64,000 nucleotides of DNA from assembly GCA_022843025.1 (NCBI GenBank), contig JALHOL010000007.1:62001-126000 (forward strand), written 5' to 3'. Made by a program: the position numbers and the translations under genes. Below, piece after piece: positions 1 to 64,000 of this stretch. The first letter of the stretch is position 1. Every line of letters begins with the position of its first letter. The notes under the pieces are model-generated. The model ran no database searches. It worked only from the letters and a program-made list of their open reading frames with translations, and was not told the origin of the DNA. Source of the stretch: Paracoccaceae bacterium (GTDB lineage Bacteria; Pseudomonadota; Alphaproteobacteria; Rhodobacterales; Rhodobacteraceae).

Positions 1-3000
1 ATCAGGACGATCTTGTTGCCTTGCACGCGGTTGGCGGGATCGGATTTGATGAAATCCACCAACCCCGCCGGATTGGCGAATTTGTCGTTGTGGAATTGCA
101 CCGTGGCCCCTTTTGGCCCGGCATCCAGACGACTGATCCCGGCGCGTTTGCACATGGATTTGATCCGCATGACGAGCATGAGGGTGTTCACCTCTCGCGG
201 GAGAGGACCGAAACGATCGATCAGTTCGGCGGCGAAACCTTCAAGCTCGACCTTGGTGGTCAGCGATGACAGGCGGCGGTAAAGGCCGAGGCGGATGTCG
301 AGATCGGGGATATAATCTTCGGGGATCAGGACAGGGACGCCGAGATTGATCTGCGGCGCCCATTGGTCATCGAGGGGGGCAAGGCCGGAGAGTTCCCCAG
401 ATTTCAGCTTGGCGATCGTGTCTTCCAGCATCTGCTGGTACAGCTCATATCCCACTTCCTTGATATGGCCGGACTGTTCTTCGCCCAGAAGATTGCCCGC
501 GCCGCGCAGATCGAGGTCATGCGAGGCGAGGTTGAAGCCTGCGCCGAGGCTGTCGAGGCTGCCAAGCAGGCGGAGGCGTTTCATCGCCTGCGGCGTCAGC
601 GGCGCGCGGGGTTTGGTCGTGAGGAAGCAATAGGCGCGGGTCTTGGCGCGGCCCACCCTGCCCCGGATCTGATAAAGCTGGGACAGGCCGAACATATCAG
701 CGCGGTGAATGATCATCGTGTTAGCAGTGGGAATGTCGAGCCCGGATTCCACGATGGTGGTGGAGAGGAGCACGTCATATTTGCCGTCGTAGAATTCGTT
801 CATCCGTTCATCGAGGTCGCCCGCCGCAAGCTGGCCATGGGCAATGATGTAGGTGGCCTCGGGCACGTGGGTTTTCAGGAAATCCTCGATCTCTGGCAGG
901 TCGGCGATGCGGGGGACGACGATAAAGGATTGCCCGCCGCGATAGCGTTCGCGCAAAAGCGCCTCGCGCAGCGTGACGGGATCGAATTCGCTGACATAGG
1001 TGCGGATCGCCAGACGGTCGACCGGGGGCGTGGCGATGATGGACAGATCGCGCACCCCGGCGAGCGAGAGTTGCAGCGTGCGCGGGATGGGCGTGGCGGT
1101 GAGGGTTAGGACGTGGATTTCCGACCGCATCTCTTTCAGACGTTCTTTGTGAGAGACGCCGAAATGCTGTTCCTCGTCGATCACCAGAAGGCCGAGGGTT
1201 TTGAAACGGATGTCCTTGGCCAAGAGCGCATGGGTACCGACGCAGATATCGACGGTGCCATCGGCAAGGCCCTGACGGGTGGCCTTTGCATCCTTGACCG
1301 ACACGAAGCGCGACAGGGGTTTGACGGTGATGGGAAAGCCCCGGAAGCGTTCGGCGAAGCTGCGGTAATGCTGGCGCGCAAGCAGCGTGGTGGGGCAGAT
1401 CACGGCGACCTGCATCCCTGCCAGCGCCGCGACGAAAGCCGCGCGCATGGCAACCTCTGTCTTGCCGAAGCCCACATCGCCCACAACGAGACGGTCCATC
1501 GGGCGGCCGGATTCAAGATCGGCGACCACATCGGCGATGGCGGTAAGCTGATCGTCGGTTTCCTGCCACGGGAAGCGGGCGGCGAAGGCCTCCCACAGGG
1601 AGTGTGGTGCTTCGAGGATGGGGGCGTGGCGCAGGGCGCGTTCGGCCGCGATGCGCATGAGGCGATCCGCGATTTCGCGGATGCGTTCCTTGAGTTTCGC
1701 CTTTTTGGCCTGCCAAGCGCCGCCGCCGAGGCGATCCAGAAGCCCCTCTTCATGGCCGTAGCGGGAGAGGAGTTCGATATTCTCGACTGGCAGGTAGAGC
1801 TTGGCGTTTTCGGCATATTCCAGTGCCACGCAGGCATGGGGCGCGCCTAAGGCGGTGATGGTTTCAATGCCAAGGTAACGGCCCACGCCATGTTCGACAT
1901 GGACCACCAGATCGCCGGGGGTGAGGGTGTCGACCTCACGCAGGAAATTCTCGGCTTTGCGTTTGCGTTTGGGTTTTCCGACGAGGCGGTCGCCCAGCAC
2001 GTCCTGTTCCGAGATCACAGCAAGGCCGGGGGCGGTGAAGCCCGCCTCCAGCGCCCAGACCATGAGGAAAAGGCCACCCTTGCCATCAGGCACATCGCGC
2101 AGGTCGCGGATGCGCTGCGCACCGCTGACGCCCTGATCGGTGAGCAGACCTTCGAGCCGTTCGCGCGCGCCATCGGACCATGAAGCGATGATGACCTGAC
2201 GGTCTTGCAGCAGTTCCTTTACATGGGCGGCCAAGGCCCCGAACAGGCTTATGTTTTCCTGCTGGCGTTCGGGGGCGAAGTTGCGGCCCATGCGACCGAC
2301 CGCATCCAGCACACCGGGACCGGGGGATTGCGGATTGGGCGACAGTTGGATCAGGCGATGGGGGGCGGTGGCCTGTTCCCACGCCGCATCGTCCAGATAG
2401 AGCAGTCCAGGGGCGACGGGTTTGTAGACACTGTCGAGCCGGCCCTTGGCCGACATCGCCTCGCGCCTTGCGTCATATTGATCTTCGATCCCTTCCCAGC
2501 GCGACAGGCGCGAGGGGGTGATCTGGTCATCCAGCATCACCGTGGCATCGGGCAGATAGTCGAAGATCGTTTCCAGCCGATCGTGGAAGAAAGGCAGCCA
2601 ATGCTCCATCCCCTGATGCTTGCGGCCTGCGCTGACCGCTTCATAAAGCGGGTCGTCCGATCCCCCTGCCCCGAATTCGAGCCGGTAGGATTGGCGGAAG
2701 CGGGTGATCGCGGCCTCATCCATGATCACTTCGGACATGGGGGCGAAATCGACAGAGGTGAGCTTTTCCGTGGTGCGCTGGGTGTCGGGATCAAAGCGGC
2801 GCGCGCCATCCAGCACATCGCCAAAGAAATCAAGCCGGATGGGGGACCGGCTGCCCGGGGGCCAGATATCGACGATGCCGCCGCGCAGGGCGAAATCACC
2901 CGGTTCGGCCACCGTAGAGGCCGGGGAAAAGCCCATGCGGGTGAGAAAGCCCTTGAGCCGCCCCTCATCCACGCGGTCCCCCACGCGGGCGGAAAAGGAC

Positions 3001-3353
3001 GCGCCGCGGATCACATCCTTGGCCGGAAGGCGCTGGGTGGCGGCGGTCAGTGTGGTGAGCAGGATGAAGGGGCCTTTGATCCCCTCGGCCAGGGCCGCCA
3101 GCGTGGCCATGCGGCGGGCGGAAATGGCGGGGTTCGGAGAGACCCGGTCGTAAGGCAGGCAATCCCAGGACGGGAAATCCAGCACCAAGGCACCGGGGGC
3201 CATGACGGCAAGCGCGGCGGCCATCGCCTCGGCCCGTTTGTCATCGCGGGCGATGTGGATGATCGGCGCGCCCTTTTCCAGTTCACGGGAAAGGAGGCGG
3301 GCGTCGTACCCTTCGGGTGCGCCACCAAGGAGGATGCGTGTGCCGGTTTGCAT
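1..3353 (-). CDS. mfd: Transcription-repair coupling factor Mfd (3' end cut off by window)
   Basis: Mfd is the SF2 translocase that removes RNA polymerase stalled at DNA lesions and recruits UvrA for nucleotide excision repair. About 1117 codons are visible, starting at an ATG (MQTGTRILLGGAPEGYDARL). The reading frame is open to the left edge, so only roughly the last 30-40 residues should be missing compared with the usual ~1150 aa. The N-terminal half is the UvrB-homology region. The helicase core shows the Walker A motif GDVGFGKTEVAMRAAF, the DEEQHFG box II and the motif GRVGRAKTRAYCF. The gene stands alone, followed on the same strand side by a small membrane-protein gene upstream. The plus-strand ORFs here are antisense shadows. 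Confidence 0.97.
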   Translation of the reverse strand, partial: MQTGTRILLGGAPEGYDARLLSRELEKGAPIIHIARDDKRAEAMAAALAVMAPGALVLDFPSWDCLPYDRVSPNPAISARRMATLAALAEGIKGPFILLTTLTAATQRLPAKDVIRGASFSARVGDRVDEGRLKGFLTRMGFSPASTVAEPGDFALRGGIVDIWPPGSRSPIRLDFFGDVLDGARRFDPDTQRTTEKLTSVDFAPMSEVIMDEAAITRFRQSYRLEFGAGGSDDPLYEAVSAGRKHQGMEHWLPFFHDRLETIFDYLPDATVMLDDQITPSRLSRWEGIEDQYDARREAMSAKGRLDSVYKPVAPGLLYLDDAAWEQATAPHRLIQLSPNPQSPGPGVLDAVGRMGRNFAPERQQENISLFGALAAHVKELLQDRQVIIASWSDGARERLEGLLTDQGVSGAQRIRDLRDVPDGKGGLFLMVWALEAGFTAPGLAVISEQDVLGDRLVGKPKRKRKAENFLREVDTLTPGDLVVHVEHGVGRYLGIETITALGAPHACVALEYAENAKLYLPVENIELLSRYGHEEGLLDRLGGGAWQAKKAKLKERIREIADRLMRIAAERALRHAPILEAPHSLWEAFAARFPWQETDDQLTAIADVVADLESGRPMDRLVVGDVGFGKTEVAMRAAFVAALAGMQVAVICPTTLLARQHYRSFAERFRGFPITVKPLSRFVSVKDAKATRQGLADGTVDICVGTHALLAKDIRFKTLGLLVIDEEQHFGVSHKERLKEMRSEIHVLTLTATPIPRTLQLSLAGVRDLSIIATPPVDRLAIRTYVSEFDPVTLREALLRERYRGGQSFIVVPRIADLPEIEDFLKTHVPEATYIIAHGQLAAGDLDERMNEFYDGKYDVLLSTTIVESGLDIPTANTMIIHRADMFGLSQLYQIRGRVGRAKTRAYCFLTTKPRAPLTPQAMKRLRLLGSLDSLGAGFNLASHDLDLRGAGNLLGEEQSGHIKEVGYELYQQMLEDTIAKLKSGELSGLAPLDDQWAPQINLGVPVLIPEDYIPDLDIRLGLYRRLSSLTTKVELEGFAAELIDRFGPLPREVNTLMLVMRIKSMCKRAGISRLDAGPKGATVQFHNDKFANPAGLVDFIKSDPANRVQGNKIVL

Positions 3354-3439
3354 GGCGACTGACTTAACCGCCGGGGCGGCGACGTCAACGCCTATTGCGG
3401 GTGTCTGCGTGAAGTCTGCGCCGGTGCCACGCGGACAGG

Positions 3440-3964
3440 TCAGCCAAAGACGCCGCGGGTCAGGTTCTGATACATCCCGAACATGCCGGTGAAGAACAGC
3501 GCGAACATCCCCACGCTTTGCACCGTGATGCGGTGGCGGCGCAGGGCCCGAAGCAGGTCATCGCCGCGCAGATCAGCGCCTTCGATCCTGAGGCAGGTGC
3601 GCAGCGTCAAAGTGCCCACACCCAGCATCGGGATCAGAAGGAACAGCACCGCCTGGGCAAATTCCACCCGGTAGAGAATGGCCAGCATCAGCAATCCCGT
3701 CACTAGAAAGAAGACGAACCAGATCAGGATCAGACCGCCGCTGCGCATCAGGAACAGGAAGCGCCGGGTGTAGATATGGGCCAGCGCCTCGACGTCTGCC
3801 ATCGCCTGATCGCCATCGCGTTCAGCGCGGCGGATCAGATCATGCGGCACGCCGATGACGAAATGGCTGACGGTGGACCACATCACGGCCAAGGCCAGCC
3901 AGAACCAGAGGTTGGAGAAGGATCGCAGGTCGATCACTTCGAAGATCGTCTTGTACCAGTCCAA
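3440..3964 (-). CDS. Small integral membrane protein (family often labelled 'component of SufBCD complex')
   Basis: A protein of about 174 aa beginning LDWYKTIFEVIDLRSFSNLW. It has a first hydrophobic segment near residues 15-35 (FWLALAVMWSTVSHFVIG), two long ones near 75-125 and one near the C-terminus (VGMFALFFTGMFGMYQNL). The start is most likely the TTG at 3964, because the open frame upstream overlaps the hemB leader antisense and does not look coding. From memory, homologues in Rhodobacteraceae carry the label 'component of SufBCD complex', but nothing in the sequence suggests Fe-S assembly and no suf genes are nearby. It is divergent from hemB. Function is unknown; the membrane topology is the only firm statement. 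Confidence 0.75.
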   Translation of the reverse strand: MDWYKTIFEVIDLRSFSNLWFWLALAVMWSTVSHFVIGVPHDLIRRAERDGDQAMADVEALAHIYTRRFLFLMRSGGLILIWFVFFLVTGLLMLAILYRVEFAQAVLFLLIPMLGVGTLTLRTCLRIEGADLRGDDLLRALRRHRITVQSVGMFALFFTGMFGMYQNLTRGVFG

Positions 3965-4015
3965 CCCGCGCGTCCCTGTCTGCCAGTGCGCCCCTGCTGC
4001 GTCGTGACGGCTTGA

Positions 4016-5107
<1,092 letters not shown>

Positions 5108-5175
5108 TCCAGGCACCCCTGCCCATTCTTCTCTGGTCAATTATCCTCGGGGGTGAATTGGCGCAGAGCGCCAAG

Positions 5176-5197
5176 AGGGGGCAGAAGGCCCCCTTTT
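5176..5197 (+). terminator. Rho-independent terminator after hemB
   Basis: AGGGGGC (5176-5182), a 5-nt loop, then GCCCCCT (5188-5194) running into TTTT. It lies about 70 bp past the hemB stop. A second small palindrome, TTGGCG-CAGAG-CGCCAA, lies just before it. The rest of the 225-bp gap before the next gene shows no ORF that looks coding. Confidence 0.7.
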
Positions 5198-5332
5198 CCC
5201 TGTTCACGCAAAGCCCGGTTGGCGGGGCCTTGCCGGGGGTGCAGGCGGGGCATGACAGGACGGCGGAATATCGCTATTGTGGCGCCTGAGCGGGGGCAGA
5301 GACCCCCGACGAGGCAAGAGAGGGCGGGTTTC

Positions 5333-5890
5333 ATGGAACGGATTTCAAGACGGGCGCTTTTGGGCGGGGCCGGGGCATCATTGGCGCTCACGGCGGCTTG
5401 CGGCAATGGCGTGGGCGGTAGTGGCGCGCAGCAGATCGACGCGCGGGTGAGTGCGACACGGAATTTCCTGTTTTCCCGCTATCCCGGAACACAGGATCTG
5501 GCCGGGCGGGCGGCGGGGGTTCTCTACATGCCGCTGATCACGGAGGCCGGGTTCTTCATTGGCGGGGCCTATGGGCGCGGCGCGTTGCAGATCCGCGATG
5601 TGACGGTGGATTACTATTCGTCGACCAAGGCAAGCTATGGGCTGCAGATCGGCGCGCAGCAATATGCCCATGCGCTGTTTTTCATGACGCCCGAGGCGCT
5701 GGCGGAGTTCCGGTCCTCGACCGGTTGGGCGGCGAGTGCCGATCTGAAATATGCCACACCCGAGCAGGGGGCCAGCATCGGCAAGGAAACCACCGAGATC
5801 GATCCGGTGATCGCGCTGGTCTTTGGCCAACAAGGCCTGATCGCCGGGGCGACGCTTGCCGGGGTGAAGTACACGCGCATCATTCCGTGA
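5333..5890 (+). CDS. YSC84/SYLF-domain lipid-binding lipoprotein
   Basis: A 185-aa protein. The N-terminus (MERISRRALLGGAGASLALTA) has a twin arginine and a hydrophobic core ending in AAC-G, so it is probably exported by Tat or Sec and lipidated at Cys23. The mature part carries the features of the SYLF/YSC84 fold: a GVLYMPLITEAGFFIGGAYG segment, a GLQIGAQQYAHALFFM segment and a C-terminal region with GLIAGATLAGVKYTRI. This family binds phosphoinositides in eukaryotes; the bacterial members are periplasmic or envelope proteins of unclear role. It stands alone, convergent with the following gene. The frame is open further upstream, but only this start gives a signal peptide. Confidence 0.85.
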   Translation: MERISRRALLGGAGASLALTAACGNGVGGSGAQQIDARVSATRNFLFSRYPGTQDLAGRAAGVLYMPLITEAGFFIGGAYGRGALQIRDVTVDYYSSTKASYGLQIGAQQYAHALFFMTPEALAEFRSSTGWAASADLKYATPEQGASIGKETTEIDPVIALVFGQQGLIAGATLAGVKYTRIIP

Positions 5891-5902
5891 TGCAGGGGGC
5901 GC

Positions 5903-5922
5903 GGGGGGGCTGATGCCCCCCC
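5903..5922. terminator. Bidirectional hairpin between convergent genes
   Basis: GGGGGGGC-TGAT-GCCCCCCC, a perfect 8-bp stem with a 4-nt loop, sits in the 48-bp gap between the two convergent stop codons. There is no T-run on either strand, so termination is inferred from position. Confidence 0.5.
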
Positions 5923-5938
5923 TGCCCCGACCGAGGCG

Positions 5939-6802
5939 TCAGCGCAGGCGGCGGATCAGGCTTGAGGTGTCATTCCGGCCGCCGCCCATGTTCTGGACAT
6001 CCTTGTAGAACTGATCCACCAGCGCGGTGACGGGCAAGGACGCGCCAATTTCATCAGCTGTTTTCAGGCAGATGCCCAGATCCTTGCGCATCCAGTCAAT
6101 TGCGAAGCCGAAATCAAATTCATCCTTCAGCATCGTCTTGTGGCGGTTGACCATTTGCCAGCTGCCCGCAGCGCCCTGTGAAATGACTTCGACCACAGCC
6201 TCGCCGTCCAGCCCGGCCTTCTGGCCGAAGGCCAGCGCCTCGGACAGGCCCTGCATCAGGCCTGCAATGCAGATCTGGTTCATCATCTTGGCCAGTTGCC
6301 CGGCCCCGCTGTCGCCCAGACGGCGGCAGATGCGGGCATAGGCGGCGATGATGGGTTCGGCGCGGTCATAATCTTCGATGCTACCGCCGCACATCACGGA
6401 GAGTGCGCCGTTTTCGGCCCCCGCTTGCCCGCCCGAGACGGGCGCATCGACAAAGCCGATGCCTTGCGCGGCAGCGATGCCCGCAAGGTGACGAGTGATC
6501 TGGGCCGAGACGGTGGTGTGATCGACAAAGACCGTGCCCGGGGCCATGGCGGCAAAGGCACCGTCGGGGCCGGTGCAGATATGCGCGAGGTCATCGTCGT
6601 TGCCAACGCAGGCCATCACGAATTCCGCGCCGGCCACGGCATCGGCCGGAGTGCGGCCAAATCTGCCGCCATGGGCCGTGACCCAGGCCTCTGCCTTGGC
6701 GGTAGTGCGGTTGTAGACCGTCACTTGATGCCCCTTGGACGCCAGATGCCGCGCCATCGGCCCGCCCATTACGCCAAGACCCAGAAATGCCAGTCGCGCC
6801 AT
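5939..6802 (-). CDS. NAD(P)-dependent beta-hydroxyacid dehydrogenase (3-hydroxyisobutyrate dehydrogenase family)
   Basis: A 287-aa two-domain reductase. The Rossmann dinucleotide motif FLGLGVMGGPMARHL starts at residue 6, the substrate-binding signature DAPVSGGQAGAENG is at 119-132, and the catalytic lysine is K172 in GAGQLAKMMNQ. Family members oxidise 3-hydroxyisobutyrate or reduce tartronate or succinate semialdehyde. The substrate here cannot be assigned from motifs or neighbours. It is transcribed divergently from the acylase gene, with 81 bp between the start codons. Confidence 0.9.
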   Translation of the reverse strand: MARLAFLGLGVMGGPMARHLASKGHQVTVYNRTTAKAEAWVTAHGGRFGRTPADAVAGAEFVMACVGNDDDLAHICTGPDGAFAAMAPGTVFVDHTTVSAQITRHLAGIAAAQGIGFVDAPVSGGQAGAENGALSVMCGGSIEDYDRAEPIIAAYARICRRLGDSGAGQLAKMMNQICIAGLMQGLSEALAFGQKAGLDGEAVVEVISQGAAGSWQMVNRHKTMLKDEFDFGFAIDWMRKDLGICLKTADEIGASLPVTALVDQFYKDVQNMGGGRNDTSSLIRRLR

Positions 6803-6883
6803 CGTTTACCCCCGTTGGATTGCCCTTCGATCTGCGATGGACTAGGAAGCCATACGGTAACCGTCGTCAAGAACAGGCCCCTG

Positions 6884-9352
6884 ATGTTCCTTGTCTTTCG
6901 CTGGATGTTGCGCCTGTTTACAGGGATGATCGTCCTGTCGCTGCTGGCGGGGGTGATCCTGTACTATTTCCTGTCGCGGTCCTTGCCGGATTATGACGAG
7001 GATTTCGCGATTGCGGGCATTTCTGCCCCGGTGGAGATCGTGCGCAACAATGACAATGTGCCCCATATCTTTGGCGCGACTGATGCGGATGTGTTCTTTG
7101 CGCTGGGCTTTGCCCATGCGCAGGACCGGCTTTGGCAGATGACTATGCTGCGCCGCACGGTGCAGGGGCGGCTGTCCGAGGTGTTCGGCAACCGCACGTT
7201 GCGGATTGATGAGCTGATGCGGCGTTATGACCTTTACGGTCTGGCGCAAAGTTCGGTCGCGGTGCAGGACGCGCCGACGCTGGCGGCGCTGGAGGCCTAT
7301 GCGCGGGGCGTGAATGCCTGGATCGGGGAAGTGAACCGCGAGGCGCGGGGGCGCGGTGCACCGGAACTGTTCCTGTTTTCCAACGAGATCGCGGCCTGGC
7401 AACCGGCGGATTCCATTGCCATCCTGAAGCTGATGGCGCTGCAACTGTCGGGGCAGCTGGAGAATGAGGTGTTGCGGGCGCGCGTCTCGCTTGTACTGCC
7501 CGAGGCGCGGGTGCTGGACATCCTGCCCGATGCGCCCGGCAGCGGCGTGACCGCCCTGCCCGAGTTTTCCAACCTTGTGCCGGGGGTTTCCCCCAGCCTT
7601 GAGCCAATCCGGCGCGCATCGAATGATGTGCTGTCGCCTTTTCCCACGCGTGAATTGGCCGGGGCGTCGAACGCTTGGGCGGCGGTGCCGGCCCGGTCGG
7701 CGGCGGGTGGATCGCTGCTGGCCAATGACCCGCATCTGGGGTTCACCGCGCCGACCGTGTGGTATCTGGCGCGGCTGGAACTGGCGGCCGGTGGCGTGAT
7801 CGGCGGCACGATCCCCGGTATTCCGGCGGTGCTCGTGGGGCGGTCCGAGGCGCTGGGCTGGGGGCTGACATCGAGCTATCTGGATGATCAGGACCTGTTC
7901 ATTGAAGAGGTGAACCCCGACAATCCGGAACAGTATCGCACCCTGGATGGGTGGAAGGATTTCGTCACCCGCCGGTCGATCATCACGGTCAAGGATGAGG
8001 CCCCGGTTACCATTACCCTGCGTTGGACGGATAACGGGCCGGTCCTGCCGGGGACGCACTACGACATCGCCTCGGTCACGCCGGGCGGGCATGTCGCGGC
8101 GCTGTCCTGGACGGCACTGACGGGTGAAGACACGTCGATGACGGCGGTGATCCGGATGATGGGGGCGGGTTCGGTGACCGAGGCGATGGAGACGGGCCGT
8201 TTGGTCGTGGCACCGGCGCAGAATGTGATGCTGGCCGATCAGCGCGGGATTTCCATGCAGCTGATGGGTGCGATGCCCGCGCGCGACCCTGCCCACCAGA
8301 GCAAAGGGCGGATGCCGGTGCCCGGCTGGATCGCAGAAAACCGCTGGCAGGGCATCCTGCCCTATGAAGACAATCCGCGGGTGATGAACCCGACCTCGGG
8401 CCTGTTGGGCAATACCAACAACAAGACGGTGGACCGGCCGTTTCCGTTGCACGTATCCTATGACTGGGGCGATACGCAGCGAATTCAGCGTTGGCTGACG
8501 CTGATGCAGGCGCGCGAGGTGCATACGCGTGAAAGCTTTATCGAGGCGCAGTTGGACACGGTGAGCTTTACGGCGCGGTCGCTGTTGCCGCTGATCGGGG
8601 CGGATCTGTGGTTCACGGGCGAGGCGGCGCCTGAAGGCACGCCGGAACGCCTGCGCCAGCGGGCGCTGGAGATATTGGCCGCGTGGAATGGCGAGATGAG
8701 CGAGCATCTGCCGGAGCCGCTGATCTATCAGGCTTGGGTGCGGGCGTTGCAGGACCGGCTGATCCGCGATGATCTGGGGCCGCTGGCGGATACTTTCACG
8801 CATATCGAACCGCTGCTGATCGAGCGTGTCTATCGCAACGTGGACGGGGCCAGCATCTGGTGTGACGTGGTGCAATCGGCGGTGGTGGAAAGCTGCGCCG
8901 ATCTGGCGCGGATCGCGCTGGATGAGGCGCTGCTGACCTTGCAGGAAACCTATGGGCCCAACCCGGAAAGCTGGCGTTGGGGCGACGCGCATCAGGCGAC
9001 GCATGACCATCCGGTGCTGGGGAACCTGCCGGTTTTCAGGTATTTCGTGAACATCCGCCAATCGACCAGTGGCGATGACCACACGCTGATGCGCGGCAAG
9101 ACCAAGGGCGAAGGACCGGAGCCCTTCCTGAACGTGCATGGCGCGGGGTTCCGCGGGGTGTATGATTTTGCCGACCCGGATTCATCGGTCTTTATCACCT
9201 CGACCGGGCAATCGGGCCACCCGCTGAGCCGGTTCTATGATGATCTGGGCGAGTTGTGGCGGCGGGGCGAATATGTGCCCATGTCGCTGGACCCCGAGCT
9301 TGCGCGGGCGGCGGCGGTTGGCGTGACCGTGCTGACACCTGCGGCGGAATAG
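6884..9352 (+). CDS. Penicillin acylase family (Ntn) hydrolase, membrane-anchored
   Basis: An 822-aa N-terminal-nucleophile amidohydrolase precursor. An N-terminal hydrophobic segment (about residues 8-30, LFTGMIVLSLLAGVILYYFL) is a signal anchor. The small-subunit part contains GFAHAQDRLWQM. The nucleophile is predicted at Ser262 in GASNAWA, which becomes the new N-terminus of the large subunit after autocleavage. LGNTNNKTVDRPFP and RWLTLM follow in the expected order. The family cleaves amide bonds of beta-lactams or of acyl-homoserine lactones, so quorum quenching is possible but unproven. The start at 6884 is chosen because the longer open frame upstream is antisense to the neighbouring dehydrogenase. 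Confidence 0.93.
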   Translation: MFLVFRWMLRLFTGMIVLSLLAGVILYYFLSRSLPDYDEDFAIAGISAPVEIVRNNDNVPHIFGATDADVFFALGFAHAQDRLWQMTMLRRTVQGRLSEVFGNRTLRIDELMRRYDLYGLAQSSVAVQDAPTLAALEAYARGVNAWIGEVNREARGRGAPELFLFSNEIAAWQPADSIAILKLMALQLSGQLENEVLRARVSLVLPEARVLDILPDAPGSGVTALPEFSNLVPGVSPSLEPIRRASNDVLSPFPTRELAGASNAWAAVPARSAAGGSLLANDPHLGFTAPTVWYLARLELAAGGVIGGTIPGIPAVLVGRSEALGWGLTSSYLDDQDLFIEEVNPDNPEQYRTLDGWKDFVTRRSIITVKDEAPVTITLRWTDNGPVLPGTHYDIASVTPGGHVAALSWTALTGEDTSMTAVIRMMGAGSVTEAMETGRLVVAPAQNVMLADQRGISMQLMGAMPARDPAHQSKGRMPVPGWIAENRWQGILPYEDNPRVMNPTSGLLGNTNNKTVDRPFPLHVSYDWGDTQRIQRWLTLMQAREVHTRESFIEAQLDTVSFTARSLLPLIGADLWFTGEAAPEGTPERLRQRALEILAAWNGEMSEHLPEPLIYQAWVRALQDRLIRDDLGPLADTFTHIEPLLIERVYRNVDGASIWCDVVQSAVVESCADLARIALDEALLTLQETYGPNPESWRWGDAHQATHDHPVLGNLPVFRYFVNIRQSTSGDDHTLMRGKTKGEGPEPFLNVHGAGFRGVYDFADPDSSVFITSTGQSGHPLSRFYDDLGELWRRGEYVPMSLDPELARAAAVGVTVLTPAAE

Positions 9353-9441
9353 GCCCCCTGCCCCAAACTGTTCCAGCCTGACGCTTGACCTTTCGCCGCC
9401 GCGCAACATTATTGCGTGACGGCGGGGATCAAGGAAAAAAG

Positions 9442-10263
9442 ATGACCGAAGCATTCGGCGCATGGGTGGGCCGGGTCGAAGAGGCCCGTGACGAGATCAC
9501 GGCGCGGCAGGCGCGGCAGATGGCGGCCACGCTGGGGGTTTCCGGCGATTTTGCCCCAGGCGCAGCGCTGCCGCCGCTGTGGCATTGGATGGGATGGACG
9601 CCCGAAGCGGCGATGGCCGAACTTGGCCCAGACGGGCATCCGGCGCGGGGCGGGTTTTTGCCGCCCGTGCCGCTGGAGCGGCGGATGTGGGCAGGCGGGC
9701 GGCTGCGGTTTCTGGCCCCGCTGCGGATCGGAGAGCCGCTTTATCGGCGGTCAGAAATTCTGAAGGTTTCGGAAAAGACCGGTACGACGGGGCGTATGGT
9801 TTTCGTCACTGTGCGCCACGATGTGCATGGCGCGGCCGGGTTGGCGGTGGAGGAAGAACAGGACATCGTTTTCATCGCCATGCCGGAGCGGTTTACCCCG
9901 CCGCCGCCCGTCAGCGCGCCTGCGTCGGAGTGGTCAGAGCCGGTGGTGATGGATGAGGTGCGACTGTTTCGCTATTCGGCGCTGACGTTCAACGCGCATC
10001 GCATCCATTTCGACCTGCCCTATGCGACGGGGGTGGAGAAATACCCCGGTCTGGTGGTGCATGGGCCGATGCAGGCGATGCTTTTGATGGAGGCGGCACG
10101 CGCGCGGCGTGGCGGGGCGGTGCCTGCCGGATACAGGTTCCGGGGGGTGCGGCCGCTGTTCCATTTCGATGCGCTGACCCTGCAAGGCACGGGCGATGCG
10201 GCGACGACGGTGAATGGCGATGGTCTGGTCTGCATGCAGGCCGAACTGGCCTGGGAGGGCTGA
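9442..10263 (+). CDS. Mesaconyl-C4-CoA hydratase-like MaoC/FAS1-type dehydratase
   Basis: A 273-aa protein with two hot-dog halves. The N-terminal half has PPLWHWMGW and RRMWAGGRLRF. The C-terminal half carries the MaoC hydratase signature FRYSALTFNAHRIHFD, with the catalytic Asp/His pair, and GLVVHGPMQAMLL. This is the architecture of mesaconyl-C4-CoA hydratase (Meh) and itaconyl-CoA hydratases, which interconvert mesaconyl-C4-CoA and citramalyl-CoA. The start has an AAGGAAAAAAG ribosome site. It is followed 3 nt later by a 2-methylfumaryl-CoA isomerase homologue that would supply its substrate, which strongly supports the assignment. Confidence 0.87.
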   Translation: MTEAFGAWVGRVEEARDEITARQARQMAATLGVSGDFAPGAALPPLWHWMGWTPEAAMAELGPDGHPARGGFLPPVPLERRMWAGGRLRFLAPLRIGEPLYRRSEILKVSEKTGTTGRMVFVTVRHDVHGAAGLAVEEEQDIVFIAMPERFTPPPPVSAPASEWSEPVVMDEVRLFRYSALTFNAHRIHFDLPYATGVEKYPGLVVHGPMQAMLLMEAARARRGGAVPAGYRFRGVRPLFHFDALTLQGTGDAATTVNGDGLVCMQAELAWEG

Positions 10264-10266
10264 TTG

Positions 10267-11505
10267 ATGGCGGGTGTGCTGGCGGGAATGCGGGTGGTGG
10301 AGGGATCGGCCTTTGTGGCGGTGCCGCTGGCGGGGATGACACTGGCGCAGATGGGGGCGGATGTGATCCGCTTTGACCGCCCGCAGGGGGGGCTGGACGC
10401 GCATCGTTGGCCCGTAACGAAAGACGGGGCGAGCCTGTTCTGGGCGGGGATGAACAAGGGCAAGCGGTCGCTGGCGGTGGATATGTCGCGGCCCGAGGGG
10501 CAGGAGATCGTGGCCGAATTGATCTGCGCGCCGGGGCCGGATGCGGGGATGTTCCTGACCAATCTGCGCGCGCGGGGCTGGATGGATTACCCCGCGTTGC
10601 AGGCGCGGCGGGAGGACCTGATTATGGTGTCGTTGACTGGCACGCGCCGGGGCGAGCCTGCCGTCGATTACACGGTGAACCCGTCGCTGGGCTTCCCCAT
10701 GGCCACCGGGGCGGAAGGATCGACCGAGCCGGTGGCGCATGTGCTGCCCGCTTGGGATTGCATCGCAGGTGGCATGGTGGTGAACGCGCTGCTGGCGGCA
10801 GAGCGGCATCGTTTGCGCACGGGAAAGGGGCAGTTGGCGGAACTGTCGCTGAAGGACGTGGCGGCGGCGATGATGGCGAACCTTGGAATCGTGGGTGAGG
10901 TGGTGGCCAATGGGGTGGACCGGGCCAAGGCCGGCAATGCGCTTTACGGCGCCTATGGGCAGGATTTTGTGTTGGCCTGCGGGACGCGGGTGATGGTGGC
11001 GGGGCTTACCGACAGGCAATGGCGCGGGCTGGTCAAAGTGACCGAGAACGAGGCCGCGATGGCGGCGCTTTCGCAGCGCTTGGGGATGGACCTGCGGGAG
11101 GAAGGCAACCGATGGCTGGCGCGAAAGGAGATCACGGCGGTTCTGGAACCGTGGTTTGCTGCGCGGCAACTGGCGGAGGTGGCGGCACTGTTGGACGGGG
11201 CGGGGCTGACCTGGTCAGTCTTTCGCAGCTTTGCGGGGGCGGTGGCCGAGGACCCGGACCTGTCGCCCGACAATCCGATGTTCGCAATGCTGGATCAGCC
11301 GGGGATCGGGCGGTTGCCGGTGCCGGGATCGCCGGTGGCGTTTTCTGCCATTGCCCGCATGGGGCCTGTCGCGGCCCCCGTGCTGGGGGAGCATACCGAA
11401 GAGATATTGAGTGATCTGCTGGGGCTTGGCGCGGGGCAGATCGGCAAGTTGATGGATGCAGGCGTGGTGGCGCAGGGGACCAGACCGGCGGTGCGCGCGG
11501 CCTGA
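10267..11505 (+). CDS. mct: 2-methylfumaryl-CoA isomerase / class III CoA-transferase
   Basis: A 412-aa class III (CaiB/BaiF) CoA-transferase. It begins AGVLAGMRVVEGSAFVAVPL and has LNKGKRSLAVD-like (NKGKRSLAVDMS), DYTVNPSLGFPMATG and MFAMLDQPGIGR segments. As I recall it, this pattern matches the Rhodobacter/Chloroflexus Mct, which moves CoA intramolecularly between C1 and C4 of mesaconate. A TTG directly precedes the ATG; the ATG is used. With the hydratase just upstream it forms a two-gene module for methylfumaryl-/citramalyl-CoA metabolism. No other ethylmalonyl-CoA pathway gene is in the window. Confidence 0.85.
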   Translation: MAGVLAGMRVVEGSAFVAVPLAGMTLAQMGADVIRFDRPQGGLDAHRWPVTKDGASLFWAGMNKGKRSLAVDMSRPEGQEIVAELICAPGPDAGMFLTNLRARGWMDYPALQARREDLIMVSLTGTRRGEPAVDYTVNPSLGFPMATGAEGSTEPVAHVLPAWDCIAGGMVVNALLAAERHRLRTGKGQLAELSLKDVAAAMMANLGIVGEVVANGVDRAKAGNALYGAYGQDFVLACGTRVMVAGLTDRQWRGLVKVTENEAAMAALSQRLGMDLREEGNRWLARKEITAVLEPWFAARQLAEVAALLDGAGLTWSVFRSFAGAVAEDPDLSPDNPMFAMLDQPGIGRLPVPGSPVAFSAIARMGPVAAPVLGEHTEEILSDLLGLGAGQIGKLMDAGVVAQGTRPAVRAA

Positions 11506-11520
11506 TCCCCTGCCCGACTG

Positions 11521-12360
11521 TCAGACCAGCGCAGCCGCGACCGTCACGGCCATCGGCGTGGTGGGCCGCCCGATCAGGCGCGACAGGGTGCGGCTGTCAT
11601 CAAACAGCGCGCCCTTGCCTGCCTGAACGTCGCTGTCGGCCAGCACATAGGCAAAGCCCGCCGGAAGGCCGAAGGATTCCAGAATGCCGGCATAGGTGGC
11701 GGGCGGCAGGTCATTATACGGAATGGTCTTGCCGGTGAGGCGCGACACTTCGGCTGCCATGTCGGCATAGGAATAGGCGACGTCGCCTGCCAGTTCGTAG
11801 ATGGCATTGTCATGGCCGGAGGTCGCAGCAGTGGCAGCAATCGCATCGGCGTAATCGGCGCGGGCGGCCGAGGAGAAGCGCCCTGCCCCGGCAGAGCCGA
11901 TCATCGCGCCGGCGGCGATGGCTCCACCCAGACTGCCGGTGTGGTTTTCGGTGTACCAGCCGTTGCGCAGGATCGTATAGGTCAGGCCCGAAGCGAGGAT
12001 GGCTTCTTCGGTGGCCTTGTGATCGGCAGCAAGCAGCATGGTCGACTTCGTGGCGTTCAGCAGGCTGGTATAGAGGATGCGGCCCACGCCTGCGGCCTTG
12101 GCGGCGGCGATGACATTGCGGTGCTGGCCTGCGCGGTCGTCGAAATCGTTGGACGAGATCAGGACCAGCGTGGTGACGCCCTTGAGCGCCGGGGCGAGCG
12201 TTTCAATTGCCTTGTAATCGAAAGCGCGGGCTTCGACGCCGAGATCGGCCGCTTTGGCCGGATCGCGGACAAGGGCGATGGGGGATTGGCCGCGGGCCTT
12301 GAGGGCGCCGATGGCAAGGCGGCCAAGTTGGCCGGTGGCACCGGTGATGGCGATGGTCAT
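11521..12360 (-). CDS. NmrA-type NAD(P)H:quinone oxidoreductase (QorB/YtfG-like)
   Basis: A 279-aa atypical short-chain dehydrogenase. The Rossmann motif is AITGATGQLGRLAIGAL. Further features are LVLISSNDFDDRAGQHRNVI, YTSLLNA and the segment YTILRNGWYTEN, typical of YtfG/QorB, which reduces quinones with NADPH. It is divergent from an HxlR regulator gene, the same arrangement as qorB/qorR in other bacteria. That suggests redox or quinone-stress control through the shared intergenic region. Confidence 0.87.
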   Translation of the reverse strand: MTIAITGATGQLGRLAIGALKARGQSPIALVRDPAKAADLGVEARAFDYKAIETLAPALKGVTTLVLISSNDFDDRAGQHRNVIAAAKAAGVGRILYTSLLNATKSTMLLAADHKATEEAILASGLTYTILRNGWYTENHTGSLGGAIAAGAMIGSAGAGRFSSAARADYADAIAATAATSGHDNAIYELAGDVAYSYADMAAEVSRLTGKTIPYNDLPPATYAGILESFGLPAGFAYVLADSDVQAGKGALFDDSRTLSRLIGRPTTPMAVTVAAALV

Positions 12361-12400
12361 GGGACTCTCCGTTCATTGACTATGGGCAGGAGATGGCGGG

Positions 12401-12440
12401 TTTACTTACGAAAAGGAAGTACGTACATTTAGGTAAGTAT
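12401..12440. promoter_or_regulatory. Candidate HxlR operator in the qorB/hxlR divergent promoter
   Basis: The short intergenic region is unusually A/T-rich for this genome. It contains ACTTAC at 12404-12409 and its reverse complement GTAAGT at 12433-12438, flanking a GTACGTAC palindrome at 12419-12426. HxlR regulators bind such palindromes between divergent genes. The assignment is by position and symmetry only. Confidence 0.5.
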
Positions 12441-12465
12441 CCACTTTCTGCGCACAGGGCCTGTG

Positions 12466-12852
12466 ATGAAGGACTTTCCGTTGCCGACAAGCATCCCGCC
12501 ATCCGCGCACACACCCAATGTGCTGCATCCGGCCTGCCCGTCGCGGCAGGTCCTGGGGCATCTGACCAGCCGTTGGGGGGCTTTGATCCTTGTGGCGCTG
12601 GCGGGCAAGACCCTGCGCTTTTCGGCGCTGCGCCGCGCGTTGGGGGATGTGAGCGAGCGGATGCTGGCCCAGACGCTGCAAGGGTTGGAGGCGGATGGCA
12701 TGGTGCGGCGGGTGGCCCATGACGTGGTGCCGCCGCATGTGGATTATTCGCTGACCGAGATCGGCGAGGAAGCGGCGGGTCTGGTGACCGGGCTTGCGCA
12801 ATGGGTGGAGCGGCGGTTGCCGGAGATTCTGGCACGGCGTGGCGCATGTTGA
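12466..12852 (+). CDS. HxlR-family transcriptional regulator (QorR-like)
   Basis: A 128-aa winged-helix protein. The N-terminal Cys in the segment HPACPSRQVL precedes the typical HxlR core GHLTSRWGALILVAL, LRFSALRRALGDVSERMLAQTL and YSLTEIGEEA. In characterised QorR/HypR-type proteins a conserved N-terminal cysteine senses quinones or oxidants; here the candidate is in the ACPSRQ segment. The start is the ATG at 12466, immediately after a GTG. It is divergent from the quinone reductase gene, its probable target. Confidence 0.88.
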   Translation: MKDFPLPTSIPPSAHTPNVLHPACPSRQVLGHLTSRWGALILVALAGKTLRFSALRRALGDVSERMLAQTLQGLEADGMVRRVAHDVVPPHVDYSLTEIGEEAAGLVTGLAQWVERRLPEILARRGAC

Positions 12853-12860
12853 GGGTGTGA

Positions 12861-12907
12861 CCGGGGGCCAGCCCCCGGACCCCCGGGATATTTTGGCAGA
12901 GAAGATG
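12861..12907. terminator. Terminator-like repeat, copy 1 (convergent hxlR / hflX)
   Basis: CCGGGGGC-CA-GCCCCCGG forms an 8-bp stem, followed by ACCCCCGGGATATTTTGG and then AGAGAAGATG. The stem and its tail resemble the element at 27215. It lies between two convergent genes. Confidence 0.65.
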
Positions 12908-12930
12908 GGGGAAGGGCCAAGTGGCCAGGA

Positions 12931-14229
12931 TCAGCCGAGATCGCGGTAGCGTTTCTCTTGCCGGGCGGTCCAGCGGACGGCGACGGCAAAGCCGGTGTCA
13001 GTAGGGGTTTCCGACAGCACGACACCTTCGGCATGGAGCCACGCGCGGCGGCGGCCATCGGTGAAGGGCACGGCGAGGGTGCGGTCGGTCTTTTCTTCAT
13101 CAAAGGCGGCAGAGACGGCGTCAAGCAGGCGGTCGATGCCTTCGCCGGTAAGCGCGGATACGGGAAAGACACGGTCGCGGGTGGCTGCCTGCTGGGTGAG
13201 CGCCTCGCGCTGTGCGGCGTCGACCAGATCGAGCTTGTTCCAGATTTCGAACTGCGGCGTGGCGGGGCCAACGCCCAAGGATTGCAGGATTTCGGCCACA
13301 TCGGCGGCCTGTTCGTTGGTTTCCGGATGCGCGATGTCGCGGACGTGGAGGATGAGATCGGCCTCCAGCACCTCTTCCAGCGTTGCGCGGAAGGCGGCGA
13401 CAAGTTGTGTCGGCAGGTCGGAGATGAAGCCCACGGTATCGGACAGGATCACCTTGCGCCCGGATGGCAGGGTGACGCCGCGCATGGTGGGATCAAGCGT
13501 GGCGAAGAGCATGTCCTTGGCCAGCACCTCGGCCCCCGTGGCGCGGTTGAAGAGCGTGCTTTTTCCAGCGTTGGTGTAGCCAACAAGCGCCACGATGGGG
13601 AACGGCACCTTGCGGCGGGCGGCGCGGTGAAGCTCGCGGGTTTTCACCACCTTGTCCAACTGGCGCTTCAGGCGGATCACCTGATCGTCGATGGCGCGGC
13701 GGTCTGCTTCGATCTGCGTCTCGCCGGGGCCGCCGACAAAGCCGAAACCGCCGCGCTGACGTTCGAGGTGGGTCCAGGCGCGGACAAGGCGGGTGCGTTG
13801 ATAGCTGAGCGCGGCGAGTTCGACTTGCAGCACGCCTTCGCGGGTACGGGCGCGGTCGGCAAAGATCTCGAGGATCAGGCCAGTCCGGTCGAGCAGTTTG
13901 ACGCCCCATTCCTTTTCCAGATTGCGCTGCTGCACGGGGGAAACAGGCCCGTCGACCAGCACGAGGGCGATGTCTTCGGCCTTGAAGCGGGCCTTGAGAT
14001 CATCGACCTTGCCAGAGCCAAACAGCATGCCGGGATGCAGGCGCGGCAGGCGGATCACCTCGCCCCCCACGACATCCAGTTCCGGCAGAGCATTGGCGAG
14101 GCTGACCGCCTCGGCCAGGCCATGTTCGGGCAGGCGGCGCGATTTGGCAGAGCGGATGTCGGGATGCAGGACAAAGGCCCGCGTGGCGCGGGCCGCAGTA
14201 GAGCGGTCACGTTCAACCCGCTCGGTCAA
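12931..14229 (-). CDS. hflX: GTPase HflX
   Basis: A ribosome-associated GTPase that splits stalled 70S ribosomes. The ~432-aa protein has the HflX N-terminal domain (HPGMLFGSGKVDDLK, VDGPVSPVQQRNLE), the linker RGGFGFVGGPGETQIEADRR and a GTPase domain. G1 is VGYTNAGKSTLFN, G3 is LSDTVGFI and G4 is NKLD. The annotated start is a TTG at 14229. The frame stays open for a few more codons (encoding acidic residues) into the hfq stop region without an ATG, so the true start is uncertain. It lies 41 nt downstream of hfq, the conserved hfq-hflX pair. Confidence 0.93.
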   Translation of the reverse strand: MTERVERDRSTAARATRAFVLHPDIRSAKSRRLPEHGLAEAVSLANALPELDVVGGEVIRLPRLHPGMLFGSGKVDDLKARFKAEDIALVLVDGPVSPVQQRNLEKEWGVKLLDRTGLILEIFADRARTREGVLQVELAALSYQRTRLVRAWTHLERQRGGFGFVGGPGETQIEADRRAIDDQVIRLKRQLDKVVKTRELHRAARRKVPFPIVALVGYTNAGKSTLFNRATGAEVLAKDMLFATLDPTMRGVTLPSGRKVILSDTVGFISDLPTQLVAAFRATLEEVLEADLILHVRDIAHPETNEQAADVAEILQSLGVGPATPQFEIWNKLDLVDAAQREALTQQAATRDRVFPVSALTGEGIDRLLDAVSAAFDEEKTDRTLAVPFTDGRRRAWLHAEGVVLSETPTDTGFAVAVRWTARQEKRYRDLG

Positions 14230-14270
14230 GAGCGGGAGATCGTCATCCTCGTCTTCGGGGCGGTCTGAAA

Positions 14271-14504
14271 TCAGTCTTCGCCTTCATAGAGGTTGATCGG
14301 CGCGCCGGGCATGATGGTGGAAATCGCATGCTTGTAAACAAGCTGCGACTGCCCATCGCGGCGCAGAAGAACGCAAAAATTGTCAAACCAAGTGATCACA
14401 CCCTGAAGCTTGACCCCGTTGATCAGGAAAATCGTCACCGGAACCTTGGCTTTTCGGACGTGATTGAGAAAGGCGTCCTGCAAATTCTGTTTATCGCCGG
14501 CCAT
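14271..14504 (-). CDS. hfq: RNA chaperone Hfq
   Basis: A 77-aa Sm-like protein that forms hexameric rings and pairs small RNAs with mRNAs. The Sm1 motif ([31 protein letters not shown]) and the Sm2 signature [10 protein letters not shown] (the YKHA distal/proximal motif) are intact. The C-terminus is short and acidic (YEGED), as in other alphaproteobacteria. It is followed by hflX and preceded by trkH, with 154 bp between them where its own promoter probably lies. Confidence 0.98.
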
Positions 14505-14658
14505 TTTTGTCTTTGCCTTTGTTATTGGTCTTGTCGCGCAGGTTGGACACCCGTTCCCTCAGCCCGGGCTGCCGTCCAACGGAACAAAGTATGTAATGCC
14601 TTGCAGACAGTTTCCAGCCCAAAAACAGAGTTTTAGATGCCTGTTACAGGGCTGCCTC

Positions 14659-16182
14659 TCAGTTGCGCCAGCTGTCGGGGGCAAGCAGAACAAGAATCGC
14701 CAAAAGCTCCAGCCGCCCGATGACCATGGCGACGCCCAGAATGGCCTTGGCGGCGGCGGGAAGAAGGGCAAGGGCGATGGGATCGGTGGCAGCGACACTG
14801 GTGAGCGGCCCGGTGGTGGTCAGCGCGCCAAGGGTGAGGATCAGGGCGGTTTCAAACTCGATCCCGGCAAGGGCGAGGGCTGCCACTAGGATCGCGATGG
14901 ACAGCGCGAAGAGCATGAAAAAGATCCAGGCGAGATAGGCCCCTTCACGCCGCAGGCGGCGGGCGGATTGGCCCGAGCCGCCCACGGAATTCGGGTGGAT
15001 CAGGCGTTCCAATTCACGTTCGCCGTGCCGGAACAGGGCATAGACGCGCAAGAGTTTCACCCCACCCGCCGTGGTGGCGATGCCGCCGCCAAAGATGGCA
15101 AGGCCTGCGAGCACAAGGCCCGGCGTTTCCAGCCCCGACCAGTTGCGCGCGGTGACCCAATCGGCCGAGGTGAAGCCCGTGGTGGTGAGGAAGGAGAGCG
15201 TGGTAAACAGCGCCCCCCAGAGTGCGCGCAGGCCGGAGAGGACGTCGCCCCCGACCATATCCGCGCCTTCAGTCGCGGCAAGCCAGTGCCGCAGAAACAG
15301 GAGCAGCGGGATGACTGCCAGCAGGAAAAGCGACATGCGCAATTCGGCGTCACCGGTGATGCGGGTGTCGGGGTCATATGAGAAAGAGCCCGGCCAGAGC
15401 CTGCGCGTAACGGCGAGGAAGAGTGCGGCGAAGATCGCCAGTTCGGCCAGGAAGGTGGAGCCTTCCACCGGCAGCCCGCCCGTCGGGCTTATCCCCGAGG
15501 TGGAGATGGTCGACATGGCATGGATGAGCGCTGGAAGGTTCGGCTGGCCGGCCATCAGCAGCGCCACCCAGAGCGCGATGGTAACCCCGGTATAGACCGG
15601 CAGGATCGCCGCGGCCTGTTTGGCCACACGGCGGGCAGGATCGGCGGTTGCGGTGATCTGGGACAGGCCTTCGGCCCCGCGCCCGGGGACGCGGCCCGAC
15701 ATCACCTCGATCCCGCCCAGTGTCATGGGGGCGAGGATGGCCACGGCGGCGACAAGGATGAAGAAGCCACCCATCCAGCCCACCTGCGCGCGCCAGAGAT
15801 GGATGGAAAGCGGCAGGCGGTCGGGGGCATAGAGCGTGGCCCCGGTGGTGGTGAAGGAGGAGATCATCTCAAGCCAGGCGTTGGACCAGCTTGTATCGGG
15901 CAGCGCCTGCACGAAGGGAAGCGCCATCATCACCGGCAGCACGCCATAAGCAGCAACAAGCGCCGTCAGGTTGGCGCGGGCAGGGTTGCGGGCGCGTTGG
16001 TTGACGGTGGCAATGCCGATCATCCCGGTCAGGATCAGCAGGATGACGCCCGAATAGAAGAAGGCGCGCGCGGTATCGTGGTCGCGCAGGATCACCGCAT
16101 GGGCGGCGGGCAGCCACATCGACAGCGCCGTGATCCCCATGAGCAGGACCAGAAGCGGCAGTTCCGACAGGCGGCGCCACAT
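14659..16182 (-). CDS. trkH: Trk potassium uptake system membrane subunit TrkH
   Basis: A 507-aa polytopic K+ channel-like subunit with about ten membrane segments. It shows TrkH-type re-entrant filter regions, for example SSFTTTGATL, STISTSGISPTGG, LTTTGFTSADW and LGALTTTGPLTSVA. Each has the T-T-(S/T)-G core that forms the potassium filter. It follows trkA by only 2 nt, so the two are co-translated and form one transporter. Confidence 0.94.
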   Translation of the reverse strand: MWRRLSELPLLVLLMGITALSMWLPAAHAVILRDHDTARAFFYSGVILLILTGMIGIATVNQRARNPARANLTALVAAYGVLPVMMALPFVQALPDTSWSNAWLEMISSFTTTGATLYAPDRLPLSIHLWRAQVGWMGGFFILVAAVAILAPMTLGGIEVMSGRVPGRGAEGLSQITATADPARRVAKQAAAILPVYTGVTIALWVALLMAGQPNLPALIHAMSTISTSGISPTGGLPVEGSTFLAELAIFAALFLAVTRRLWPGSFSYDPDTRITGDAELRMSLFLLAVIPLLLFLRHWLAATEGADMVGGDVLSGLRALWGALFTTLSFLTTTGFTSADWVTARNWSGLETPGLVLAGLAIFGGGIATTAGGVKLLRVYALFRHGERELERLIHPNSVGGSGQSARRLRREGAYLAWIFFMLFALSIAILVAALALAGIEFETALILTLGALTTTGPLTSVAATDPIALALLPAAAKAILGVAMVIGRLELLAILVLLAPDSWRN

Positions 16183-16184
16183 GA

Positions 16185-17561
16185 TCAGAAGAAGTCGATG
16201 GAGACTTGCAGCAGGCGTTCCACCTCGCGCACGTCCTTGGCCATGGTGAAAAGGGCAATCACGTCGCCGGCTTCGATCCGGGTATCGCCGGTGGGTTTAA
16301 GCACCTTGTCCCCCTTCATCAGGCCGCCCACGAGGACGCCTTCGGGAAATTCGATATCGCGAATCTGCCGCCCGGCGAGGGGCGAGGTGGACAGGACCTG
16401 CGCTTCGATCATCTCGGCCTCGGCGTCGCCAAGGGAGTAGATCGCGCGCACTTTGCCGTGGCGGATGTGGCGCAGGATGGACGAGACGGTGGTGGCGCGC
16501 GGGTTGATATAGGCGTCGATGTCCAAGGGGCCCATCAGGGGGGCGAGGGTTGGATCGTTGACCAAGGCAATGGACATGGGACAGCCCGCCTGTTTGGCGC
16601 GGACCGAGACGAGGAGGTTGGTCTTGTCATCATCGGTGACGGCCAGCACGGCATCGGCGCGATCAATCGAAGCTTCCAGCAGGATGTCCATATCCATGCC
16701 GTCGCCGTTCAGCACGATGGTGCGTTCCAGGCTGTCGGCGGCGCGTTCGGCACAGGCGCGGTTCTTTTCGATGATCTTGCAGCGGACCCGGTCGGTCCGC
16801 CGTTCCAAGGCACGGGCCACGCCAAGGCCAACATTGCCGCCACCGATGATGACGATGCGTTCCTGTTTCTTGGTCTGCTTGCCAAAGATTTCCAGCGTGC
16901 GGTTGACGTCTTCGGAATGGGTGAAGACGTAGATCTGATCGTCAGGGAACAGCTGGTCGCCCGGATCAGGGGCAAAGAGCCGCCCTTCCCGGCGCACGCC
17001 AACGACGATGGCGCGCAGGGTGGAAAACAGATCGCTAAGCTGGCGGAGGGGCGTGTTGACGACGGGGCAATCCTCATCAAGCTGGATGCCCAGAAGCTGC
17101 GCCCGGCCCAGCATGAAACTTTCGGTGTCAAAGGTGGCAGGCGCAGCGAGGCGTTGCAGCGCGGCCTCGGCCACCTCACGTTCCGGGCTGATCACCACGT
17201 CGATGGGCAGGTGATCGCGGCGGTAGAGATCGGAATAGATCGCGTCCAGATAGGATTGCGCGCGCAGGCGGGCGATTTTGCGCGGGACGGAAAAGATGGC
17301 ATGGGCCACTTCGCAGGCGACCATGTTCACCTCATCGGAATGGGTGGCGGCGATGATCATGTCGGCATCGCGGGCCCCTGCCCGTTCCAGCACATCCGGG
17401 TAGGAGGCAAAGCCCACAACCCCCTGCACATCCAGCGTATCGGTGGCACGGCGGACAAGATCGGCGTTCACATCGACCAGCGTCACGTCGTTCTTTTCGC
17501 CGGACAGTTGGCGGGCGATCTGCCAACCCACCTGCCCTGCCCCGCAGATGATCACCTTCAT
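16185..17561 (-). CDS. trkA: Trk system potassium transporter TrkA
   Basis: A 458-aa cytoplasmic regulatory subunit with two RCK modules. The first NAD-binding motif is VIICGAGQVGWQIARQLSG at residue 3. The second is VIIGGGNVGLGVARALE near residue 235. Each is followed by a TrkA-C domain (for example ASPL-type STSPLAGRQIRDIEFPEG). It gates TrkH in response to nucleotides. It lies 76 bp downstream of ntrX, the conserved alphaproteobacterial ntrYX-trkAH order. Confidence 0.96.
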   Translation of the reverse strand: MKVIICGAGQVGWQIARQLSGEKNDVTLVDVNADLVRRATDTLDVQGVVGFASYPDVLERAGARDADMIIAATHSDEVNMVACEVAHAIFSVPRKIARLRAQSYLDAIYSDLYRRDHLPIDVVISPEREVAEAALQRLAAPATFDTESFMLGRAQLLGIQLDEDCPVVNTPLRQLSDLFSTLRAIVVGVRREGRLFAPDPGDQLFPDDQIYVFTHSEDVNRTLEIFGKQTKKQERIVIIGGGNVGLGVARALERRTDRVRCKIIEKNRACAERAADSLERTIVLNGDGMDMDILLEASIDRADAVLAVTDDDKTNLLVSVRAKQAGCPMSIALVNDPTLAPLMGPLDIDAYINPRATTVSSILRHIRHGKVRAIYSLGDAEAEMIEAQVLSTSPLAGRQIRDIEFPEGVLVGGLMKGDKVLKPTGDTRIEAGDVIALFTMAKDVREVERLLQVSIDFF

Positions 17562-17637
17562 GCCTGCCTCCGGTTCATCGCGCCCCCTGAGTGGCAGATG
17601 GGGGGGCGGTGGTCAATGGTGGGGCGGCGGTAAGGGA

Positions 17638-19068
17638 TCACACCTCCTCGCCCTCATCCTCATCCATGTCCTCATCCAGCCGAGCCATGCGGCCACCGCT
17701 TTTGGAGGTGGTGACGACGCCCAAGGATTTCAGTTTGCGGTGGAGCGCCGAGCGTTCCATGCCGACAAAGCTGGCGGTGCGGCTGATATTGCCGCCGAAG
17801 CGGTTGATCTGGGTGAGAAGGTATTCGCGTTCGAACACCTCGCGTGCTTCGCGCAAGGGTAGTGTGGCCATGGCGCCGCCAAGGACAAGGCGGCCGGTTT
17901 CGCCTTCGGGCGCGTCCTGCCCCGGCAATTCGCGGGCGTCGATGGGGCCGGAGCCATCGCCGAGGATCAGAACGCGTTCGATGACGTTGCGCAACTGGCG
18001 CACGTTGCCGGGCCAAGGCATGGTTTGCAGCATCGCCTCGGCCTCGGTCGACAGGGTGCGGAGCGGCAGGCCCTGGCTGCGGTGGAACATGTCGATGAAA
18101 TGGCGGGTCAGTTCGGGGATATCTTCGCGCCGGTCTTCAAGGCTGGGAACCGGGATTGGCACGACATTGAGCCGGTCATAAAGCTCCTGCCGGAAGCGGC
18201 CGGAGGCGATTTCGTTGCGCAGGTCGCGGGTGGTGGACGAGATCACGCGCAGATCGACGCGGACCTTGTCGGTGCCGCCGGCACGGGTGAACTGCTGTTC
18301 CACCAGCACGCGCAGGATTTTCGACTGCGTGCCCAACGGCATATCGGCCACCTCGTCGAAATAGACGACGCCGCCATGGGCCTGTTCCAGAAGGCCCTTT
18401 TCCACCCCGCGTTCGCTGGTTTCGCGGCCGAACAGAACCTCTTCCATCCGTTCCGGTTCGATCGTGGCAGAGGAGACCGACACGAAGGGCGCGCTGGCAC
18501 GGTTGGAATTGGAATGGATGAAGCGGGCGGCCATTTCCTTGCCCGATCCGGCGGGGCCGGTGAGCATGACGCGGCCATTGGATTTGGTGACCTTTTCCAG
18601 CTGCGATTTCAGCGCCTTGAAGGCCGGGCTGTTGCCCAGCATTTCAGACGAGGTCACATCCTTGCGGCGCAGTTCCGAGTTTTCGCGGCGCAGGCGCGAG
18701 GTTTCCATCGCGCGGGAGACGACGACCATCAACTGGTCGATGTTGAAAGGCTTTTCGATGAAGTCATAGGCGCCCTGCTTGATCGCGGCGACCGCGATTT
18801 CGATATTGCCGTGACCGGATATGATGACGACCGGGACATCCGGGTTGTCGCGCTTGACCGTTTTCAGAATGTCGATGCCGTCCATCCGGCTGTCTTTCAG
18901 CCAGATATCAAGGATCATCAGCGCCGGAGGTTCGGCGTTAATCTCGGTCATGCAATCGTCGGAGTTCCCGGCGAGGCGAACGAGGAAACCTTCGTCCTTG
19001 AGGATATCCCCGATCAATTCGCGGATGTCTTTTTCGTCGTCTACAATAAGAATGCTGCTCATCTTCAT
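17638..19068 (-). CDS. ntrX: Response regulator NtrX without a recognisable GAFTGA loop
   Basis: A 476-aa NtrC-family regulator, partner of NtrY. The receiver domain has an acidic pocket D10-D11, phospho-acceptor D54 (LMILDIW) and K106. The AAA+ domain has Walker A GPAGSGKE (171-178), Walker B VVYFDE (235-240) and FRQELYDRLNVVPI. The C-terminal Fis-type HTH is NISRTASFVGMERSALHRKL, followed by an acidic tail. The loop that normally carries GAFTGA reads LFGRETSERGVEKG (212-225), so the sigma-54 contact motif is absent. It overlaps the ntrY stop by 4 nt. It may therefore act with the sigma-70 holoenzyme or as a repressor. Confidence 0.95.
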   Translation of the reverse strand: MKMSSILIVDDEKDIRELIGDILKDEGFLVRLAGNSDDCMTEINAEPPALMILDIWLKDSRMDGIDILKTVKRDNPDVPVVIISGHGNIEIAVAAIKQGAYDFIEKPFNIDQLMVVVSRAMETSRLRRENSELRRKDVTSSEMLGNSPAFKALKSQLEKVTKSNGRVMLTGPAGSGKEMAARFIHSNSNRASAPFVSVSSATIEPERMEEVLFGRETSERGVEKGLLEQAHGGVVYFDEVADMPLGTQSKILRVLVEQQFTRAGGTDKVRVDLRVISSTTRDLRNEIASGRFRQELYDRLNVVPIPVPSLEDRREDIPELTRHFIDMFHRSQGLPLRTLSTEAEAMLQTMPWPGNVRQLRNVIERVLILGDGSGPIDARELPGQDAPEGETGRLVLGGAMATLPLREAREVFEREYLLTQINRFGGNISRTASFVGMERSALHRKLKSLGVVTTSKSGGRMARLDEDMDEDEGEEV

Positions 19069-21347
19069 ACCCCCTGGGCGGCGAGTGCTGCGGGTTTGCG
19101 GCTGCGGCTTCGCGGGGCGCGCGGCAGCCTGATCTCTGCCATGGCCCCGTGGTGGCTGTTGCCTTGGAAAACAGGTGCATCGAGAAGAGCGAGCGTGCCG
19201 CCATGTTCCTCGATGATCTTCTTGACGATGGGCAGGCCAAGGCCGGTGCCCTTTTCGCGGGTGGTGACGTAGGGTTCAAAAAGCCGCGCGCGGTCCGGCG
19301 GCAGGCCGGTGCCATTGTCCATGATGCGGATGATCGCCATTTCGGGTTCGCTGGTCAGGCTGACGCGAATTTCGGGCCGATGGCCGGCGGGCGCGCCTTT
19401 TTCTTGCAGGGTTTCGATGGCCTCACCCGCGTTCTTGATGAGGTTGGTCAGGGCCTGGCTGATCATGGTGGAATCGAGATCCAGCATCAGGGGCGCATCG
19501 GGCAGATCACGAACAAAGGTGACGCCGGGCTGACCGCTTTCCTGCAACAAGATTGCATCGCGCAAGAGCGCGGTCAGGTCATTCTCGCGGCGATCGGGTT
19601 CGGGCATGCGGGCGAATTTGGAAAATTCATCCACGATGCGGCGCAGATCGTTGGTCTGGCGAACGATGACATCGGTGTATTGGTCAAGATCTTCGGGTTC
19701 GTTCACCTGCGGGCGGAACTTGCGCTTGATGCGTTCGGCAGAGAGCGCGATGGGGGTGAGCGGGTTCTTGATCTCATGCGCGATGCGGCGGGCGACATCG
19801 CCCCACGCGGCCATGCGCTGGGCGGAGACGAGATCGGTCACATCATCGAAGGCCACGACGTAGCCTTCCAGACCGCCAGCGTCATTGCTGCGTTCGGACA
19901 TGCGCACGAGCAGGCTTTCCAGCTTGCCCCGGCGGGTTAGGCGAACCTCTTCCTGTGCGGCAGACAGGCCGCTTTCCAACAGCCGTTCAAAGAGCGGGCC
20001 GAATTCCGGAACGGCGACGGCCAGTTCGACATCGGCGGACAGGCCCACGCCCATATCGAGCAGGCGTTCGGCGGCGCGGTTGGCAAAGTCGATCTTTCCA
20101 TCGGAATCGAGGCCGATGACGCCCGCCGTTACGTTGGAGAGGACCGAGTCGAACAGGCGGCGGCGGCGTTCGGTCTGGCTATGGCTTTCGACAAGCGCGT
20201 CGCGCTGCCCTTTCAGCTGGCGCGTCATGCGGTTGAAGGACCGGCCGAGCGAGGCGATTTCGTCATCGCCCTCTTCTTCGCGCACCTGCACGTCAAGATT
20301 GCCTTGGCCGACGCTTTCGGCCGCTTCGGCCAGACGGCCCACGGGGCGCGAAAGGCGTTCCGCGAACCACAAACCGATCCAGACAGCGGCGAGGATGAGG
20401 ATGAGGGCGAAGCCCAGATAGAGCAGGCCAAACTCGAACAGCAAACGCCCGCGTTCGGATTCAAGCTGGTGATAAAGGGCCACGGTTTCGCGCGTGCCAT
20501 CCAGCAGCGACAGGATGGAGCCGTCGACCGTGCGGGAGATATAGAGATAGCGGTCTGCAAAGGCATCCAGATGCACGAGGGCGCGGAATTCGTTGTTGCC
20601 CCAATCCTGAATCAGCACGGTTTCCCCTGCACGGGCGCGCTGAATTTCCTCGGTCGTAGGCTGTTCGAAATCGAACAGATAGCTGCGTTCGCCGCGCGTC
20701 ATCAACTCGCCGGCGCCGTTGATGAGATAGGCCTCTTTCAGCCCGCGCTGGATCGTGGCCTGAGCCTGCGTCAGCACCGGGCGCATCTGGTTGTCTTCGA
20801 GGAAGAACATCGATTGCTTGAACAGGTTCAGATCGCGGGCCAGCGCCTCGGCGTCTTCGATCAGGTCTTGGCGGTGTTCCTGTTCATAAGCCTCGGCCGC
20901 GGAAAGCGAGGAGCCGACGACAGAGCGGACACGTTCGGAGAACCAGCCTTCGAGGCCGAAATTCACCGTGACCACGGCAAAGACGGCGACGAGGATGGTG
21001 GGGACAAGCGCCACGCCCGCAAAGACGAATGTCAGCCGCAGGTGAAGGCGGGACCCTGCGGATTTGCTGCGCCGGTCGGCAATCATGCGCACGACACGCG
21101 CCATGACGAGGGTTGCGACGACGAGGATATAGACAAGGTCGGCCAGCAGGATCAGCCGCAAGGCGGGCGAATTACCCCCTTGATTGAGCGGGCCAAGCGC
21201 AAGGAAAGTGGCAACCGCCAGCAGCGGGCCAAGAAACACCAGACCGAAGGTCATGGCGTTCTGGAACTGGCGCTGCCTGCGCAGGCGCGAAAGCCGCGCC
21301 CAGGTGTTGCTGCCAACGCTGCGATGCACGCCGACCGATCCCTTCAT
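19065..21347 (-). CDS. ntrY: Sensor histidine kinase NtrY
   Basis: A 760-aa membrane sensor. Three hydrophobic segments lie in the first ~130 residues, followed by a periplasmic region of about 170 residues and another membrane segment (FGLLYLGFALILILAAVWIG). A HAMP domain, a PAS domain (GVIGLDSDGKIDFANRAAER), the H-box [20 protein letters not shown] and HATPase boxes (NLIKNAGEAIE, DNGTGLPP, GTGLGLPIVKKI) follow in order. It phosphorylates NtrX and may sense redox or nitrogen status. Its stop overlaps the ntrX start by 4 nt; an 83-bp gap separates it from ntrC. Confidence 0.96.
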   Translation of the reverse strand: MKGSVGVHRSVGSNTWARLSRLRRQRQFQNAMTFGLVFLGPLLAVATFLALGPLNQGGNSPALRLILLADLVYILVVATLVMARVVRMIADRRSKSAGSRLHLRLTFVFAGVALVPTILVAVFAVVTVNFGLEGWFSERVRSVVGSSLSAAEAYEQEHRQDLIEDAEALARDLNLFKQSMFFLEDNQMRPVLTQAQATIQRGLKEAYLINGAGELMTRGERSYLFDFEQPTTEEIQRARAGETVLIQDWGNNEFRALVHLDAFADRYLYISRTVDGSILSLLDGTRETVALYHQLESERGRLLFEFGLLYLGFALILILAAVWIGLWFAERLSRPVGRLAEAAESVGQGNLDVQVREEEGDDEIASLGRSFNRMTRQLKGQRDALVESHSQTERRRRLFDSVLSNVTAGVIGLDSDGKIDFANRAAERLLDMGVGLSADVELAVAVPEFGPLFERLLESGLSAAQEEVRLTRRGKLESLLVRMSERSNDAGGLEGYVVAFDDVTDLVSAQRMAAWGDVARRIAHEIKNPLTPIALSAERIKRKFRPQVNEPEDLDQYTDVIVRQTNDLRRIVDEFSKFARMPEPDRRENDLTALLRDAILLQESGQPGVTFVRDLPDAPLMLDLDSTMISQALTNLIKNAGEAIETLQEKGAPAGHRPEIRVSLTSEPEMAIIRIMDNGTGLPPDRARLFEPYVTTREKGTGLGLPIVKKIIEEHGGTLALLDAPVFQGNSHHGAMAEIRLPRAPRSRSRKPAALAAQGV

Positions 21348-21430
21348 CGCGAGGGACCGATTCCCCCGCCGCCCATATGTTGTGGCCCAAAATGCCTTGC
21401 GGCAGGGGGGACACGCTTGATGTTGCGGTT

Positions 21431-22795
21431 TTACATCAGCTTGCGGCGGCGAGTCACGCGGATATCGAGATCAGTGATCTTCTTGCGCAAAGTATTGCGA
21501 TTGATGCCGAGAAGATCGGCGCATTTGGCCTGATTTCCGGCCGTGGCATCCAGCGCGATTTCGATGAGCGGTGTTTCGACCTCGCGCAATATCCGCTGAT
21601 AGACGCCTGCGGGGGGCAGTTGGCCGCCATGCAGATCGAAGTAGCGCTTCAGATGGCGCGCGACCGAGGCGGAGAGTTTTTCGCCTTCCCCCCCGCCTTT
21701 TAGCGGTTCCATCGTGGGCTGGCTGCCCAGCACGGTTTCAACTTCGGCCTTGGTGATTTCAGCCTCGGACGAGGTGACCATCAGGCGGCGCAGGGTATTT
21801 TCCAATTGCCGCACATTGCCGGGCCAAGAATAGGCGCGGACGAGTTCACGCGCATCGTTGGACAGGCGGCGCAGGGCGCTGGAGTCCCGTTCACCGCGCG
21901 CAAGGAAGTGTTCGGCCAGAAGCGGTATGTCATCCACCCGTTCGCGCAGGGCAGGAACGTGAAGGGTGACGCCGGACAGGCGATAGAACAGGTCTTGCCT
22001 GAACTGCCCCCCCTCCATCCGGGCGGACAGGTCGGTTTGCGAGGTGGCCATGATACGGGGGGCGTTGTCGCCCGCCAGATCCAGCATCCGCACAATGCGG
22101 GCCTGCATGTCATCGTCGTAATCGGCGACCTCATCGAAGACGAGGCTGCCGCCACGGGCGCGCGCCATCAGGGCCGAAGGGCCATCCATGCCAGCAAGAT
22201 CGGCAGCCTGCGCCACGACAAAGGGTTGGGAACGGCGATCGGAGAAATCATGGATCGCCTTGGCGATCAGGCTTTTGCCGGTGCCCGATTCGCCGGTGAT
22301 CAGTACGGCGAGATCGGTGTTCATCACCCGGGCCACAAGCCGGTAAAGCGCCTGCATGGCCGTGGTACGACCAACCAGAGGCAGATCATCGCCTGCCTCG
22401 CGCGGGGTTACGACGCGGGCCGGGGCACGGCGTTTTTGTTCCAACGCGCGGGCGGACCGCTTCATCAGATCGGGCAGGTCAAAGGGTTTGGGCAGGTAAT
22501 CGAATGCCTCGGCCTCGGCGGCCTGAATGGCGGTCATGATGGTGTTCTGGGCGGAAATCACGATGACCGGAAGGCCGGGGCGCATCTTGGAGATGCGGGG
22601 CAGCGCATCCAGCCCGTTGCCATCGGGCATGATGACATCAGAGATCACCAGATCGCCCTTCCCTTCTTCGACCCAGCGCATCAACGTCATCAGGCTGGAG
22701 GTTGCGTGAACCTTGCACCCCGCCCGCGTCAGTGCCTGCGTCAGAACGGTGCGGATCGTGCGATCGTCGTCGGCAACGAGGACGGTGCCATCCAT
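21431..22795 (-). CDS. ntrC: Nitrogen regulator NtrC lacking the GAFTGA segment
   Basis: A 454-aa response regulator of nitrogen assimilation. The receiver phospho-acceptor is D53 ([14 protein letters not shown]), with K103. The AAA+ domain has Walker A GESGTGKS (168-175), Walker B SLVFDE (217-222) and [19 protein letters not shown]-terminal Fis-type HTH is [20 protein letters not shown]. Between Walker A and B the L1 region is shortened to [14 protein letters not shown] (200-213), so GAFTGA is missing. R. capsulatus NtrC is the known precedent: it lacks GAFTGA and activates sigma-70 RNA polymerase. Its start and the ntrB stop share one base. Confidence 0.96.
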
Positions 22796-23898
22796 CAGGC
22801 TTTCTCCTTCTTGTCCTTAGGCACCATGGGGAGAGAGACCCGAAACACGGTGCGTCCTGGCACCGAATCCACGGAAATCCATCCTTCATGGTCGGAAATG
22901 ATCTTGGAAACGAGGGCGAGCCCCAGCCCGGTGCCGTTTTCACGGCCCGAAACGAAGGGTTCAAAAATATCGGCGGCAATCTCGGGCGGGATGCCGGGGC
23001 CGTCATCGATGATTTCAATTTGCAGAGGCAGCGCCGCCGGGCGCCCATCCTTGCCGCGCAGGCGCAGCGACAGGTCATAGAAGGTGTGCAGGCGGATCGT
23101 CCGCCCCTCGCCCGACCGTTGGCAGGCCTCGGCTGCGTTCTTGATTAGGTTGAGAAAGACCTGAAGCAGTTGGTCCGGATCGGCATAGGTGGGGGGAAGC
23201 GAGGGATCGTAATCTTCGGTGATCTGCATATGGGCGGCGAAACCGACCATGGCGGATTTGCGGGCGCGATCCAGCGCGTCATGGATGTTCACAGGGCGGC
23301 GTTCGGGCGGGCGGAGATTGCCGAACTGTTCCACCTGTTCCAGCAGTTTGACGATGCGGCGGGTTTCTTCGACGATCAGATCGGCAAGTTCGCGATCTTC
23401 GGGCGGCAGGTTCATCCCGATAAGCTGCGCCGCGCCGGAAATCCCGGCGAGCGGGTTCTTGATTTCATGCGCCAGCATCTCGGCCATGCCGATGGCGGAT
23501 TTGGCGGCGGATTTTACCTGCATGGCGCGACCGAGCCGGTCGGCGATGTCGCGCGGCGAGATGATCAACAGGATCACCTCGGGGTTGTCGTGCATCGGTG
23601 CGACCTGGATGTTGCACTGCACGGGCGCGCGTTCGCCTGTGGTGACATCGACATCATTGATGAAGAGCGGCGACTGGTTCAGGCGGGCACGGACCAACGC
23701 TTCATCCATGGGGGCGTCGATGGCGAGGCGGTCAAAGGCGGGTTGGCCCATGAGGCTGCGGGATGAGGCGTTTAGGAAGGTTTCGCCCGCGGGGTTCACC
23801 TCGGCGATGCGGTTGTCGGGGCCGATCAGCAGCGCCGGCAGCGGCAGCGAGGCCCAAACGACACCGGGAACCGGGTATGGCGTGCGGTAGGGCGTCAT
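22795..23898 (-). CDS. ntrB: Nitrogen regulation sensor kinase NtrB
   Basis: A 367-aa soluble histidine kinase that phosphorylates and dephosphorylates NtrC under PII control. It has an N-terminal PAS domain ([20 protein letters not shown]). The H-box is [20 protein letters not shown], and the ATPase boxes are [23 protein letters not shown] and [13 protein letters not shown]. There are no membrane segments. Its start codon overlaps the dusB stop (ATGA), so it is translationally coupled to dusB and ntrC. Confidence 0.97.
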
Positions 23899-24878
23899 GC
23901 GGCCACCTGACCTGTGTCGGAAAAGACCGACCGGATGAGCCGCAGCACGATGGCGGGATCATCGGCGGTTAGAATGGCGTTGCGGGCCCCTGCCCCGGCC
24001 CCGGCCGTATCGAGATACCAGCCGAGGTGCTTGCGCGCACAGCGCAGGCCAAGGGAGGGACCGTAGAAGGAAAGCATGTCTTCGTAATGCCCGGCGACCA
24101 TGTCAGCCAAGGACGCGCCCTGCGGGATGACGGGTGCAGGCGTGGCGTAAAGGGCATGGGCGATTTGGGCCAGGCGCCAGGGCGCACCCTGCGCGCCGCG
24201 CCCGATCATGACGCCATCCGCCCCGGACAGGCGCAGCGCCTGTGTTGCGGTGGCCGCATCGGTGATGTCGCCATTGGCGATGACGGGAATGGAGACGGCC
24301 TGCTTGACCCGCGCGATGGCCGCCCAATCGGCGGCCCCCTTGTAGAACTGGCAGCGGGTGCGACCATGAATGGTGATCATCTGCACCCCCGCCCCTTCGG
24401 CGCGCTTGGCGAGGTCGGGTGCGTTCAGGAGCGCGTCATCCCAGCCGAGGCGGGTTTTCAGGGTGACGGGAACAGAAACGGCCTGCACAACCGATTCAAT
24501 GAGTTCCAGCGCAAGGTCGAGGTCGCGCAGCAGGGCCGAGCCGCAGAGGCCCGTGGTGACCCGTTTGGAAGGGCAGCCCATGTTGATGTCGATGATCCGG
24601 GCGCCGTTCGTTTCCATCAATCGGGCGGCTTCGGCCATCCAATAAGGATCACGACCGGCAAGTTGCACCGAAGTGGCCTGATCACCCAGCCCCAGTTCGG
24701 CGCGGGCCCGCGCTTCGGGTTGGGCTTGGACGACCTCTTGGCTTGCCACCATCTCGGACACGACAAGGCCAGCCCCGAACCGCGCCACAAGACGGCGGAA
24801 GGGAAGATCGGTAATCCCCGCCAAAGGTGCGAGGAGAACGGGAGGATGGATCGTCTGTGATCCGAGGCAGAGGGCCAA
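23895..24878 (-). CDS. dusB: tRNA-dihydrouridine synthase DusB (NifR3)
   Basis: A 327-aa FMN enzyme reducing specific uridines in tRNA to dihydrouridine. It has a TIM barrel with VLLAPLAGITDLPFRRLV near the start, the DINMGCPSKRV motif with the catalytic Cys after GLCGSALLRD, HGRTRCQFYKG and VIANGDI. The start is set at a TTG at 24878, because AAGGA lies 7-8 nt upstream and the protein then begins at the usual point. The long open frame further upstream runs into ispDF antisense. It is the first gene of the nifR3-ntrBC-ntrYX operon. Confidence 0.93.
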   Translation of the reverse strand: MALCLGSQTIHPPVLLAPLAGITDLPFRRLVARFGAGLVVSEMVASQEVVQAQPEARARAELGLGDQATSVQLAGRDPYWMAEAARLMETNGARIIDINMGCPSKRVTTGLCGSALLRDLDLALELIESVVQAVSVPVTLKTRLGWDDALLNAPDLAKRAEGAGVQMITIHGRTRCQFYKGAADWAAIARVKQAVSIPVIANGDITDAATATQALRLSGADGVMIGRGAQGAPWRLAQIAHALYATPAPVIPQGASLADMVAGHYEDMLSFYGPSLGLRCARKHLGWYLDTAGAGAGARNAILTADDPAIVLRLIRSVFSDTGQVAA

Positions 24879-25070
24879 TTGCCTGTTCCTTGTGCAGATA
24901 GGATCGTGTTTGCGGCTGTACCGATGCAAAGCCAAGGGTGGATGACGTGAGTATGTCTTAAAAACTGGCGTTGCACATTTTTTAGGCATGTTTGCCCAGA
25001 GCAGCGCCAGATTGTCAGGCGCGGCGGTGTGGCCTAGGAAGGGTGAAAGGGCAAGGGAGTCGCGCCGGAT

Positions 25071-26201
25071 ATGACCACGGCCGCCGTCATCGTCGCCGCA
25101 GGACGCGGAAGCCGCGCCGGGGGCGAGGTACCAAAGCAATGGCAGATGCTGGCCGGGGCGCCGGTTCTGGCCCATACGCTTGCGGCTTTTCGGGGCCATG
25201 TGGACCGGCTGGTGCTGGTGATCCATCCGGATGATCGTGACCGGGCGGCCGCCGTGGCGGGCGATGCATTGCTGGTGCCGGGAGGCGCGACGCGGGATGC
25301 ATCGGTCCGCGCGGCGCTTGAGGCGCTGGAGGGAACCGGGGTTGCGCGCGTGCTGATCCATGACGGGGCGCGGCCTTTGGTCGAGGCGGGCGTGATCGGG
25401 CGGGTACTGGCCGCGCTGGAGGATTATCCGGGCGCGGCACCGGCCCTGACTGTGACAGATGCGTTGTGGCGCGGCAGGGACGGTCTGGTCGACGGGACGC
25501 AGGACAGGGCTGGGCTATGGCGGGCGCAGACGCCGCAGGGGTTCCGGTTTGACGCGATCCTGGCCGCGCATCGCGCGCATCCGGGCCAAGCGGCAGATGA
25601 TGTCGAGGTGGCGCGGGCGGCCGGGCTTGACGTGGCTATCGTCGAGGGCAATGAGGCCAATCTGAAACTGACCTTTCCCGGCGATTTCGCGCGGGCTGAG
25701 GCGATCCTGAAGGGACGCAGCATGGATGTGCGGCTGGGCAATGGATATGACGTGCATGCCTTTACGGCGGGCGATCACGTCTGGCTGTGCGGGGTGAAGG
25801 TCGCGCATGACAAGGCGCTTTTGGGCCATTCCGATGCCGATGTGGGGATGCATGCCCTGACCGATGCGATCTATGGCGCATTGGCCGAGGGCGATATCGG
25901 CCGCCATTTCCCGCCCAGCGATCCGCAGTGGAAAGGGGCCGAAAGCCACATCTTCCTGCGCCATGCGGCTGAACTGATGCGCGCGCGCGGCTATGCGCTG
26001 GGCAATTGTGATGTGACGCTGGTTTGTGAGCGGCCCAAGATCGGGCCGCATGCGGCGGCAATGCAGACGGCGCTGGCCGCGATCATGGGGGTGGAGGTGG
26101 ACCGCGTCAGCGTGAAGGCCACCACGTCCGAGCGTTTGGGGTTCACGGGCCGCGAAGAAGGCATTGCCGCCTTGGCGACGGCCTGTCTGGTGCGGGCATG
26201 A
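25071..26201 (+). CDS. ispDF: Bifunctional IspDF (MEP cytidylyltransferase / MECDP synthase)
   Basis: A 376-aa fusion carrying two steps of the non-mevalonate isoprenoid pathway. The IspD half (1-~225) has [31 protein letters not shown] and the DDVE site. The IspF half starts at [14 protein letters not shown]. It has the zinc-binding DVH and [17 protein letters not shown], then [19 protein letters not shown] and the C-terminal [13 protein letters not shown]. This fusion is standard in alphaproteobacteria. It is divergent from the dusB operon, and its stop overlaps the pgpA start (ATGATG). Confidence 0.97.
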
Positions 26202-26683
26202 TGCGGGCTGTGGCGACTGTCTTTGGAGTTGGGCTGCTGCGTCCGGCGCCGGGGACATGGGGATCATTGGTCGCGGTGGGTGTGGGGGTGGTGATTGACC
26301 GCTTTCTTGGCTTTCCGGGCTTGGCCGTGGCCACGTTGGCGGCGGCGGCGGTGGGATTCTGGGCCTGCGCGGCGGTCTGCAGGCCGGGAGAGGACCCATC
26401 AGAGGTGGTAATCGACGAGGTAGCGGGGCAATGGATCGCGCTGCTGTTTCCGTCATTCGCCTTTTGGATGCGGGATTTTGATGGCTGGATGCCCTATCCC
26501 GGCTGGGTGGCGGCCTTCCTGCTGTTCCGTCTGTTCGACATCTGGAAGCCCGGACCGGTGGGTTGGGCCGACCGGCGCGGGGATGCGGCGGGGGTGATGT
26601 GGGATGACATCATCGCCGGGGTGTTTGCCGGAATTGGCGTAGTGATTGCAGCGGGTGTAGCGCATGGGCTGTTGATGGGATGA
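26198..26683 (+). CDS. pgpA: Phosphatidylglycerophosphatase A
   Basis: Dephosphorylates phosphatidylglycerol phosphate to phosphatidylglycerol at the inner membrane. The 161-aa protein shows the family N-terminus ([19 protein letters not shown]), the catalytic acidic motif [14 protein letters not shown] and the C-terminal [12 protein letters not shown]. It has several membrane segments. It overlaps ispDF by 4 nt and precedes cinA by 4 nt, so the three are probably one transcript. Confidence 0.94.
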
Positions 26684-26687
26684 GGCG

Positions 26688-27194
26688 ATGGCGCGCAAGG
26701 CGGTGAGAGACGCGGTGGCAGAGACGGTATCGGTGCCTGCGCTGTTGCAGGCGGCGCGCTATTGGGGCGTGAAGATCGCCACCGCCGAAAGCTGCACCGG
26801 AGGGCTGATCGCCGGCGCGCTGACTGATGTGGCGGGATCGTCGGATGTGTTCGAGCGGGGTTTTGTGACCTATTCCAATGCCGCCAAGCGCGAAATGCTT
26901 GGGGTTCAGGCAGAAACGCTTGATGCCTTTGGTGCCGTGTCCGAACAGGTCGCGCGCGAAATGGCCGAAGGCGCGCTGACCCATTCGGCGGCGGAGATGG
27001 CGGTATCTGTCACCGGAATTGCCGGACCGGGCGGATCGGAGTTCAAGCCGGAAGGGCGGGTCTGTTTCGGGCTGGCCCTGCGCGGGCGCGAGACGGTGGT
27101 GGAAACGGTAGAGTTCGGCGCGCTGGGCCGGGCGGGCGTGCGGCAAGCGACAGTGGAACATGCGCTGGGGATGATGGCGCGGGCGCTTGTTTAA
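26688..27194 (+). CDS. CinA C-terminal family nicotinamide-nucleotide amidohydrolase
   Basis: A 168-aa stand-alone amidohydrolase domain (PncC type) that deamidates NMN to NaMN in pyridine-nucleotide salvage. Diagnostic segments are TAESCTGGLIAGALTDV, SSDVFERGFVTYSN, GAVSEQVAREMAEGAL and VTGIAGPGG. The N-terminal molybdopterin-like domain of full CinA is absent, as in PncC of many proteobacteria. It is the last gene of the ispDF-pgpA group. Confidence 0.93.
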   Translation: MARKAVRDAVAETVSVPALLQAARYWGVKIATAESCTGGLIAGALTDVAGSSDVFERGFVTYSNAAKREMLGVQAETLDAFGAVSEQVAREMAEGALTHSAAEMAVSVTGIAGPGGSEFKPEGRVCFGLALRGRETVVETVEFGALGRAGVRQATVEHALGMMARALV

Positions 27195-27214
27195 GGGCGG
27201 TTCCGGTGGCCAGC

Positions 27215-27259
27215 TCCGGGGCTTTGCCCCGGACCCCAGGGTATTTCAGCCAAGATGAA
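27215..27259. terminator. Terminator-like repeat, copy 2 (convergent cinA / esterase)
   Basis: TCCGGGGC-TTT-GCCCCGGA is a perfect 8-bp stem, followed by CCCCAGGGTATTTCAGCC and AAGATGAAG. The order of stem, ACCCC, GGG and TATTT matches the 12861 element. It again lies between convergent stop codons. Confidence 0.65.
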
Positions 27260-27268
27260 GCCGGTGGT

Positions 27269-28120
27269 TCAGGGATGGTCTGCGAAAAAGCGCAGCACCT
27301 CGGTCGTGGCGCTGATGTCCTGCGTGGCCCCTTGACGCGCGGCGCGGCGGCTTCCCGGCCAGGCATGACCGCCGCCTTCGATGGTCTGGATGCGGACCTG
27401 CACCCTGCCCCGCCCATCGGCATAATTGCGTTCGATGACGCGCATTCCATCCGCGGCGGGGTCGATGACGTGTTCGGTGCGGGCGAGCATTGGGAATGGG
27501 GCAAGGAAAGCCGCCTCGACCGAGGCCACAGAGGCGAAATTGGTGCGGGTGAGGCTGCTGTCGCCCTGCCCGCCTGCATAGGGAACCATGGCATCGGCAG
27601 TGCCGTGGATATGCAGCAAGGGAACCGGCCCTTTCACGCGGATGCGGCCGGTGTCCATCGTGCCGGCGACGCCAGCGACCGCGCGGACACGACCGGGGTG
27701 ACGGGCGGCGTAGGTTTCCGCCATGATCGCCCCATTCGACATGCCGGTGAGGTAGAGCCGTTCGGGATTGAGGCTGAAACGGCGGGTAGCGTCTGCGATG
27801 ACGGCATCAAGGAAGGCCATATCATCCACCCGATTCCGCTGGGCCGATCCGCAACAATAGCCGCCATTCCAGGTGGCGGCGCGACCGGTGCCCTCGGGAT
27901 AGATCACCGCGTAACCCTGCCGGTTTGCGGGGCGCGAGAGGCCGGACGAGCGGGCAAATTGATCCGCACTGCCGCCGCCGCCGTGGAGCCCGATGATGAT
28001 GGGCGCGCCCTGTGGGTTGGCGGGAAGGTCGATGCGATAGATGCGATCGCCAAGACGAATGGTTTCGGCCGCGGCGGGGGGTGTGGCAAGGGCAAGCAGC
28101 AGGACAAGAAAACGAAGCAT
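27269..28120 (-). CDS. Secreted PHB-depolymerase/LpqC-type esterase
   Basis: A ~283-aa alpha/beta hydrolase with a signal peptide (MLRFLVLLLALATPPAAAE). The oxyanion-hole region is IIGLHGGGGSADQ. The nucleophile elbow is LTGMSNGAIMAE, with Ser in G-M-S-N-G. Conserved NGGYCCGSA and the histidine motif EGGGHAWPGS follow. The family includes extracellular poly(3-hydroxybutyrate) depolymerases, feruloyl and acetylxylan esterases; the substrate is open. A second ATG lies 6 nt upstream, but the ATG at 28120 has AGGGG at better spacing. Confidence 0.88.
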   Translation of the reverse strand: MLRFLVLLLALATPPAAAETIRLGDRIYRIDLPANPQGAPIIIGLHGGGGSADQFARSSGLSRPANRQGYAVIYPEGTGRAATWNGGYCCGSAQRNRVDDMAFLDAVIADATRRFSLNPERLYLTGMSNGAIMAETYAARHPGRVRAVAGVAGTMDTGRIRVKGPVPLLHIHGTADAMVPYAGGQGDSSLTRTNFASVASVEAAFLAPFPMLARTEHVIDPAADGMRVIERNYADGRGRVQVRIQTIEGGGHAWPGSRRAARQGATQDISATTEVLRFFADHP

Positions 28121-28194
28121 CGGCATCCCCTGATCAGGTGTGATGCACTGTGATACGCGTCTGATCGCAGGTTCCGTCGCGGATTTTGGGCGGA

Positions 28195-28647
28195 TCAGAC
28201 CTTCGGGCCGTGCAATTCTGCCGCGCGGCGTTCAAAGGCGCGCACGACGCGCTGCATCGCGTCATTGAACACCACACCGATGATGCCTTGCAGGATGGCA
28301 TTGCGGAATTCGAAATCGACGAAAAAATCCACCTCGCAGCCGCCTTCGACATCGCGGAAGGACCAGGTGGATTTCATGTGCTTGAAGGGGCCGTCAAGAT
28401 ATTCCGTGTCGATCTTGCGGGCGTCCGGCCACAGGGTGACGCGGCTGCCAAAGCGTTCGCGGAACACCTTGAAGCTGATCACCAGATCGGCCTCCATCAC
28501 TTCGCCCCCCGGGATGGGGCGGCGCGAGCGGATGCGGGCGGCAGAGTTCCAGGGCAAGAACTTCGGGTAAGACCCGACATCGGCCACCAGATCATACATC
28601 TGCTGGGCAGTGTATGGCAGGCGCTTGATTTCATGATGGGTGGGCAT
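28195..28647 (-). CDS. COQ10/RatA-type START-domain protein
   Basis: A 150-aa protein with the START/SRPBCC fold. The N-terminus PYTAQQMYDLVADVGSYPKF and LPWNSAARI are the classical COQ10/RatA motif, and the middle contains the segment GPFKHMKSTWSF. Mitochondrial Coq10 binds ubiquinone; E. coli RatA was reported to affect ribosome association. In alphaproteobacteria a ubiquinone-binding role is the usual inference. The start at 28647 gives the standard N-terminus (MPTHHEIKRL). The frame remains open upstream only as an antisense shadow of hpt. Confidence 0.88.
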   Translation of the reverse strand: MPTHHEIKRLPYTAQQMYDLVADVGSYPKFLPWNSAARIRSRRPIPGGEVMEADLVISFKVFRERFGSRVTLWPDARKIDTEYLDGPFKHMKSTWSFRDVEGGCEVDFFVDFEFRNAILQGIIGVVFNDAMQRVVRAFERRAAELHGPKV

Positions 28648-28719
28648 TCGGGCGCCTGACTTCGCGTGACTTGGCACCGTGTAATGGTTAGACCGGGGCG
28701 GGAAATCAAGGGGTGTGGG

Positions 28720-29259
28720 ATGACTGAGCGGCCATATGTCATAGACCAGATGATCAGCGCCAAAGCGATTGCCGCGCGGGTGGAGGCGTTGGCGGAAGAG
28801 ATCACGGCGCATTACGCAGGCACGGACAAGCTGGTGGTGGTGGGCCTGCTGCGCGGGTCTTTCGTGTTCATCGCCGATCTGGTGCGCGAGATTGACCTGC
28901 CCGTGGAGGTGGATTTCCTTGAAGCATCGTCCTATGGCGATGCGATGCATTCGAGCCGCGAGGTGCGCATCCTGAAGGATCTGCGCGGCGAGATTGCGGG
29001 CCGGGATGTGCTGGTGGTGGAGGATATCGTCGACACGGGCTTTACCCTGCATCATGTGAAGAACCTGCTGCTGAGCCGGGAACCCAAGCGGCTTGAGGTT
29101 TGTGCGCTGCTGGACAAGCCGTCGCGGCGCGAGGTGGAGATCAAGGCCACCTGGACGGGATTCGAAATCCCCGATGAATTTGTGGTGGGCTACGGCATTG
29201 ATTTCGCGCAGCGCAACCGCAACCTTCCCTACATCGGCAAGGTGCGGTTTACGGGGTGA
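28720..29259 (+). CDS. hpt: Hypoxanthine phosphoribosyltransferase
   Basis: Salvages hypoxanthine (and guanine) to IMP/GMP with PRPP. The 179-aa protein has [20 protein letters not shown], the flexible-loop region [11 protein letters not shown], the PRPP-binding motif [14 protein letters not shown], and [20 protein letters not shown] near the C-terminus. The ATG at 28720 (MTERPYVID) gives the family length. It is divergent from the COQ10-like gene and followed 4 nt later by a small membrane-protein gene. Confidence 0.95.
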
Positions 29260-29263
29260 GCGG

Positions 29264-29431
29264 ATGAATCCGATGTGGCTGGTGCGGATGGCACGATGGG
29301 CGCGCAATCCGCCCTCGCCCGAACGGGTGAAGCTGGTCTTTGCCGTGATCGCGCTGTGTTTGCTGATTTTTGGGTATGAATGGCTGTTCGGCTGGCCTGA
29401 ATGGCTGGTGCCGCAGAAGATCCGTCCCTGA
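29264..29431 (+). CDS. Small single-span membrane protein
   Basis: A 55-aa ORF starting 4 nt after the hpt stop. A positively charged N-terminus (MNPMWLVRMARWARNPPSPE) is followed by one hydrophobic helix (VKLVFAVIALCLLIFGYEWL) and a short tail ending in QKIRP. Its coupling to hpt and protein-like composition support a real gene. Its function is unknown, and I recognise no characterised homologue. Confidence 0.7.
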   Translation: MNPMWLVRMARWARNPPSPERVKLVFAVIALCLLIFGYEWLFGWPEWLVPQKIRP

Positions 29432-29534
29432 GCAGATTGAACGTCGTTTCGCCTGTTCGCGACTTCGTCACTGGCGGGCATGGTGCGGGCTGGGCTAGGC
29501 TTTGCCCATTCATCCGCCACATGAGGCCATTTTC

Positions 29535-30419
29535 ATGCGCATTCTGCCCACCCTTGCCATTCTTGCCCTTGGCGGCGCGACCTTCGCCTGGTGGCTGACC
29601 GGGCCATCGCCCCTGCCCTCGGCTACGTTTGACGGGATTACGGGAGATCCGGTGCGGGGGGAGTTGGTGTTCACCGCTGCCGGGTGCGCATCGTGCCATA
29701 TGGCGCCGGGCGCAGAGGGTGAGGCGGAATTGGTGCTGGCGGGCGGGCAGAGCTTTCCGTCGGATTTCGGGACGTTCAAGGCCCCCAACATCTCTCCCTC
29801 GGATCAGGGAATCGGCGGGTGGACGGTGGCGGAACTGGGCAATGCGCTGATGCGGGGCGTGTCGCCCGACGGGGCGCATTACTACCCTGCCCTTCCCTAT
29901 ACGTCCTATGCCAAGATGCAGCCGCAGGATGTGGCCGATATTCACGCCTACATGCAGGGATTGCCGCCTTCGGACGTGGCAAGCCAACCGCATGACCTTG
30001 GCTTTCCGTTCAACATTCGCCGCAGTGTCGGGGTGTGGAAGCTGTTGTTCCTGAACGAAGATTGGGTGCTCAACGGCGACTTGACGCCGGAACAAACCCG
30101 TGGGCGCGAGATCGTGGAGGCCTTGGCGCATTGTGGCGAATGCCACACCCCGCGCAACGCGCTGGGCGGGATGGACACCGCACGCTGGATGGCGGGGGCG
30201 CCCAATCCTTCGGGCGAGGGGAACATTCCGAACATCACACCCGGAAAACTGACATGGTCGGAAGGTGAGATTGTGAGCTACCTGACCAGCGGCTTCACCC
30301 CAGAATATGACAGTGTCGGCGGGCATATGGTGCATGTGGTGGAGAACATGGCCAAGCTGCCCGAAAGCGACCGGCAGGCCGTGGCGGCCTATCTGAAGGC
30401 GGTTCCAGCGGTGGAATGA
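29535..30419 (+). CDS. Diheme c-type cytochrome (membrane-anchored)
   Basis: A 294-aa periplasmic electron carrier. The N-terminal hydrophobic stretch ILPTLAILALGGATFAWWL is a signal anchor. Two CxxCH heme sites occur, CASCH at 51-55 and CGECH at 200-204, each starting a cytochrome c domain. APNISP and PNITPG follow the first and second haem motifs respectively, as in the cytochrome subunits of membrane alcohol/aldehyde or gluconate dehydrogenases. No dehydrogenase partner is adjacent, so its donor is unknown. It is preceded by the hpt pair and followed by a porin-like gene. Confidence 0.9.
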   Translation: MRILPTLAILALGGATFAWWLTGPSPLPSATFDGITGDPVRGELVFTAAGCASCHMAPGAEGEAELVLAGGQSFPSDFGTFKAPNISPSDQGIGGWTVAELGNALMRGVSPDGAHYYPALPYTSYAKMQPQDVADIHAYMQGLPPSDVASQPHDLGFPFNIRRSVGVWKLLFLNEDWVLNGDLTPEQTRGREIVEALAHCGECHTPRNALGGMDTARWMAGAPNPSGEGNIPNITPGKLTWSEGEIVSYLTSGFTPEYDSVGGHMVHVVENMAKLPESDRQAVAAYLKAVPAVE

Positions 30420-30517
30420 CAGGATTTCGCGGACACTTCCTGCTCATCTGCTTGTGATTGCAGGGAATCCCCATCCATGGTAGCTGTTAAAAAAAACAGA
30501 GCAGCATGGTGTATCCA

Positions 30518-31399
30518 ATGAACAGGCAAATAGGCGGTGCGCTGGCGCTGCTTCTACTGGCGTCGCCGCTTCCGGCCCTGTCACAGGGGATGGAGGCGCT
30601 GAGCTTTTCCGGCGATCTGGAATTCGAACATACGCGGCGCAATGGCGCGTCGGGCACGATAGCCGGGGGGGAGTTGTTCCTGCGCTATGAAGGGCCGATC
30701 GGGTTTGAGCTGGGCGCGGATATCGACCAGAATCTGGATAATGGGGATGACAATACCGTTCCCTTTCTGGCGGTGACCTTCGGGTTCGGCCCCGGTGAGG
30801 TGGCGCTGGGTGCGCCGCAGCCGGTGGCGGATCAGTTGATCGACATTCCCGATTTCGCGGGCATCCGCGAGTTGCAGTTGGGTATCGATCAGCGCACGAC
30901 ATCGGTTGTGACGGGCTTTGCCAAATCGCTGGGCGAACAGATTTACGGCGCAAGGCTGACGGCTGAGACCGGGTCGCTGCGCTATGGCGCGTCGATCCAT
31001 GGGGTGACGCATCAAAGCGGCGCCTTCTGGCAGGTGGCCGGGGAATACGAGGCGCAGTCAGGCACCCAGATCGAGGGTGTGGTCGAGGGCGAGGACGGCA
31101 ACCTGGGCGTGACCGTCGGGGCCAATCACCAGGCTGGCCAGTTCGACATGGGGGTCTACCTGACCAGCCAGCGGATCATCGGCGATTCTGAATCGGCGCT
31201 GGCCTATCTGGGCTATGCGGTGACCCCGTCGCTGACAGTGCGCGGGCATTTGCGGGCCGAGGATGGCACGGTCAATGGCAACACGCTGGGGGTCGAGGCG
31301 GAGTACGGCTTTTCCAACGGGGCCTATGCACAGTTTGGCGCAGCGGATGGCAATACCACGAGCATGGTTCTGGACGCCTCGATCGGCTTCAAGTTCTGA
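30518..31399 (+). CDS. Porin-like outer-membrane beta-barrel protein
   Basis: A ~293-aa secreted protein with signal peptide MNRQIGGALALLLLASPLPA(LSQG). The mature part is built of alternating short strands rich in Gly, Asp and aromatic residues (FSGDLEFEHTRRNG, GPIGFELGADIDQN, FGFGPGEVALG). It ends in a terminal aromatic strand LDASIGFKF, the C-terminal Phe signature for outer-membrane insertion. The layout resembles the small Rhodobacter porins. An in-frame ATG 12 nt upstream is an alternative start. A weak CTGTT-A6-AACAG palindrome precedes it. Confidence 0.78.
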   Translation: MNRQIGGALALLLLASPLPALSQGMEALSFSGDLEFEHTRRNGASGTIAGGELFLRYEGPIGFELGADIDQNLDNGDDNTVPFLAVTFGFGPGEVALGAPQPVADQLIDIPDFAGIRELQLGIDQRTTSVVTGFAKSLGEQIYGARLTAETGSLRYGASIHGVTHQSGAFWQVAGEYEAQSGTQIEGVVEGEDGNLGVTVGANHQAGQFDMGVYLTSQRIIGDSESALAYLGYAVTPSLTVRGHLRAEDGTVNGNTLGVEAEYGFSNGAYAQFGAADGNTTSMVLDASIGFKF

Positions 31400-31455
31400 G
31401 TGAGGTATGCCAAGCAGGGCCCTGATTTTGAACGGTTATGAGTGACAGGTCACAG

Positions 31456-32067
31456 ATGATCCTGATCGGACAGTATGACAGCCCCTTTGTCCGCCGGGTG
31501 GGCATAGCGCTGTCGAACTATGGTTTTGCTTTCGAGCACCGGCCTTGGTCGGTGTTCGGTGATGCAGAGCGCGTCCGCGCGGTAAACCCGTTGATGCGGG
31601 TGCCTGTGCTTGTGCTGGATGACGGGTTGTCGCTGACGGACAGTCACATGATCCTTGACTATCTGGATGGGCAGGTGGACCAGCCCCTGTTTCCGCGCGA
31701 GGGCCGGGCGCGGGCGGTTGCGCTGCGCCGTGCGACGCTGGCATGTGGGGCAGCAGAGAAAGCGGTAAGCCTGTTTTATGAACAGCGTCTGCACACTGTC
31801 ACCTCTGCCCAGTGGGAGGCACGATGCCAGTTGCAGATCGGGTCAGTGCTGGAGGCGCTTGAGGCCGAGGCGACGGATGCACCCTATTGGGAGGCTGAGA
31901 TGAGTCATGCGGATATCGCACTGACCTGCGCGTTGCGCTTTATCGACGAGGCACATCCAGGCCTGTTTGATGCCCAGACTTTTCCAAAGCTGCGGAAAAG
32001 GGCGCGGGCTATGGAGGCGATGGCTGTATTTCAGACCATCGCCCAGCCTTTTATCGCACCAGCGTGA
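31456..32067 (+). CDS. Glutathione S-transferase family protein
   Basis: A 203-aa protein with the thioredoxin-like N-terminal domain (MILIGQYDSPFVRRVGIALS). The V-P-V-L cis-proline segment is NPLMRVPVLVLDDG, followed by LTDSHMILDYLD, the glutathione gamma-Glu site. The rest is the all-alpha C-terminal domain. The serine of YDSPF is the likely catalytic residue. The start at 31456 matches the usual family N-terminus; an in-frame ATG 18 nt upstream is possible. Confidence 0.9.
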   Translation: MILIGQYDSPFVRRVGIALSNYGFAFEHRPWSVFGDAERVRAVNPLMRVPVLVLDDGLSLTDSHMILDYLDGQVDQPLFPREGRARAVALRRATLACGAAEKAVSLFYEQRLHTVTSAQWEARCQLQIGSVLEALEAEATDAPYWEAEMSHADIALTCALRFIDEAHPGLFDAQTFPKLRKRARAMEAMAVFQTIAQPFIAPA

Positions 32068-32075
32068 CCCCGCGA

Positions 32076-33026
32076 TCAGGCGCGGCCGAGTTTCGCGTTG
32101 CGCGCTGTGCGCAGGCGGTCGAAATCATCGCCCGCGTGATAGCTCGACCGGGTTAAGGGCGTTGCCGACACCATCAGGAACCCCTTGCCATAAGCGGCGG
32201 TCTCATAGGCCTTGAACTCATCCGGGGTGACGAAACTGGCGATGCGGTGGTGTTTGGGCGTCGGTTGCAGGTATTGGCCGATGGTCAGGAAATCGACATC
32301 CGCCGCGCGCATGTCATCCATCACTTGCAACACGGCCTGACGATCCTCGCCAAGACCCACCATGATGCCGGATTTGGTGAACATGCCGGGATCAAGCTCT
32401 TTGACCTTTTGCAAAAGGCGCAGCGAGTGGAAGTATCGCGCGCCGGGGCGCACCTCTGGGTACAGGCCGGGGACGGTTTCAAGGTTGTGGTTGAACACGT
32501 CAGGCCGCGCCTCGACCACGGCTTCGAGGGCCGAGGGCGGGCATTTCAGGAAATCCGGCGTCAGGATTTCGATGGTCGTTCCGGGGGCGCGGTGGCGGAT
32601 GGCACGGATCGTCTGGGCGAAGTGATCGGCCCCGCCATCGGCCAGATCATCCCGATCCACCGAGGTGATGACGACATGTTTCAGGGCAAGCTGTTCTACT
32701 GCATGGGCCACACGGCCCGGCTCGAACGCATCAAGCGCCTGCGGCTTGCCGGTCGCCACGTTGCAGAAGGTGCAGCCACGGGTACAAATCTCGCCCATGA
32801 TCATCATGGTGGCATGGCCCTGAGACCAGCATTCCCCAACATTGGGACAGCCCGCCTCTTCGCAGACGGTCACAAGTTTCTTTTCGCGCAGGATATCGCG
32901 CGTTTTCTTGTAACCATCTGACGTTGGAGCCTTTACCCGAATCCAGGACGGTTTTTTGGGCTGGTCATTGTCGGGGCGATGCGCCTTTTCGGGGTGGCGC
33001 TGATCGGGCAGTTTCAGGTCGCGCAA
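32076..33026 (-). CDS. lipA: Lipoyl synthase
   Basis: A 316-aa radical-SAM enzyme inserting two sulfurs into octanoyl-protein to make lipoyl groups. The auxiliary cluster motif is [12 protein letters not shown] and the radical-SAM cluster motif is CTRGCTFC. Conserved TSVDRDDL and NHNLETVP are present. The protein starts at a TTG at 33026; AGGA sits 7 nt upstream and no closer ATG exists. The gene is convergent with the GST gene, and the two stops are only about 8 nt apart. Confidence 0.96.
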
Positions 33027-33202
33027 CGGGTGATCCTCCCTCGGGGCGTGGTGCAGACATAAGCCCTTGTGCGGCAGTAGGCAACGCTGCGTGGTGACGC
33101 GGGGGCTTGCACCCGATGCAAGGGTCGTGGGTTTGCGCTATGTCATGTGGGCCGGGCCGGCCATATCGCAAAGTGGCCGTGACCGATGCGGGGAATCACC
33201 GG

Positions 33203-33772
33203 ATGACGATTGCAGAACTGAGCCTTGCCCTGATGGTGTTGTTGCTGACACCGGGGCCGACCAACACGCTGATGCTGATGGCGGGGGTAGAGCGGGGCTG
33301 GAAGCGGTCGCTTTGGTTGATCGGGGTGGAACTGGCAGCCTATCTGGCCGTGATCGTGCCGCTGGCGCTGTTGGCGCAGGGTTTGGCGGCACAGATGGGG
33401 GTGCTGCGCCCGATTGTGGCAGGGTTGGCGGGACTTTGGGTGCTTTACCTGGCCGTCCGGATGTGGCGGACAGAGCCGGTGGTCGGGCAAGGAACAACGG
33501 TGACGGTGCAGCGGTTGGCGCTGACGACGCTGCTCAATCCCAAGGGGTTGATCATGGGGCTTGTTTTGCTGCCTGCCGCCGGGGCGACGGGGGCGGCCTT
33601 TGGCGTGCTGGTGCTTGCGATCATCGTCGTGGCGGCCTTCTGGTCCGGGTTGGGCGCGCGCATGCCGGGGGCCGGGGACGGGGCCGCCATCCCGGCGCTG
33701 TGGCGACGGGTGGCGGCGGTCTGGCTGGCCGGGCTTTCCGTGATGATCGTGGCCGGGGGTATCGGGGCTTAG
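33203..33772 (+). CDS. LysE/RhtB-family amino-acid exporter
   Basis: A 189-aa inner-membrane protein. The N-terminus has the LysE signature LLLTPGPTNTLMLMAGVERG. TLLNPKGLIMGLVLLPAA is the conserved second motif, and about five to six membrane segments are visible. The protein is slightly shorter than the usual ~205 aa. The family exports basic or neutral amino acids; the substrate is unknown. The start at 33203 gives the conserved N-terminus, although the frame is open for 32 codons upstream. Confidence 0.88.
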   Translation: MTIAELSLALMVLLLTPGPTNTLMLMAGVERGWKRSLWLIGVELAAYLAVIVPLALLAQGLAAQMGVLRPIVAGLAGLWVLYLAVRMWRTEPVVGQGTTVTVQRLALTTLLNPKGLIMGLVLLPAAGATGAAFGVLVLAIIVVAAFWSGLGARMPGAGDGAAIPALWRRVAAVWLAGLSVMIVAGGIGA

Positions 33773-33785
33773 TACTCGGCAGGCG

Positions 33786-34901
33786 TCAGCCGATCATCGG
33801 CCGCCCTGCCCTTTCTTCGTAATGCCGCTGGAGCCGTTGCAGCGCGATGCGCAGCACGATCTTGCCGGACCGTGCGGCCCATCCCATGCGGCGTTCGGTG
33901 GTTTCGATCCCTTCGAGGAAACAGCACACCCGCAGCACCACATCCCCCAGACCCGGACCAAGATCTCGCAGCGCCTCGGCCACGCGGTCGCGCGCGCCAG
34001 AGGGGCCTTCGCCCGGGCCAGAGGATGCAAAGCCGCCCCGGTCTGATCCTGTGAGGAAGCGATCCCAGTTCTGGGCAACGCGGGGGCCCATCTGCGCCAG
34101 TTCGAAATCTTCGCGCAGGCGTTCTGCGACGCGCACCAGTTCCGGTTCCAGATAGGGTTTGCCATCCCGATCCAGCTTGCGCCCCAACGCGCTGACCGGG
34201 CTTTCGGCGGCATTATAGCGGATGCGGCGGCGGCCATCGGGCGTATCGGTTTCACGCTCGGCCATGTCGCGGTGCTGGGCGGCGTAGATGAACTGCGCCT
34301 CGCGCACGCCGCCGGCGCGCATCTCCTCTTCCGCCAAAAGGCGGCGCAGGGCAGCCCGGCCAATGGCGGTGATGCGATAGGCCGACACACGGCCCGGCGC
34401 GGCGCAGGCGATCCAGTCCTTGAGCGCAAAGGCCTGCGCCACGGCGCGGTCCAGGGTGCAGAGGCGCGTTTGGGCACCTCCGGGCTGTTCGCGCAGCACG
34501 ACGGCGCGGTCCAGATCGGCCGACACGGCAAGGACGGAATCGGGTTCGGCCAGGCGTCGCAGCACACGCCGTGCCTCGGCGGCAAGGGTGGCGGCATCCT
34601 GGGGCATGGGTTCGGGGCGGGAATGGGCGGTCATGGCATCCTCATCGATTGCGGACGACCCGTCCTGTGCCAGTTGCGCGACACGGCGCAGGGAATCGAG
34701 CGCCGCATCGACCAGCGGATCATCCCGCCGGGTTTCGCACTGACGCACCTGCCGCAGCACCGTCGAGGCCGCGATGCCATTGCGCCGTGCAAGTTCACGC
34801 AATGGCAGGCCGCTTGCCGTGTGATCGAGGTAGTGGCGCACCGGATCAGGCAGCCAATGTGGCAAGTGCTGGCAGGGGGTGGGGATCGTCGTGTTCTGCA
34901 T
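33786..34901 (-). CDS. Helix-turn-helix protein with a C-terminal DUF6456-like domain
   Basis: A 371-aa protein. The N-terminus carries an HTH (SGLPLRELARRNGIAASTVL with RQVRQCETRRDDP). A winged-helix-like middle follows (YRITAIGRAALRRLLAEEE). The C-terminal domain (SPVSALGRKLDRDG..., LEGIETTERRMGWAARSGKI, LRIALQRLQRHYE) fits DUF6456, a family common in Rhodobacterales. It is probably a DNA-binding protein. It is divergent from a DUF6477-like gene, and the 212-bp region between them contains a large inverted repeat and a CtrA-like site. Confidence 0.8.
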   Translation of the reverse strand: MQNTTIPTPCQHLPHWLPDPVRHYLDHTASGLPLRELARRNGIAASTVLRQVRQCETRRDDPLVDAALDSLRRVAQLAQDGSSAIDEDAMTAHSRPEPMPQDAATLAAEARRVLRRLAEPDSVLAVSADLDRAVVLREQPGGAQTRLCTLDRAVAQAFALKDWIACAAPGRVSAYRITAIGRAALRRLLAEEEMRAGGVREAQFIYAAQHRDMAERETDTPDGRRRIRYNAAESPVSALGRKLDRDGKPYLEPELVRVAERLREDFELAQMGPRVAQNWDRFLTGSDRGGFASSGPGEGPSGARDRVAEALRDLGPGLGDVVLRVCCFLEGIETTERRMGWAARSGKIVLRIALQRLQRHYEERAGRPMIG

Positions 34902-34932
34902 GTCAGTCCTGTGGAACGCCCCCTGGATGTTT

Positions 34933-34980
34933 ACGATCTGTTAGTACAACCCAAACTTGTTTTGGTTAGCAGATCGTTAA
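34933..34980. promoter_or_regulatory. Nested inverted repeat with CtrA-like half-sites upstream of the HTH gene
   Basis: ACGATCTG (34933-34940) and its exact reverse complement CAGATCGT (34970-34977) enclose a second imperfect palindrome (AACC/GGTT, AAA/TTT). The right arm overlaps TTAG-N7-TTAA (34966-34980), one mismatch from the CtrA box TTAA-N7-TTAA. A TTGTCCACA, similar to a DnaA box, follows at about 35004. Seen directly; the binding proteins are inference. Confidence 0.5.
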
Positions 34981-35113
34981 CAAAGCGGCGCAGAACCAAG
35001 CATTGTCCACAAAGTGTCAACAAAACTGTACACCTCCGCGCGCTGTTTCCTGTCAACACGCAACGCCACCCTGACGGGGCCTAGGGTGGCGCCATGCTGT
35101 TGAGGAGATTGCC

Positions 35114-35437
35114 ATGTGCCCGATTCCTGCCCTTGCCATCCACGAGCCCGAACGCATCCTGCCCAACGGCGGCGGGGCCGAAACCGGTGCAGGGCTGCGC
35201 CGCCCGCGCCTTCTGATGTCAGCCGCGCGGCACGGGTTGGGGGAGTATCGGCGCGCGCGGGATCTGCTGCGCCTGCTGGGCTATTGCCCCAACGCGGCAC
35301 TGGCGGTGGAGGATCTGACGCGGATGGAAGCCGAGGCCGAGGCCGCCCGGCGTGCGGGCAGCCCGGCATGGTCTTGCACGCGGCATGTGGAGGTGCTGAT
35401 CGCGCTCTTGGCCGAACGCGCGCTGGCGGGCGAATAA
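35114..35437 (+). CDS. DUF6477-like small protein
   Basis: A 107-aa soluble protein. The core LRRPRLLMSAARHGLGEYRR with RDLLRLLG, then the C-terminal TRHVEVLIALLAERAL, matches the short Rhodobacteraceae family I know as DUF6477. No catalytic motif is visible. It is divergent from the DUF6456-like HTH gene, a pairing that suggests shared regulation. The function is unknown. Confidence 0.75.
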   Translation: MCPIPALAIHEPERILPNGGGAETGAGLRRPRLLMSAARHGLGEYRRARDLLRLLGYCPNAALAVEDLTRMEAEAEAARRAGSPAWSCTRHVEVLIALLAERALAGE

Positions 35438-35471
35438 GGAAGGCCCGCGCCGATGGCACGGGCCGCACGCT

Positions 35472-37031
35472 TTAGATAAAGGCGTCGGGCATGGAGGCCT
35501 TTTTCTTGGCGACAAACTCATCCAGTGCCTCGCGGATGCCTTCGTCCAGCGCGGGCTGCTGATAATCGTTCAGCTGTTTCTTCACCCGTTCGTTGGCCAG
35601 TTGCATCGTGTCGCGCGACCCTTCTTCGGCCCATGTCTCGAACGGTTTGTAGTCGAACAGGTCCGACCGCCAGAACGCCGATTTGAAATTGGCCTGGGTG
35701 TGTTCGCAGCCAAGGTAATGGCCGCCGGGGCCAACCTCGCGGATGGCATCCATGCCCTGCCCATTGGCATCCATGAAGATGCCCTGTGCAAGGTGGTGCA
35801 GCGTCCCCAACTGATCGGCATCCATCACGTATTTCTCGTAGGACGAGACCAGCCCGCCTTCCAGCCAGCCGCAGGCATGCAGCATGAAGTTGACGCCGGC
35901 CAGAAGCGCCATGTTCAGGCTGTTGGCGGTTTCATAAGCGGCCTGCGCGTCGGGAAGTTTCGATCCGCAGAACGACCCGCCGGAGCGGTACGGAAGACCA
36001 AGGCGCCGGGCAAGCTGGCCCGCGCCATAGGTGATATGCGCGGCTTCGGGCGTGCCAAAGGTGGGCGCGCCGGAGTTCATGTCGATCGACGTCACGAAGG
36101 CGCCAAAGATCACCGGCGCACCGGCGCGGATCAACTGGCTATAGGCGACACCGGCCAACACCTCGGCCAGAACCTGCGTCAGGGTGCCTGCCACGGTGAC
36201 GGGCGCCATCGCACCGCCCACGATGAAGGGCGAGATGATCGCGGCCTGATTGGCGCGGGCATACACCTCAAGCGCGCCCATCATGATGCCGTCAAAGGTG
36301 AGCGGGCTGTTGATGTTGATAAGCGAGGTCATCACCGTGTTCTGATCAACGAAATCCGACCCGAACAGGATCTTGGACATCGCCACCGAATCCTCGGCCC
36401 GACTGGGTTCGGTGACCGAACCCATGTAGGGTTTGTCCGACAGCACCATATGGGCGTGCAGCATATCGAGGTGGCGCTTGTTCACGGCGACGTCGGTGGG
36501 TTCGCAGACCGTGCCGCCGGAATGGTGCAGCCATTTGGACATGTAGCCCAGTTTCACGAAGTTCTGGAAATCGTGGATCGTGGCGTAGCGGCGGCCACCT
36601 TCCATATCGCGCACGAAGGGCGGGCCGTAGACCGGGGCCAGCACCAGATTGCGACCACCCACTTCGACATTGCGTTCGGGGTTACGGGCGTGCTGAGTGA
36701 ATTCGCGCGGCGCAGTGGCGCACAGCTTGCGCGCAAGGCCGCGCGGGATGCGGACGCGTTCGCCCTGCACATCGGCCCCGGCATTCTTCCAGCGCACCAG
36801 CGCTTCGGGGTTTTCGACGAAATTGACGCCGATCTCTTCCAGCACGGTTTCAGCGTTCCATTCGATGATCTGAAGCGCTTCTTCGTTCAGGATCTCGAAG
36901 TTCGGGATGTTGCGCTGAATGAACTTGGCGCTTTCCAGGCTGACCGCCGTGCGTTCCGCGCGCCGTGCCGACCCGCCGCCGCCCCGTGCCCTGCGCCCTG
37001 CCCCGGCCACTGCAAGATCTGCGTCGCTCAT
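35472..37031 (-). CDS. MttB-family (trimethylamine methyltransferase-like) protein, non-pyrrolysine
   Basis: A ~519-aa protein with the family's TIM barrel. Recognisable are FEILNEEALQIIEWNAETVL, HARNPERNVEVGGRNLVLAP, GPPFVRDMEGGRR, GGAMAPVTVAGTLTQVLAE and REVGPGGHYLGCEHT. There is no in-frame amber codon, so it belongs to the large non-pyrrolysine branch (glycine-betaine or other quaternary-amine methyltransferases). No corrinoid protein or activating gene lies next to it. The start at 37031 (MSDADLAV) has GGAG at good spacing; an ATG 12 nt upstream is the alternative. It is divergent from guaA, with 256 bp of sequence between in which I see no other gene. Confidence 0.87.
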   Translation of the reverse strand: MSDADLAVAGAGRRARGGGGSARRAERTAVSLESAKFIQRNIPNFEILNEEALQIIEWNAETVLEEIGVNFVENPEALVRWKNAGADVQGERVRIPRGLARKLCATAPREFTQHARNPERNVEVGGRNLVLAPVYGPPFVRDMEGGRRYATIHDFQNFVKLGYMSKWLHHSGGTVCEPTDVAVNKRHLDMLHAHMVLSDKPYMGSVTEPSRAEDSVAMSKILFGSDFVDQNTVMTSLININSPLTFDGIMMGALEVYARANQAAIISPFIVGGAMAPVTVAGTLTQVLAEVLAGVAYSQLIRAGAPVIFGAFVTSIDMNSGAPTFGTPEAAHITYGAGQLARRLGLPYRSGGSFCGSKLPDAQAAYETANSLNMALLAGVNFMLHACGWLEGGLVSSYEKYVMDADQLGTLHHLAQGIFMDANGQGMDAIREVGPGGHYLGCEHTQANFKSAFWRSDLFDYKPFETWAEEGSRDTMQLANERVKKQLNDYQQPALDEGIREALDEFVAKKKASMPDAFI

Positions 37032-37287
37032 CGCTTTCTCCATCGCTGTCACCGCCCGCGAGGGGCGTGTATTTTGCCCGCTTATGCGCCCAAACCATCG
37101 TTGACCCGCCCCCGAATGCGGCGCTTGGCGCGCAAAAACGACATCGCGGCAGAACAGAAGCGACGTGATGCCGCTCCATCTTGGGAAAAACGGATCGGGG
37201 GTTCTGGAGGGGGTCCGCGGGCACGGCCTCCGGCGCAACCCACAAGCGCCCTCTTGCGAAAATCGGGCGCAACGGCTACGCGGGCGC

Positions 37288-38889
37288 ATGACCCAGATCG
37301 CCCCCCAATCCGCCCCCGCCCTTGCGCATGACCGCCTTCTGATCATCGACTTTGGCAGTCAGGTGACGCAGCTGATCGCGCGCCGCCTGCGTGAGTTGAA
37401 CGTCTATTGCGAGATCCATCCTTTCAACAAGGTGGATGCGGCCTTTCTGAAGAGCTTTGCCCCCAAGGCGGTGATCTTTTCGGGTGGCCCGGCTTCGGTC
37501 TTCAACGACGGTGCGCCGATGCCGCCAGCGGGCGTGTTCGATATGGGGGTGCCGATCCTTGGTATCTGCTATGGCCAGCAAGTGATGATGCACTGTCTGG
37601 GCGGCAAGGTGGAGCGCGGGCATGGCACCGCCGAGTTTGGCCGCGCCTATGTGACGCCCACCCCTGTGACGCATCCGATCCTGTCGGGCTGGTTCGACAC
37701 CGATGACGGCGTCGGCGGTCGGGAACAGGTCTGGATGAGCCACGGCGATCATGTGTCGGAGATCGCGCCCGGCTTTCAGGTGCTTGGCACCTCGCCCAAT
37801 GCGCCTTTTGCGATCACGGCGAACCCCGAGCGGCATCTCTATGCGGTGCAGTTCCACCCGGAGGTGCACCACACGCCCAAGGGGGCCAAGCTGTATGAGA
37901 ACTTTGTCCGCCTTGCGGGGTTCAAGGGCGACTGGACGATGGGCGCCTATCGCGAAGAGGCGATCCGCAAGATCCGCGAACAGGTGGGCGATCAGAAGGT
38001 GATCTGCGGCCTGTCGGGGGGTGTCGATTCCTCGGTCGCGGCGGTGCTGATCCACGAGGCGATCGGCGATCAGCTCACTTGCGTTTTCGTGGACCACGGC
38101 CTGCTGCGGCTGGGTGAGGCGGAGCAGGTCGTGTCGATGTTCCGCGACACCTATAACATCCCGCTGATCCATGCCGATGAGTCCGACCTGTTCCTCGGCG
38201 CGTTGGAAGGCGTGTCCGACCCCGAGGTCAAGCGCAAGACCATCGGGCGGCTGTTCATCGACGTGTTCCAGAAACATGCCACAGCCGTGGGCGGGGCGAC
38301 CTTCCTTGCGCAAGGGACACTGTACCCGGATGTGATCGAGAGCGTGTCTTTCAGTGGCGGGCCGTCGGTGACGATCAAATCGCACCACAATGTGGGCGGT
38401 TTGCCTGAAAAGATGGGCATGAAGCTGGTCGAGCCGCTGCGCGAGCTGTTCAAGGATGAAGTGCGCGCTTTGGGCCGTGAGTTGGGCCTGCCCGCCAGTT
38501 TCATCGGCCGTCACCCCTTTCCCGGCCCCGGCCTTGCCATTCGCTGCCCGGGCGAGATCACGCGCGAAAAGCTGGATATCCTGCGCCAGGCGGATGCGGT
38601 TTATATCGACCAGATCCGCAAACATGGACTGTATGACGAAATCTGGCAGGCATTTGCTGCCATCCTGCCGATGAAGACTGTGGGCGTGATGGGCGACGGG
38701 CGGACCTATGATTACGCGCTGGCGCTGCGGGCAGTGACGAGCGTGGATGGGATGACGGCGGATTACTATCCGTTCACCCATGAATTCCTTGGCGAAACCG
38801 CCACCCGCATCATCAATGAGGTGAAGGGCGTGAACCGCGTGTTCTATGACTGCACCTCCAAACCCCCCGGGACGATTGAACTGGAATGA
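37288..38889 (+). CDS. guaA: GMP synthase (glutamine-hydrolysing)
   Basis: Converts XMP to GMP. In this 533-aa protein the N-terminal class I glutamine amidotransferase has nucleophile C94 in GICYGQQVM, with the His-Glu pair in QFHPEVHHT. The central ATP pyrophosphatase P-loop is [12 protein letters not shown]. The C-terminal dimerisation domain includes [12 protein letters not shown] and ends in KPPGTIELE. The ATG at 37288 yields the normal length. Its stop overlaps the start of the next gene by 4 nt. Confidence 0.97.
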
Positions 38890-39164
38890 TCCGGCTGTCA
38901 GGACGCCTTGTTTGCATGACGGAAGGGGAACGGGAAACCGTTCTGGCCCATCGTCCCGGCCATGTGGCGGCGACGCTGGCTGAGCCGGGCTGTTTGTCCT
39001 TTACCATCGACGACACGGATGATCCGATGGTGTTCGATGTTCGGGAAAGCTTTCGCGACCGCGCGGCCTTTGATGCGCATCAGGCGCGGACGCGGGAGTC
39101 GGTCTGGTTTTCGGCCACCAAAGGGATCCTTCGTGATTTCAGGGTCGAAGAGCTGAGGGATTGA
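38886..39164 (+). CDS. Antibiotic biosynthesis monooxygenase (ABM)-fold protein
   Basis: A 92-aa single ferredoxin-like domain. It has the ABM pattern: [15 protein letters not shown], then [32 protein letters not shown] and a final strand RDFRVEEL. Family members include YgiN-type quinol monooxygenases and heme-degrading enzymes. It overlaps the guaA stop by 4 nt, so it is co-translated with guaA; no functional link is evident. Confidence 0.82.
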
Positions 39165-39209
39165 CGCGCCGCCCCGCCCTTGTGCCAATGGCGCAGGGAG
39201 GACGGGATC

Positions 39210-40211
39210 ATGCAGGCCACACGACTTTTCGATATTGGTGATATCCGCACGGCAGAGGTGGCCATACCCACCCCGGCCCCCGGTGAAGTGCTGATCCGGG
39301 TGGAGTCCTGTGGAATTTGCGGCACGGACCGGCATCTGCTGCATGGCACCTTTCCATCCAAGCCGCCGCTGACGCTGGGGCATGAATTTTCCGGCATCGT
39401 CGTGGGTGTCGGCGCAGGGGTGACGCTGGCGGAAGGCACGCGGGTGACCTGCGATCCGAACACATGGTGCGGGCGGTGCGAGAATTGCCTGCGCGGGCGG
39501 GTGAACCTGTGCCTGAACAATGTGGCGACAGGCCTTGGCCGCGATGGCGGCTTTGCCGAGTTTTGCGCCTTTCCTGCGCATAAGGCGCATGTCCTGCCCG
39601 GCGATCTGGACCCGCTGCATGGCGCGTTCTGTGAGCCGCTGGCCTGCACAATCCACGGCATCGACATCGGCGCGCCCAAGGCCGGGGAACGGGTGATGAT
39701 CCTGGGCGGTGGTGTCATCGGGATGCTGGCGCTGCAGCTTTGCGTGCAGGCCGGGGCCGAGGTCATGCTGGTCACCCGGCAGGCATCGAAACAGGCGCTG
39801 GGCCGATCCTTGGGCGCGCATGAGACCGCAGCGACAGAGGCAGCGGCAAAGGCGATCTGGGCAAAGGGGGCCGATCTGGTGGTGGAATGCGCCGGAGTGG
39901 CCGAAACGGTGGAAATGGCCCCACGCCTGACTCGCGACGGCGGGCGGGTGGTGATTTTGGGTGTGCTGGGCGCGGGCGAAACTGTGCGGATCGAACCTTT
40001 TGATCTACTGTTTCGCGAGGTGCAGTTGCTGTCGTCCTTCATCAACCCGTTCACGCAGGAACGGGCGGCGGCGATGATCGCGGCAGGGCGCATCAAGCTG
40101 GACCCGCTGATTTCGCGGACATTGCCGCTGGCCGAGGCGGCGGAGTCGATCATCCAACCGGCGCGAGCGGGGGAAATCCGGGCGATCGTTCTGCCCAATG
40201 GCCCCGCTTAG
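39210..40211 (+). CDS. Zinc-dependent alcohol/polyol dehydrogenase (MDR family)
   Basis: A 333-aa medium-chain dehydrogenase. The catalytic zinc site is CGICGTDRH and GHEFSGIV. The structural zinc loop has four cysteines in WCGRCENCLRGRVNLC. The NAD(P) motif is VMILGGGVIGMLALQ. Sequence character is closest to sorbitol or threonine dehydrogenase-type enzymes, but the substrate cannot be inferred. It lies 45 bp after the ABM-fold gene and convergent with ltrA; the two stop regions overlap slightly. Confidence 0.9.
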   Translation: MQATRLFDIGDIRTAEVAIPTPAPGEVLIRVESCGICGTDRHLLHGTFPSKPPLTLGHEFSGIVVGVGAGVTLAEGTRVTCDPNTWCGRCENCLRGRVNLCLNNVATGLGRDGGFAEFCAFPAHKAHVLPGDLDPLHGAFCEPLACTIHGIDIGAPKAGERVMILGGGVIGMLALQLCVQAGAEVMLVTRQASKQALGRSLGAHETAATEAAAKAIWAKGADLVVECAGVAETVEMAPRLTRDGGRVVILGVLGAGETVRIEPFDLLFREVQLLSSFINPFTQERAAAMIAAGRIKLDPLISRTLPLAEAAESIIQPARAGEIRAIVLPNGPA

Positions 40212-41368
40212 GCCTCACCTCCAAGGGACAGGTGTTCCCAGACCGACACCGCGACCATGACCACGGCGGAAAGGATCATCGCCCACATCAGGGGCATCCA
40301 GCCCCCGATCAGCATGAGCCCTGCCAAGGCCGCGATCCCCGCGATATGTGACAGCGGGAACCATTGGGCGGAGCTGCGCTTGAACAGCCCGTTGCCGAGC
40401 AGGAACAAAAGCGGCCCGCCAAGGATTGTCGCCCCTTCGGCCAGAACAGCGGCATCTTCGGGATGGGCGATGGCGCGTTCCGATCCGACCGCCGCCAGAA
40501 CGATCCCCGCAACGATGGGAATATGCAGATAGGTAAAGCCGTTGCGCGCGATGCGGCCCGGATCGGCGGCATGTTCGATCTGATGGGTGCCCCGGCGGTG
40601 GCCGATGTGGAAATAGACCCACCACATGCCCACTGTCACCACAAGCGAGCCGAGGAAAGTGGCGATGCCTGCGGCTGTCCAGTCCATGTCGGCAAAGGTC
40701 GCGCCGGACACGAGCAGTGTTTCACCAAGACAGATGATGATGAACAAGCCGCAGCGTTCCGCGATATGGCCACCGTGGATTGTCCAGTTTGTTGTCTGGT
40801 CACGGCCCCGTCCGGGCAAGGGATAAGCGAGGACCGGACCCGCAATCTCGACGACCAGCGCGAGCGACCAGAGCGAGAAGCGCCATTCGGGCGGCGCAAG
40901 ACCGCCAATCACCCAGAGCACCCCTGCCCCGCTGACCCAGATCAGGATGCGCGTATAGGTACCCCGCAACGGATTGCCCTGCCCCAGCGCGACCCAGATG
41001 AACACCGTACGCCCGACCTGCATGGCGGCAAAGGCAAGCCCAAAGACCCAGCCGCGCCCCCCGAAGGCATCGGGAATCGCCATGGACAGGAACAGACCAG
41101 CGGCCATCAACCCGAAGAGCAAGCCCCGCACGGCCACATGATCGGGATTCAACCGGTTCAGCGCCCAGGTCGAATAGATCCAGACCCACCAGACCGCCAG
41201 CAGGAGCAGCGCAGTCTCGGCCGCGCCCTTGAGATCGTAGTGATACAAAAGCGCGTGGCTGACCTGGGTGATGGCAAAGACGAAGATCAGATCGAAGAAC
41301 AGTTCGGCAAAACCGACCCGTGCCTCGCTGCCCCGGATGATGGGCACTGCCCCGGTTTCCGCTGCCAT
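40208..41368 (-). CDS. Low-temperature-requirement A (LtrA) family membrane protein
   Basis: A ~386-aa protein with about ten to twelve membrane segments. The N-terminal signature RVGFAELFFDLIFVFAITQ is diagnostic of LtrA, followed by WWVWIYSTWALNRLNPD and HIAERCGLFIIICLGETLL. The family is named for a Listeria cold-growth mutant; its biochemical role is unknown. The start at 41368 (MAAETGAVPI) is chosen; the frame continues 11 codons upstream to a TTG. Confidence 0.9.
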   Translation of the reverse strand: MAAETGAVPIIRGSEARVGFAELFFDLIFVFAITQVSHALLYHYDLKGAAETALLLLAVWWVWIYSTWALNRLNPDHVAVRGLLFGLMAAGLFLSMAIPDAFGGRGWVFGLAFAAMQVGRTVFIWVALGQGNPLRGTYTRILIWVSGAGVLWVIGGLAPPEWRFSLWSLALVVEIAGPVLAYPLPGRGRDQTTNWTIHGGHIAERCGLFIIICLGETLLVSGATFADMDWTAAGIATFLGSLVVTVGMWWVYFHIGHRRGTHQIEHAADPGRIARNGFTYLHIPIVAGIVLAAVGSERAIAHPEDAAVLAEGATILGGPLLFLLGNGLFKRSSAQWFPLSHIAGIAALAGLMLIGGWMPLMWAMILSAVVMVAVSVWEHLSLGGEA

Positions 41369-41485
41369 TGCCGCCCCCTGCCCCGCCAGATAGCCCCGCA
41401 AAGCCTAAGCGGACGCGCCAAACCGGGCAAGCGGGACGGAAGGCTGCTGCTGGACAATTCCGCATCGCGGGGTGAGTGTCAGGCC

Positions 41486-42382
41486 ATGACAGCCGTTCAC
41501 CGCCCCCTTGCCGCCGCCATCTGGATGACCGGATCGGTTTTTTCCTTCACCGCCATGGCCATCGCCGGGCGGGCGATTTCGGGGGTGCATGACACGTTCG
41601 AAATCATGTTGTGGCGGTCAGTTCTTGGCTTTGCCCTAGTGCTTATGGTGGGTGCTGCGCTGCGCCGCCTGCGCGAGGTGCGGCGTGACCGGATGGGCCA
41701 GCATCTGGTGCGCAACCTGTTTCACTTCACCGGGCAGAATCTGTGGTTCTGGGCGCTGACGATGATCCCGCTGGCGCAGGTCTTTGCGCTCGAATTTACC
41801 TCACCCATCTGGGTGATCCTGCTGTCGCCGCTGGTGTTGGGTGAGAAACTGACGCGGGTGCGTTTGTTTGCGGCGGGCATGGGGTTCATCGGCATCTTGC
41901 TGGTCGCGCGCCCTGACTTTACGGCGCTGAACCCCGGTGTGTTGGCGGCGGCGGCGAGCGCGATCTGTTTTGCCGCGACAAGCCTGATGACCAAGAAACT
42001 GACACGGGGCGAAAGCATCGTGTCGATCCTGTTCTGGCTGACGCTGATGCAGGGGATATTTGGGCTGGTGTTGGCGGGGTATGACGGGGTGATCCAGTTG
42101 CCGACGGCGGCCACCCTGCCCTGGCTGGCGGTGATTGGGTTCTGCGGGCTTCTGGCACATCTGTGCATCACCACCGCGCTGTCGCTGGCCCCGGCGAGTT
42201 ATGTGATCCCCATCGACTTTGCCCGCCTGCCCGTCATCGCGCTGGTGGGGGTGATGCTTTATGCCGAACCGCTGGATCCGCTGGTCATTCTGGGGGCGGT
42301 GGTCATTTTTATTGGGAACTGGGCCAATATCCGGGCCGAAACGCGCAAGCCTGCAACAGTCGGGGTGGTCACAAATCCGTGA
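41486..42382 (+). CDS. DMT-superfamily (EamA) transporter
   Basis: A 298-aa inner-membrane protein with ten predicted helices in two EamA repeats. Examples are MLWRSVLGFALVLMVGAALR, the conserved FTSPIWVILLSPLVLGE of repeat one, and PIDFARLPVIALVGVMLYAE of repeat two. Likely an exporter of small metabolites; the substrate is unknown. The ATG at 41486 (MTAVHRPLAAAIWM) is chosen; the very long open frame upstream is antisense to ltrA. Confidence 0.9.
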   Translation: MTAVHRPLAAAIWMTGSVFSFTAMAIAGRAISGVHDTFEIMLWRSVLGFALVLMVGAALRRLREVRRDRMGQHLVRNLFHFTGQNLWFWALTMIPLAQVFALEFTSPIWVILLSPLVLGEKLTRVRLFAAGMGFIGILLVARPDFTALNPGVLAAAASAICFAATSLMTKKLTRGESIVSILFWLTLMQGIFGLVLAGYDGVIQLPTAATLPWLAVIGFCGLLAHLCITTALSLAPASYVIPIDFARLPVIALVGVMLYAEPLDPLVILGAVVIFIGNWANIRAETRKPATVGVVTNP

Positions 42383-42471
42383 CGTCGCGTCATGAATTGA
42401 CCGCAATTACGCCCGGACATAGCGTTAAGACATATGCGCCCGTGGGGACGTGCGCGGGAGGAGTAACGGGA

Positions 42472-43542
42472 ATGGCAGTCATGAAAAGAATACTCGGGGC
42501 GACCACCGCACTTGTGGTGGGAACGCTGTCGGCACAGGCAGGCGGGATCGAACGGACAGGTTTCAATCCGGCGTTTCTGTTCGAAAACGGCAACTACTTT
42601 GAAGTGGCCTTCGGATCGGTTTCGCCAAGCGTTTCCGGCGTCGCCCTTGGGGTAAGCTCGGGCGATATGGCGTCCAGCTACAACACGATTTCTGGGTCGG
42701 TGAAGTATCAGCTTACCGACGAGTTCGCGATCGGTGTCGTCATTGACCAACCGGTCGGCGTGGACGTGGCCTATCCGGGCGGTACGGGGTATTTCTTCAG
42801 CACATCCAGCGCGACGGTCAATTCCCTGCAACTCAGCGTGCTGGGTCACTATCGCTTTTCGCCGAACGTCAGCGCCTATGCAGGTGTGCGGGCCGTGCGG
42901 ACGGACGGTTTGGTTGACAATGTGAACCTTGGCGGCGGCCCGGTCTATGACATGACGACGTCCACGGAAGTGGATTACGGCTATGTCGTCGGCGTCGCCT
43001 ATGAGCGGCCCGATATCGCGCTGCGCGTCGCGCTGTCCTATATTTCTGAGGTGACCCACGACTTCACCGCAACCGACAGCCTTGGTGCAGGCGCTGGCTT
43101 CGCGACGACAATTCCGCAGGGTGTGAACCTGGATTTCCAGACCGGTGTCGCCGCGGATACGCTGGTTTTCGGCTCGATCCGGTGGCGTGACTGGTCGGAG
43201 TTCACCATCGCGCCGCGCGGCGGAGCGATCCCGCTTAGCACCGACAATAAGGATACCGTCTCCTACTCGATCGGTGTCGGTCGCAAGTTCAGCGATACTT
43301 TTTCGGGCCTCGCATCCGTTGGCTATGAACCTGCAGGTGGTGGTGCAGTTGGCAACCTCGGCCCGACGGATGGCTACAGGAGCCTGACGCTGGCGGGCAT
43401 CTATACCGCCCCGACCGGCATGAAGGTGACTGTCGGCGCAAGCTATGGCTGGGTTGGTGATGCGACAACGTCCACCATCGGTGGCCGGTTTACCGACAAC
43501 AACTTTGTCGGCATCGGCGTGCGGGTCGGCTACTCGTTCTGA
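42472..43542 (+). CDS. FadL/OmpP1-type outer-membrane transport protein
   Basis: A 356-aa outer-membrane protein with a signal peptide (MKRILGATTALVVGTLSAQA). A predicted beta-barrel ends in FVGIGVRVGYSF, the terminal-Phe insertion signal. The GIERTGFNPAFLFENGNY start and the repeated strands (VSAYAGVRAVR, DIALRVALSYIS, FGSIRWRDWSEF) fit the OmpP1/FadL family of hydrophobic-compound channels. A strong GGGAGGAG ribosome site precedes the ATG at 42472. A perfect terminator follows. Confidence 0.85.
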   Translation: MAVMKRILGATTALVVGTLSAQAGGIERTGFNPAFLFENGNYFEVAFGSVSPSVSGVALGVSSGDMASSYNTISGSVKYQLTDEFAIGVVIDQPVGVDVAYPGGTGYFFSTSSATVNSLQLSVLGHYRFSPNVSAYAGVRAVRTDGLVDNVNLGGGPVYDMTTSTEVDYGYVVGVAYERPDIALRVALSYISEVTHDFTATDSLGAGAGFATTIPQGVNLDFQTGVAADTLVFGSIRWRDWSEFTIAPRGGAIPLSTDNKDTVSYSIGVGRKFSDTFSGLASVGYEPAGGGAVGNLGPTDGYRSLTLAGIYTAPTGMKVTVGASYGWVGDATTSTIGGRFTDNNFVGIGVRVGYSF

Positions 43543-43561
43543 TCCGGTACAGTCGTACGTC

Positions 43562-43588
43562 AAAGGCCCCGCCCACAGCGGGGCCTTT
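43562..43588 (+). terminator. Strong hairpin terminator after the FadL-like gene
   Basis: AAAGGCCCCGC (43562-43572), CCACA loop, GCGGGGCCTTT (43578-43588), then GTCATTTT. The 11-bp stem is perfect and can act on either strand. Confidence 0.85.
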
Positions 43589-43655
43589 GTCATTTTCCGC
43601 GTGAAATCCGGGGCCTTGGGCGCTATCAGGCAGTTGGGCGGTTGGGGAGCAGAAC

Positions 43656-44540
43656 ATGATCTATGCAAGCGGCGCAGAGTTTCGCGCGGCGCGGGACAAG
43701 CGGGTTTTGCTGTTTGGCATGTCCGGCCTTGGTAAAACGCATCTGGCCAACATGCTGCGTGATGCGCCCGAACAACAAGGCGGCGGGTGGTTCCATTACT
43801 CGGTCGATTACCGCATCGGTACGCGCTACATGGGCGAATATATCGCCGACAATTTCAAGCGTGAGGCGATGAAGGTTCCGCTGCTGCGGGAACTGCTGAT
43901 GACGGACAGCGTCTTTATCGCCTCCAACATCACCTTCAACAATCTTGCCCCCCTGTCCACCTATCTGGGCAAGCCCGGCGATCCGGCACGCGGCGGCGTG
44001 GCCTTTGGCGAGTATTGCAAGCGCCAGGATCAGCACCGCGAAGCCGAGATTGCCGCGCTGCTGGACACGCCGCGATTCATCGAACGGGCGCGCGAGATAT
44101 ATGGGTACGCCAATTTTGTCTGCGACAGCGGGGGGTCCATCTGCGAAGTGGTGGATGCCGCCGATCCGGGCGATCCGGTGATGCGGGCGCTGGCGGATAA
44201 CCTGCTGCTCGTCTGGATCAAGGGATCCGAGGCGCATCGCGATGAACTCATCCGCCGTTTCGACCGGGCGCCGAAGCCGATCTATTACCAGCCGGATTTC
44301 CTTGCCACGCTCTGGGCCGAATACCTGGCACAGGAAGGCAAGCCCGAGGATCAGGTAGATCCCGATGCCTTCTTGCGCTTTGGCTATGCGCGCATCCTGA
44401 ACCATCGGCAGCCACGCTATGCCGCGATGGCGGAATGGGGCGTGACGGTCACCGCCGAAGAAGTGGCGCAGGTGCGCAATCCCGGCGATTTCCACGATCT
44501 AATTTCCCGGGCGCTTGATCGCCGCGCGGCGGCGGCATAG
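43656..44540 (+). CDS. P-loop ATPase of unknown function
   Basis: A 294-aa soluble protein. A Walker A motif [17 protein letters not shown] lies at the N-terminus (residues ~18-34), immediately followed by [12 protein letters not shown]. Later conserved-looking segments are [27 protein letters not shown] and [14 protein letters not shown] recognise no DNA-binding, kinase or protease motif beyond the P-loop. The gene is 34 nt upstream of metA and probably co-transcribed with it. I cannot assign a function. Confidence 0.8.
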
Positions 44541-44574
44541 ATACGCCGCCTGTCCGAACCGAAGAGTTTACCCG

Positions 44575-45492
44575 ATGCCCATCACCTTGCCCGAAACCCT
44601 GCCGGCCTATGACGTGCTTCGCAATGAAGGCGTCATGGTTATGTCGCCCGAACGGGCGGCACGGCAGGACATCCGCCCGCTGCGGATCGGGCTTTTGAAC
44701 CTTATGCCGAAGAAAATCCAGACGGAGAACCAGTTTGCCCGTCTGATCGGCGCGACGCCGCTGCAGATCGACCTGCAACTGATCCGGATGACCGAGCATC
44801 AGACGCGCAATACAGCCGCCGAGCATATGGAAACCTTCTATCGCCCGTTTCAGGAGGTGAAGGAAGAAAAGTTCGACGGTCTGATCATCACAGGCGCGCC
44901 CATCGAACACCTGCCGTTCGAGGAGGTGACCTATTGGGATGAACTGTGCGAGGTCTTCGACTGGACGAAAACCCATGTGCAGAGCACCTTTGGCGTGTGC
45001 TGGGGCGGCATGGCGATGATCAATCATCTTCATGGCGTGCAAAAGCACATGCTGCCGAAAAAGGCCTTTGGCTGTTTTCGCCACCGCAACCTTGCGCCCA
45101 CATCACCGTTTCTGCGCGGGTTTTCCGATGATTTCGTCATCCCCGTGAGCCGCTGGACGGAAATGCGCCAAAGCGAGATCGACAGCAAGCCGGGCCTGCG
45201 TACCCTGCTCGGGTCCGAGGAAGTGGGCCCCTGTCTGGTTGAGGATGCGGCGCATCGGGCGCTCTATATCTTCAACCATTTCGAATATGACAGCGAAACG
45301 CTGAAGCAGGAATATGACCGCGACATTGCCAATGGCACCGCGATCAATGTGCCGCTGAACTATTATCCCGATGACGATCCCGCGATGCCACCGCTCAATC
45401 GCTGGAGAAGCCACGCGCACCTGCTATATGGCAACTGGATTAACGAGATTTACCAGTCCACGCCCTATGAGATTGCTGAAATTGGCACTTAG
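44575..45492 (+). CDS. metA: Homoserine O-acyltransferase MetA (acetyl-CoA type predicted)
   Basis: A 305-aa enzyme activating homoserine for methionine synthesis. The catalytic triad is visible: C142 (STFGVCWGG), H235 and E237 (FNHFEYD). Residue 111 is Glu ([12 protein letters not shown]). In this family Glu111 has been linked to acetyl-CoA use and Gly111 to succinyl-CoA use, so an O-acetyltransferase activity is predicted despite the usual succinyltransferase label. The start at 44575 gives standard numbering. Only 34 nt precede it, so no SAM riboswitch fits directly upstream. Confidence 0.93.
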
Positions 45493-46432
45493 TCTGATCC
45501 TTGCAGCCACCGCCATCGGCGGCTGCGCCGTGTTGACAGACCGACGGGCGACAGAGCGTGAACAGGCGGCAGAAACGGCCTTTCCCCCGACAGGACAGTT
45601 GCTGAAGGTGGAGGGAAAAACGGTTCATGCCCATGTGCAGGGCAGCGGGCCGGATCTGGTGCTGATCCACGGGGCAAGTGGCAATACGCGGGATTTCACC
45701 TTTGATCTGGTGGATCGGCTGGCACAGGATTACCGCGTCATCGCTTTCGACAGGCCGGGTCTGGGTTGGACCGATGATCTGGGCACGCCGGGCATCAGCC
45801 CGATGGAACAGGCGCGGCTGTTGCAGGCGGCAGCGGATCAACTGGGCGTGCGGCGGCCCATCGTGATGGGCCACTCCTATGGCGGATCCGTCGCCATGGC
45901 CTGGGGGCTGACCGATACGCCCGATGTGGCAGCGCTGGTGATCGTGTCCGGGGCAACGATGCCGTGGCCGGGCGGCCTTGGCCCGTTCTATGCCGTCACC
46001 GGCACGCGGCTGGGTGGGGCGACACTTGTACCTGCGATCACGGCCTTTGTTCCGCCGGAACGGGCAGAGGCTGTTGTCGATGGCATCTTTGCCCCCGGAC
46101 CCGCGCCCGCGGGTTATGCCGACTATGTTGGCGTGGGGCTGAGCATGCGGCGGCACAGCCTGCGCGCCAATGGGCGGCAAGTTTGGGGGTTAAAGCCCTA
46201 TGTCACGCGGATGGCCGAAGAATACCCCAAGCTGAACTTGCCGGTCGAGATTCTGCATGGCACCGCCGACACGACGGTGCCGGCCGATATCCACGCCATC
46301 CCCCTGTCCCGTCTGCTGCCGGATGCGCAGCTGACGCTGTTGCCCGATGTCGCGCATATGCCGCGTCACACGAACCCGGAGGCAGTGATCGACGCCATCC
46401 ACCGCGCTGCCACCCGCGCCGGATTGCGCTGA
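45467..46432 (+). CDS. Alpha/beta-hydrolase lipoprotein
   Basis: A 321-aa protein. The signal peptide and lipobox ([18 protein letters not shown]) predict an envelope lipoprotein. The hydrolase fold shows the oxyanion region [14 protein letters not shown], the nucleophile elbow [12 protein letters not shown], an acidic residue in HGTADTTVP and the histidine in [10 protein letters not shown]. It overlaps metA by 26 nt, so translation is coupled. The substrate is unknown; homoserine lactone or ester hydrolysis would be speculative. Confidence 0.87.
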
Positions 46433-46477
46433 CCGCGCCTATCGCCATACTGGCGCGACAGTTTTTGCGAGGATGCG

Positions 46478-47353
46478 ATGACAGACCTGCCCTTTGATGG
46501 TGCGATCACCCAGTTCTTCCTGAAAAAAGCCCCCAAGGACATCCGCAAGGCCATCAAGGATGCCGGGAAGGATGACATCCTGACCCCCGGCTATCCCTAT
46601 GCCGAAGAGATGAAGCGCAAGGATTATGACACGGTGATGGACGGGTTGCAGCGCCAGTTGGTGCGCATGCAGGCCGACATCAAGGCGACCGGCAAGCGCG
46701 TCGTGGTGATCTTTGAAGGCCGGGATGCCGCCGGAAAGGGTGGCTGCATCGGTGTGATGCGCGAAAACCTGAACCCGCGTGTGTGCAATGTGGTGGCGCT
46801 GGCCAAACCATCCGACCGTGAGGCCGCAAGCTGGTACTTTCAGCGCTATGTCGATTGGCTGCCCGCGGCGGGTGAAATGGTGATGTTCGACCGCAGTTGG
46901 TACAATCGGGCGATGGTCGAGCATGTCTTTGGCTTTTGTACCCCCGCACAGCGCGAGACATTCTTCCGGCAACTGCCGGAGTTTGAACACATGTTGGTGG
47001 ATGAGGGGATTGTTCTGGTCAAGCTGTGGCTGGAAGTAGGGCGGGCCGAACAGCTGCGCCGCTTTCTCGCGCGCGAACAGGACCCACTGAAACAGTGGAA
47101 GCTATCGCCCATTGATATCGACGGGTTGGGCAAATGGGATGAATACTGCGCGGCAATCGACGACACGATGGAACGCAGTTGCTTTGACTTTGCCCCTTGG
47201 ACGGTGATCCTGTCCGATGACAAGCGCCGCGCCCGGATTGCGGCGATCCAAACTGTGCTGCGCGAGATCGATTTTGAGGGCAAGGATCCGGCGCTTGTCG
47301 GCACGCCGGACCCAGCCATTTGCGGCGGCCCTGCCCTGCGCCCCAAGGACTGA
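46478..47353 (+). CDS. ppk2: Polyphosphate kinase 2
   Basis: A 291-aa PPK2-family enzyme using polyphosphate to phosphorylate nucleotides. Walker A is [13 protein letters not shown] and Walker B/lid is [37 protein letters not shown] and a C-terminal DDKRRARI segment complete the family. The presence of a single domain and ~290 aa fits class I PPK2 (NDP-acting). It is followed 1 nt later by a TetR gene. Confidence 0.95.
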
Positions 47354-47354
47354 T

Positions 47355-47969
47355 ATGAAGCACGGCTATCACCACGGCAATCTGCGGCAGGCGCTGGTTG
47401 AAGGCGCGCTTGGCCTGATTGCCGAACGGGGGCCGACAGGTTTCACCCTGTCGGAGGCGGCGAAGCGGGCGGATGTGACGCCCGCCGCCGTCTATCGCCA
47501 TTTCGCCGGGCGTGATGACCTGATCGCCGAGGTGGCGCGTCAGGGTTATGACATTTTCGCCGCGCTGATGGAGTTCGCCTATAATGACGGGCAACCCACA
47601 GCTCTGGCCGCGTTCGAGGCGACGGGGCGCGCCTATCTGGCCTTTGCGCGCAAATATCCCGGTCATTACATGGCGATGTTCGAAAGCGGGCTTTCGTTCA
47701 ATGCCCATCCCGATCTGGCACTGGTGGCGGGAAAGGCACGCGCGGTGCTGGAGAAAGCTGCCGAAAAGCTGTCGGAACAGATGCCGCCGGATCGCCGCCC
47801 GCCAGCGACGATGTTTTCGGCCCATGTATGGGCCATGAGCCATGGTGTGGTGGAGCTTTATATGCGCGGCGCACCGGGGGCGAAGTCGCCCTTCACGCCC
47901 GAAGACCTGCTGGAAGCCGGGATCGGTGTCTATCTGCGCGGGCTTGGATTGCTGCCGCCGGATTGCTGA
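47355..47969 (+). CDS. TetR/AcrR-family regulator
   Basis: A 204-aa protein. The N-terminal HTH is GYHHGNLRQALVEGALGLIA then TPAAVYRHFAGRDDLIAEVA. The C-terminal ligand domain (AYLAFARKYPGHYMAMFES) resembles the TetR_C_33/WHG type. The ATG lies 1 nt after the ppk2 stop, so it is probably in the same transcript. Its target is unknown. It is convergent with potA. Confidence 0.88.
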   Translation: MKHGYHHGNLRQALVEGALGLIAERGPTGFTLSEAAKRADVTPAAVYRHFAGRDDLIAEVARQGYDIFAALMEFAYNDGQPTALAAFEATGRAYLAFARKYPGHYMAMFESGLSFNAHPDLALVAGKARAVLEKAAEKLSEQMPPDRRPPATMFSAHVWAMSHGVVELYMRGAPGAKSPFTPEDLLEAGIGVYLRGLGLLPPDC

Positions 47970-47988
47970 TGCAGGTCCGGCCGCAGCC

Positions 47989-49086
47989 TTAGCGGAACAT
48001 CACCAACGCGCCGGGCGACCAACCCACGCGCGCGCGGGCGCCACGGTCCAGCACCGGGCGGCCAAAGACGTTGCGCATGGAGATGCGAACGTTGACATCC
48101 GATCCGTCGATCCGCACGTCGTAATAGGTCATGTCGCCGAAATAGACGACCTCTTCGATCGTTGCCATGCTTTCCCGATCCGAGGCCGCGCTGCCTTCAT
48201 AGAGGATCGTCAGGGTTTCGGGGCGGAAGCCCACCGCAGCACCATCTGCCGCGGCGCCCCCGCTCATGACCTGGCTTGCATCCAGCTGGATGCGGCCAAA
48301 CCCGGCGGACTCGACCTCGACCGTAGTGCCATTCTCGGACAGGACCTTGGCAGGCAAGAAGTTCATCGTTCCGATGAAATCGGCCACTTTGCGGCTGTTG
48401 GGGCGACGATAGAGCGTTTCGGGATCGGCAAGCTGGGCTATCTCTCCCTCAAACATCACGGCGATCCGGTCAGACATGACCAGCGCCTCTTCCTGGTCAT
48501 GCGTCACGAGGATGAAGGTGATGCCAACCTGCCGTTGCAGGCGGATCAGTTCCACTTGCATCTGTTCGCGCATCTTCTTGTCCAGGGCGGACAAGGGTTC
48601 GTCGAGCAGCAGGACCTTGGGCTTTAGGATCAGCGCGCGGGCCAGTGCCACGCGCTGCCGTTGCCCGCCTGACAGCGCATGCGCAGCCCGCTTGCCATAG
48701 CCTTTCAGACCTACCATTTCGAGCGCTTCGAGAACGGCCTTGGCCTTGTCTTCCTTGGACCGCGTGTCACGGCGCAGGCCAAACCCGACGTTTTCTTCCA
48801 CGCTCAGATGCGGGAAGATGGCGTAGGATTGGAACACCATGTTAGTGGGCCGCTTGTTGGCCGGCACATCGGCCATGTCGCGCCCGTCGATCAGCACGGC
48901 ACCCGACGAAATATCCTCGAACCCCGCAATCGTGCGCAGAAGCGTGGTCTTGCCACAGCCCGACGGACCCAGCAGCGAGAAGAACTCACCCGGGCGGATG
49001 GTGGCGGTGATCCCGCGCAAGGCGTGGTAGTCACCATAGTATTTGTGAACGTCCCGGAACTCGATCATGGCGTCGTTGGTGGTCAC
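47989..49086 (-). CDS. potA: Spermidine/putrescine-type ABC transporter ATPase
   Basis: A 365-aa ATP-binding subunit. Walker A is LLGPSGCGKTTLL, the signature is ALSGGQRQRVALARAL, and Walker B is VLLLDEPLSALDKK. The H-loop is ILVTHDQEEALVMSD, and a C-terminal TOBE domain follows. The start is a GTG at 49086 with GGAGG 6 nt upstream and a GTGA overlap with the potC stop. It forms potB-potC-potA with the permeases; no substrate-binding protein is in the window. Confidence 0.93.
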   Translation of the reverse strand: MTTNDAMIEFRDVHKYYGDYHALRGITATIRPGEFFSLLGPSGCGKTTLLRTIAGFEDISSGAVLIDGRDMADVPANKRPTNMVFQSYAIFPHLSVEENVGFGLRRDTRSKEDKAKAVLEALEMVGLKGYGKRAAHALSGGQRQRVALARALILKPKVLLLDEPLSALDKKMREQMQVELIRLQRQVGITFILVTHDQEEALVMSDRIAVMFEGEIAQLADPETLYRRPNSRKVADFIGTMNFLPAKVLSENGTTVEVESAGFGRIQLDASQVMSGGAAADGAAVGFRPETLTILYEGSAASDRESMATIEEVVYFGDMTYYDVRIDGSDVNVRISMRNVFGRPVLDRGARARVGWSPGALVMFR

Positions 49087-49889
49087 AGGAAGCCTCCGGG
49101 ATCCTTGCCGCCCGCCTTGGCGATGCCGCGGCGACGGAAATATTCAGCAGTTGCAAGCAGGGTGATGGACAGAAGGACGAGGATCGTCCCCAGCGCCATG
49201 ATCGCCGGAACCTTGGCCGGGAACCGGAACTGGCCGTAGATATAGACCGACAGCACGGTTTCGTTGCCACCAAGGAAATAGGCGATGATGAATTCGTCCA
49301 GGCTGATGGTGAAGCATATCAGCAGGGATGAGATGATGCCCGGCATGACCAGCGGCAGGATGATCAGCCAGAAGGTCGACAGCGGCGTTTCGCCAAGGTC
49401 ATAGGCAGCCTCTTCCAGCGAATTGTCGAGCGACTGGAAAGACGATGACAGGATCGCCACCGCAAACGGCGTGCAGATCAGGACATGGCCAAGAATGATG
49501 GTGAAGATCGACAGATCGATCCCAATGGCAAGCAGCACCACCAGCATGGACATGGCGACGATCATTTCCGGCAGCACCAGCGGCAGCATGATCAGGCCCA
49601 TGATCCCGGCCTTGGCAGGAAACACGAACCGGGTCGAGGCGCGCGCCGCGAACAGGCCCAGCGTGGTGGAAATCACCGCGACCGAAATCGATATGATGGC
49701 CGAGTTGCGGACTGCGTTCCACAGCGTGGTATCGGCCCACATCTCTTTGAACCAGTTGGTCGTGAACCCCTGCAACGGAAAGGCGATGACCTTGCTGTCA
49801 TTGAAGGCAAAGATCGGCAGCAGCACGATCGGCGCGTAAAGAAAGATCAGATACCCGATCGTGTAGGCGCGAAAACCGGGCGACTTCAT
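49083..49889 (-). CDS. potC: Spermidine/putrescine-type ABC permease PotC
   Basis: A 268-aa permease with six membrane segments. An N-terminal segment (IGYLIFLYAPIVLLPIFAFN) and the EAA loop EEAAYDLGETPLSTFWLIIL are clear. It ends with LATAEYFRRRG. It overlaps potB and potA by 4 nt on each side, so the three subunits are translationally coupled. Confidence 0.92.
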   Translation of the reverse strand: MKSPGFRAYTIGYLIFLYAPIVLLPIFAFNDSKVIAFPLQGFTTNWFKEMWADTTLWNAVRNSAIISISVAVISTTLGLFAARASTRFVFPAKAGIMGLIMLPLVLPEMIVAMSMLVVLLAIGIDLSIFTIILGHVLICTPFAVAILSSSFQSLDNSLEEAAYDLGETPLSTFWLIILPLVMPGIISSLLICFTISLDEFIIAYFLGGNETVLSVYIYGQFRFPAKVPAIMALGTILVLLSITLLATAEYFRRRGIAKAGGKDPGGFL

Positions 49890-50758
49890 TTCGCACCTTT
49901 GAGGAAGCGTCGATTGAGCAAGAGGAAGACAATGCTGACGATGGCCACCACCAGCATGGCCGAAACGGCGATGGCAGACCCAAGCTCGCGATTGTTCTGT
50001 TTCAAGAGCGTGCCTTCGATCCGGTTCGCGATCATCGGCAACTTGCCCCCACCAATAAGGTCAGGCGTCACATAGTCGCCCACCGTCGGGATGAACACGA
50101 TCAGCACCGCCGCAATCACACCCGGCATCGACAACGGCAGGGTCACGCGGATGAAGGTCATCAACTGGCTTTCGCCAAGGTCACGGCCCGCCTCAAGGAA
50201 AGAGCGGTCGATCTTTTCCAGCGCGACGAAGATGGGCAGGATGGCGAAGGGCGCATAGGCATGGGCCAAAGTCATCACCAGTGCGGGGACGTTGTAGTTG
50301 ATGGCCTGCAAAGGCTCATCGATCAGGCCTAGTGACATGAGCCCCGAATTGATCACGCCGTTATAGCCAAGGATCACCTTCCACAGAAACACGCGGATCA
50401 GGTAGCTGGTCCAGAACGGAATGGTGATCAGAAACAGCCACAGCGATTTGCGTTCCGGCTTTACGTAGAAGCTCACGAAATAGGCCACCGGATAGGCCAG
50501 CAGCACCGTCACCAGCGTGACCGAGAAGGACACCGTCAGCGACCGCATGATCAAAAGCTGATTGATCCGGTCGGACCAGGCGGTGGCGTAATTGTCGAAC
50601 CCGAAGCCGCCTTCGCGCAGCGACAGCGAATAGACCAGCACGGTCACCAGCGGTGCCGCAAGCAGCAGAACCGCATAAATCAGCGTCGGACTGACAAGAA
50701 GCAGACCGCTTGCCGCCTCGGAGCGGCGCGCGCCACTTTTTCCCGTACTGGTTGCCAT
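49886..50758 (-). CDS. potB: Spermidine/putrescine-type ABC permease PotB
   Basis: A ~290-aa permease with six membrane segments. It includes LLLVSPTLIYAVLLLAAPLV, FWTSYLIRVFLWKVILG and the EAA motif EAGRDLGESQLMTFIRVTLP. The start at 50758 is preferred because AGGGGG then sits at more usable spacing than for the ATG immediately before it. It is first of the three pot genes. A palindromic TTTGATCAAA lies just upstream (around 50790). Confidence 0.92.
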   Translation of the reverse strand: MATSTGKSGARRSEAASGLLLVSPTLIYAVLLLAAPLVTVLVYSLSLREGGFGFDNYATAWSDRINQLLIMRSLTVSFSVTLVTVLLAYPVAYFVSFYVKPERKSLWLFLITIPFWTSYLIRVFLWKVILGYNGVINSGLMSLGLIDEPLQAINYNVPALVMTLAHAYAPFAILPIFVALEKIDRSFLEAGRDLGESQLMTFIRVTLPLSMPGVIAAVLIVFIPTVGDYVTPDLIGGGKLPMIANRIEGTLLKQNNRELGSAIAVSAMLVVAIVSIVFLLLNRRFLKGAK

Positions 50759-50846
50759 CATGCCCCCTGTTGGCACGTTCTATCGGTCTTTGATCAAAAC
50801 CTAGACGCAATCCAACCGGACGCGCAAGGGCCCACACCATGCAACA

Positions 50847-50879
50847 AGGCCGAAGCGATGAAAAGCATCGCAACGGCCT
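50847..50879. terminator. Long stem-loop between the 89-aa gene and potB
   Basis: AGGCCG-AA-GCGATG-AAAAG-CATCGC-AA-CGGCCT forms 12 paired bases around a 2x2 A/A internal loop. On the plus strand it is followed by CATTTTT, on the minus strand by TGTT. Leftward transcription from the hypothetical gene must pass it to reach potB, so it probably separates the two units. Confidence 0.7.
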
Positions 50880-50909
50880 CATTTTTCGGCAGGAAGCTGG
50901 GCGGGCGGT

Positions 50910-51179
50910 TCAGCCCGGGATCCGCTCGATCTGAATCGCTCGCTTTTTGAGTTCGTCATATAGCGTGGGGATCACGCGCAGGCTGCCCACGGCCACGCGC
51001 AGCGCATCGGTCAGCTTGCCATCGGCCGTCTGCCCTTCGACCCGCCACACCATCCGGCGGGCGACGCCGTCATCATAAACGATTTCGGTGCCGCCATTGC
51101 GCGAGGTGCGAATACCAAGGAAATCTGCGCCGCCATGCGGCGCATGAAAAAATGCCTGTTGTCCCATTTTCGGGTCCAT
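50910..51179 (-). CDS. Hypothetical 89-aa protein
   Basis: A small soluble protein starting MDPKMGQQAFFHAPHGGADF with a middle NGGTEIVYDDGVARRMVWRV and a C-terminal LYDELKKRAIQIERIPG. It has no signal peptide or membrane segment. Composition is protein-like, and it is bounded by its own terminator-like hairpin. I do not recognise the family. Confidence 0.65.
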   Translation of the reverse strand: MDPKMGQQAFFHAPHGGADFLGIRTSRNGGTEIVYDDGVARRMVWRVEGQTADGKLTDALRVAVGSLRVIPTLYDELKKRAIQIERIPG

Positions 51180-51371
51180 TCGTTATTGTGCTGCTCTGAG
51201 ACCCCGAAAGGGCCATGACGCGGGCGATTGCGTCAACGCATCTTTACGTGAGATCGAAACAATCGCCCGAAAGCGCGCCCCGAACGCCACAGAATGGCCC
51301 TTGTAGCCCCGGATTGTGGCAATGCGCGCCCAAACATTGCCGCATTTCTGCCGTAATTGGCCTGTGGCAGA

Positions 51372-52778
51372 TCAGACAGCAGGCGGATCATAAGGCGGGC
51401 GTGACAGCAGGCTTGCCAGCTTTTCGATGCCAGTGGTGAAGCGGTCTTCGGTGATATGACCAGCCAAGGCAAAGCGCACGGCATGGGGTGCGCGACCATG
51501 GATCAGCGCATATTCATCTGCTGACCGGATCAGCACCCCATCGCCTTCGGCCATCCGTGTAAAGGTCGATGCCCGCCACCCCATCGGCAGACGCAGAAAG
51601 GCAAAGCGCAGCCCAGGCTGCCAAGCCAGATCGAAACGGCCAAGGTGGTTGACGGTGATGCGGATGCGGCGTTCCAGATCCTCGCCCACGCGGCGGCGGA
51701 TGTCTTGTGCGGCACCACTCTGGAACAGATGCAGGCACAGGTCGCTGACCGGCTTGGGCAAGGCGAAAAAGGCATGTTGTGCGGTCAACCGCCCGGTTTC
51801 CCCCATGCCGGTGGGACAGGCGATATAGCCAAATCGCAGCGCAGCAGAGACGGTCTTGGACAGGCTGCCCACATGCCAGACGCGTTCCGGCGCAAGGGCG
51901 CGCAAGGCAGGCCATTCGCTTTCCGACAGGGTGTAGCAATCATCCTCGATCACCTGCAGATCGAAATGCCGCGCGATAGCGGCAATGCGACTGCGGCGGT
52001 CGGGGGTCATGCGCGCGGTGGTGGGATTCTGCGCCTCCGTCGTCAGGCACAGCACCTGCGCGCCGTGGCGGCGGCAGGCAGCCTCCAAGGCTTCGGGGAT
52101 CAGGCCTTGCTCATCGGTTTCCACCCCCACCACCTCGGCCCGAGCAAGGCGGGCGGCGTGACGAAAGCCGGGATAGGCCAGTTCCTCGGTCAGTACGACG
52201 GGGCGATCCCCGCGCAGGCAACAGAGCAGGATCAGGCTGATGGCGTTCTGCCCCCCGGCGGTCAGGGCAATGTCTTCTGGCGACAGCGGGCCAAGCGCGC
52301 GGTCAGAAAGCCAATCGCAGATCGCTTCGCGCAGAGGCAGTTCGCCGCGTTGGGTGGGATAGTCGATCCAGTCATCGCCCATTTGCGGGGCAATCGCCTG
52401 CATAGCGGCGGTAAAGGCCTGCGCCTGCCCCACATCCGGCAGGCGCGGCGCGCGCAGGTCGATCCGGCCAACCAGTTGATCAGGCTCACGTTCCAGCAAA
52501 AGCGGCTGTGTCGGGCCAAGTCGCGGCGCACGGGCGGCGACAAAGGTTCCGCGCCCGACGGTTGCGGCCAACAGCCCCTCTTGCGTGGCCAGTGCATAGG
52601 CGCGTGACACGGTGCCGGGCGTCACCCCCAGAACCCAGGCCAGATCGCGCACGGTGGGCAGCTGTGCGCCTTCGGGCAATTCGGCAGAGCGGATCGCCTC
52701 GCGCAGGGCGCGCGAGAGGGCAAGGTATTTCGGTCCGGGATAGGCCGAAAGATCAGGTTTCCATATTGTGCCGGTCAC
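51372..52778 (-). CDS. MocR-type (GntR HTH + aminotransferase) regulator
   Basis: A 468-aa fusion. The N-terminal GntR winged helix is LSRALREAIRSAELPEGAQL with TVRDLAWVLGVTPGTVSRAY. A fold-type-I aminotransferase domain follows, with LTAGGQNAISLI, QNPTT, EDDCYTLSE and the PLP lysine in VGSLSKTVSAALR. Such regulators use PLP-amine chemistry to sense metabolites (GABA, taurine, PLP). The start is a GTG at 52778 with AGAGGA upstream. It is divergent from a DUF1127 gene across a palindrome-rich gap. Confidence 0.92.
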   Translation of the reverse strand: MTGTIWKPDLSAYPGPKYLALSRALREAIRSAELPEGAQLPTVRDLAWVLGVTPGTVSRAYALATQEGLLAATVGRGTFVAARAPRLGPTQPLLLEREPDQLVGRIDLRAPRLPDVGQAQAFTAAMQAIAPQMGDDWIDYPTQRGELPLREAICDWLSDRALGPLSPEDIALTAGGQNAISLILLCCLRGDRPVVLTEELAYPGFRHAARLARAEVVGVETDEQGLIPEALEAACRRHGAQVLCLTTEAQNPTTARMTPDRRSRIAAIARHFDLQVIEDDCYTLSESEWPALRALAPERVWHVGSLSKTVSAALRFGYIACPTGMGETGRLTAQHAFFALPKPVSDLCLHLFQSGAAQDIRRRVGEDLERRIRITVNHLGRFDLAWQPGLRFAFLRLPMGWRASTFTRMAEGDGVLIRSADEYALIHGRAPHAVRFALAGHITEDRFTTGIEKLASLLSRPPYDPPAV

Positions 52779-52781
52779 AAT
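52765..52781. promoter_or_regulatory. Inverted repeat over the MocR start codon
   Basis: ATTGTG-CCGGT-CACAAT, a perfect 6-bp dyad, covers the GTG start of the regulator gene. Binding here would block its own translation initiation region, suggesting autoregulation. Confidence 0.45.
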
Positions 52782-52807
52782 GTTCCTCTGGCGGCTGCTT
52801 GCGCCAT

Positions 52808-52853
52808 ATTGTATCTATTTACTTACAAGATCAAGATTATTGTATCAATACAA
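52808..52853. promoter_or_regulatory. Candidate MocR operator (direct repeat plus palindrome)
   Basis: ATTGTATC occurs at 52808 and again at 52839, 31 bp (three helical turns) apart. The second copy forms the palindrome TTGTAT-CA-ATACAA (52840-52853). MocR regulators bind such spaced repeats in divergent promoters. The region is markedly A/T-rich compared with its surroundings. Confidence 0.6.
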
Positions 52854-52867
52854 AAAGGAACCATCCC

Positions 52868-53080
52868 ATGTCTGCCCGCACTCTGCACCGCGCCCTGCCC
52901 GCGAACCTGCCGCCGCTGTCGCGCCTGCTGGTCACCCTGGCGCTGACTTTTGCAGCCTGGGAGACACGGACCCGCGGCCGCCGCGCACTGGCGCGACTGG
53001 ATGACCACCTGCTGCGCGATATCGGCCTGAATGACGGCCGCGCGACGCGCGAGGTGACGAAACCATTCTGGCAGGACTGA
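52868..53080 (+). CDS. DUF1127-domain small protein
   Basis: A 70-aa protein. The C-terminal half has the DUF1127 motif GRRALARLDDHLLRDIGLNDGRA, starting after a hydrophobic stretch (RLLVTLALTFAAWETRTR). DUF1127 proteins are short, arginine-rich and in some bacteria bind RNA or affect phosphate and carbon metabolism. AAAAAGGAA precedes the start. Its divergent MocR neighbour is its likely regulator. Confidence 0.88.
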   Translation: MSARTLHRALPANLPPLSRLLVTLALTFAAWETRTRGRRALARLDDHLLRDIGLNDGRATREVTKPFWQD

Positions 53081-53107
53081 ACCCTTTCCTGCCCACGATC
53101 CCCTGAC

Positions 53108-53135
53108 TGGCCGGGCTTGCCCGGCCATTTTTTTT
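53108..53135 (+). terminator. Terminator after the DUF1127 gene
   Basis: TGGCCGGGC-TT-GCCCGGCCA followed by eight T residues (53128-53135). A textbook intrinsic terminator; the physical loop is probably larger than the 2-nt minimum. Confidence 0.92.
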
Positions 53136-53163
53136 CTGCCAACCCGGCGCTATCCACAAAGCA

Positions 53164-53189
53164 AAAGGCCCGCCGGATGGCGGGCCTTT
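53164..53189 (-). terminator. Terminator of the rplM-rpsI operon
   Basis: AAAGGCCCGCC-GGAT-GGCGGGCCTTT, a perfect 11-bp stem, lies 20 bp past the rpsI stop; read leftward it ends in TTTTGC. Confidence 0.85.
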
Positions 53190-53209
53190 CGCAATTCGGA
53201 TGGCTGAAA

Positions 53210-53701
53210 TCAGCGCTTCGAGAACTGGAACGACTTGCGGGCCTTGGCCTTGCCGTACTTTTTCCGTTCCACGACGCGCGAGTCGCGGGTCAGGAAACCG
53301 GCGGCCTTCAGCGCGGGGCGCAGCGAGGGTTCGTAGAGTTGCAGCGCCTTGGAGATGCCGTGCTTCACCGCACCGGCCTGACCCGACAGGCCACCACCGG
53401 CAACGGTGGCGAACACATCGAACTGGCCTTCGACATTGGCGATCTGGAACGGCTGCTTCAGGATCATCTGCAGCACCGGACGGGCGAAATAGACCGCCAT
53501 TTCCTTGCCATTGACCACAACCTTGCCCGAACCGGGCTTGACCCAGACGCGGGCGACCGCGTCCTTGCGCTTGCCCGTCGCATAGGAGCGGCCGAGCGAG
53601 TCACGCTGCGGGGTCTTGGGCGCGGCTGCCTCGGTGGCGGCGGGCGCGGAGGAACCGGCAACGGCGGATTTCAGATCGTCGAGGGATTTGATGTCAGCCA
53701 T
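53210..53701 (-). CDS. rpsI: 30S ribosomal protein S9
   Basis: A 163-aa protein. The conserved S9 domain begins [19 protein letters not shown] and contains the segment [11 protein letters not shown]. It ends [17 protein letters not shown], the basic tail that contacts P-site tRNA. An N-terminal extension of ~35 Ala-rich residues is typical of alphaproteobacteria. It lies 2 nt downstream of rplM. Confidence 0.98.
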
Positions 53702-53703
53702 GA

Positions 53704-54168
53704 TCAGGCGCTCCGCGTGTTCTTCGGGTTCAGAACCTTGAGGTCCAGAACGGTGGGCTGCTGGGCTTCATGCGGATGCTCGGCCCCGGCGTAAACGCGC
53801 AGGTTGGTCATCTGCTGACGGCCAAGACGGTTGCGGGTGATCATCCGCTCCACGGCCTTGACGACGACACGCTCGGGGTGGTTGCCCTCAAGCACCTGAC
53901 GCGCGGTGCGCTGCTTGATGCCGCCCGGGTGGCCGGTGTGCCAGTAGTAGACCTTGTCATCGCGCTTCTTGCCGGTCATCTGGATCTTGTCGGCGTTGAT
54001 GACGATGACGTTGTCACCCATGTCCATGTGGGGGGTGAAGGTCGGCTTGTTCTTGCCGCGCAGAATGTTTGCGACGATCGTTGCAAGGCGGCCCAGAACG
54101 ATACCTTCGGCATCGATCAGGATCCACTTCTTGTCGATATCCGCAGGTGTTGCGGTAAAGGTTTTCAT
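53704..54168 (-). CDS. rplM: 50S ribosomal protein L13
   Basis: A 154-aa early-assembly protein of the large subunit. Diagnostic segments are [38 protein letters not shown] and [20 protein letters not shown]. It is first in the rplM-rpsI operon. A good sigma-70-type promoter lies 55-83 bp upstream. Confidence 0.98.
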
Positions 54169-54222
54169 ATCGAACCCTGTGAGTTGATGCGGGGGAACAC
54201 CCCCCGGAAGCTTGGATGCGGG

Positions 54223-54251
54223 CTTATCGCGTGAAGCGCTGCGCGGGTCAA
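54223..54251 (-). promoter_or_regulatory. Sigma-70-type promoter of rplM-rpsI
   Basis: On the minus strand: -35 TTGACC (54251-54246), a 17-bp spacer, and -10 GATAAG (54228-54223). Placement about 55 bp before the rplM start and near-consensus boxes make it convincing. Upstream (54258-54313) is an A/T-rich stretch that could serve as an UP element. Confidence 0.75.
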
Positions 54252-54339
54252 GGGGAGGTTAGATGATTTAATAAAGCAAAATCAATACTTTGCAAAAACG
54301 GTATTATTATACCCCATCCTTATGAGCCGCCAACACGGC

Positions 54340-55122
54340 CTAGCGCAGCTTTGGCGGACGATCGGGGTTCATTCCCGGCGCCGAGGGTGCGGGCGGATCT
54401 GCGGCTTCTGGACGGGGCAAATCAAAACGATGGGCCACGCGGGCCATGGCGAGGGTTGCCGGATCGGAGGTCTGAAGGAACGCCACGTCGATTTCGCCCG
54501 CATCAATGCCCGAGAACGCCAGCGCCTCGCCTGCCGCGCGTGCAAGTGCCGCCTCGGCCTCCGGTGCGGCATCGACAAAGGCCAGCATGTGCCCCCGACG
54601 CCCGCCGCGATAGGTGACGGCCGCCAGCAGAGCGCAGAGCGCCAGCCCACCTGCGCGCAGCAGTTTCGCCTCTAGCCCCGTGATCAGGCGTGTTGGCAGT
54701 CCCTTTGGCGCGTCAAAGCTTTCGGGCAGCGCTTCGACCGCCTCGGGTTCGGCATCGAGCATCCCTGACAGCCAATCCAGCGCCTCGGGCGGCAGGATCA
54801 TCTGGGATGGGGCGACGCCCAGATTGACCCCCAGCCCGACCCCCTGCCCCGCCAGAACCTGCGCGATCACCCGTCCCGGCAGCGCGGCATAGGGCGCGAT
54901 GCCGCCTGAAAACTCGGCCAGCCGTTCCTCCAGATCGAAGATCAGGACGACTGGCCCGCTGTCCAGCGGAAAAATGCGGGGTTTGATGTCGGCCCCCTGC
55001 GCCTCTTCCTCCAACAGAAGAAAGAACTCGCCATCGGCCAGAACCTCATAAAACCGCAGGCGGTCTGCATCGGCGGCACCGTCCTGTTCCATCGCGGCAT
55101 AGGCTGTGTCGAGCGGGGTCAT
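54340..55122 (-). CDS. SseB-family protein
   Basis: A 260-aa soluble acidic protein. The N-terminal half fits the SseB fold (LRFYEVLADGEFFLLLEE, RIFPLDSGPVVLIFDLEERL, LVNL-like GLGVNLGVAPSQMILPPEAL), and a C-terminal SseB_C-like domain follows. The tail is proline-rich (PPAPSAPGMNPDRPPKL). The function is unknown. It lies 13 nt downstream of the uracil-DNA-glycosylase-family gene. Confidence 0.78.
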   Translation of the reverse strand: MTPLDTAYAAMEQDGAADADRLRFYEVLADGEFFLLLEEEAQGADIKPRIFPLDSGPVVLIFDLEERLAEFSGGIAPYAALPGRVIAQVLAGQGVGLGVNLGVAPSQMILPPEALDWLSGMLDAEPEAVEALPESFDAPKGLPTRLITGLEAKLLRAGGLALCALLAAVTYRGGRRGHMLAFVDAAPEAEAALARAAGEALAFSGIDAGEIDVAFLQTSDPATLAMARVAHRFDLPRPEAADPPAPSAPGMNPDRPPKLR

Positions 55123-55135
55123 CGGTCAGTCTCCA

Positions 55136-55765
55136 TCAGGGCGCCTCCATCAGATGGCGGATCGCCGCGCGCAGGTCGGGCAGAAGTTCTGCCGCGAACC
55201 ACGGATTGCGTTTCAGCCACCCGGTATTGCGCCAGGACGGATGCGGCAAGGGCCAGATGCCGCGCGCGGCGTGGCTGCGCCAATCCGTCACCCGTGCGGT
55301 GACATCGCCGGGGCCAAGATGCCAACGCTGCGCAGCGCCGCCTACGGCGAGCACCATGCGGATCGCGGGAAGGGATGCCATCACCCTGCCCCGCCATTCC
55401 CGGGCACAAACCGGGGGCGGCGGCAGATCGGCCCCCTTTGCATCATAGCCGGGAAAGCAGAATGCCATAGGTACGATGGCGACCCGGTCCAGATCATAGA
55501 ATTCAGTCATCGACAGGCCGGTCCAATCGCGCAGACGATCCCCGGACGGATCAGTAAAAGGCCGGCCCGAGGCATGCACCCGCGCGCCGGGAGCCTGACC
55601 CGCAATCAACAACCGCGCGGTTGGGGCGAACCACGTCACCGGGCGCGGGGCATGGGCGGTGGCGGTCGCAGCGAAGCGGTCGGCACAAATCCTGCAAGCG
55701 CCGATCCGAACGGCAAGGTCCGCTGTCTGTTGGGCCGGGCTGCCTTGGGCAAAGGGGGTGTGCAT
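55136..55765 (-). CDS. Uracil-DNA glycosylase family protein
   Basis: A 209-aa protein. Motif A is LLIAGQAPGARVHASGRPF followed by TDPSGDRLRDW. Motif B is LPHPSWRNTGWLKRNPWFA. N-terminal CRIC and a later PPPPVCAREW could provide cysteines of an Fe-S cluster, as in family 4/5 enzymes. The family removes uracil or deaminated bases, although activity of this subgroup is not established. It is divergent from the nhaA-like gene and precedes an SseB-type gene. Confidence 0.85.
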   Translation of the reverse strand: MHTPFAQGSPAQQTADLAVRIGACRICADRFAATATAHAPRPVTWFAPTARLLIAGQAPGARVHASGRPFTDPSGDRLRDWTGLSMTEFYDLDRVAIVPMAFCFPGYDAKGADLPPPPVCAREWRGRVMASLPAIRMVLAVGGAAQRWHLGPGDVTARVTDWRSHAARGIWPLPHPSWRNTGWLKRNPWFAAELLPDLRAAIRHLMEAP

Positions 55766-55925
55766 GAAGCGCTTCTTTGGCGGAAACAGAGAGGATGGCT
55801 CAGGACCATGGGCCGTTCATGGCGCGCAGGCAACACCTGCCGCCCTGCTGTCGCAAAACGGCTTGCATGGGGCCGGGGCCAGGCATAGGCCGCTGATAGC
55901 CATCCCTGCTGCGGGTCATGCGCCG

Positions 55926-57137
55926 ATGTATCGTGTCTCACCCTTTGTTCGACGCTTTGCCTGGGCGCTTTTGGGCGGTGCCGCCATAGCGACGGTTTGG
56001 GTGAACCTGTCGCCGGGCAGTTATTACGATGCGATGGAATACCGTCTGATCGATCTGGCAAAACCGAACTGGATCGCGGGCGACAGTTTGGTCATCTCAC
56101 CGATGACTGTGGCGTCAGAACTGTTGATGGCCTTCTTTCTGTTCTTTGTGGGCAAGGAGCTGTGGGAGGCGCTGGTCCTGCAACGCGGCGCCCTGTCCGG
56201 ACGGCGGGCGTTGCTTCCCGCAGGGGCCGTGCTGGGCGGAAGTGTTGGCGCCATCCTTTTCTGGCTGATCCATTCCGCGCTGTTCGCGGCTGAGGAATGG
56301 GTGTCTTGGGGCGCAGGTTGGCCGGTGCCCATCGGATCAGAGATCGTGCTGGGCTATGTCGCCGGACGGATGGTGTTCGGCGCGGGCCATCCGGCGCTGC
56401 ATCTGCTGCTGCTGATTTCCATCGCGACGAATATCATCGGAATTCTGCTGCTTGGGCTGGCCTATCCCTATGCCGGGCTGGAATGGCTGTGGCTGTTGTT
56501 GCCGTTGGGTGCATCGCTGGCGGTCTGGCGGTTCTATGGGCAAAGCCCGCAAGCAGGCGAGTCCGAGCGCGAAAGACGGCGCGGTCTGGCGCTGTGGCCG
56601 TATCTGCTGGCGGGCCTGCTGTCCTGGATCGGGGTGGTTGCGGCAGGGCTACCCGGGGCTTTGGGCTTGTTGCCGATCATCCCGGCCATTCCCCATGCCG
56701 ATCGCGCCTTTGGCCTGTTCGCCGAGGCCGAAGAATATCTGCATGATCCGCTGAACCGGCTCGCGCATCTACTGGTGAAGCCGCTGTCGGTGATGCTGTT
56801 CCTGTTTGGCCTTTCGCGCGGGGGGATTGACCTTGCCGCGCTGGCCCCGACCACCGGCACCGTTTTGGCGGCCTTGTGGATTGGCAAGCCGGTTGGCCTG
56901 TTCCTTGGCGCATTGGCCGCCGCGCGGTTGTTCCGTCTGCCGATGCCGGCGGGTATCCGAATTCGCGATCTGCTGCTGGTCGCGGTGATTTCCGGCATGG
57001 GCTTTACCGCGCCCTTGCTGGCGTTGGACACCGCCCTGCCCGGCGGCGCGATGACCGAGGCGGCACGCCTTGGCCTTGCGCTGTCATTACTGGCCTGGCC
57101 GGCTGCCATCCTTATGTCACGGATCGTTGCGCGGTGA
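55926..57137 (+). CDS. NhaA-family antiporter homologue lacking the ion-binding aspartates
   Basis: A ~403-aa protein with about eleven or twelve membrane segments that can be followed along NhaA. LLMAFFLFFVGKELWEALVL matches the LMAVFFLLVGLE region, GWPVPIGSEIVLG the P-TATDIAF helix, and LAALWIGKPVGLFLGAL the helix with the conserved Lys (K321). The catalytic Asp-Asp pair is replaced by T168-N169 (LISIATNIIGILL), and the TDI aspartate by E139. It is therefore unlikely to be a standard 2H+/Na+ exchanger. The start at 55926 (MYRVSPFVRRFAW) fits NhaA; the open frame upstream is mostly antisense to the glycosylase gene. Confidence 0.85.
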   Translation: MYRVSPFVRRFAWALLGGAAIATVWVNLSPGSYYDAMEYRLIDLAKPNWIAGDSLVISPMTVASELLMAFFLFFVGKELWEALVLQRGALSGRRALLPAGAVLGGSVGAILFWLIHSALFAAEEWVSWGAGWPVPIGSEIVLGYVAGRMVFGAGHPALHLLLLISIATNIIGILLLGLAYPYAGLEWLWLLLPLGASLAVWRFYGQSPQAGESERERRRGLALWPYLLAGLLSWIGVVAAGLPGALGLLPIIPAIPHADRAFGLFAEAEEYLHDPLNRLAHLLVKPLSVMLFLFGLSRGGIDLAALAPTTGTVLAALWIGKPVGLFLGALAAARLFRLPMPAGIRIRDLLLVAVISGMGFTAPLLALDTALPGGAMTEAARLGLALSLLAWPAAILMSRIVAR

Positions 57138-57378
57138 GGCCGGGTTTGGCCGTTATTGATGCATCGTTCAGGAAACAGTGCCACGATTTCTTGAACCATT
57201 GTCAGGTGCCCGTCGATTCCGACATAATGTCGCCCAAAACGGGCGCTAGGCGGCAAGGCAAGGCGCATACGTCAGCCCGGAGCACCGCCGTCGCAAGACG
57301 GGGGCGACATTCGGGAAACGGTCCGGAAAGACGGGCAATGAGGCAGACGACACGGTCTTTGGCAGGGGAAGGGCAGGA

Positions 57379-58038
57379 ATGATCGAGTTCGACAACGTCT
57401 CGAAGTCCTTCTGGACAGGCAAGACGCGTAAGGTGATCCTCGATCAGGCCACGTTCCGCGTGGAACTTGGCAATTCTTTGGGCATTCTGGCCCCGAACGG
57501 CACCGGCAAGACCACCATAATCAACATGATGGCCGGGCTGGAACAACCCGACGAAGGCACGATCAAGCGGTCGTCCCGCATCTCTTTTCCGCTGGGGTTC
57601 ATGGGCGGGGTCGTTAACCGCCACAGTGCGACGGAAAACTCGCGCTACATCGCCCGCCTTTATGGGCTTGACCCTGATTATGTTGAAAGCTTCTGCCGTT
57701 GGCTCTGCGGGATCGGCGAGTATTTCGACATGCCGGTCGGCACTTACTCGTCAGGGATGCGGGGGCGGTTCTCCTTTGCCTTGCTCCTTGCCTTGGAGTT
57801 TGACATCTACCTGATTGATGAAGGTATGCCCGGAACCACGGATGCCGACTTCAACCGCAAGGCAGGATCCATCCTGCGCCAACGCCTGCGCGATGCGACC
57901 GTGATCGTGGTGTCGCATCAGGCCTCAACACTTGAAAAATTCTGTCGCTCCGCCGCCGTTCTGATGAACGGTCGGCTGCACATGTTCGACACCCTCGAAG
58001 AAGCGAAACGGCTGTATAATTATGAAACTCAAGGTTAA
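57379..58038 (+). CDS. kpsT: Capsule polysaccharide ABC exporter ATPase KpsT
   Basis: A 219-aa ATPase of the group-2 capsule/O-antigen exporter type. Walker A is GILAPNGTGKTTIINMMAGL. The signature region is GTYSSGMRGRFSFALLLALE, Walker B FDIYLIDEGMPG and the H-loop VIVVSHQ. The 241 bp upstream hold no visible gene and presumably the promoter. The kpsE start overlaps its end by 17 nt. The permease KpsM is not next to it. Confidence 0.93.
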   Translation: MIEFDNVSKSFWTGKTRKVILDQATFRVELGNSLGILAPNGTGKTTIINMMAGLEQPDEGTIKRSSRISFPLGFMGGVVNRHSATENSRYIARLYGLDPDYVESFCRWLCGIGEYFDMPVGTYSSGMRGRFSFALLLALEFDIYLIDEGMPGTTDADFNRKAGSILRQRLRDATVIVVSHQASTLEKFCRSAAVLMNGRLHMFDTLEEAKRLYNYETQG

Positions 58039-59776
58039 GCGGTACAATACACGCCGTCCCGAGCCGCTGCCGGATCCGGTCGCGGCCCAACCGGTGCCAT
58101 CGCGGCCCGTGCAGCGGCCGATGCCCACCCCGGTTACGCCGATGGGCGATTTCCGGCAGGTGGAGTCTGACCGCCCGGCCCAAGCCCCATCCTCGATGGG
58201 GGCCGATGAGGCGCTTTTTGCGCAAGCCGAGGATGGTTTTGGCGCGATCCCCTTTCCGACCGCCGCAGTCTCCACGCAAGGGGCGGCGAATGCCGTTTCC
58301 TCGCCGTCTGAGGCGGCGTCGGCCACCGATCTGGACGCCATTCGCCGCGAAGGGCTGACGGGCCGCCAGTTGCGCCTTGCCCGCCGCATGGCCCAGAAAT
58401 ACGGCCTGCCCGCCACATCGGATTTTGACGCCGTGCGCCTGTTGCGCCAGGCCGGGCTGGACCCGTTCCGCGCCAACCCTGTGGTCGAGATCGTCGCCGA
58501 GGACGCAGAAGGTGATGCGGGCCAGCCACCGCAGCGGGCGGGGTCCATGATGCCTGTCCCCGCGGGTGCGCGCCTGCCCCAGACGATCAAGCCCGTGAAG
58601 ATGCCCGCGCAGGGCGAAGAGGTGAACCACGCGGCTGAAATCCTGAAGATGCAGCAGGATCTGGCCCGCCGCCGCCGCCGCCGGTCGATGCTGATGATGG
58701 CGCGGCTGTTCTTCTTTGTGATCCTGCCCACTTTTCTGGCGGGCTTCTATTACTATCGCATTGCCACGCCGCTTTACGCTACAAAGACGGAATTCGTGAT
58801 CCAGCAGGCCATGCCGCAACAGGCCTCCGGCAGTTCGCTTGGCGGGCTGGCCAGCACGCCAATGGCCAATATGCAGGACTCGATCACGGTGCAGGGTTAT
58901 CTGCAATCGCGTGATGCCATGCTGCGCCTGGATCAGGATATCGGGTTCCGCAACGTGTTTGCGGCCCCCGACATCGACCCGATTCAGCGTCTGGCCCCCG
59001 ACGCTACGAATGAGGCGGCCTACAAGATCTATCAGCGCAATGTCCGCGTGTCCTATGACCCGACGGAGGGCATCATCCGGATGGAGGTGATCGCCCCCGA
59101 TCCCGAGGTTTCGGTCCGCTTTGCCGATGCGCTGATCGGCTATGCCGAAGAGCAGGTCGATCAATTGACCCAGCGCCTTCGCGAAGACGCAATGAAGGGC
59201 GCCCGCGAAAGCTATACCGAGGCCGAAACCGCCCTGCTGGAGGCCCGCCAGCGCGCCGTCACCTTGCAGGAAACCTTCAAGGTGTTGTCGTCCGAAGTGG
59301 AGGTCAGCCTGATTACCGGCCAGATCGGCCAGTTGGAAGGGCAGTTGACCGCGGACCGCCTGTCGCTGGCGCAGATGGAGTCGAACGCCACGCCGAACCA
59401 AGCACGGATGGAGCCGCTGAAACGCCGCATCGCTACGCTGGAAAGCGAGATCGCTCTGCTGCGGTCAAAGCTGGTGGAGGAAGACAGTTCCGGCCAATCA
59501 CTGGCCCGGGTGCAATCCGAATTGGCCATCGCGCAAGCGGATGCCGATACCCGCCAGATGATGCTGTCGCAATCGCTGCAATCCATGGAAACGGCGCGGA
59601 TCGAGGCCAATCGTCAGGCGCGCTATATATCACTCTCGGTCGCCCCCGTGGCCCCGGACGAGGCGACCTATCCCCGCGCATTCGAGAATACGATGGTGGC
59701 GATGATGATCTTCGCCGGTATATACCTCATCCTGTCGATGACCGCGGCAATCCTGCGCGAACAGGTCTCGGCCTGA
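58022..59776 (+). CDS. kpsE: KpsE-type capsule export copolymerase with long cytoplasmic N-terminus
   Basis: A 584-aa inner-membrane protein. Residues 1 to ~220 are cytoplasmic: a Pro/Ala-rich stretch, then a compact module (EGLTGRQLRLARRMAQKYGL, then DFDAVRLLRQAGLDPFR). A membrane segment follows (LFFFVILPTFLAGFYYYRI, ~235-255). Next come the Wzz/KpsE periplasmic domain and a coiled coil (about 385-520), and then a final membrane segment (MVAMMIFAGIYLILSM). It links KpsMT to the outer-membrane exporter. Classical KpsE is ~380 aa, so the N-terminal ~200 residues are an addition. Confidence 0.88.
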   Translation: MKLKVKRYNTRRPEPLPDPVAAQPVPSRPVQRPMPTPVTPMGDFRQVESDRPAQAPSSMGADEALFAQAEDGFGAIPFPTAAVSTQGAANAVSSPSEAASATDLDAIRREGLTGRQLRLARRMAQKYGLPATSDFDAVRLLRQAGLDPFRANPVVEIVAEDAEGDAGQPPQRAGSMMPVPAGARLPQTIKPVKMPAQGEEVNHAAEILKMQQDLARRRRRRSMLMMARLFFFVILPTFLAGFYYYRIATPLYATKTEFVIQQAMPQQASGSSLGGLASTPMANMQDSITVQGYLQSRDAMLRLDQDIGFRNVFAAPDIDPIQRLAPDATNEAAYKIYQRNVRVSYDPTEGIIRMEVIAPDPEVSVRFADALIGYAEEQVDQLTQRLREDAMKGARESYTEAETALLEARQRAVTLQETFKVLSSEVEVSLITGQIGQLEGQLTADRLSLAQMESNATPNQARMEPLKRRIATLESEIALLRSKLVEEDSSGQSLARVQSELAIAQADADTRQMMLSQSLQSMETARIEANRQARYISLSVAPVAPDEATYPRAFENTMVAMMIFAGIYLILSMTAAILREQVSA

Positions 59777-59784
59777 GGAACAAG

Positions 59785-60615
59785 ATGAGAGAAGTCGAAA
59801 TCGGCGGGCTGTCCGTCAGCAATGACAGCCCGCTTCTGGTAATCGCTGGCCCTTGCCAGTTGGAAAGCCTGGATCACGCCCAGATGATTGCGGGCAAAAT
59901 GGCCGAGGCCTGTGCCAAGGCCGGCGCGCAATACGTGTTCAAGGCCAGCTATGACAAGGCGAACCGCACCTCGCTCAAAGGGCGTCGCGGCTTGGGGATT
60001 GATGCGGGGTTGAAGGTGCTTGAAGCCGTGCGCGCAATGGGCATGCCGGTACTGACCGACATCCACGATGCCGAACAGGCACGGCTTGCCGCGCAAGTGG
60101 TGGACGTGATCCAGATCCCCGCCTTCCTGTGCCGCCAGACCGATCTGCTGATCGCGGCAGGCGAAACCGGCGCGGTGGTCAACATCAAGAAAGGCCAGTT
60201 TCTGGCCCCTTGGGACATGGCCAATGTCGCGGAAAAGGTCGCCTCTACGGGCAACCACAAGATTCTGCTGACCGAACGGGGGGCCAGCTTCGGCTATAAC
60301 ACGCTGGTCGCGGACATGCGGTCGCTTCCCACCATGGCACGGACCGGCTGGCCCGTGATCATGGATGCCACCCATTCTGTGCAACAGCCGGGCGGTCAGG
60401 GCAATTCGTCAGGCGGGCAGCGCGAATTCGCCCCGGTCATGGCCCGCTGCGCGGTGGCCATCGGCATCGCCGGCGTGTTCATCGAAACGCATGAAGCCCC
60501 GGACACCGCCCCGTCCGACGGGCCCAACATGATCCCGCTCGATCAGATGCCTGCGCTGATCGACAGCCTCATGGCCTTTGACCGGCTGGCCAAGGCCAAT
60601 CCCCTTCGCGTCTGA
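59785..60615 (+). CDS. kdsA: 3-deoxy-8-phosphooctulonate (Kdo-8-P) synthase
   Basis: A 276-aa enzyme condensing PEP and arabinose-5-phosphate for Kdo, which is needed for lipid A core and for capsule linkers. Motifs are VIAGPCQLES, FKASYDKANRTSLKG, TDIHDAEQARLAAQ, IKKGQFLAPWDM, TERGASFGYNTLV and DATHSVQQPGG. No cysteine occupies the ...IAGPCQ zinc position beyond the PC of GPCQ, so the metal class needs alignment. It follows kpsE by 8 nt and shares its transcript. Confidence 0.96.
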   Translation: MREVEIGGLSVSNDSPLLVIAGPCQLESLDHAQMIAGKMAEACAKAGAQYVFKASYDKANRTSLKGRRGLGIDAGLKVLEAVRAMGMPVLTDIHDAEQARLAAQVVDVIQIPAFLCRQTDLLIAAGETGAVVNIKKGQFLAPWDMANVAEKVASTGNHKILLTERGASFGYNTLVADMRSLPTMARTGWPVIMDATHSVQQPGGQGNSSGGQREFAPVMARCAVAIGIAGVFIETHEAPDTAPSDGPNMIPLDQMPALIDSLMAFDRLAKANPLRV

Positions 60616-60643
60616 AGCGACGCGGCCAAGCCGAGTGATCGCC

Positions 60644-60664
60644 GAGGGGGCGCAGAGCCCCCTC
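60644..60664. terminator. Bidirectional hairpin after kdsA
   Basis: GAGGGGGC-GCAGA-GCCCCCTC, an 8-bp perfect stem, followed by TGACTTTTCGAAGAAAAATCG. It lies between the convergent kdsA and the following minus-strand gene. Confidence 0.75.
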
Positions 60665-60687
60665 TGACTTTTCGAAGAAAAATCGCT

Positions 60688-61314
60688 TTAGGCCGGGTGA
60701 CCTGCGGCATCCGTAGCAGCAGTGGGATGCAGCACGGGCGCCCAGCCTGCGCGCATCACTGCCACCAACGGCGCGGGCGTCAGCACCGTTACATGGCCCT
60801 CGGGCAGCGGGCTTGCCGCGCCATATCCATCCGGCTGCCAGCGCAGCACCTGCGCCGCCAGCACCAGATGCGGCGCATCATTGATCAGCACCATCGTGCC
60901 ATCAGGCAAGTCGCGCGCCTGCGCCGCATAGTGCCGTTGCCCCCGGCCATCCAGCCGCGCGGCGTGAAGGCTGCGGTCAATCTCGGCGGCCTTCATCGGC
61001 CCGAAAACGCCCGCCCAGGCTGTTTGAAAGGCTTGCCAGACAGGACGGCGGCATTCGGCACAAGGTCGATGCCCGGCAGCACAAGCCACGGCCTCATCCA
61101 GAAAGAAGAGCTCCGTATACTTGCCAGGCGCCATCAGGCTGCGCCTGCGCCCATTGAAGGACAGCGCACAGGTGATCCAGTTGCGATGCCGCCACCGTGC
61201 AGCGGCAAGACGCCCCTCCGCATCATGCAGACAGCCGCGATTGCCCATGAACAGACCCCGCGCCGGATCGGCCACGATCTCACCCGTCGGCCAGACTCGA
61301 TTCTGTCGCACCAT
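60688..61314 (-). CDS. Conserved hypothetical protein with GHRPCAECRR motif
   Basis: A 208-aa protein beginning MVRQNRVWPTGEIVADPARG and MGNRGCLHD, with a basic centre (ALSFNGRRRSLMAPGKYTEL) and AAGHRPCAECRRPVW. The His/Cys cluster suggests metal binding or a nuclease-like fold, but this is not proven. I recall homologues in Rhodobacteraceae only as hypothetical proteins. It starts inside the stop of the flavoprotein gene (TGATG), so the two are coupled. Confidence 0.8.
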   Translation of the reverse strand: MVRQNRVWPTGEIVADPARGLFMGNRGCLHDAEGRLAAARWRHRNWITCALSFNGRRRSLMAPGKYTELFFLDEAVACAAGHRPCAECRRPVWQAFQTAWAGVFGPMKAAEIDRSLHAARLDGRGQRHYAAQARDLPDGTMVLINDAPHLVLAAQVLRWQPDGYGAASPLPEGHVTVLTPAPLVAVMRAGWAPVLHPTAATDAAGHPA

Positions 61315-62492
61315 CAGGCCACCTGCCCCGCCACCCAGCCAGACGACCAGGCCCATTGAAAATTGTAACCGCCCAGCCAGCCGGTCACGTCCACGACCTC
61401 GCCTACAAAATACAGCCCCGGCACCGACTTCGCCGCCATCGTCCGTGCGTTCAGTGCATCGGTATCGACGCCGCCCAAGGTGACCTCGGCCGTGCGATAG
61501 CCTTCGGATCCGACCGGCCGCAATTGCCAGCCGGTAACCTGCCCCGCCACCTGTTCCAACGCGGCGCGGGGCATTTCCGCCAGCGGGCCGCCTGCCCCGG
61601 CCTGTGCCTCGATCAGGCGGGCAAGCTTCTCTGGCACCAGCTTTCCCAATGCCGTGCGCAAGGCAGCACGCCCCGCCGCCTGTTTTTCTGCCTTCAGGAA
61701 CGCCGCCACATCCTGCCCCGGCGCCAGGTTCAGGCTGATCGCTTCTCCTTCGCGCCAATAGGATGAAATCTGCAGGATCGCCGGCCCTGACAGGCCGCGA
61801 TGGGTGAACAGCACCGCTTCATCAAAACCGGTCTTTCCATGGCTTACCCGGCCCTGCAGTGCCACCCCGGCCAGCGGGCGCATCCAATCCAGTTCCTGTT
61901 CGGCAAAGGTCAGTGGCACAAGCGCAGGGCGTGTGTCCACAAGCGGCAGGCCAAAGGATTCGGCGATGCGATAACCATGGCCGGTAGCCCCCATTTTCGG
62001 GATCGACTTGCCGCCCGTCGCCACGATGACCGAGTCCGCGCGCACCGGGCCACGGGCCGTTTCCACCTCAAACCCGTTTGCCACCTGCCGCACCGCACCG
62101 AGGCTGGCCTCAAGCCAAAGCTCCACCCCGGCCGCCGTCATGTCGCGCAGAAGCATGGACACGATCTGCATGGCCGATCCGTCGCAAAAGAGCTGCCCGA
62201 GGGTTTTTTCGTGCCAGGCGATCCCCGCCGCATTGACCCGTGCGATGAAATCCTGCGCCGTATAGCGCCGCAAGGGCGACAGGGCAAAGCGCGGGTTCTT
62301 CCCAAGGAACCGCTCCACCCCCATCCCCGTGTTGGTGAAGTTGCAGCGCCCCCCGCCCGAAATGCGGATCTTCTCACCCGCCGCCTTGGCGTGATCCACA
62401 ACCAGAACGCGGCGGCCCCTGCGACCCGCCTCGATGGCCGCGAACATACCTGCCGCGCCCGCCCCCAGAACCATGACATCCGTCTTGTGCAT
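61314..62492 (-). CDS. BaiN/HI0933-type FAD-dependent oxidoreductase
   Basis: A 392-aa flavoprotein. The FAD motif is VMVLGAGAAGMFAAIEAGRR at the N-terminus. ISGGGRCNFTN, VIVATGGKSIPKMGATGHGY and THRGLSGPAILQISSYW are family signatures, and the C-terminal FAD motif is GLYFVGEVVDVTGWLGGYNF. The family (YhiN/HI0933) includes BaiN bile-acid reductase; its physiological substrate in alphaproteobacteria is unknown. The neighbouring hypothetical gene is translationally coupled. Confidence 0.93.
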   Translation of the reverse strand: MHKTDVMVLGAGAAGMFAAIEAGRRGRRVLVVDHAKAAGEKIRISGGGRCNFTNTGMGVERFLGKNPRFALSPLRRYTAQDFIARVNAAGIAWHEKTLGQLFCDGSAMQIVSMLLRDMTAAGVELWLEASLGAVRQVANGFEVETARGPVRADSVIVATGGKSIPKMGATGHGYRIAESFGLPLVDTRPALVPLTFAEQELDWMRPLAGVALQGRVSHGKTGFDEAVLFTHRGLSGPAILQISSYWREGEAISLNLAPGQDVAAFLKAEKQAAGRAALRTALGKLVPEKLARLIEAQAGAGGPLAEMPRAALEQVAGQVTGWQLRPVGSEGYRTAEVTLGGVDTDALNARTMAAKSVPGLYFVGEVVDVTGWLGGYNFQWAWSSGWVAGQVA

Positions 62493-62553
62493 GGCTTTCC
62501 CTAACCGCTTGGAACGGGCGGCACAATCATGCTGAAATTCCGCTCACACCCTC

Positions 62554-62581
62554 TTGCACCCCCCCCCGGCCTTCGCTAAAC
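62554..62581 (+). promoter_or_regulatory. Candidate promoter of tRNA-Gln
   Basis: TTGCAC (62554-62559), a 16-bp C-rich spacer, then CTAAAC (62576-62581), ending 13 bp before the mature tRNA. Moderate match to sigma-70 boxes. Confidence 0.45.
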
Positions 62582-62594
62582 ACCGCCGCACGGT

Positions 62595-62669
62595 TGGGGC
62601 GTCGCCAAGTGGTAAGGCATCGGTTTTTGGTACCGACATACCTAGGTTCGAATCCTAGCGCCCCAGCCA
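62595..62669 (+). tRNA. tRNA-Gln (anticodon TTG)
   Basis: A complete cloverleaf. The acceptor stem TGGGGCG pairs with CGCCCCA (62659-62665), then the discriminator G and an encoded CCA. The anticodon stem TCGGT/ACCGA carries loop TTTTGGT with anticodon TTG. The T-arm is CCTAGG-TTCGAAT-CCTAG. A CACGAAC-AGC-GTTCGTG hairpin follows at 62672-62688. Sequence immediately downstream drops in GC and carries gene fragments, as is common where a tRNA serves as an integration site. Confidence 0.96.
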
Positions 62670-62819
62670 GCCACGAACAGCGTTCGTGTCAAAAATTCTT
62701 TCTTATACTTTATCGATGACAAGCCGCTACGGGTGCCCCAAGGGCTGCCCCAGAGGTTGACCTAATCTAGCCGATGAAGAAGGTTGCACGAACAGCGAGT
62801 TTTCCACTGACAGGCTTTA

Positions 62820-63203
62820 ATGAGACAGCTTTTCGTTGCTTTCAACGACCTTGATCCAGACGGCATCGCAGAGATTCTCTCCATCGGGGAACTCTGGTGC
62901 CGTAACTCGTCGGCAAATCAATCTTCTCTTCAGCATTTGGCGAGCAAGGGGGTCTTGCATGCCAGTCCTGGAGAGGTATCGAGCTTCTCAGAAACGGCAA
63001 GCTTGCGGAGCGTTTTACACGACATTCTTTTGCATTACGGACCCGAAAAAACATCCGGGCCATTCTCGGGACCTTTGGAAATGATCAAGGTGATGGGCGT
63101 GCCGTTTGAGCTTTTTTCAACTGAGTTGCTGGACGACTTCGGCCTCGTTGCTCACCTTGATGGTGATCAGGCCGTGCTTAGCAGAAAAAATAGAAAGCCG
63201 TGA
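62820..63203 (+). CDS. Orphan hypothetical ORF next to tRNA-Gln
   Basis: 127 codons from an ATG that follows an in-frame stop, starting MRQLFVAFNDLDPDGIAEIL and ending in a basic tail (SRKNRKP). Its codon use is less GC-rich than the core genes. There is no signal peptide, membrane segment or recognised motif, and only a weak AGG near the start. It is possibly an acquired gene or a remnant of a longer one. Confidence 0.5.
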   Translation: MRQLFVAFNDLDPDGIAEILSIGELWCRNSSANQSSLQHLASKGVLHASPGEVSSFSETASLRSVLHDILLHYGPEKTSGPFSGPLEMIKVMGVPFELFSTELLDDFGLVAHLDGDQAVLSRKNRKP

Positions 63204-63407
63204 TCATGGACCAGCCGCATCGGGATTCAGAGCGGACAGCACCGCAGCGCCGTCAGCATCGGTCAGTGCCTCGCTGATCTCGTGTTGAAGGATGGCGTGG
63301 GGGACTGAGTGCACGCCACCCACATGATCCAGACTGTAGGCGAGGATTGCTTTTCTTAGTCTGGGTAAGGAAAGGACAGGTTCGGGGATGGGTGATAGCG
63401 GGGAGCA
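63204..63407 (-). pseudogene. Coding-like fragment without a start codon
   Basis: A minus-strand frame bounded upstream by TAA (about 63410) and ending in TGA at 63204. It encodes segments such as LRKAILAYSLDHVGGVHSVP and HAILQHEISEALTDADGAAV. GC-biased codons and a protein-like composition suggest the 3' remnant of a gene. No ATG or well-placed GTG/TTG is present. I do not recognise the family. The ~100 bp to its right (63410-63530) are pyrimidine-rich with no coding signal. Confidence 0.4.
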
Positions 63408-63529
63408 TTAGGTATAAGTAATGGAATACCAACAAGAATCCCCCCTCAATCCCAGAGCAGCAGTTCCTCCCTACACACTCCTCCCCCCTAACGATCATAG
63501 GGAACAACCACCCCTCCTGCTCTATCCTC

Positions 63530-63820
63530 CTACCCCTCTATCCGAGCCATGTAGCCCTCCGAGCGGGGAGCCTGTCGCCACGCGATAAAGTCCGCCCGGT
63601 GGTCGGCCTCGATTTCGTCCAGCCCAAGCGCCTCGGTCGACACCGGCAAGGGACGACCAACAATAGCCTCCGACGCCTCGGCCATGACGCGCTTCAGTTC
63701 CCCAACACGGGTATCCGGTCGGTCAGGCGAGACGGAAAGGTGCGGGACGCGCTTGCAGAAGGGATCCGCACAAGTGCGGCCAAAACGCGTTATCGAAACT
63801 TGCTCTGTTTCAGTGGGCCA
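63530..63820 (-). pseudogene. Coding-like C-terminal fragment, second remnant
   Basis: A minus-strand frame of more than 90 codons ending in TAG at 63530. It encodes RFGRTCADPFCKRVPHLSV, then RVGELKRVMAEASEAIVGRP and IEADHRADFIAWRQAP. It has strong third-position GC and no start codon upstream of the internal Met. The first codons overlap the end of the VPLPA-CTERM gene in another frame, so the original 5' part has been lost. The family is unknown; phage or island origin is a guess. Confidence 0.45.
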
Positions 63821-64000
63821 TAGCCCCCGATGCGCCCCGACGGCGGCGCAGGGCGGCCAGTGTGGCGAAGGCGCCGATCAGCAGCAGGCCGCCCGCCGGA
63901 AGCGGGACGACCGCAGCATCATAGCGAACGGTCAAACCCTCGATCCGGACCTGATCCGAATTCCCCCGAACCCCGACCCCAAAGACTAGGCCCGCAGGTA
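63810..64000 (-). CDS. VPLPA-CTERM sorting-domain protein (5' part beyond window)
   Basis: The last ~63 codons of a gene entering from the right edge. The visible tail reads DQVRIEGLTVRYDAAVVPLP, followed by AGGLLLIGAFATLAALRRRR and a short GASGAMAH end. The order VPLPA, then one hydrophobic helix, then a cluster of arginines is the VPLPA-CTERM signal. It belongs to the PEP-CTERM/exosortase-related sorting class common in Rhodobacteraceae exported proteins. The eight residues after the Arg cluster are a slightly longer tail than usual. Confidence 0.8.
   Translation of the reverse strand, partial: PAGLVFGVGVRGNSDQVRIEGLTVRYDAAVVPLPAGGLLLIGAFATLAALRRRRGASGAMAH

Follow-up and report, generated by a model that had tools for sequence, protein, structure and literature searches.

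An NhaA-type gene has lost the two aspartates of its ion site in separate stages: Asp163 (E. coli NhaA numbering) was lost once in a clade of the family, and Asp164 was lost later in the genus of the window, the whole 64,000-nucleotide stretch of DNA analysed here. Purifying selection continues on the altered gene. Tentatively, and with slightly more doubt than belief, we read the window's protein as an NhaA-type antiporter that would have been converted in place to a membrane protein no longer exchanging Na+ for two H+.

The gene, its neighbourhood and its ion site

Two hundred and forty eight genomes of the family were sampled, and in 128 of them a match with E no higher than 1e-5 was present. 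The fetched matches fell into three groups: canonical NhaA (15 rows), an intact group B (61 rows) and the altered clade A (32 rows after removal of duplicates and one fragment). Group B consists of fetched rows only, including two from a search of the class, and is about 40% identical to the window protein; no published name for it was found. Rows L001, L003, L006 and L008 were dropped as duplicates (same genomes as L103, L105, L102 and L107), as were L101 (same species as the window), L115 (the gene of L114) and L026, a fragment of clade A. L055 and L077 were assigned to clade A by the tree. The class search, at E 1e-30, gave a match in 3/385 genomes, two of them belonging to the family; such genes are rare outside the family. 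The gene and its neighbours in the window are as follows.

54340..55122, minus strand: SseB-domain protein, a conserved neighbour (domain match, locus comparison)
55136..55765, minus strand: uracil-DNA glycosylase (UDG) superfamily protein, a divergent conserved neighbour (family match, locus comparison)
55926..57137, plus strand: NhaA-like protein gene, 403 amino acids and a stop (Pfam match; start Met and MYRV conserved)
57379..58038, plus strand: KpsT-like ABC transporter ATP-binding subunit (position, and a best match to VexC below cut-off)
58022..59776, plus strand: BexC/CtrB/KpsE-like polysaccharide export inner-membrane protein (189 bits, below the 437.5 cut-off)
59785..60615, plus strand: KdsA, 3-deoxy-8-phosphooctulonate synthase (409.8 bits, cut-off 242)

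The start methionine of the NhaA-like gene is kept in 35/35 clade A rows, and the opposite strand of 55926-57137, read in register, contains several stops. A same-strand kpsT-like gene comes next at 39 of 44 distinct loci (29/30 in clade A, 10 of the 14 examined in group B), and SseB and UDG genes are commonly found upstream at the loci compared. In the window, 17 bases (58022-58038) belong to both the kpsT-like and the kpsE-like gene. One genome, G178, holds three PF06965-type genes: the clade A copy (L134) lies at the kps-like locus, the group B copy (L150) lies elsewhere without a kps-like neighbour, and canonical NhaA (L076) is elsewhere too.

Residues 14-389 of the protein match Pfam PF06965 (Na_H_antiport_1) with 88.8 bits against a cut-off of 23.5, making it a Pfam member. 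The NhaA equivalog TIGR00773 reached 57.2 bits, below its threshold of 254, and scores to NF007111, NF007112, NF011427 and NF011428 likewise fell under their cut-offs. The window protein is in the Pfam family and outside the curated NhaA set. Among PDB sequences, phmmer gave 8 matches, to NhaA entries only (best E 6.7e-7). That the gene encodes an NhaA homologue, as an earlier sequence-only reading had proposed, is borne out by the Pfam score and these matches. A Pfam scan at E up to 1 returned PF06965 and one chance match only, with no PIN/AEC or BASS membership. An AlphaFold2 model from nine sequences (pLDDT 58.9, pTM 0.60) is too weak for site geometry, and the 12 best Foldseek matches of this low-confidence model were all NhaA (E 8.3e-10 to 2.2e-6, TMq 0.63-0.70), which suggests an NhaA fold but does not bear on the geometry of the site. 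The window protein is the only PF06965 protein found in its genome. Three PF00999 exchangers and the MnhE subunit of a Mrp-type antiporter are also encoded there, so other routes of Na+/H+ exchange are likely present.

Residue equivalences were taken from a MAFFT alignment with annotated E. coli NhaA. In helices 4 and 5 the same equivalences come from the phmmer alignment, which pairs PIGSEIV with PAATDIA and ISIATNIIGI with LAIIDDLGAI. The residues concerned are listed here.

56250..56252, plus strand: Ala109, aligned to E. coli Pro108 (Pro in 61/61 intact rows and 1/32 clade A rows)
56334..56345, plus strand: G137 S138 E139 I140, aligned to A131 T132 D133 I134 of unwound helix 4 (alignments)
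56418..56420, plus strand: Ser165, aligned to E. coli Ala160 (S/T in 15/15 genus rows, A in 61/61 intact rows)
56427..56432, plus strand: Thr168-Asn169, aligned to the Asp163-Asp164 pair (MAFFT and phmmer)
56886..56888, plus strand: Lys321, aligned to Lys300 (K in 31/32 clade A rows, R in one)

The sequence-only reading had held that both transport aspartates are gone, that the lysine is kept and that two further aspartates have become glutamate, and the MAFFT alignment agrees on every point (D163=T168, D164=N169, K300=K321, D133=E139, D65=E65). Both glutamates are conservative swaps found also beside or in members with Asp, and that at 65 is frequent in clade A (D in 10 and E in 6 among 20 clade rows). 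Nor has the pair moved within helix 5, which the same reading had named as grounds for refuting it: residues 156-180 of the window protein contain no Asp or Glu, which rules out an Asp pair elsewhere in that helix. An Asp at position 180 in genus rows L112-L114 lies at the very end of this stretch, outside the ion site. Homology to E. coli NhaA, a CPA2 member, extends over the whole length and includes the helix 10 lysine, the helix 11 FT (GMGF is residues 357-360 of the window protein) and a GW..P before helix 4. The window protein differs in having TN for DD, E for D133, GSEI for ATDI, A for P108, S for A160 and A for E252. It also carries a loop, IPHADRAFGLFAEAEEYLHD (56694-56750, residues about 257-275), which is nearly invariant in clade A, similar in group B and has no counterpart in E. 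coli NhaA. ATDI in unwound helix 4 is described in PMC6181914 as the NhaA-clade motif of CPA2. The window protein has GSEI at this place, and the NhaA-clade Lys at position 8 (K300) is present as K321. Electroneutral cation/proton antiporters have a non-acidic position 6 together with Asp at position 7 (D164); this Asp is replaced by N169 in the window protein, and is found in 13 of the 17 clade A rows outside the genus. D/E139 and K321 are all that the genus retains of the four charged positions in the ion site.

Loss of the two aspartates in two stages

D133, the DD pair and the lysine are present in 15/15 canonical NhaA rows and 61/61 group B rows. Among the 32 clade A rows, Asp is absent from the Asp163 position in 31, and the Asp164 position is divided among Asp (13 rows), Asn (10), Ser (4), Thr (3), Glu (1) and Leu (1). 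In a tree built without the motif columns, clade A nests in group B on a long stem, and L022, which keeps DD, is the sister of the remaining clade A. Parsimony gives one change for Asp163, five for position 139 and about five for Asp164 (one to Glu, in L020), the last number being approximate because bootstrap support is not fully settled and many inner clade A forks are open. Group B shares with the window protein its locus, the lysine, a KE(V/L)WEA motif and an IPHAD loop; unlike it, group B keeps ATDI, A160, DD (61/61) and E252. The shared locus and the tree indicate that an NhaA was altered in place and not imported, and they rule out a convergent look-alike. The sequence-only reading had missed this descent from intact NhaA at the same chromosomal place. 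It had also missed that the losses came in two stages, the first Asp clade-wide and the second later, and that helix-5 and helix-3 positions engineered in E. coli to rescue D163 loss have changed naturally.

Within the window's genus the gene was found in 16/19 genomes, and its frame is open, free of internal stops, in every one that matched. The second Asp is absent in 15/15 distinct rows (N in 9, S in 4, T in 2). Position 168 is S in 11 and T in 4, and position 139 is D in 7 and E in 7, one of the 15 rows lacking the segment. The rule of the genus is S or T at 168, then N, S or T at 169, with D or E at 139. The suggestion of a distinct subfamily with a conserved T-N/E set therefore stands in part: the subfamily exists, as the clade A rows attest, and the set itself varies, the exact T-N pair occurring in 3/15 genus rows. 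Position 168 is A, F, L, C or G in 9/17 of the other clade A rows, and the S-N pair arose again in L016. At the Ala160 position S or T is found in 27/32 clade A rows, against Ala in 61/61 group B rows. Position 108 has changed in clade A to a small residue (A, S, G or other) and not to Glu. Sequencing error or frameshift was ruled out, as a genome of the same species, G258 (L101), has identical residues and related residues occur genus-wide. As a control across the phylum, 58 PF06965 loci were read, not a random sample but the 30 best matches plus 28 loci of 20 chosen genomes with weak ones included; 49 of these cover the site (9 fragments miss it) and DD is present in 49/49. Set against DD in 61/61, 15/15 and 49/49 controls, the absence of the second Asp from 15/15 genus rows shows that the loss is not due to chance.

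Several clade A members depart from the general pattern. L020 has Leu-Glu and L021 Glu-Thr in place of the pair, each keeping one acid in an unusual form. The most diverged member (L077/L153, genome G175) has Gly-Leu for the pair and Glu at 139, and a kpsT-like neighbour was looked for at its locus and not found. In G253 (L114/L131, contig 37, about 16896-18038) there is an apparent in-frame deletion of ~25 residues around helix 4, covering query residues about 117-139 and so including acid 139, with the remaining sequence alignable; it is either a deletion or an assembly fault. The named members of clade A are mostly freshwater or soil bacteria, and a relaxation tied to low salt is conceivable. 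A search of the open-licence PMC literature found no description of this locus, of the subfamily or of a natural NhaA without the pair.

Selection and the competing explanations

Across 12 genus pairs, dN/dS of the NhaA-like gene is 0.085-0.222 (Nei-Gojobori), with dS at 0.42-1.11 and so partly saturated. Three of the neighbours have similar values, 0.125-0.274 (UDG), 0.052-0.275 (SseB) and 0.079-0.205 (KpsE-like), and the KpsT-like gene a lower one, 0.020-0.104. Relative to these four neighbours, protein distances in clade A are 1.9-3.1x those in group B. Median ratios in group B, the other clade A members and the genus, respectively, are 0.54, 1.31 and 1.02 to UDG; 1.09, 3.04 and 2.52 to KpsT; 0.40, 0.87 and 0.80 to SseB; and 0.37, 1.16 and 1.00 to KpsE. 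Compared with the intact group, constraint is reduced yet still substantial, and the faster evolution of clade A also fits relaxed constraint. The crossing-helix residues G320, K321, P322, G324, F360 and T361 are nearly invariant in clade A. With K fixed (but for the single R) and T361 in 35/35 rows, the core is not simply drifting.

Published mutants bear on what such a site could do. D164 is reported to be conserved in 94% of cation/proton antiporters and is called essential (PMC6181914). As described in PMC9408914, most D164 mutants are dead and D164E works, D163N alone is dead and D163N/K300Q weakly active, D133 is not indispensable, and the uncompensated lysine of D163N is thought to repel Na+. 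With only D/E139 and K321 left of the four charged positions, these mutants make electrogenic Na+/H+ exchange by the window protein unlikely, in line with what the sequence-only reading had argued. Under the published rules, members of clade A that keep the second Asp (xD) would be electroneutral, and the window's genus would be without a cation carboxylate. The acid pair is lost yet the gene is kept by selection, so the protein probably does a different job from the NhaA pump. The most likely role, in our view, is that of a carrier free of obligatory Na+/H+ exchange, and the next most likely that of a transport-dead partner or sensor.

The second of these, a possible account though a less probable one, holds that a transport-dead relative persists in the membrane in a structural or regulatory role, for example as a pH or ion sensor or a partner of the adjoining polysaccharide export proteins. 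No one new residue has become fixed at the variable ion site (N, S, T, L, E), the rate relative to neighbours is about 2-3x that of intact orthologues, the gene is retained in G253 without its helix-4 segment, and the kps-like neighbourhood is stable. That neighbourhood is, however, older than the loss of the site, intact orthologues standing at the same place (10/14 loci), and the near-invariance of the crossing-helix residues argues against a dead transporter. In 34 loci, 127-255 nt separate the gene from the kpsT-like gene, and promoter- or terminator-like sites in this gap are not clearly above shuffles. A role shared with capsule export is conceivable.

It is unlikely that the protein has kept a low-affinity, electroneutral Na+(Li+)/H+ exchange in which D/E139 alone would carry both proton and cation. 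The D164 conservation and mutants cited above, and the lysine left uncompensated, argue against this. In its favour, an acid is found at 139 in all 14 genus rows that have the position, and salt-bridge mutants indicate that D133 participates in proton binding (PMC9408914). Moreover, clade A has changed at the three positions of the P108E/A160S/D163N mutant of E. coli NhaA, which is electroneutral (Masrati 2018, PMC6181914). The changes at A160 (to S/T) and D163 match in kind, but 108 is A, S or G in the clade and Glu in the mutant, so the parallel is partial; the mutant also keeps D164, which the window's genus has lost.

Transport of an organic or inorganic anion, through a base and an Asn/Ser/Thr pocket with helix 5 free of carboxylates, as in PIN1, seems decidedly improbable. 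PIN auxin exporters have the NhaA fold, and PMC9477737 describes a crossover base that is kept and a Na+ site that is gone: R547 of PIN1 lies at the base position of Na+/H+ transporters and is needed for transport. They differ in having ten helices, an organic anion as substrate and a helix 4 acid that is not part of the site, and no sequence similarity to the window protein was found in the Pfam scan (E up to 1). Foldseek does list PIN8, but weakly (rank 45, E 6.4e-3) and far behind NhaA (E 8e-10), reflecting the common fold. Furthermore, D/E139 keeps the site neutral rather than positive, and the substrate Asn of PIN1 belongs to helix 4 instead of helix 5. That the gene is decaying and has no function left is very improbable: the faster relative rate, the G253 deletion and the 3/19 genus genomes without a copy (two of them <90% complete) agree with decay, which is mostly rejected by dN/dS (dS partly saturated), by frames open in every matched genome and by the presence of the gene in 16/19.

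A proposed course of conversion and its significance

Under the leading reading, a carrier without obligatory Na+/H+ exchange, the ancestor would have been an NhaA-type antiporter whose gene had a fixed place, with UDG and SseB genes on one side and kpsT-kpsE-kdsA following, losing Asp163 once and, in the window's genus, Asp164 later. K321 would then be balanced by D/E139 instead of Asp163, and the lysine may hold the crossing helices together, as the base is described to do in PIN1 (PMC9477737). Helix 5 would offer hydroxyl and amide groups only (S/T at 165, S/T at 168, N/S/T at 169). Mutation may account for this polar pattern better than selection, as Asn, Ser and Thr are all near neighbours of Asp, and of one another, by mutation. 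The elevator movement would most likely be kept, and a cation or small polar solute may be carried, without obligatory proton exchange or with very weak exchange. In E. coli D163N/K300Q, D133 alone is enough for some transport when a second acid is present (PMC9408914), so residual exchange may persist through E139.

A more specific version, which we think improbable, is that a hydroxyl/amide site (S/T165, S/T168, N/S/T169) took over from the proton-carrying helix-5 carboxylates stepwise, in place and at least twice, that the crossing helices are held by one Asp/Glu-Lys pair and that the protein would act as a proton-independent uniporter or symporter. If true, one orthologous gene would show, for the first time, a natural series that runs from DD through xD to xN.

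It is disputed whether the second proton of electrogenic Na+/H+ antiporters is carried by Asp163 or by Lys300 (PMC6181914, PMC9408914, PMC5427271). The orthologues of this single gene form a natural gradation, in which DD and xN/S/T occur with K, and xD with K or R. Three such natural proteins could tell apart what each of the two aspartates and the lysine does, with no need for engineered mutants that are destabilised. Finally, since the sole PF06965 protein found in the window's genome is without the ion site, membership of PF06965 alone is not enough to annotate a Na+/H+ antiporter.
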